Shown here in pieces: positions 1 to 20,210 of a stretch of DNA of 20,210 nucleotides (position 1 is its first letter; the number at the start of each line of letters is the position of its first letter). The translations under genes were made by a program, and so were the position numbers. The DNA is from a virus. Under the pieces are notes generated by a model, which was given only the letters and a program-made list of their open reading frames with translations, searched no databases and was not told the DNA's origin. The DNA is taken from positions 1 to 20,210 of the IMG/VR virus record IMGVR_UViG_3300035182_000236. One strand, written 5' to 3'.

Positions 1-282
1 CCCTTCGAGGGTCAGGGTGTTGGTGGACTGCGCCGTCTCGGTGCGAATCGCGTCAATCAACGACTCTAGGTCGGCTACCGAGGCTCCCTGCACCCACAGT
101 GGGATAGTCATCGGGGAATAGCCGTTGTCGCGGACATTCACCTGAACGACGCCGCCCGAATAGCTCGGAGCGTCTTCGTAGTACCGCTGCTTCGCGCCGA
201 GGTTCACCCCCTGCTTGTCCACCGAATACGTAGTTTGGTTATTGAGGTTGATTGAACCTAGCTGGTAAGTAGGTGCTGCCAT
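1..282 (-). CDS. Minor tail protein, partial (distal-tail-like)
   Basis: The first 94 codons of a gene that continues past the left edge. It starts with ATG at 282, and TAATG links it to the stop of the tape measure gene, so the two are translationally coupled. The visible protein begins MAAPTYQLGSINLNNQTTYS and continues with beta-rich segments and the phrase VNVRDNGYSPMTIPLWVQG, then a short helix (VADLESLIDAIRTE). Its position straight after the tape measure protein is where siphoviruses encode the distal tail or a baseplate/minor tail protein that caps the tail tube. The family call rests mainly on position, because the sequence visible here has no diagnostic motif. It is not a broken gene; the window simply ends inside it. 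Confidence 0.6.
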   Translation of the reverse strand, partial: MAAPTYQLGSINLNNQTTYSVDKQGVNLGAKQRYYEDAPSYSGGVVQVNVRDNGYSPMTIPLWVQGASVADLESLIDAIRTETAQSTNTLTLEG

Positions 283-3041
283 TAGGCCATCCCCGCGAGT
301 CCGCGCTGACGACGACGATCGGCTATGTCCATACCCCGCGTGGTGTACGGCTCGACTTGACGCCCGAACCGCTCAATGTCGCTCACGACAACTCCCTGCG
401 GGAAATACTGATGGTTGTGGTAGTGAATCTCCTGAGTGACGGCCGCGCTGCCGCCACGTGCAAGGATGCCTGCCTCGCGCAAAACCGCAGTCTGCCTACT
501 GATGTCGTTCAGCGGTACGACTGCCTCTGGTCCCTTCTCGCCGATGAGAGCGATTTCTGGACTACGGACGACGGCCCCAGAAGCATGTGCCGCCATCCCG
601 AGCAGCCTGCCAACCGCATGGATTGAAACCTGGATGAAGTGCGGGATGCTTTCTAGCTGCGACTTGACAGTGCTGATGACACTAGAGGCGTGGTTGGTCG
701 CTTCGATAGTCGGGCGCGCGGTAACTCGGTTCAGCGACGTCAGGTCAGACTGCGCCGCAGTAAGCTTAGCGCGCAGCGCCGCGTCGCGGGCGTCCAGTTT
801 TGGGTCACCCTTGACACTGCTGAGAGACTTGATCTGTTGCTTGAGCGAGGCGACCTTTGCCTGCGATTCCGCTACGTTGACCTTGATCGGGATGGTGCCG
901 AAAGCGCCGCCCTTGCCTTGCTTGGTCCAGTCGGGCAAGCCGGGGATGGCTACCTTCACGGTTCCCCTGGGATTCAGAATGCGGTTGATTTGGCGCTGTA
1001 GCTGCTCGGCCTGTCTCTTGAGCCTATCTGCGCCAGCGAGATCTCCGAACGTGAAGCTCCGCTTGGCCTCAGTGCGGAGGGTAGCGATTAGCTGGCGCAA
1101 GTCCTGGACCCTCTTGACGCCGGGGTCAATCTGCGCCGCAGGATTCCACCCCTTGAAGAGGAGGCCTGTCAGGGTGTTGGCCTCGTTCTTGGTGATGCGA
1201 AGCTCGCTCATGATCGAGTTTCGGACGGCTATCATGTCGGCCTTGGTCTTGGCCGAATCAATCTTTCCGAGTATGACGGGCTTTGCCCAGAGCTTGTCGA
1301 GATCTTCACGCAGGTACTTCTGCTGGGCCATGAAGCTCCCAGGCGTTCCGCTAATCCCGGAGCCGAGATGCCGTGCTCTTAGGGCGCTCTCGGCGTTCCC
1401 GATGATGCGATTGCGCATGTCGGCCTGATCGCCGCCCATAACCTTGTACAGCCAGTCACCAGGGGCCTTGATGCCAGCTTTTAGGCTGTCCCAGATACTT
1501 CGTCCCTTACTCTCCCCCTCGTTACGGCTGGCGCTGTATTGGGCCATCGCCTTTGGGATTGCGACGGCAAGCGCCGTAGCCACTGCTGCCGCGAGGGCGG
1601 CGACGAGTCCACCAGCGAGCAATCCCCCGCCAGCGGCCGCACCGCCCGCGCCTTCGAGGATGCTGGATGCCGCACCGCTCCCGGCCGCAGCGGCGGTGCC
1701 AGCACTACCGGCCGCAGCCGACGCTGCTCCGCTCCCCATGCCGAGCACGCCGCCTAGAAGCTGCGCGCCACGGATAGAGCCGCCGATTCCCTGGAGTAGC
1801 AGACCGCCGGCCCCTACCGCTAGTCCGCCGACAAGAGCGGCTTTCTTGAGTCCGCTGGGGAGCCTGTTTACAAGATTCATGATTCTGGTCAACACGCCCA
1901 AGAGGCTGGTGAAGACCGGCAGGGCTTCACTGCCGAAGTCGATGGCTGCGACCTTCGCATCCGACAGTGCCTTGTCCCACTTCCACGAAGATGATTGCTT
2001 GACGCGGTCCATCGCCTTGGCTAGGTCACCGCTTGCTCCCTGGACGCGCTTGACCAGAGCTATGTTCTTCTCGTAGCGGGCGCTGAGGAGGCTCTGGACA
2101 CCAGTGACGGCGCGGATGTTGCCGATGGCCTTGCGCCACGCAAGCGGATCTCCCTTGAATGCCTTGTCCATCTCCTCAAAGGTCTGGATTAGGCCCTTAT
2201 GCTTCATGTCGTCACGGAGCTTGACGTAGGAGAGGCCGTATTCCTTGAGAGCGGTCATGCCCTGCTTCGTTGGGGCCTGGATAGCGTTGATACCAGCGCG
2301 CAGAGCGGTGACTGCCTCGTAGGTAGAGAGGCCGGTCACGGTCATAGCGGAAAGCACTCCAGCTACCTGACCGAAGGAGACGTGCGCCTTTGCGGCAACG
2401 GGGATAATGCGTCCGAGAGATTCAGAGAACTCTTGCGGCTCGGCCTTCCCCTCGCGGACAGCCGCGACAAGAACATTAGTAGCCTTGGCCGCGCTGATGA
2501 CCTTGGGGCCGTAGGCAGACATCACCGAGGTGATCGCGTCGGCCACGTCGAGAGTGTTACCAAGGCCAGCCGCAGCGGCCGTGGCGGCCGCCTTGAGGAT
2601 GCCGAACGCCCGTGCTCCCTTGAATCCCGAAGATGCCACGAAGTAGAGGCCCTCTGCCAAGTCCTGGGGAGCCCTTCCGATAGTCTTGGCCAGGGCCAAC
2701 ACCTGCTGTCGCCACTGCTCGGTCTGCTTCTGCGACGCACCAGTGAGCGCTCCGATCCGCGTCATGGCTTTGTTGTATTTGTAGGCCAGAACGCTGGTGG
2801 CGGCTCCCACGGCGAGCGTCGGGATTCCAACATAGTTGGTCAACGCGCGCCCAACATTGGTCATGCCGAGGCCGATGCGCTCCCAGTTGCGGCCGACACT
2901 CTTGGTGGTCTGCTCCATCGAGGCGCCGGTCTTGGTGCTGGCGCCCTCCAAAGAAGCGATGTCGCGCTGCGCTGAGCGAATGCCCGGACCAGCCGCGTTG
3001 ATTGCGCGGATGACGATGTCCAACTGTGCTACGTCGGTCAT
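282..3041 (-). CDS. Tail tape measure protein
   Basis: A 919-aa protein that sets tail length and is expected to sit inside the tail tube. The N-terminal part (about 1-350) is alanine-rich and helical and resembles the TP901 tape-measure core, including the stretch around LAEGLYFVASSGFKGARAF near residue 130. Residues about 400-500 form a long Gly/Ala-rich hydrophobic block, as in tape measures that insert into or cross host membranes. Helical, coiled-coil-prone segments follow (about 645-690 and 720-770). The C-terminal signature IGEKGPEAVVPL lies at 833-844, a motif common near the end of these proteins. At roughly 1.5 angstrom per residue the length predicts a tail of about 140 nm. The ATG is preceded by GGGAG at suitable spacing and lies one base after the chaperone stop. 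No lysozyme or peptidase insert was recognised. Confidence 0.95.
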   Translation of the reverse strand: MTDVAQLDIVIRAINAAGPGIRSAQRDIASLEGASTKTGASMEQTTKSVGRNWERIGLGMTNVGRALTNYVGIPTLAVGAATSVLAYKYNKAMTRIGALTGASQKQTEQWRQQVLALAKTIGRAPQDLAEGLYFVASSGFKGARAFGILKAAATAAAAGLGNTLDVADAITSVMSAYGPKVISAAKATNVLVAAVREGKAEPQEFSESLGRIIPVAAKAHVSFGQVAGVLSAMTVTGLSTYEAVTALRAGINAIQAPTKQGMTALKEYGLSYVKLRDDMKHKGLIQTFEEMDKAFKGDPLAWRKAIGNIRAVTGVQSLLSARYEKNIALVKRVQGASGDLAKAMDRVKQSSSWKWDKALSDAKVAAIDFGSEALPVFTSLLGVLTRIMNLVNRLPSGLKKAALVGGLAVGAGGLLLQGIGGSIRGAQLLGGVLGMGSGAASAAAGSAGTAAAAGSGAASSILEGAGGAAAGGGLLAGGLVAALAAAVATALAVAIPKAMAQYSASRNEGESKGRSIWDSLKAGIKAPGDWLYKVMGGDQADMRNRIIGNAESALRARHLGSGISGTPGSFMAQQKYLREDLDKLWAKPVILGKIDSAKTKADMIAVRNSIMSELRITKNEANTLTGLLFKGWNPAAQIDPGVKRVQDLRQLIATLRTEAKRSFTFGDLAGADRLKRQAEQLQRQINRILNPRGTVKVAIPGLPDWTKQGKGGAFGTIPIKVNVAESQAKVASLKQQIKSLSSVKGDPKLDARDAALRAKLTAAQSDLTSLNRVTARPTIEATNHASSVISTVKSQLESIPHFIQVSIHAVGRLLGMAAHASGAVVRSPEIALIGEKGPEAVVPLNDISRQTAVLREAGILARGGSAAVTQEIHYHNHQYFPQGVVVSDIERFGRQVEPYTTRGMDIADRRRQRGLAGMA

Positions 3042-3042
3042 C

Positions 3043-3719
3043 TCACATCTCCCACGGCCATCTGCCGGTACGCTGTTTCAGTTGTACTGCCTTTGCCATT
3101 TGGTGAGGTGCATCGTTCGGCAGCTTGCTCTTGTCTAGGTCCTTGTCGAACAGGTTTCTGCGGGCTTGTGCGTACGCGCGCATCCACATCACGTCGCCAG
3201 CGAGAAGGAGCGGCTGCTGCATGGCATCGAGGAGCGATGAGGCCAGCCCCTCCTCGCACATGCGGCTGAGTCGCCACTGTGGTGGCTCCTCTGCGCCCTC
3301 GTCTCCGTTCAGGAAGGAGTCGAGGGCGAGGAGGAGTTTCCCAAGTCTTCCCGACTGCGGAGTCCTACAATCTGGAGCGCCGCCCATCGCGCAACGCTAG
3401 GCTCAAGGAGCTTGATGTTCTCGGGCGACACCTCGGCGTCAATGCTCCACGCAACGATTCCTGCACGCAGAACAGAGAAGATGTCAAGCTGCGCCAGAGG
3501 ATCGGCAGACTGGCGCTCGATGACGGCCTTGATGTCGTCCTCGGATGCGCCGCCCAGCACATTCTCGATGTCCAGTGCTTTCGCTGCCTTGACGGCATCA
3601 ACGGCGGCGACCATCTCAGCGCCCTCAAGCTCCGCCCACGAGAGCGGCCGGATGTCCATCCACTCATCGGAGTCAGGAACGTTGACCCTCGTGGTGTACT
3701 GCGTGACTAACAGGCCCAC
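3043..3719 (-). CDS. Tail assembly chaperone, long (gpGT-like) -1 frameshift product
   Basis: A 225-aa product: 128 residues shared with the short chaperone, then a -1 shift at 3336-3342 and 97 residues in the overlapping frame, ending at 3043. The zero-frame codons are TTG GGA AAC; after slippage they re-pair as GGG AAA and continue CTC CTC CTC, giving GKLLLALDSFLNGDEG. The extension is helical and basic toward its end (AQARRNLFDKDLDKSKLPND, then RTGRWPWEM). In lambda-like phages the T extension recruits the tail tube subunit to the chaperone-coated tape measure. The second frame also has an ATG at 3387, but no ribosome site is needed to explain its expression. It ends one base before the tape measure start. 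Confidence 0.87.
3286..3333 (-). promoter_or_regulatory. Stem-loop downstream of the slippery site (frameshift stimulator)
   Basis: On the minus strand GCCCTCG (3327-3321) pairs perfectly with CGAGGGC (3301-3295). CTCC (3319-3316) pairs inside it with GGAG (3306-3303). An outer CTCCTC (3333-3328) can pair with GAGGAG (3291-3286) across a three-base bulge. The seven-bp stem begins eight bases after the heptamer, the usual spacing for -1 stimulators. The zero-frame stop codon lies in the apical loop. Confidence 0.7.
3309..3719 (-). CDS. Tail assembly chaperone, short (gpG-like) form
   Basis: A 136-aa protein in the position of lambda gpG, between the tail tube and tape measure genes. It starts with GTG at 3719 behind a GGAGG site seven bases upstream, two bases after the tail tube stop. 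The sequence is acidic and helical (for example ENVLGGASEDDIKAVIERQ and SWAELEGAEMVAAVDAVKAA), as expected for chaperones that coat the tape measure before tube polymerisation. About 128 codons in, it reaches the slippery heptamer GGGAAAC. Ribosomes that do not slip add eight residues (SSSPSTPS) and stop. The short form should be the main product. Chaperones are highly divergent, so the call rests on position, size and the frameshift. Confidence 0.88.
   Translation of the reverse strand: MGLLVTQYTTRVNVPDSDEWMDIRPLSWAELEGAEMVAAVDAVKAAKALDIENVLGGASEDDIKAVIERQSADPLAQLDIFSVLRAGIVAWSIDAEVSPENIKLLEPSVARWAALQIVGLRSREDLGNSSSPSTPS
3336..3342 (-). promoter_or_regulatory. -1 programmed frameshift slippery heptamer GGGAAAC
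   Basis: The minus strand reads G GGA AAC in exactly the X XXY YYZ phase of the zero frame, the form required for tandem -1 slippage. It lies inside the region where the two chaperone frames overlap, and the new frame is open to the end of the gT-like extension. Confidence 0.9.
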
Positions 3720-3721
3720 GA

Positions 3722-4153
3722 TTAGGCCTCCGTGACTGCGCCGGTTGCGGTCAGCGTGACCGTGAACATGGTCGGCTGGCCCTTGCTCGGGTTGCGGTCA
3801 TAACCGGTGATGATCGTCTCAACCTGAGTGGACTTGGTACCGCCCCAGGTGACCTTGAGGGTGCGGGTGCCTCCGCTAGTAGAGACACAGCCGAGGTCCT
3901 TGAAAATCGCATCCGGACCGGTTGCGGCGGTGTCATCGTAGAAGCCCTCGATGGTGATCTCGTCCATCTGGAGCAGGCCGCCAAAGAGGTTCTTCTGCCA
4001 GCCGCCAGCGCTTGAGCCAAGAGGCGTCACGTCCACAGTCGGGGCGTTGATTTTCAGGCCGTTGATTGACGTGATGTACTGCGACATATCGACGAGCGTG
4101 CCGCTGGAGTTGTCGAACTCCACCTTGATGTTCGACCAGTTATACTGAGCCAC
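3722..4153 (-). CDS. Major tail tube protein
   Basis: A 143-aa protein that should polymerise into the tail tube around the tape measure. It starts with GTG at 4153 behind a strong GGAGG site. The beta-rich sequence (NWSNIKVEFDNSSGTLVDMS, then TIEGFYDD, then TLKVTWGGTKSTQVETIITG) and small size fit the tail tube fold. It lies directly upstream of the chaperones, the normal place for the tube subunit. It shares the pattern TPLG(S/A)xA...FGG...I....YDD with the N-terminal part of the preceding, larger gene, so the two look like paralogues. It is preceded by a structured leader (4154-4215) also found before the capsid gene, consistent with high expression. Confidence 0.85.
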   Translation of the reverse strand: MAQYNWSNIKVEFDNSSGTLVDMSQYITSINGLKINAPTVDVTPLGSSAGGWQKNLFGGLLQMDEITIEGFYDDTAATGPDAIFKDLGCVSTSGGTRTLKVTWGGTKSTQVETIITGYDRNPSKGQPTMFTVTLTATGAVTEA

Positions 4154-4215
4154 TTCTTACCTCCGGTAGGTGTGGCCGCGTCTCTCGCCGGGGAGCGGCC
4201 GTTGTTCTTGTGTCA
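4154..4215 (-). promoter_or_regulatory. Structured RNA leader of the tail tube gene (related to the capsid-gene leader)
   Basis: Starting at the stop codon of the preceding gene, the transcript forms a hairpin: GGCCGC (4200-4195), a 15-base loop TCCCCGGCGAGAGAC (4194-4180) and GCGGCC (4179-4174). The text ACCGGAGGTA, containing the ribosome site, follows. No U-run comes after the stem, so it does not look like a standard terminator. A related element precedes the major capsid gene at 8333-8406, matching at 30 of 42 ungapped positions. It could be an RNA processing or stabilising site, or an attenuator; its function is inferred only. Confidence 0.7.
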
Positions 4216-5190
4216 GTGCCTCGCAAACCCCGCGAAGAACGAGAGGGACGGGCTGCTTCCGCTGCCGGTCAACACATAGGCGACTCGGCAGTATTGGCTG
4301 ATGGGCGTTCCGGCTGGGATGGCGATGGCTGCCGCAGCGGGCGCAGTGGTGATCGTCGCGGATGCACCTGAAACGTCGGTGTAGGTGCCGCCGAGTGTGG
4401 TAGCCGACTGGAGCTTCACAATCCAGTTGGTGTAGCCGCCCAGCGTAATCGCCGGGACGTGGACGTGGAGGCTGCCTCCGTTGGCGCGCTGCACGGTGCC
4501 GCCCGTGCCGCCGACGGTCACGTTCACCGGAATGGTGAAGTGCGTCGCATCCGTGACGGTCACAACGTACGTGCCGTTGATTGACGGCGTAGATCCGGTG
4601 TGGCTGGCGATGATGACGGTGTCGCCGCTGGCGAGCCCGTGGGCGGATGACGTGGTGATGACTGTTGGGTTAGCGACGCTAGACGAAGAGATGGCAACCG
4701 GTGCCCCGCCGCAGTCGGCTCCGGCCTGGTTGCTTGCGCTCGTTACGACGGTACCAGCGGGCGCTAGGATGACACCTTCCTCGCGGCCATATGACCCTGC
4801 TGACTCATAGCTGATGTCCTGGACAACGACCTCGCCCTTGTTGACGCCGCGCCTCTCTGCGGATACCAGCATCGACGGGTACCCGAAGAATGGCTGGCCC
4901 AGAGCGTTCCCTGCCAACGCCCACGCAACCGGACAACTGGATGCCAGATTGCCGAAGCTCGCGTCGCGGATAAATGCGTTGGTAGCCTGCGCGGAATCGT
5001 CGTAGACTACAGTCTGCTCAATGGTGGCCGATCTGACACCGCCGAACTGCTTTCGCTCTGCCGTAGCGCCTAAGGGCGTGGTGTCCATCACCGTTGCCGT
5101 AGCCTTAGCGTCGATGGTCAGCACGTAGGGGAGCAGGCTGAGGCCATCGGCCAGAAAAAAGGCAACATCGGAACTCTTGTACACTGTCAT
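4213..5190 (-). CDS. Tail-tube-like protein with FCCH-like repeat and C-terminal beta domain
   Basis: A 325-aa virion protein, probably a second tail tube or tail decoration subunit. The start at 5190 is chosen because AAGGAG lies eight bases upstream and ATGA overlaps the preceding stop; an in-frame ATG 31 codons earlier lies inside that gene and lacks a site. The N-terminal part resembles the short tail tube protein (TTPLGATAERKQFGGV, then VVYDDSAQATNAFIRD). The middle holds the phrase NPTVITTSSAHGLASGDTVI and NGTYVVTVTDATHFTIPV, typical of the FCCH-like repeat found in many phage tail proteins. The C-terminal domain (GGSLHVHVPAITLGGYTNW to CRVAYVLTGSGSSPSLSFFA) resembles beta-sandwich tail domains ending in an aromatic-rich strand. 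The split into domains is by eye. Confidence 0.75.
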   Translation of the reverse strand: MTVYKSSDVAFFLADGLSLLPYVLTIDAKATATVMDTTPLGATAERKQFGGVRSATIEQTVVYDDSAQATNAFIRDASFGNLASSCPVAWALAGNALGQPFFGYPSMLVSAERRGVNKGEVVVQDISYESAGSYGREEGVILAPAGTVVTSASNQAGADCGGAPVAISSSSVANPTVITTSSAHGLASGDTVIIASHTGSTPSINGTYVVTVTDATHFTIPVNVTVGGTGGTVQRANGGSLHVHVPAITLGGYTNWIVKLQSATTLGGTYTDVSGASATITTAPAAAAIAIPAGTPISQYCRVAYVLTGSGSSPSLSFFAGFARH

Positions 5191-5420
5191 GCTTGCTCTC
5201 CTTGTGCGCCGCAATCGGGGCAGAACCAGAGTATCTTGGTGCTGCCTGCGGTCTGTCTCGTTACTTTGCGGGGATGTGAACACTCCGCTGCCGCAGGCTC
5301 ACGCAGTTCAGACGATTCGTTGCCCTCATAGCGCTTTAGGGTTGCGTCAAGAGACATAGATAGGCTGAAGAGCGTGTCGCGGATGACACGCAACTGCCCG
5401 ACGATCTCAGCGTCCTGCAT
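5187..5420 (-). CDS. Small zinc-ribbon-like protein in the tail module
   Basis: A 77-aa protein of unknown role. Residues about 1-32 are helical (MQDAEIVGQLRVIRDTLFSL). The C-terminal part carries C47-x-H49 and C67-x-x-C70 (ECSH, then FCPDCGAQ), a plausible zinc ribbon. It overlaps the tail terminator gene by 14 bases and the next gene by ATGA, so it belongs to the structural operon. The same ECxH...CxxCGA layout appears in the 80-aa protein at 17902-18144. Its place between tail terminator and tail tube-like gene is unusual for a zinc protein. It could be a small assembly factor, or a regulator carried by the operon; nothing in the sequence decides. Confidence 0.72.
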   Translation of the reverse strand: MQDAEIVGQLRVIRDTLFSLSMSLDATLKRYEGNESSELREPAAAECSHPRKVTRQTAGSTKILWFCPDCGAQGEQA

Positions 5421-5781
5421 GGGTAAACCTCACATCGAAGCGCCGACGGCACATGCGTCCGCGCGGCTCCTCGGAGTCCGCTACGTCAATGATGTTTACT
5501 TCGGCCGTGCCCCACATCGTCAGGATTGCGTCCTCTAGGGCGTCGGAGCTACCGATAACGCTAGTCATGTCTTCGTCCCAGAGGTCGATGTAAAAGCGCG
5601 GCGTTGATGCTTTGATACTTCCGCCAAGTGCGTGCAGCCGTGCCCCGCCGACGCGATTGATGACGACGCACGGCAGCGTCGGCTCCTCTGGCATCCGGTG
5701 ATGATAGACACGTGGGCCGACAAGCGACGCGAGGGCGCTGTGGCTCTTCAGGGCTGTCACGAGTGTCGATTCAAAGCTCAT
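5407..5781 (-). CDS. Tail terminator / tail completion protein (DUF3168-like)
   Basis: A 124-aa protein that probably caps the tail at the head-proximal end so it can join the head. The pattern matches the DUF3168 type: an N-terminal helix (FESTLVTALKSHSALASLVG), the RVYHHRMPEEPTLPCVVINR strand region, a central FYIDLWDED segment and a helix with DALEDAIL, ending in a beta strand (RRRFDVRFTHAG). The ATG at 5781 overlaps the previous stop as ATGA. Its location, after the gp10-like gene and before the tail tube genes, is the standard place for the terminator. Family call by motif memory and context, not by a search. Confidence 0.8.
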   Translation of the reverse strand: MSFESTLVTALKSHSALASLVGPRVYHHRMPEEPTLPCVVINRVGGARLHALGGSIKASTPRFYIDLWDEDMTSVIGSSDALEDAILTMWGTAEVNIIDVADSEEPRGRMCRRRFDVRFTHAGR

Positions 5782-6248
5782 GCGCCGAACACCGCCGCAA
5801 ATCGCGCCGCGAGGTTGACAGCGAAGTCCATGACTACCTCGGCACGCGTCTCCTCATAGGCGGGGAGCATGAATGGGTGGGGCGCGTTAGTCACGAGGCT
5901 GACGTTGCTGACCTCATCACCTTCCATGCCGATGAAGTGCATATTGCCGCGACTGACGCCGCCGTACTCAAGCTTTCTGGCGTAAGGAGCCTCTGCGGCA
6001 ATCTTGACCGATGCGTCAGCGCCGGGGAGCGTGACAATATGGCTCGCCAAGTACCCCTTGCCGTACTCATCCCACGGCGGAGACGGGTAGGCGTAGTCGT
6101 GCGGGGCAATCTGCCGGGCGACGGCCTCTACCATCTTCCCGCTTGGAAGAAGCTCCTCGCGGAGCGATGCTGGATTCTCTAGAATCGCCAGACAGGCGGC
6201 AAGCTTGCGGTTCACTTCCGTAACGCCCTTGACGTAGACCTCATACAT
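5778..6248 (-). CDS. HK97-gp10-like head-tail joining protein
   Basis: A 156-aa protein of the neck module. It has the typical layout of HK97 gp10-like proteins: an N-terminal amphipathic helix (VKGVTEVNRKLAACLAILEN), a helix leading to a Pro-rich segment (HDYAYPSPPWDEYGKGYLAS), then APYARKLEYGG, where the A-x-Y-A-x-x-x-E-Y-G pattern is characteristic, a PHPFMLPAYEETR segment and a terminal helix. It overlaps the preceding gene by eight bases and the tail terminator by ATGA. The ribosome site is weak, so translation probably depends on coupling. The exact role of gp10-like proteins is not settled; they are generally needed to join heads and tails. Confidence 0.8.
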   Translation of the reverse strand: MYEVYVKGVTEVNRKLAACLAILENPASLREELLPSGKMVEAVARQIAPHDYAYPSPPWDEYGKGYLASHIVTLPGADASVKIAAEAPYARKLEYGGVSRGNMHFIGMEGDEVSNVSLVTNAPHPFMLPAYEETRAEVVMDFAVNLAARFAAVFGA

Positions 6249-6636
6249 TGCCGGGGATGACCTTCTCGATTAGCAACTGCGTGAACGTGCCGGTTGGGTC
6301 CTGGATAATGCTGGCAACGCTCCACGGGAAGCCGTCCCACATCATCCGGTCGCCGTGCTGAATCTCGTTGTACTGGCCGTTCAGGACGACGCGGCGCTGC
6401 GTGCGGATTTGCGTCACCTGGTCAAGTCGTGTCTCCTGCGGACGGATTCTGAGGCCCACGTCAACGGGTCCGACGTTAGCGCGCAGGTTGTCGTGTCCGG
6501 GCAGGACTGCCCATGACTCCTGGATCTCGCCAATGTCGCTCGTAGTGACAGTCGAACGCATGATTGTCACCTCATCACCAAATAGGTGGTCGAGCGCCAT
6601 GTTCAGCCGGTTACCACCAATGGGCACCGAGTTCAC
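6241..6636 (-). CDS. Head closure / head-tail adaptor protein
   Basis: A 131-aa protein in the position of SPP1 gp16-like or HK97 stopper proteins, which close the portal channel and bind the tail. It is beta-rich with DEVTIMRSTVTTSDIGEIQE, then a middle segment LRANVGPVDVGLRIRPQETR, and GDRMMWDGFPWSVASIIQD, a pattern usual in this group. It starts with GTG at 6636, overlapping the previous stop as GTGA, with GGGAGG seven bases upstream. An internal ATG at 6600 (MALDHLFGDEV) is a possible alternative but has only a distant GGTGG. The call is based on gene order, size and general pattern. Confidence 0.72.
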   Translation of the reverse strand: MNSVPIGGNRLNMALDHLFGDEVTIMRSTVTTSDIGEIQESWAVLPGHDNLRANVGPVDVGLRIRPQETRLDQVTQIRTQRRVVLNGQYNEIQHGDRMMWDGFPWSVASIIQDPTGTFTQLLIEKVIPGNV

Positions 6637-7022
6637 AACAGGCCCTCCCGCATGAGCGTCTTCCAGTACGTCTCATCGGCCTGCAAGGCATCGTCGGCGA
6701 ACGAGGCGCTTCCGAACGCGGGTGCGTCAGTGCTCATGGAATCGGCATCCTGCCGCAGTTGCGCGGCACGGGCGCGTAGCTCCTTGGCAACGGCTGGTCC
6801 GTCGGTAGCTAGGCCGAGAATCGTGACCGCCTGTTGCGTGAGGGCTGCGTCCGACGCGATGGTGTCGAGAGCCATCGCAGCGGCGAGCATCACTGACCCG
6901 CCCACCATGGAAAGAAAGGCCGCAATCTCCTCATCCTGAAAGATTTGGCGATTCTCGTCTGTGTCGGAGATGAGCAGCCGCACCCGGCCTGCGTCGGTGC
7001 TAGTGTCGTACGTGAACGTCAT
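6633..7022 (-). CDS. Head-tail connector (adaptor) protein
   Basis: A protein of 129 aa from the ATG at 7022, or 130 aa from the adjacent ATG at 7025; the AGGGGG stretch is four bases from the former and one from the latter. It starts MTFTYDTSTDAGRVRLLISD and continues with DEEIAAFLSMVGGSVMLAAA, a pattern common in short helical proteins found directly after major capsid genes. These proteins form the ring under the portal that receives the closure protein. The middle LATDGPAVAKELRARAAQLR is helical. The gene follows a 113-base non-coding gap with a very stable hairpin (7040-7086), the largest break in the head-tail part of the operon. It overlaps the next gene as GTGA. Confidence 0.78.
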   Translation of the reverse strand: MTFTYDTSTDAGRVRLLISDTDENRQIFQDEEIAAFLSMVGGSVMLAAAMALDTIASDAALTQQAVTILGLATDGPAVAKELRARAAQLRQDADSMSTDAPAFGSASFADDALQADETYWKTLMREGLL

Positions 7023-7039
7023 CATGCCCCCTAGCGGAC

Positions 7040-7086
7040 GGGGCCGCGCGGTGCAGCGATTCGAAGTCGCTCCTCCGCGCGGCCCC
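7040..7086 (-). terminator. Very stable 47-nt hairpin after the major capsid gene
   Basis: GGGGCCGCGCGG (7040-7051) and CCGCGCGGCCCC (7075-7086) are perfect 12-bp inverted repeats. An inner AGCGA/TCGCT stem with a seven-base loop sits inside. On the minus strand no U-run follows, and the connector gene begins about 15-18 bases after it. It may act as a partial terminator, an RNA 3'-end stabiliser for capsid mRNA, or a processing site. The structure is seen directly; the function is inferred. Confidence 0.7.
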
Positions 7087-7138
7087 TGACAACGGGACTA
7101 TCGGCCATGCCGACGCCCCGGCTAGCTCACGGCTCTAA

Positions 7139-8332
7139 TCAGGAGCCGGAGCCGTTGCTTGCAACGGCGAGCTTCGGGTCCACGATGGCGACGCCGAAGA
7201 TGTCGCGGACCTTGTACCAGACGGCCTCCTGATCGAAGTCCTCAGGGACCGTGCCGCCGCCAAGCCTCTGACTGTTGGGAGTCTTCACAAACAGCTCAGG
7301 GCCGATGTGCCCGGAGAGCGGGCTGAACTCCGCAAACGGGCGATTGCCCAGCGCGTTGGCGATGACGAACCACGAAGAGTTGCCGTTAGCGGTTGAGGCG
7401 ACGTAAGGGATGTACGGGTTTACCTGCACCGACAGACGACCGGCCATCCAGTTGGTCGTGACAAGCTGGTTCTGAGCGGTGTACGCTCCGCCGCCCTGCG
7501 CCACCTGAATCTGATAGGCGTTCATCAGAATGTTGCGTGCCTTGATCTCCAGCGCAGGAGGCACGACCAGCGTGGCGGCCTCGATGACAATCGGATGACC
7601 ATAAGCATCGACCTGCTTGCCCATGACGAGCATAGCGTCACCCAGCGCGTCGATGGTCAGAGGCGGGTTGTTGCTCGCCGCACCGTTGGTCGTGTTGATC
7701 TGGTTCTTGGATGACGCCTTGAAGACATTAGCGTTGGGGCCGTTTGCGTCCACGAACAACTGGGCGACCTTGAGGGCCTCGGTGCGCCGAGCGGCGATGG
7801 CGAGACTCTGCGGCATGTCGGCAAGAGCGCCGAGATCGTCGTTGATAAGAGTTTCGAAGTTCACGCCCCACTTGGTGCCGAACTTACCAACCTGGAGCGT
7901 GATCGGCGTATCCTCAGACGGATGCCGCTCGGCATACTCCTCGCGCTCACCAACGGCCGGGAGCACATCGGTAAGGCCAATCATCCCAAGGCGCTTGGCC
8001 TGGCGGAAGTCGCGGAGCGGACGACCGAACTTGATGTAGCTCGTCCAGTCAGGAATCCACGCCTGGTAGTAGCTCATCATGCTACGGTCGAGGACATCCC
8101 CAAAGAGATAGGGGAAGTCGGAGAGCATACTTGCCTCGCGGAACTCGTACAGGCCCTTGTTCTCGCCCGCGACGGCGCGCTCGAAGATGTCCACCGTGGC
8201 GTCGATGGCCTCGATGGAGTGATTGCTGCGGCGGGCAAAGCCCTCCTGCTTCTCGCCTCCGAGAAGCTCGTGGACGCGATCGGCAGAAGCCTGTGCCTCT
8301 TCCGTGAGCGTCTTGAACTCGGTATGGTCCAT
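7139..8332 (-). CDS. Major capsid protein (HK97 fold)
   Basis: A 397-aa protein, the expected shell subunit. It lies after the protease-scaffold and decoration genes, the standard position. The N-terminal 50 residues are charged and helical (FKTLTEEAQASADRVHELLG), and the central part has segments typical of capsid subunits of this kind: DWTSYIKFGRPLRDFRQAKR, then FGTKWGVNFETLINDDLGAL and ARRTEALKVAQLFVD. The C-terminal part holds PFAEFSPLSGHIGPELFVKT and FDQEAVWYKVRDIFGVAIVD, a phrase common at the end of these proteins. The ATG follows a GGAGGTAGGG ribosome region. The gene has hairpins on both sides: a structured leader at 8333-8406 and a long stem at 7040-7086, consistent with separate control of its mRNA. 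Confidence 0.88.
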   Translation of the reverse strand: MDHTEFKTLTEEAQASADRVHELLGGEKQEGFARRSNHSIEAIDATVDIFERAVAGENKGLYEFREASMLSDFPYLFGDVLDRSMMSYYQAWIPDWTSYIKFGRPLRDFRQAKRLGMIGLTDVLPAVGEREEYAERHPSEDTPITLQVGKFGTKWGVNFETLINDDLGALADMPQSLAIAARRTEALKVAQLFVDANGPNANVFKASSKNQINTTNGAASNNPPLTIDALGDAMLVMGKQVDAYGHPIVIEAATLVVPPALEIKARNILMNAYQIQVAQGGGAYTAQNQLVTTNWMAGRLSVQVNPYIPYVASTANGNSSWFVIANALGNRPFAEFSPLSGHIGPELFVKTPNSQRLGGGTVPEDFDQEAVWYKVRDIFGVAIVDPKLAVASNGSGS

Positions 8333-8406
8333 CTGTGCCCTACCTCCGGTGGGGACTCAGAAGCGGCGGCGTCTCTTTCCGATGAGCCGCTGCTTCGCTT
8401 TTGTCA
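8333..8406 (-). promoter_or_regulatory. Structured RNA leader of the major capsid gene (related to the tail-tube leader)
   Basis: Beginning at the stop codon of the decoration gene, AAGCAGCGGC (8395-8386) pairs with GCCGCCGCTT (8370-8361) with one A-C mismatch. The 15-base loop is TCATCGGAAAGAGAC. The element matches the leader at 4174-4215 at 30 of 42 ungapped positions. A C-G pair in the tail element is G-C here, which is compensatory. The text ACCGGAGGTA follows in both. No U-run comes after the stem. Confidence 0.72.
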
Positions 8407-8763
8407 GGTCGAGAGACGAACGGGGATCGTCGCGGTCGAGCCGCTAGTGATTGCCTGGAGGGCGATGCCGAACTTCACGCCCGTATTCTTCTTAGAGAGC
8501 TTGGGCGTGTCGCCCACGACCCAGTAGATAATGTCGCCCACGGACACGGCGCTGTTGCCGCCGCCATCGACGGCTTTCACCGACAGGTTGAACACCGCGC
8601 CGTTCTTGACGCACACCGTGGCATTCTGCGTGCCGCTGGACCCCGTGGCAGTGACGGTCACGCCCGGAAGCTGGCCCACGCAGACGGGGGAACCAGCGGC
8701 GACACTCGCGCCGACGGTCAGAGGGAGAAAGTCTCCCTGGTTGTACACTTCATTTGCAGCCAT
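8404..8763 (-). CDS. Capsid decoration protein (DUF2190-like)
   Basis: A 119-aa beta-rich protein expected to bind the outside of the capsid shell. It begins MAANEVYNQGDFLPLTVGAS, with the features of the DUF2190 type: a polar start, then VAAGSPVCVGQLPGVTVTAT, then a central VKNGAVFNLSVKAVDGGG segment and GDIIYWVVGDTPKLSKKNTG before a final FGIALQAITSGSTATIPVRL. That last phrase is very typical. It sits between the protease-scaffold gene and the capsid gene, the usual location. The ATG at 8763 is preceded by CGGAGGTAGG. The gene is followed directly by the structured leader of the capsid gene. Confidence 0.85.
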   Translation of the reverse strand: MAANEVYNQGDFLPLTVGASVAAGSPVCVGQLPGVTVTATGSSGTQNATVCVKNGAVFNLSVKAVDGGGNSAVSVGDIIYWVVGDTPKLSKKNTGVKFGIALQAITSGSTATIPVRLST

Positions 8764-8782
8764 TCCGGCCTACCTCCGTTGG

Positions 8783-9256
8783 TCAGCGGCCCTTGACCGC
8801 CAGCTTTGCCTGATCCTCGGACATGCCGAAGACACGCATAAAGCGCGCGACGGCGGCCTCCTGAATCTTGGTGTCGTCCTTGGCATCGTGCGTGTACTTG
8901 CCCTGCTCCTTGACCTCGCCAGTCCCGAGAATCTTGGCTAGGTACTCGGCCTCAGCCTTGGCGGCTTCCTCAACCGACGCCTTCAGCGCGTCAAGGTCAA
9001 CCTGGCCATCTACGATGGGCGGGTTCTTCGCCACCGACTCCGAGATGCGCTGCTTACTAGGCGCGGGAAGGTCGATGTCGGCTAGGGCTCTACCGGCCTC
9101 GCGCTGCGCCTCCAGGACGGCGAGAGCCATCTCGGCGCGGTCAGCGCGCTCAGTAGCCTGATTGGCGCGGTCGTTGGCTTCAGACACCATCGTCTCTGCC
9201 TCCGACAGCTTGCCCTCAAGCTCGGTGATGCGAGCCTGCGCTTCTGTCAGTTCCAT
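8783..9256 (-). CDS. Nested scaffold protein from an internal start
   Basis: An in-frame ATG at codon 208 of the protease-scaffold gene gives a 157-aa product made only of the coiled-coil scaffold part, starting MELTEAQARITELEGKLSEA. AAGGAG lies about nine bases upstream (9271-9266), as good a site as those of independent genes in this window. The start falls right at the boundary between the linker (acidic and polar, EEADESKENDQ) and the coiled coil. In lambda, the scaffold Nu3 is made in the same way from within protease gene C. This is inference from sequence: the ribosome site and position are visible, expression is not. Confidence 0.62.
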   Translation of the reverse strand: MELTEAQARITELEGKLSEAETMVSEANDRANQATERADRAEMALAVLEAQREAGRALADIDLPAPSKQRISESVAKNPPIVDGQVDLDALKASVEEAAKAEAEYLAKILGTGEVKEQGKYTHDAKDDTKIQEAAVARFMRVFGMSEDQAKLAVKGR

Positions 9257-9877
9257 CTGATCGTTCTCCTTGCTCTCGTCCGCCTCTTCGACGGTGCTTG
9301 TGGGAGTTTGAACGTCATAGTCGCTCTCGCTGCCGCTCGATTGCCGCATGGACTCCATGAGGGCCAACACCTTGCCTCCGGCACCAGGCCGAGTGACGAA
9401 GTCAACCGATTCCACCGAATCGATGCGCGTGATGATGCGGCCCTTCCTGCCCTCTGCCTCGCCGGGCTCGAACACGCCGTGCGCGCGGATGCTAACCCCG
9501 ATGTGAGGAGCAAGCGCCTCAATCATCGGCTTGTAGATGTCGATGACTTGAGCCTCAGCGTACAGTCCGGGGCCGTCCGGCCCGTCGGCGCGGTACTCGG
9601 CCGGGCTGGTGAGGACTCCCGCCAAGTCGCGGACGCTGCGCTCGGGGCGCTCGCGTCCCTCAGACTCCGTCGGGTGATCTAGGTACATCTGGGTTCCCGG
9701 CTTCCATTTGCTGGCATACTGCTCCAACAACTGCGGGCTGTAGTATCCGCTCGACCCCCAGCCGGGCTGGATGATTTTCACGGGAATGGTGCCATCGTCG
9801 CGGATAGCGCGCTCTTTCAGGGCAACGACTTCGCTGCCGAGGTAGAGATCTTCGACTTCGCGGATTTCGTCAGGCAT
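8783..9877 (-). CDS. Prohead maturation protease fused to scaffold domain
   Basis: A 364-aa protein with two parts. Residues about 1-175 are a serine-type prohead protease: MYLDHP with H68, then HIGVSIRAHG with S129, then DSVESVDFVTRPGAGG at about 153-168, a segment typical of this protease group. Residues about 200-265 are an acidic, heptad-like coiled coil (LTEAQARITELEGKLSEAET), and the remainder is charged and helical, as in internal scaffolds. The protease should cut the scaffold and mature the prohead. The ATG at 9877 follows GAGGT at seven bases and overlaps the MuF gene by eight bases. A second ribosome site and in-frame ATG inside the gene (9256) probably give a separate scaffold, listed separately. 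Confidence 0.87.
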   Translation of the reverse strand: MPDEIREVEDLYLGSEVVALKERAIRDDGTIPVKIIQPGWGSSGYYSPQLLEQYASKWKPGTQMYLDHPTESEGRERPERSVRDLAGVLTSPAEYRADGPDGPGLYAEAQVIDIYKPMIEALAPHIGVSIRAHGVFEPGEAEGRKGRIITRIDSVESVDFVTRPGAGGKVLALMESMRQSSGSESDYDVQTPTSTVEEADESKENDQMELTEAQARITELEGKLSEAETMVSEANDRANQATERADRAEMALAVLEAQREAGRALADIDLPAPSKQRISESVAKNPPIVDGQVDLDALKASVEEAAKAEAEYLAKILGTGEVKEQGKYTHDAKDDTKIQEAAVARFMRVFGMSEDQAKLAVKGR

Positions 9878-10739
9878 TGTCGTTACCTCGTCGGGTGCGG
9901 TCTGCGGGAGGGATGACCATAATCTGGCCTAGAATCTGAAGATTGTCCGGTACTTCGCCGTCTGGATAGACCTCCAGGAAACACATGCAGCGCGGATGTG
10001 CTGGCGGAGCCATTACGTCCGGTGTGTAGACAGTATCTAGGGCGACCGGCCCCATCTGGGCGTTTTCGTCACACTCATCTACGTGCGGATGCAGCGGATG
10101 TAGCAGCCACTCTTTCACCACATCTAGCCCGGCGCGCTCCATGATACGGCCCTGTTCTAGGGTTCCGTAGCTCATAGCCTTGCTCGTCTCGGTGAGAGCA
10201 ATAGTTTCAGCGCGGTATCCAGTCATGTCAGCGAACCTCGACATGATGCTCTCGGTAATCTCGCTGATTGACTTACCGCTCTGTAGCCCGTCGAGTAGCA
10301 GAGAGCGTAGCTGCGTCCGCGTCCACTCGTTTACGCCGGTGACCATCTCGGCTCCGTGCTCCGATACCCACTCGCTCGCCTTTACGTCGTCAGGACGTAC
10401 CTGAATGCCATGCCGTGATAGCCAACCCTCAGTGAGTGATGCAGAAATGGCCCCAAGGTAGGCGTCGGTGAAGAGCTTAGCGTCCTCATTGAGGCGGCGC
10501 TTGAGCGCCAGCATGATCGCCGCAGTGATTGCAGCAACCTGGCGCTCGGTATCGTCGCCCTGTGCCTCGCTCATGTGAAAGCTGTCCATAGCCTGTAGTA
10601 TGTCCCACGCCTGGCGGTTGAACATGGCGGCTGCGGCGTTCTGCATCTCGTTACGGGACTTAGTCAGCGCAATAGTCTTAGAGAGATAAAGAGCGCCGCG
10701 CGCGGTAGCGTCCAGTGCCTCGAGCACCTGGGTGTCCAT
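9870..10739 (-). CDS. MuF-type head morphogenesis protein
   Basis: A 289-aa minor capsid protein related to Mu gpF and SPP1 gp7. The N-terminal two thirds is helical and the MuF core lies toward the C-terminus: TGYRAETIALTETSKAMSYG at about 173-192, LLHPLHPHVDECDENAQMG at about 212-230, and the hallmark PPAHPRCMCFLEVY at about 245-258. Such proteins bind the portal and enter the prohead; some carry toxin domains at the C-terminus, but this one ends about 35 residues after the motif, so no effector is fused. The ATG at 10739 overlaps the portal stop (TGATG); a GTG one codon earlier is an alternative. Confidence 0.87.
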   Translation of the reverse strand: MDTQVLEALDATARGALYLSKTIALTKSRNEMQNAAAAMFNRQAWDILQAMDSFHMSEAQGDDTERQVAAITAAIMLALKRRLNEDAKLFTDAYLGAISASLTEGWLSRHGIQVRPDDVKASEWVSEHGAEMVTGVNEWTRTQLRSLLLDGLQSGKSISEITESIMSRFADMTGYRAETIALTETSKAMSYGTLEQGRIMERAGLDVVKEWLLHPLHPHVDECDENAQMGPVALDTVYTPDVMAPPAHPRCMCFLEVYPDGEVPDNLQILGQIMVIPPADRTRRGNDNA

Positions 10740-12532
10740 CACGGCCTCTCTCGAAGCTCGCTGATTGCCTCTTGCAGACCGGCTACCACGGCGGCGAGTC
10801 CTTCCTGAGCGCGCTGCTGCGCCGTGTCGCCAACCTGAGCGGGTGGCTTGTTCCCTGCCGGGTCGGGCGACGGACGCGCTGTGGGGCGCTGGTTCGGGTC
10901 GGTCGTGTCGTCGGGTCCTGGCTGGACATCCTTGACCGAGAATGTCTCGATTGGCTGCAGTTGTGGTGCACTGCCGTCGGATGGGTAGAACCTCTCTATG
11001 ATCTCCTCGCCATTGTCGATGCCGAGCGCCGTGAGGATGATCCGCATGAGGGTCGGACCATCGTTCATCACCTGAATCGGCTGGCCGTTCATGGTGGCAG
11101 CCGTGACGATGGCCTGTACCTGCTTCTGCACATCGCGCTGGAGGATTGGCGGGAAGTCTACGATTACCTCTCGGCTGACATCCTTGCCGCTCTTGTCCTT
11201 GATTCTGAGCATCTGGGTGACATCGTCGATGCCAGCGCCCCTTACCGACGGGTTGTTCGCGGCGCGTGCGGCGGAATCGATGACGACCGAAAACACGTCA
11301 GTGAGGATGTCCGCCCAAAGCTTCTGCCGGTCGAGAAACTTGAGTTCTGTCGGGCGGTCCATACTAGTGGCAGTAGCGAGGTTCCCGACATTTGCGTCGC
11401 CATAGAACGTCTCGGGTAGGCCCATTGAAGACGCGGCCATGAGGAGCAGGCGGCGGAATCCCTCGGGGTCTACGGCGGCCTTCGACACGTCCACGGCCGC
11501 CAGATCGACGCCCGCCCCGGACACGAACGTTGAGCCACCAGTTGGAGCTGGGTTAGTCTCATCTAGGCCGAAGCTAGCGCCAATCGTTGACTGGAGTTTT
11601 GCCACGGCTGCGTCAACCGACGCCTGATTCCCCTGCGTCTTCAGGCTCCATGCCCATTTGGCAAGCGATCGGATGACCTTCTTATAGTCCTCTAGCGCCT
11701 CTTTGTATGCCCTCGCCCAGTCGAGCGCGGCGTACGTCTCGGGGATGCCAAAGTCCATGTCGCCGATGGTCCCAGTTTTGACGTGCTTGACGGGCGTATC
11801 CCAGTCGATGGCAACCTGGTCGCCGCCAACGGGATAGGATTCCATTTGCACATCGGCAGACCGAGAGGCGCGCAGCTCGCGCCAGTAGATTAGGTCTGGA
11901 TAAAGCCTCTGCTGCTGTACCTGCTGTCCACCATCATTGGTAGTCCACTTGCGAAGATAGAACCAGATCTCGTCAGAGTCCTGCGGGTTGCGGATGACGG
12001 AGCGCATCTCGTCAACGTTCAAAGTGCGCACGCGAACCCGACCGGACAGAGAGTCGATGAAGAACCGCAGAAAGAGGTTTCCTTCAACGGTTAGCCGCTT
12101 GTCGAGATTGGTGCGCGCGTCGTGACTGTTGAATGAGCGTTCGTTGGCGGGGTCAGCGAGGAAAGCGCGGACCACATCGTCAACGCCGGACTCGGCGCGA
12201 ATCGAGATGCCCTGCCCCCAGACATAGTACGTCTGGAGGTCAACCGGCCTGCGAATAACGGGGTTCTTGAGGTAGTAGAGGCGGGAGTTGCGGATGATCT
12301 TGTCCAACCCATCGCGGCTGAACTGAAACTCATCGCCAGCGCCCTGCATTCGCGTCCAAAGATTGTCCTCTAGGGCAAGCTCAAGCTCTGCGATGCGCTC
12401 GGTCAGAATCTCCTCATTCGCGGATGCAGCGACGGCCTCCTTGATAAGAGACTCGACTTGTGCCTGCGAGATGCGGACGGCTTCAACCAGAGCCTTGTTA
12501 TCGGCACCCGTGATTGTTGAGAGAATCCCCAC
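10739..12532 (-). CDS. Portal protein
   Basis: A 597-aa protein that forms the dodecameric channel at one capsid vertex. It lies straight after the large terminase and before MuF, the usual order. The sequence has the portal pattern: SRLYYLKNPVIRRPVDLQTY with YVWGQGISIRAESGVDDVVR, a stem-and-wing region containing RVRVRTLNVDEMRSVIRNPQ, AYKEALEDYKKVIRSLAKWA and SMGLPETFYGDANVGNLATA, a phrase typical of portals. A Pro-rich segment (TDPNQRPTARPSPDPAGNKP) and a helical tail (VVAGLQEAISELRERP) end the protein. The start is GTG at 12532 with no clear ribosome site, so exact N-terminus is less certain. It is on the long side for the family because of the N-terminal helix and the C-terminal tail. Confidence 0.88.
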   Translation of the reverse strand: MGILSTITGADNKALVEAVRISQAQVESLIKEAVAASANEEILTERIAELELALEDNLWTRMQGAGDEFQFSRDGLDKIIRNSRLYYLKNPVIRRPVDLQTYYVWGQGISIRAESGVDDVVRAFLADPANERSFNSHDARTNLDKRLTVEGNLFLRFFIDSLSGRVRVRTLNVDEMRSVIRNPQDSDEIWFYLRKWTTNDGGQQVQQQRLYPDLIYWRELRASRSADVQMESYPVGGDQVAIDWDTPVKHVKTGTIGDMDFGIPETYAALDWARAYKEALEDYKKVIRSLAKWAWSLKTQGNQASVDAAVAKLQSTIGASFGLDETNPAPTGGSTFVSGAGVDLAAVDVSKAAVDPEGFRRLLLMAASSMGLPETFYGDANVGNLATATSMDRPTELKFLDRQKLWADILTDVFSVVIDSAARAANNPSVRGAGIDDVTQMLRIKDKSGKDVSREVIVDFPPILQRDVQKQVQAIVTAATMNGQPIQVMNDGPTLMRIILTALGIDNGEEIIERFYPSDGSAPQLQPIETFSVKDVQPGPDDTTDPNQRPTARPSPDPAGNKPPAQVGDTAQQRAQEGLAAVVAGLQEAISELRERP

Positions 12533-12600
12533 GATACATCAGGGTGACAGGTGTGCGGAGCATCGCTGCCGCAGATTGCCTAATAAAGTAATAACGACGG
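12533..12600 (-). other. Short intergenic region between terminase and portal
   Basis: A 68-base gap with no gene. Its upstream end is AT-rich for this genome (GTTATTACTTTATTAGG on the minus strand). A small bulged hairpin follows (GCGGCAGC, loop GAT, GCTCCGC). No convincing promoter, terminator with U-run or ribosome site for the portal GTG is seen. Confidence 0.4.
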
Positions 12601-13914
12601 TCAAATCGGGGAGATTGACCAATCGTCATCGCTGACGGAAAGGATAGCGTTCTGGTTCCACACTGGGTGACGGTTGGCCCAGTCGGCGAGCGCGAGTGAG
12701 ATGACGCAGTCGTCGTGCATACCCTCTGGAGCCGAGTAGCGGATGTTGCCGGTCGGACCGATTTCGTAGGCGTATGACTCAAGCTCATTGACGAGAACGG
12801 GTATGTCTGGGTACTGAATGTCGCCGTGCTGTAGGTCTACGGCGAGGTTCTGGATGATCTGCTGCTTGGTACTGCTAGTGAAGTGGTAGCCGACCACGGG
12901 AACACCACGGCCAATAAGGGAGTCATAAATCGGGTCGCCGAGGCCAGTAGTGTCCATGAGGACATATCCGCCCCACTTGCCGACAACGCGAGCGAGCATG
13001 TCCATCTGCGGGTCGTAGCGGATGTCGTTGAACCGCGTCCAGTCCACTACGCGCGGCTTCGGTTGGGCGTCGGTGTCGATAGTCGTGATGACGCTAAAGT
13101 CGGTATGCTTGGCAACGTCCCATCCGTGGACATAGCGATGGCCCTTCTGCGGCGTGTCGGGGAAGGGCCAGCCGGTGTCCTCGTTCGTGTCGTATATGCA
13201 TCCGCGCACGTTGTGAAAGACTCCGGCCGCCTCGCTCAGGAACTCGGCCTCGTATTCCTGAGCGAACACGTCGGCCGGGAGTGTTCGCCGCGCTTCCTCA
13301 ATCTCTCTGGCGGGGATGTATGGGGATGACGAAGTAGGGTAGTGGTAAGACGAATAGTCGGGGTCGTCTGGGTCCCACCCGCGCATCCACACCTCGTAGA
13401 ACCAGTTTCTCCCCTTCGGAGTTGACAGGAACAGTGCCCGCCCGCCCGTGTCCGAGAGCGTCGGCCGTAGCACCTGCTCCCATGCGTCGCGGGCCATGAA
13501 CGCGGCCTCGTCCAGAACCATGAAGCCGACGCCCTCGCCTCGTAGGTTCTCGTAGCGCTCGGTCGAGACGAAGCGCAGCCTGCCTCCGCTGTGGAAGGTC
13601 ACCGACATCTGGCCCTGACTGGCGCGCTTGCTCTTGATCGCCGGACCGAAGTTGCTAGTGATGAGTTCGAATCCCTTTACCGCCTGCCCATACGTAGGAG
13701 CCGTCCACCAGCCTGGGTGCTCGGAATTTTCCCAAGCGTATTTCGCCAGTTCGTTCGCCGCGAAGAACGTCTTTCCCCAGCGCCGCCCGCAGGCTACGCA
13801 GCGGAAGCGCGCCTGGTCTTGGGCGAGGCGAAGCTGGCCCTCGTGGGGAGTGAAGAGCCGCAGCTTGATGTGCCGCTCTGCGATGTTGGGTGTTCTGGCT
13901 CCTCCGCGCGGCAC
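12601..13914 (-). CDS. terL: Terminase large subunit
   Basis: A 437-aa packaging motor with both domains. ATPase: Walker A CGRRWGKT at 42-49, Walker B FMVLDEA at 131-137 and motif III LFLSTPKG at 161-168. Nuclease (RNase H-like): HGWDVAKHTDFSVI with D266, VLMDTTGLGDPIYD with D321, and MHDDCVISLALA with D401/D402. It pumps DNA into the prohead through the portal and cuts the concatemer. The start is GTG at 13914, directly after the TAA of the small subunit, so coupling is probable and the ribosome site is weak. Its length is normal for the family. Nothing in the sequence tells cos from pac packaging with confidence. Confidence 0.97.
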   Translation of the reverse strand: MPRGGARTPNIAERHIKLRLFTPHEGQLRLAQDQARFRCVACGRRWGKTFFAANELAKYAWENSEHPGWWTAPTYGQAVKGFELITSNFGPAIKSKRASQGQMSVTFHSGGRLRFVSTERYENLRGEGVGFMVLDEAAFMARDAWEQVLRPTLSDTGGRALFLSTPKGRNWFYEVWMRGWDPDDPDYSSYHYPTSSSPYIPAREIEEARRTLPADVFAQEYEAEFLSEAAGVFHNVRGCIYDTNEDTGWPFPDTPQKGHRYVHGWDVAKHTDFSVITTIDTDAQPKPRVVDWTRFNDIRYDPQMDMLARVVGKWGGYVLMDTTGLGDPIYDSLIGRGVPVVGYHFTSSTKQQIIQNLAVDLQHGDIQYPDIPVLVNELESYAYEIGPTGNIRYSAPEGMHDDCVISLALADWANRHPVWNQNAILSVSDDDWSISPI

Positions 13915-14310
13915 TTACTCTGCCTGCTTGTCGGCCTCGACGGTGGGATCGGATTCCTTGCGCGGTACGTAGCCTTGGCCCCACTCGGCCACGAACTTGA
14001 CCGCTGTGCCGTCCTTGGAGCCGATGTCCTGCTCCAGTTTGTCGGCCTGCCCCAGCCAGTTCTTCCCAAGCCAAATGAGCATGGTCCGGTCGCCCTTCAT
14101 CGCGGCCTCGTACTGCTTGCGTCGCAGCGACGCCTTGCCACGGGCGCGGCCGTTCTCCCATGCGTCGGCGAGCACTTTATCCGTCTTCAACCGCTGTGAG
14201 AGAGCCGCCTGCGTGATGCCGATGACGGCTGCCGCTTCGGCTTGCGTGCACTGGATGCCCGCAAGCGACTCCAGTTGGTCGGGGTCGATGTTTACCTTCG
14301 GGCGAGCCAT
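13915..14310 (-). CDS. terS: Terminase small subunit
   Basis: A 131-aa protein that recognises the phage DNA for packaging and hands it to the large subunit. A helix-turn-helix lies at about 22-44 (TQAEAAAVIGITQAALSQRL), followed by basic helical segments (RARGKASLRRKQYEAAMKGD) and the phrase MLIWLGKNWLGQADKLEQD, which is common in small terminase subunits. It is immediately upstream of the large subunit, with TAA adjacent to GTG, and its ATG overlaps the preceding stop (TGATG). The tail is acidic (SDPTVEADKQAE). The DNA site it binds is not known; the repeats at 15139-15195 are one candidate. Confidence 0.88.
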   Translation of the reverse strand: MARPKVNIDPDQLESLAGIQCTQAEAAAVIGITQAALSQRLKTDKVLADAWENGRARGKASLRRKQYEAAMKGDRTMLIWLGKNWLGQADKLEQDIGSKDGTAVKFVAEWGQGYVPRKESDPTVEADKQAE

Positions 14311-14495
14311 CAGGCCGCCCCTTGCGAGCCGTGCAGCGGGCAGTTGGCGGCAACCCAGAACGCTGGCCCGCTGCCGTCGCCGCGCGGGAACCCCCAGCCG
14401 TGATTGTTGTCTAGCACCGGGCAGGTGCAGCCCTGCTCAAGCGCCTCATTCGAGCCGGGGTTGGGTACCGGATTCGGCGTCTTCTTGGCGGCCAT
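14310..14495 (-). CDS. Small Cys/His protein upstream of terminase
   Basis: A 61-aa protein of unknown function. The N-terminal 20 residues are Pro/Asn-rich (AAKKTPNPVPNPGSNEALEQ). They are followed by GCTCPVLDNNHG and FWVAANCPLHG, giving C23, C25, H32, C52 and H55, a likely metal site. I recall similar small proteins with the GCTCPVLDNNHG phrase in phage genomes, without known function. The start at 14495 is chosen because GAGGAG lies nine bases upstream; an ATG three codons earlier (14504) overlaps the ParB-like stop as ATGA but lies on the ribosome site itself. Its fixed place in the packaging operon suggests a role in packaging or head assembly, which is inference. Confidence 0.72.
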   Translation of the reverse strand: MAAKKTPNPVPNPGSNEALEQGCTCPVLDNNHGWGFPRGDGSGPAFWVAANCPLHGSQGAA

Positions 14496-14500
14496 CAGTC

Positions 14501-15037
14501 TCATCTCCTCTTTGCGTCGTAGCCGTAGGATGCGAGCAGCTCCATCACGGCCTCAACCTCGCTCTCAGAGTCGCAGGTCACGCTGACCACGTATCCGAGC
14601 GCGCTGTCGAGCGGCGCAGTATCGACGCTAAGATCGATGCCGGAAAGCTCGCTCGGGTCGAATCCGGCGAGTGTCACGTCAATCTCCTTGGCGAGATCTT
14701 CAAGCTCGACATTCAGCATGGAGTAGTCCCAGCCCGATTCCTGCGCGGTGCGGTTGTCCGCTAGGCGGTAGGCCCTCGCCTGGGCGTCCGAGAGGTCATC
14801 CGCGACAATGACCGGAACAACGTCCAACCCTAGGCGCTCAGCCGCGAGCAGGCGGGTGTGCCCGGCGATAATCGTGCCGTCCTTCTTGACGACCAAGGGC
14901 TGCTTCCATCCGAACTCGCGGAGGGAGGCGGCAACCTTAGAGACGGCAGATTCGGGGATGCGCCGAGCGTTCCTCTCGTAGGGCTTGGGGAGTGTGATCG
15001 GCCACCACTCGATGATGATGGGATCGGGCTGGGACAT
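14501..15037 (-). CDS. ParB-like N-terminal domain protein (stand-alone)
   Basis: A 178-aa protein with a ParB/sulfiredoxin-type domain. The core runs from WWPITLPKPYERNARRIPES through KQPLVVKKDGTIIAGHTRLL; GHTR at 59-62 is the usual box II-type motif, and ARAYRLADNRTAQESGWDYS follows. In many phages and mobile elements this domain is fused to a DNA methyltransferase; here the protein stops soon after the domain with a short tail (VVSVTCDSESEVEAVMELLA). It may bind DNA or use nucleotides. The start at 15037 is supported by GAGGT eight bases upstream; an ATG 11 codons earlier has none. It opens the packaging operon after an intergenic region with repeats. Confidence 0.83.
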   Translation of the reverse strand: MSQPDPIIIEWWPITLPKPYERNARRIPESAVSKVAASLREFGWKQPLVVKKDGTIIAGHTRLLAAERLGLDVVPVIVADDLSDAQARAYRLADNRTAQESGWDYSMLNVELEDLAKEIDVTLAGFDPSELSGIDLSVDTAPLDSALGYVVSVTCDSESEVEAVMELLASYGYDAKRR

Positions 15038-15194
15038 ATGGTGATACCTCGCGCGAAGTTTTGCCGACATTTCATAAGTATTGGGCGAATCGTGCCTGCG
15101 GATAGGCCATGTCGCTGCCGCAAGTTAGGAAGGTACGGCTCTCGCCGCGAGAGTATTGCCACAAAAGGCCGCGAATATGGGCCATAAACGGCCA
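15038..15194. promoter_or_regulatory. Intergenic region upstream of the packaging operon, with palindrome and phased repeats
   Basis: This 157-base region has no supported gene. It holds a palindrome CTCTCGC-C-GCGAGAG (15139-15153) with seven-base perfect arms. Next to the end of the upstream gene, ATGGCC occurs twice on the minus strand, ten bases apart (15195-15190 and 15185-15180), and a further GGCC lies at 15170-15167. Such spacing fits protein binding on one face of the helix. I see no convincing -35/-10 promoter pair and no U-run terminator. It may be an operator, a ParB-like binding site or a packaging site. Confidence 0.45.
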
Positions 15195-15515
15195 TTAGAG
15201 AGACTTGGTGGAGCGTCCTAGGTAGGTGTAGCCACGCCGACGCTCAACCGCCTCGATGATGTGTCCCTGACGGCGCAGCGATCGAATGCCGTCCTGGATG
15301 GCCTTGCGGAAAAGGGGCGAGATGCAAAGCTCGTCCTGTGGCGAGATACGCTGACCCTCGTGGGAGACGAACAGCGCGAGAAGCTGGTCGATGAAGTGCG
15401 GGTCATGGCGCGGGTTGTAGTCGCGTCGGCTGCGCTGACATGGCGAGCACCAGAGCGCACCCTGATGATCGCGGCTTAGCAGGCATCCGCATCCGCGACA
15501 GGTTGGACGGCTCAT
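15195..15515 (-). CDS. Zinc-ribbon / winged-helix-like protein
   Basis: A 106-aa protein, possibly a DNA-binding regulator. The N-terminal part has C6, C9, C11, C23 and C26 (TCRGCGCLLS, then WCSPCQRS), a zinc ribbon. The C-terminal half resembles a winged helix: HFIDQLLALFVSHEGQRISP, then PLFRKAIQDGIRSLRRQGHI and a wing-like VERRRGYTYLG. The start at 15515 is chosen because the zinc ribbon begins at once; an in-frame ATG 54 codons earlier would add a Pro/His-rich segment that overlaps the lytic gene and looks like a shadow. The ribosome site is weak. It directly precedes the region of repeats, so it could regulate the packaging operon; this is inference. Confidence 0.68.
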   Translation of the reverse strand: MSRPTCRGCGCLLSRDHQGALWCSPCQRSRRDYNPRHDPHFIDQLLALFVSHEGQRISPQDELCISPLFRKAIQDGIRSLRRQGHIIEAVERRRGYTYLGRSTKSL

Positions 15516-15582
15516 ATGGGCAGGCTGCCCTGTCGTGATGCAAACTGGATGCGGCGGCGGGCGATGTTGATGTGGACGGCGT

Positions 15583-16251
15583 TCACAGCGCCCACTTTTC
15601 CCAACCGCACTTGCGCCATAGACGCAGTGCGGCGCGCAGGTTGTTCTCAGGATTCTTGAGCCATGCGATTTTGGCATGCCATGAGATGTGCAGGTATGTC
15701 AGGTTGCCAGGCCAAATCTGCATCAGACCGGTGCAGTCGATGACTGGGTTGTGTGCGCCAGGGCGACCGCCACTCTCGCCGCTTCCACCGCGCTTCGCCA
15801 TGATGTAGACGAGCGTTCCGATCTGCGCATCCGGCCAGCCGACCCACCGAGCCAACGGAATCCACCTCGCTCCGCTCGGAGTCCCGCCTGGGTGACGCAT
15901 CCTCGCTACCATGCGTTTGGTGAGCATGCTCATCTCCCGGCACTGAGCCGCCCACTGCGCCCTGCGCGCCAACCACACACAGTCTGAATCAGAGCGACCA
16001 GGATGAGCGGCTACGACGATAAGCGGCTTGGCCCCGAAGCAGCGCTTGGCTTTTGCATACCGACGGCGCAGGACAACCGCTCGCCGGTACACACGCATAC
16101 AGTAGCTTCTGACCACAGCCGTGCTGGGAGTAGAAGTGGTGCTTGTGTACGGAGTGGGAGACGGACTTGGTGCTTCACCCTTCGCTCTCGGACCGGTGAG
16201 CAGTGCGAACAAGGCGATTACGGATAGGATGGCGATTGCGGCGAGTCTCAT
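15583..16251 (-). CDS. Exported lytic-transglycosylase-like protein
   Basis: A 222-aa protein likely to cut peptidoglycan. Residues 4-19 are a hydrophobic segment (AAIAILSVIALFALLT) after a short basic start, a signal peptide or membrane anchor. A Ser/Thr/Pro linker follows (about 27-44), then a basic helical region with cysteines at 51, 71, 91 and 104. The C-terminal part carries RGGSGESGGRPGAHNP with E159 as probable catalytic acid, DCTGLMQIWPG (GLMQI at 175-179), and LKNPENNLRAALRLWRKCGW, the standard end of the lysozyme-like fold. It is a candidate endolysin or virion-linked lysin. No amidase or binding repeat is visible, and no holin lies directly beside it. The gene is placed with DNA-handling genes, not after the tail genes. 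Confidence 0.78.
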   Translation of the reverse strand: MRLAAIAILSVIALFALLTGPRAKGEAPSPSPTPYTSTTSTPSTAVVRSYCMRVYRRAVVLRRRYAKAKRCFGAKPLIVVAAHPGRSDSDCVWLARRAQWAAQCREMSMLTKRMVARMRHPGGTPSGARWIPLARWVGWPDAQIGTLVYIMAKRGGSGESGGRPGAHNPVIDCTGLMQIWPGNLTYLHISWHAKIAWLKNPENNLRAALRLWRKCGWEKWAL

Positions 16252-16285
16252 GTCGTAGGGCGACCTTTCCGGCGAAGTGGTGCGC

Positions 16286-16570
16286 TCAATCAGCCGTCCA
16301 CAGAGCCCTTACGTTGTCCTTTCCATAGCGCTTTGCGAGAGCGCGCATGACGATGTAGAGGTCTGTGTCTTTGACTGTTCCGTCGAAGATGTGACGATCC
16401 TTGCGTCGCTTGAGCGACGCGAACGTGATGACGCCCTCACGCCCGGAGATTGAAAGCGCATTGGCCCAGTGGTAGAAGCGCCCAGCGTACATATCGCATA
16501 CGTCTCGGATGAAGTCTCCCCCATCGTCGTAGCGTTCGACCTCAACAGTGATGCGCATGTCAACCCCCAT
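16286..16570 (-). CDS. Hypothetical protein, 94 aa
   Basis: I do not recognise this protein. It starts MGVDMRITVEVERYDDGGDF and has a beta strand, a helix (FIRDVCDMYAGRFYHWANAL), a basic segment (FASLKRRKDRHIFDG) and a C-terminal helix (DLYIVMRALAKRYGKDNVRA). It is charged with no membrane segment. The start at 16570 is chosen because GAGGAG lies seven bases upstream; MRITVE at 16558 is an alternative behind GGGGG. It overlaps the end of the phosphoesterase gene by about 11 bases, so it is expressed from the same operon. The small alpha/beta layout could be a DNA- or protein-binding accessory; nothing decides. Confidence 0.62.
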   Translation of the reverse strand: MGVDMRITVEVERYDDGGDFIRDVCDMYAGRFYHWANALSISGREGVITFASLKRRKDRHIFDGTVKDTDLYIVMRALAKRYGKDNVRALWTAD

Positions 16571-17066
16571 TGATTCTCTCCTCGATCTGCTCGATGCTGA
16601 CGGGATAGTACCTGCGCCCATTCCACTCGGTATCCACTCCAACGTCGAAACGCATGTGCTGGCGCGGGTCGGATGGTCGCGGGATGGGATTGCCGTGGCA
16701 GTGGCCGTGGAGCATCACTGTGTTCGGTCGCCACTGTTGCCACGGGTAATGGCATAGGTAGTAGTGGCGCTTATTGTGCTTGAGTTCCATAGCGAGGCCG
16801 TCCGTCTTAGCCTGCTTGGCATCGTGGTTACCGCGCAGAAAGTACACGGTTTCGCAGGCCCACCGCAGGGATGCCGCGTAGGACTCAAACGTGTCACGCT
16901 GGATGGCGAAGTCTCCCATCACATACAGCGTATCGGCGGGGCGCAGAACGGCGCTAGCGTTAGCAAGCAATACCGCGTTCATCTCGTGCACGCTGCTCCA
17001 CGGACGGTTGCAGTAGCGGATGATGTTCTCGTGGCCAAGGTGCCAGTCTGAGGTAAACCAAATCAC
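16560..17066 (-). CDS. Calcineurin-like metallophosphoesterase
   Basis: A 168-aa phosphoesterase with the full set of two-metal motifs: DWHLGH (D7, H9), VMGDFA (D52), LRGNHD (N80, H81), CHYP (H106) and HGHCHG (H122, H124). The small size and the DWHLGHENIIRYCNRPW start are typical of single-domain phage and bacterial phosphoesterases. The substrate cannot be read from the sequence; nucleotides, nucleic acid ends or phosphoproteins are all possible. Its ATG overlaps the stop of the methyltransferase gene (ATGA), so the two are made together, perhaps in DNA or nucleotide metabolism. All catalytic residues seem present. Confidence 0.9.
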   Translation of the reverse strand: MIWFTSDWHLGHENIIRYCNRPWSSVHEMNAVLLANASAVLRPADTLYVMGDFAIQRDTFESYAASLRWACETVYFLRGNHDAKQAKTDGLAMELKHNKRHYYLCHYPWQQWRPNTVMLHGHCHGNPIPRPSDPRQHMRFDVGVDTEWNGRRYYPVSIEQIEERINGG

Positions 17067-17905
17067 GGCCGGTCTTTCGCAAGCCTCTGTCTCAGAAAGC
17101 GCCTCAGTAGAACAGTCTCAGTCTCGGCCAGCATCCTCGCCTCGCGCTCCTCTATCAGCAGATCCGCTAGGTGGTCGGCTGTATCTCCGTCGAACCACGG
17201 CTCACCGACTCGCTCGCAGGCGGCTAGGTCGCGCTCCATCTGCGCATCGAGAGCGCCCTGTAGGAGCTGTTCTCGCCGCCTGCTGTCGGAGAGTTCGTCT
17301 TCAAGCTCAACGAGATGCTCCGTCAGCGCACGCACGCACTCGATGTGATTCAGAGTGCCAACGCTATTCATGCCATCGCCGCAGTATGGGCAGACATTGT
17401 CTTCCGGTTTACTATCGCTCGCTCCCGAGCGGTATACCTCATCGAGGTTCCCGTCATTGGCGCGCTCGGGGCGATGCCGGAACACGACGATCGCGCTCGG
17501 GAATGGGGCGCGATCGGATTTGCCCTCCTGCTCGAAATAGACGCGGCCACGGATGAACTCAATCTCGCCCGCCATGCAGTAGTCGTGCCACCACGACGTG
17601 TCGGTGCGTGCTGGAACGAGGCATACTACGATTTCCGCGTCACCATCTCTACATGACTCGTAAGCCTTGCGCACCCAATGCTGTATGCGTCGTCCGTAGG
17701 GCGGATTCATAAACACGCGGCCTGTCCACCGCTGCGATAGTCCGTCCTCGGCTACGGTGAAGTAGTGAGAGCATTTGGCATTCTGTGCAGTAGCACAGGG
17801 GTCGAGCGTGAATGGCCCGTACCTGCGGTCTAGACCATCAAACAGTGGCCTGGGCGTGGCCCATTCTGGGGTCTTGCTGCTCATCATGCCAGGGTTGATG
17901 CTCAC
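17063..17905 (-). CDS. Dam-type DNA adenine methyltransferase with zinc-finger and coiled-coil tail
   Basis: A 280-aa protein. Residues about 10-145 match the phage N6-adenine methyltransferase group: EWATPRPLFDGLDRRYGPFT, DPCATAQNAKC, then FMNPPYGRR with catalytic NPPY at 67-70, VPARTDTSWWHDY and FIRGRVYF before APFPSAIVVF. It should methylate adenine in DNA, perhaps against host restriction. The rest is unusual: C172-x-x-C175 and H187-x-x-C190 form a zinc finger, followed by a charged coiled coil (ALTEHLVELEDELSDSRRRE) and another helix (ADLLIEEREARMLAETETVL). The start is GTG at 17905, overlapping the preceding stop as GTGA; the ATG pair six codons later is an alternative. It overlaps the phosphoesterase by ATGA. 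Confidence 0.87.
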   Translation of the reverse strand: MSINPGMMSSKTPEWATPRPLFDGLDRRYGPFTLDPCATAQNAKCSHYFTVAEDGLSQRWTGRVFMNPPYGRRIQHWVRKAYESCRDGDAEIVVCLVPARTDTSWWHDYCMAGEIEFIRGRVYFEQEGKSDRAPFPSAIVVFRHRPERANDGNLDEVYRSGASDSKPEDNVCPYCGDGMNSVGTLNHIECVRALTEHLVELEDELSDSRRREQLLQGALDAQMERDLAACERVGEPWFDGDTADHLADLLIEEREARMLAETETVLLRRFLRQRLAKDRP

Positions 17906-18144
17906 GACACGATCCCACCATCGTCCAGAGCGGTGCCAGTTGCTCCAGTTTCATCAGACCACGGCTCCCACGCACCGCACCTCACACACCGGCGATGCGG
18001 GACCGGGAGGCCATAGGTCACCCACACATGATCGCATTCATTCGTTGTGGTGCTGTATGTATACTGCGGCCCCATCCCGCCACACGGACAGACGGGCATA
18101 TATGGCGAGAGTCCACGACCGCACACGGGGCACTTCCATCCCAT
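17902..18144 (-). CDS. Zinc-ribbon protein, 80 aa
   Basis: A small protein with two likely zinc sites: C5, C8, C19 and C21 (KCPVCGRG, then VCPCGG), and C37, H39, C53 and C56 (ECDH, then CVRCGAWEPW). The tail is acidic (DETGATGTALDDGG). The start at 18144 is chosen for the TGATG overlap with the preceding stop and a GGAG site nine bases upstream; an ATG five codons earlier has GAGGA touching it and seems less likely. The second site resembles the one in the 77-aa protein at 5187-5420. Function unknown; such proteins in phages may bind nucleic acid or modify host transcription. It precedes the methyltransferase directly (GTGA overlap). Confidence 0.7.
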   Translation of the reverse strand: MGWKCPVCGRGLSPYMPVCPCGGMGPQYTYSTTTNECDHVWVTYGLPVPHRRCVRCGAWEPWSDETGATGTALDDGGIVS

Positions 18145-18578
18145 CACTGCTTGCTCCATTCCTCGGCACGTGCAAGCAACGCCGGGTGCACGTTGCGCTC
18201 TACGATGTATGAGCCCGGCTCGCCTGGGTTCATCTCGTCTAGCGGGCAGACCCACTCGTGGGTTGCGGCCCAGCGCCACTTTGCCGCCTCGGCCTCGGCA
18301 TCCGTCTTCCCCTGTTCCGCATCAAGCCATAGGTCATGCAGCTCGTCGTGTTGCGCCGTCATGCTGGCGAGTTCGTCTCGCAATAGCTCCGCCTCGGCCT
18401 CGGCCCGCTCCGCACGCTGGAGGGCGATGTCCATGTTGTCGGCGTAGAACCCGACGGCGTCGTGGAACGGCAACAGGTCGGAAATCTGGCTCCTTAGCCG
18501 CCTATTCTCGGACTCCAAGTCGTCGATGCGCTGCTCAAGCTTGCTGACGTTCAAGCGCTGGATGTGCATGTCGCTCAC
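18144..18578 (-). CDS. Coiled-coil protein, 144 aa
   Basis: The function is unknown. Residues about 8-35 form a leucine-rich coiled coil (LNVSKLEQRIDDLESENRRL) and residues about 50-85 another (IALQRAERAEAEAELLRDEL). The C-terminal third is more compact (KWRWAATHEWVCPLDEMNPG, then IVERNVHPALLARAEEWSK). The start is GTG at 18578 with GGGAG seven bases upstream, and it lies a few bases after the 48-aa membrane protein. The heptad patterns suggest oligomerisation. The gene may act together with the coiled-coil tail of the methyltransferase two genes on, which is speculation. Confidence 0.72.
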   Translation of the reverse strand: MSDMHIQRLNVSKLEQRIDDLESENRRLRSQISDLLPFHDAVGFYADNMDIALQRAERAEAEAELLRDELASMTAQHDELHDLWLDAEQGKTDAEAEAAKWRWAATHEWVCPLDEMNPGEPGSYIVERNVHPALLARAEEWSKQ

Positions 18579-18582
18579 GGCT

Positions 18583-18729
18583 TCACTCCCACCCGGCGCG
18601 CTTGCGACGGGCCATGCGATCTAGGCGGCTAAGGCGAAGCTCCTCTGCCACGTTTGCGAGTGCTCCCCAGATACCAGCCAGGCAGAGCAGGCCGACGCAG
18701 GCCCCGAGGACAACAAAGAATGTCGTCAT
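18583..18729 (-). CDS. Small membrane protein, 48 aa
   Basis: A short gene easily missed because of its size. The ATG at 18729 overlaps the preceding stop as ATGA, and GGGGAG lies five bases upstream. The protein starts MTTFFVVLGACVGLLCLAGI, a single membrane helix of about 20 residues, then WGALANVAEELRLSRLDRMA and a basic end (RRKRAGWE). The layout (one helix, then an amphipathic and basic cytoplasmic tail) resembles small phage membrane proteins, some of which are holins or spanin-like partners, but no family is recognised. The coding call rests on the overlap, ribosome site, hydrophobic segment and filling of an otherwise empty gap. Confidence 0.65.
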   Translation of the reverse strand: MTTFFVVLGACVGLLCLAGIWGALANVAEELRLSRLDRMARRKRAGWE

Positions 18730-18899
18730 GCGCGCTCCCCGGACGGGATGAGCAGGGCGATGGCGAGCGGGCCGAGACTGCCGACCGCTGAGGACATGAG
18801 CCTGGGAATGTCGCTGGCGGAGATGCTGAAGCGCACGTCAGCGAATGCCCCGGTGTCGTCCATCTCAACGCTCTTCACATATGCGATGATGGTTTCCAT
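18726..18899 (-). CDS. Hypothetical protein, 57 aa
   Basis: I do not recognise this protein. It starts METIIAYVKSVEMDDTGAFA, with a beta strand, then DVRFSISASDIPRLMSSAVG, then a hydrophobic end (LGPLAIALLIPSG). The start at 18899 is chosen because TGATG couples it to the previous stop and AAGGA lies about ten bases upstream; a longer reading upstream would overlap the previous gene with an Arg/Pro-rich shadow sequence. It overlaps the membrane protein gene as ATGA. Its place in an unbroken chain of overlapping genes supports coding. The hydrophobic end is short for a membrane helix. Confidence 0.6.
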   Translation of the reverse strand: METIIAYVKSVEMDDTGAFADVRFSISASDIPRLMSSAVGSLGPLAIALLIPSGERA

Positions 18900-19387
18900 C
18901 AGAACATATCCTTGTCCAGTCCGCTTATTGTCCGCCTGATGGCCTCCGACTGCGCGTGGGAGAGCGGAACCACGACCTCGTTCTCGTGGATCCTCCACGG
19001 TGCGCTTGCGATGATTCGCAACGCCTGCTCGGGGGTCGGGTCCGGCTGCTTGTCGAGCAGATTGTTGGCCGGGATGTCGAGGACGTGGCGGTCGCATCCG
19101 CGCCAGCGGATCGGCTGGTTGTCGGTGCGCTGGATGATTGGATTTCGGTCCTGGCTGTATCCGGTGACAATCACCGGGACGGACTCGCCAGCGTCCTGCA
19201 CGTACCAGCCGCGCTTCCCGATGTGCGCGAGACTTCCGATGCCACCTGGGAATGATTCGGGTAGCAGGATGGTCACAGTGGCCTGGCTAGGGCCGTGCGC
19301 GCTGAACTCAACATCCATGCTGCGGACCATGGCGGGGTCGATTCCCATGCCCCGACAGAGGGCGATACTACGGTAGTCCTCGGACAT
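18899..19387 (-). CDS. Hypothetical protein, 162 aa, next to SSB
   Basis: No known family recognised. The N-terminal half has beta strands (AMVRSMDVEFSAHGPSQATV, then TILLPESFPGG), the middle reads RGWYVQDAGESVPVIVTGYS, and the C-terminal half is mixed with RIIASAPWRIHENEVVVPLS and a terminal helix (HAQSEAIRRTISGLDKDMF). There is no clear catalytic motif, membrane segment or signal peptide. The ATG overlaps the SSB stop (TGATG), so it is translated with SSB and may take part in replication or recombination; that is inference from position only. The length and composition are normal for the region. Confidence 0.7.
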   Translation of the reverse strand: MSEDYRSIALCRGMGIDPAMVRSMDVEFSAHGPSQATVTILLPESFPGGIGSLAHIGKRGWYVQDAGESVPVIVTGYSQDRNPIIQRTDNQPIRWRGCDRHVLDIPANNLLDKQPDPTPEQALRIIASAPWRIHENEVVVPLSHAQSEAIRRTISGLDKDMF

Positions 19388-19803
19388 CAGAACGGGATGT
19401 CGTCGTCGGTGTTGATGGGCGTTGCGTCAAGCGCCGCAACAGCGTAAGGGACTTGAGAGTCCAGGGTGCCATCACTCTCGCTCTTGGGCGAGAGGAACTC
19501 GATGTCGTGAGCGATGACGCTCACAGACTGACGTTTCTGGCCGTCCTGCGTCTCCCACTCTTGCCAGCGCAGGCGGCCGGCAACGCCGATCTTCCGCCCT
19601 TTGCTGAGCCACTGAGCTGCGGTTTCGGCGCGATGGCCGAAGACCGTGACGTTGAAGTAGTTGGAGCGGTCACCCCACGAGCCGTCGGCCTGCTTGAATC
19701 GTTCGGACACGGCGATGCGCAAGTCACACACGCTCATCCCGTTCTGCAACGAATGAAGTTCAGGATCTCGGGTGAGGTTACCAATGAGGAAGACCGAGTT
19801 CAT
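19387..19803 (-). CDS. ssb: Single-stranded DNA-binding protein
   Basis: A 138-aa SSB. It has the classic OB-fold pattern: MNSVFLIGNLTRDPELHSLQ at the start, then RIAVSERFKQADGSWGDRSN and YFNVTVFGHRAETAAQWLSK, then GRKIGVAGRLRWQEWETQDG. After a short linker the protein ends TDDDIPF, the acidic tip that binds replication and repair partners in bacterial SSBs. It coats single-stranded phage DNA during replication or recombination. The ATG at 19803 follows AAAGGA at about six bases. Its length is somewhat short because of a brief linker. The stop overlaps the next gene. Confidence 0.95.
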   Translation of the reverse strand: MNSVFLIGNLTRDPELHSLQNGMSVCDLRIAVSERFKQADGSWGDRSNYFNVTVFGHRAETAAQWLSKGRKIGVAGRLRWQEWETQDGQKRQSVSVIAHDIEFLSPKSESDGTLDSQVPYAVAALDATPINTDDDIPF

Positions 19804-19817
19804 GGCATCCTTTCAGG

Positions 19818-20063
19818 TCAAGCCGCTTCGCCGTCGAAGCACTCGATGAACACGCGGGTCATACGCGGCTTGGGCGGCTCCAGGCGCTCATCGAACGTGA
19901 TGGCATATCGGCGTCCGACGAAGTAGGTGCCCGGAGCGGCCGTGGCTGTGACCATCTCGCCCCAGACGTGGGGCTCCTCGTCATCGGGCGAGAAGGTGTA
20001 CTCAACTTCATTATCGCCAGTCACCTCCGCCATCTCACACAGCATCGTCATGGTCTGTTCCAT
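19818..20063 (-). CDS. Hypothetical protein, 81 aa, first gene after the promoter
   Basis: I do not recognise this protein. It starts MEQTMTMLCEMAEVTGDNEV, is acidic in the first half (EYTFSPDDEEPHVWGEMVTA) and beta-rich in the second (GTYFVGRRYAITFDERLEPP, then RMTRVFIECFDGEAA). No membrane segment or catalytic motif is visible. The start at 20063 is chosen because GGAGG lies four bases upstream; a reading from 20147 would run across the promoter. It lies 14 bases before SSB, behind a probable promoter (20102-20110) about 40 bases upstream, so it is the likely first gene of the operon. Confidence 0.65.
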   Translation of the reverse strand: MEQTMTMLCEMAEVTGDNEVEYTFSPDDEEPHVWGEMVTATAAPGTYFVGRRYAITFDERLEPPKPRMTRVFIECFDGEAA

Positions 20064-20101
20064 AGGCCCTCCACGAAGCGGGTGGAATCTTGTGCGGACC
20101 C

Positions 20102-20110
20102 ATTGTAACA
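20102..20110 (-). promoter_or_regulatory. Extended -10 promoter for the minus-strand operon
   Basis: The minus strand reads TGTTACAAT: a TGn extension directly before the hexamer TACAAT (five of six to TATAAT). Transcription would begin near 20095, about 32 bases before the ATG at 20063. No good -35 hexamer is seen at 16-18 bases, as is common for extended -10 promoters. Upstream of it, to the window edge, I assign no gene. The call is from sequence match only. Confidence 0.55.
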
Positions 20111-20210
20111 CAAGAGGGCGATGATTGGTGCGGAAGGATTTTCGCAACGTCCCTTGGCCGCTGACAACGGCAAGCCGAGCAGGCCGGGGATGGTCTGCCA
20201 GGCATGAGGG

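Follow-up and report, generated by a model that had tools for sequence, protein, structure and literature searches.

Two related leader hairpins precede the major capsid and tail-tube genes in a narrow phage lineage and probably form a control or processing element

INTRODUCTION

In tailed phages whose late messages are polycistronic, capsid and tail-tube subunits are produced by the hundreds, portals and terminases only in small numbers, and how this is controlled is mostly unmapped outside model phages. Here, we describe a duplicated, conserved leader hairpin standing before exactly the capsid and tail-tube genes of a 20,210-base virus record (the whole stretch analyzed, referred to below as the window), a small, testable handle on this control from one uncultured lineage only.

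The closest described systems are two kinds of phage leader. In T4 and RB69, gene 43, which encodes DNA polymerase, has an autoregulatory RNA operator; the T4 polymerase acts at a hairpin some 40 bases ahead of the start codon of its gene (PMC3014915). Our leaders appear to share with this operator a hairpin placed tens of bases before the start codon, a conserved loop on a differing stem, and a downstream ribosome site (PMC3014915). The gene 43 operator, however, belongs to a DNA polymerase gene, has the loop UAAC, and involves an unrelated protein, whereas here two copies precede virion genes and have no known binding protein. Cluster K mycobacteriophages carry start-associated and extended start-associated sequences, which are repeated leader cassettes with an inverted repeat and unknown function (PMC3203893). 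These resemble our leaders in being repeated, in having an inverted repeat shortly before the ribosome site, and in occupying unusually long gaps, but they occur in 11 to 19 copies before nonstructural genes (PMC3203893), compared with two copies before virion genes here. Their 13-base core, GGGATAGGAGCCC, had no match near either leader when 2 mismatches were allowed; the single 2-mismatch match elsewhere in the window is at chance level.

Beside a related (Mu gpT-like) capsid gene lies a structured RNA, the Mu-gpT downstream element. This element and the other Rfam phage motifs differ from the present case in that no Rfam family (release 15) matches anywhere in the window at the gathering cutoff; the best subthreshold match on the capsid leader (E = 0.75) is on the wrong strand.

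RESULTS

Two leaders interrupt a compact set of virion genes

The virion genes of the window lie on the minus strand in the order portal, protease, decoration protein, capsid protein, small neck and tail genes, two tail-tube-like proteins, and tape measure, and adjacent genes mostly overlap or abut. Of the gaps before capsid or tail-tube genes in the window, only the two leaders listed in Table 1 bear a hairpin. The tandem tail-tube-like proteins (positions 3722 to 5190, minus strand) are weakly similar to each other, and the first of them has a C-terminal extension with an Ig-like look.

Table 1. Genes, leaders, and predicted RNA features at the two sites in the window
Feature	Position	Strand	Details
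Major capsid protein gene	7139..8332	-	Downstream of first hairpin copy; Pfam Phage_capsid_4, 1.4e-35; PHROG head families
Decoration (cement) protein gene	8404..8763	-	Upstream of first copy; Pfam Phage_cement_2, 3e-8
Major tail (tube) protein gene	3722..4153	-	Downstream of second copy; PHROG 10528 major tail protein, 3.4e-13
Second tail-tube-like gene	4213..5190	-	Upstream of second copy; start codon inferred; PHROG 584 major tail protein, 2e-4; weakly similar to tail-tube protein
Capsid leader, decoration-gene stop codon to base before capsid ATG	8333..8406	-	Sequence; 68/71 noncoding bases same in lineage B
Tail-tube leader, upstream tail-gene stop codon to base before GTG start	4154..4215	-	Sequence; 58/59 noncoding bases same in lineage B
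Shine-Dalgarno GGAGGU, capsid gene	8342..8347	-	Sequence
Shine-Dalgarno GGAGGU, tail-tube gene	4159..4164	-	Sequence
Hairpin H1, capsid copy	8360..8396	-	Predicted stem GAAGC-A-GCGGC / GCCGC-C-GCUUC, UC/GA inner pairs, loop AUCGGAAA(GA)
Hairpin H1, tail copy	4174..4200	-	Predicted stem GGCCGC / GCGGCC, loop UCCCCGGCGAGAGAC; 30/42 match to capsid copy
Possible second hairpin H2 over ribosome site (GUCCC.ACC/GGU.GGG.AC)	8335..8356	-	Predicted

Counted from each TGA stop along the minus strand (8406-8333 and 4215-4151), the first 42 bases of the leaders match without gaps at 30 positions. This match, reported in an earlier reading of the window made from sequence only, was confirmed by reading both leaders and by comparing all same-strand pairs of 42-mers in the window, among which 30/42 is the top score and is reached on this diagonal only. 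Because three unrelated diagonals score 29/42, the raw similarity is only marginal genome-wide; a match of this kind at two stop-anchored boundaries before virion genes is nevertheless far beyond chance.

Other parts of the sequence-only reading needed adjustment. The loops TCATCGGAAAGAGAC and TCCCCGGCGAGAGAC are present as it claimed, and ACCGGAGGTA with the ribosome site does follow both hairpins, but the ribosome-site string CGGAGGTA is not hairpin specific, since it is also found ahead of the decoration gene, where there is no hairpin. The surrounding proteins had been described as nonhomologous; the two on either side of the tail copy are unrelated to the capsid protein but show weak similarity to one another (BLASTP E = 2e-4 in a single comparison).

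Both leaders are predicted to form a GC-rich stem

Each leader is predicted to fold into a GC stem, H1, with 5 pairs, an A.C mismatch, and 5 further pairs in the capsid copy and 6 pairs in the tail copy. The 15-base loop proposed for both copies is narrowed by UC/GA pairs inside it, which leave a loop of 8 to 10 bases and a 3′ bulge. Capsid H1 folds more stably than shuffled sequences (z = -2.4, or -3.1 when the gap is folded alone), while the whole tail leader folds no better than shuffles (z = -0.6). A pairing of the loop with the ribosome site (CCGG or CUC with GAG), noted by eye, was not conserved and was dropped.

The G-C/C-G swap that had been read as a compensatory stem change is present but insignificant alone: among the four near copies it is the one pair with a double change, and 412 of 500 shuffles reach as much. 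Two sequences cannot show significant covariation, and relatives were therefore sought.

The leaders are conserved between two close lineages

The same capsid gene (97 to 100% identical) is present in four viral contigs, which fall into two lineages, A (which includes the window) and B, whose DNA is about 93% identical. Both hairpins are present in all four. The four distinct hairpin copies were combined into a covariance model, and a search of each whole record with it found exactly two confident places per close-relative record.

Lineages A and B show 3 differences in the 71 bases of the capsid leader and 1 in the 59 of the tail leader, so that 126 of 130 are the same; in the flanking genes, identity at third codon positions is 81 to 90%. 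Assuming a neutral rate of 15%, so few leader changes have a binomial P value of about 1e-5. All four changes fall at unpaired H1 positions (the A.C mismatch, a loop position, the bulge, and another loop position), for which the chance is about 0.015. These comparisons indicate that the leaders are under selection, in a pattern consistent with the hairpin.

They also bear on the view that the element has no present function, the tail copy being left over from a short duplication or from an exchange of modules between gene boundaries and the remainder GC-rich spacer. That there are just two copies per genome, that the tail copy is lineage specific, and that 42-base matches of 29 arise by chance in the window would all fit such an origin. 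Conservation above that of synonymous sites, the confinement of changes to unpaired positions, and a homologous capsid hairpin in a relative with 50% capsid identity (see below) speak against it, and we regard it as the least probable of the explanations considered.

A distant relative keeps the capsid copy on a rebuilt stem

Alignments that used the proteins of Methanoculleus virus led to about 130 more loci. In one of these, L136 (a 41-kb record whose capsid protein is 50% identical), a homologous hairpin lies in the gap between the decoration and capsid genes (L136:8489-8523), where the sequence reads TGACCCAGCAAACAGCGGAGCGGCGCTCCCCCGCAAAAGAGTGCGCCGCCCC... and then ...CCACGGAGGTAGTCACAGATG. 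Its stem of 7 pairs, GCGGCGC/GCGCCGC, has been rebuilt through changes on both arms, while the loop closure CUC...GAG is kept. L136 and the window also share the sequence surrounding the start codon. Model R1 scored this hairpin at 11.3 bits, with an E value of 0.28 for the 41-kb record and about 3e-4 at the prespecified 80-base place. Together with the A/B conservation, this homologous hairpin supports the view that the element is structured and selected.

The tail-tube gene of L136 lacks such a hairpin. The search for further copies in related phages that the sequence-only reading had proposed thus yielded a capsid copy in one relative beyond the near-identical set, without its tail counterpart. 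Probably, on the simplest history these sequences allow, the capsid copy is ancestral and the tail copy was duplicated in the A/B ancestor; a tail copy may instead have been lost in L136.

When 3.3 Mb of sequence from relatives was scanned separately for the motif on both strands, only the known copies, L136, and two apparently unrelated places were returned, one in L021 inside a coding frame and one at L151:189, with no reverse-strand match. A predicted hairpin with conserved loop and variable stem upstream of a ribosome site was seen in the window copies and L136, and covariation is thin because only three distinct lineages carry the element.

Conservation of the loop on a changeable stem would also fit an operator bound by a protein, as at gene 43 of T4. 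A translational operator is the main rival explanation: a phage or host protein would bind the H1 loop and bulge in both leaders and repress or activate capsid and tail-tube translation together. Such an operator would account for the loop-closing CUC...GAG shared by both paralogues and L136, and the distance to the start codon resembles that of the gp43 operator (PMC3014915). The ribosome site of L136 also lies inside a second hairpin, the counterpart of H2, that is far above shuffles (0.5% are equally stable). The H2 region in the window, however, is no more stable than shuffles (45% for the capsid leader and 16%), so we do not claim H2 as a general part of the element; a hairpin hiding the ribosome site was rejected as a general feature, being strong in L136 only. 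With no candidate binding protein, and with a single double-change pair in the four near copies, a number that shuffles match, we consider an operator unlikely, though the least unlikely of the rivals. Its stronger form, a duplicated phage-specific operator through which one RNA-binding factor would coregulate head and tail stoichiometry posttranscriptionally, seems to us improbable.

Other capsid gaps hold unrelated hairpins and terminators

Among the other relatives, L137 (48% identical) has a short gap with no hairpin, and a leader is entirely lacking in Methanoculleus virus and its kin. The 62 distinct capsid gaps comprised 37 shorter than 40 bases and 25 longer ones, several of which hold unrelated hairpins; before the tail-tube gene, nearly all relatives have a short gap. 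The idea that the element marks the two most abundant virion genes therefore holds in one narrow lineage, given the absence of the tail copy from L136, and gives way in almost all other relatives to a short gap or an unrelated hairpin.

Hairpins preceded capsid genes in 21% of cases, compared with 10% in other gaps of relatives, a weak enrichment that depends on heuristic gene calls (P = 0.025). Canonical U-run terminators stand directly upstream of the capsid gene in L145, L170, and L218 and of the tail-tube gene in L293. The excess of hairpins and these terminators suggest that placing a transcript boundary ahead of the capsid gene is a solution that has recurred. Like the window copy, the L145, L170, and L218 terminators are GC hairpins before the capsid gene (directly after the decoration gene in L218); they differ in the T run after the stem, which is lacking in the window and in L136.

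These distant terminators, and the strength of the capsid hairpin, are compatible with a partial terminator without a U-run, for example, a Rho-assisted or pausing hairpin that reduces readthrough from one virion gene into the next. Neither copy is followed by a U-run, however, and an intrinsic-terminator scan found no terminator-like site at either leader; together with the lack of an Rfam match, this bears out the earlier claim that the hairpins are not ordinary terminators. Termination ahead of the most needed gene would be counterproductive with no promoter found behind it (a sigma-70 promoter search of positions 3600 to 8900, which include the leaders, found none), and it would leave the conserved loop unexplained. 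Such a terminator thus appears quite improbable.

Some further hairpins were observed in these gaps. In L273 (positions 2145 to 2180), a GC hairpin without a U-run follows a stop codon before a tail-tube gene that is 41% identical; it scored 11.7 bits, with a stem like that of the window, but its loop is not conserved and its folding is weak. The capsid gaps of L160, L172, L185, L224, and L228 hold long, near-perfect hairpins without a U-run (for example, CCCTTCCCCCAAATGG...CAATTTGGGGGAAGGG), some sharing a CCCCCAAAT arm, and may represent a second leader family.

Wider searches found no further copies

A scan of the viral collection for the loop and ribosome-site pattern returned the known copies and unrelated places. 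One of the latter was the D-arm of a tRNA-Arg in a viral contig with eight clustered tRNA genes (L015:73-1198). In the genome collection, the same kind of scan gave 90 chance-like places, including one before a holB-like gene of a gut bacterium (L069) whose 5-pair stem is what chance predicts among that many. A model match in L032 (E = 0.055) was rejected because it lies inside a coding frame, as was a place at L136:7562, inside the protease gene. A scan of the genome collection with the capsid protein found no relatives, and a literature search on capsid-leader hairpins found no direct precedent among the papers searched.

DISCUSSION

Retention of the capsid copy in a distant relative makes it probable that the hairpin is a genuine element for control or processing, specific to its lineage. 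Its sequence is new, its general kind is known, and it is confined to a narrow lineage. Most likely it acts on the transcript rather than on the DNA; its structure is modeled from prediction and conservation.

We tentatively favor, at somewhat less than even confidence, an intercistronic leader hairpin that would shape or protect message ends for both capsid and tail-tube genes and insulate their strong ribosome sites. H1 would mark a boundary between virion genes within a polycistronic late mRNA. Message ends might form at H1, for example, at an endonuclease site; alternatively, H1 might bar 3′-to-5′ decay of the upstream message while a 5′ stem protects the downstream one. The edge of a terminating ribosome reaches about 10 to 15 bases past the stop codon. 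H1 starts 10 to 15 bases past the stop codon and ends 20 to 27 bases ahead of the next start, and because it begins about where that ribosome ends, it could stay folded during translation of the upstream gene. Processing or protection of this kind would raise expression of the downstream genes: with the ribosome site kept clear of upstream structure, capsid and tail-tube protein could be made in excess of their neighbors. Against this reading, conservation of the loop sequence points to a specific partner, for which a generic protection of ends would have no need.

A second structured gap follows the capsid gene. These 113 bases (7026 to 7138, minus strand) are predicted to form a very strong branched hairpin (fold z = -4.1) with a 12-pair GC stem, GGGGCCGCGCGG/CCGCGCGGCCCC, and no U-run; 108 of the 113 bases are conserved in lineage B, and L136 has a small open frame there. 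By portal and capsid proteins, the nearest isolate is Methanoculleus virus L4768/Blf4 (34 to 37%); the record nonetheless encodes a bacterial-type SSB and has strong GGAGGT ribosome sites.
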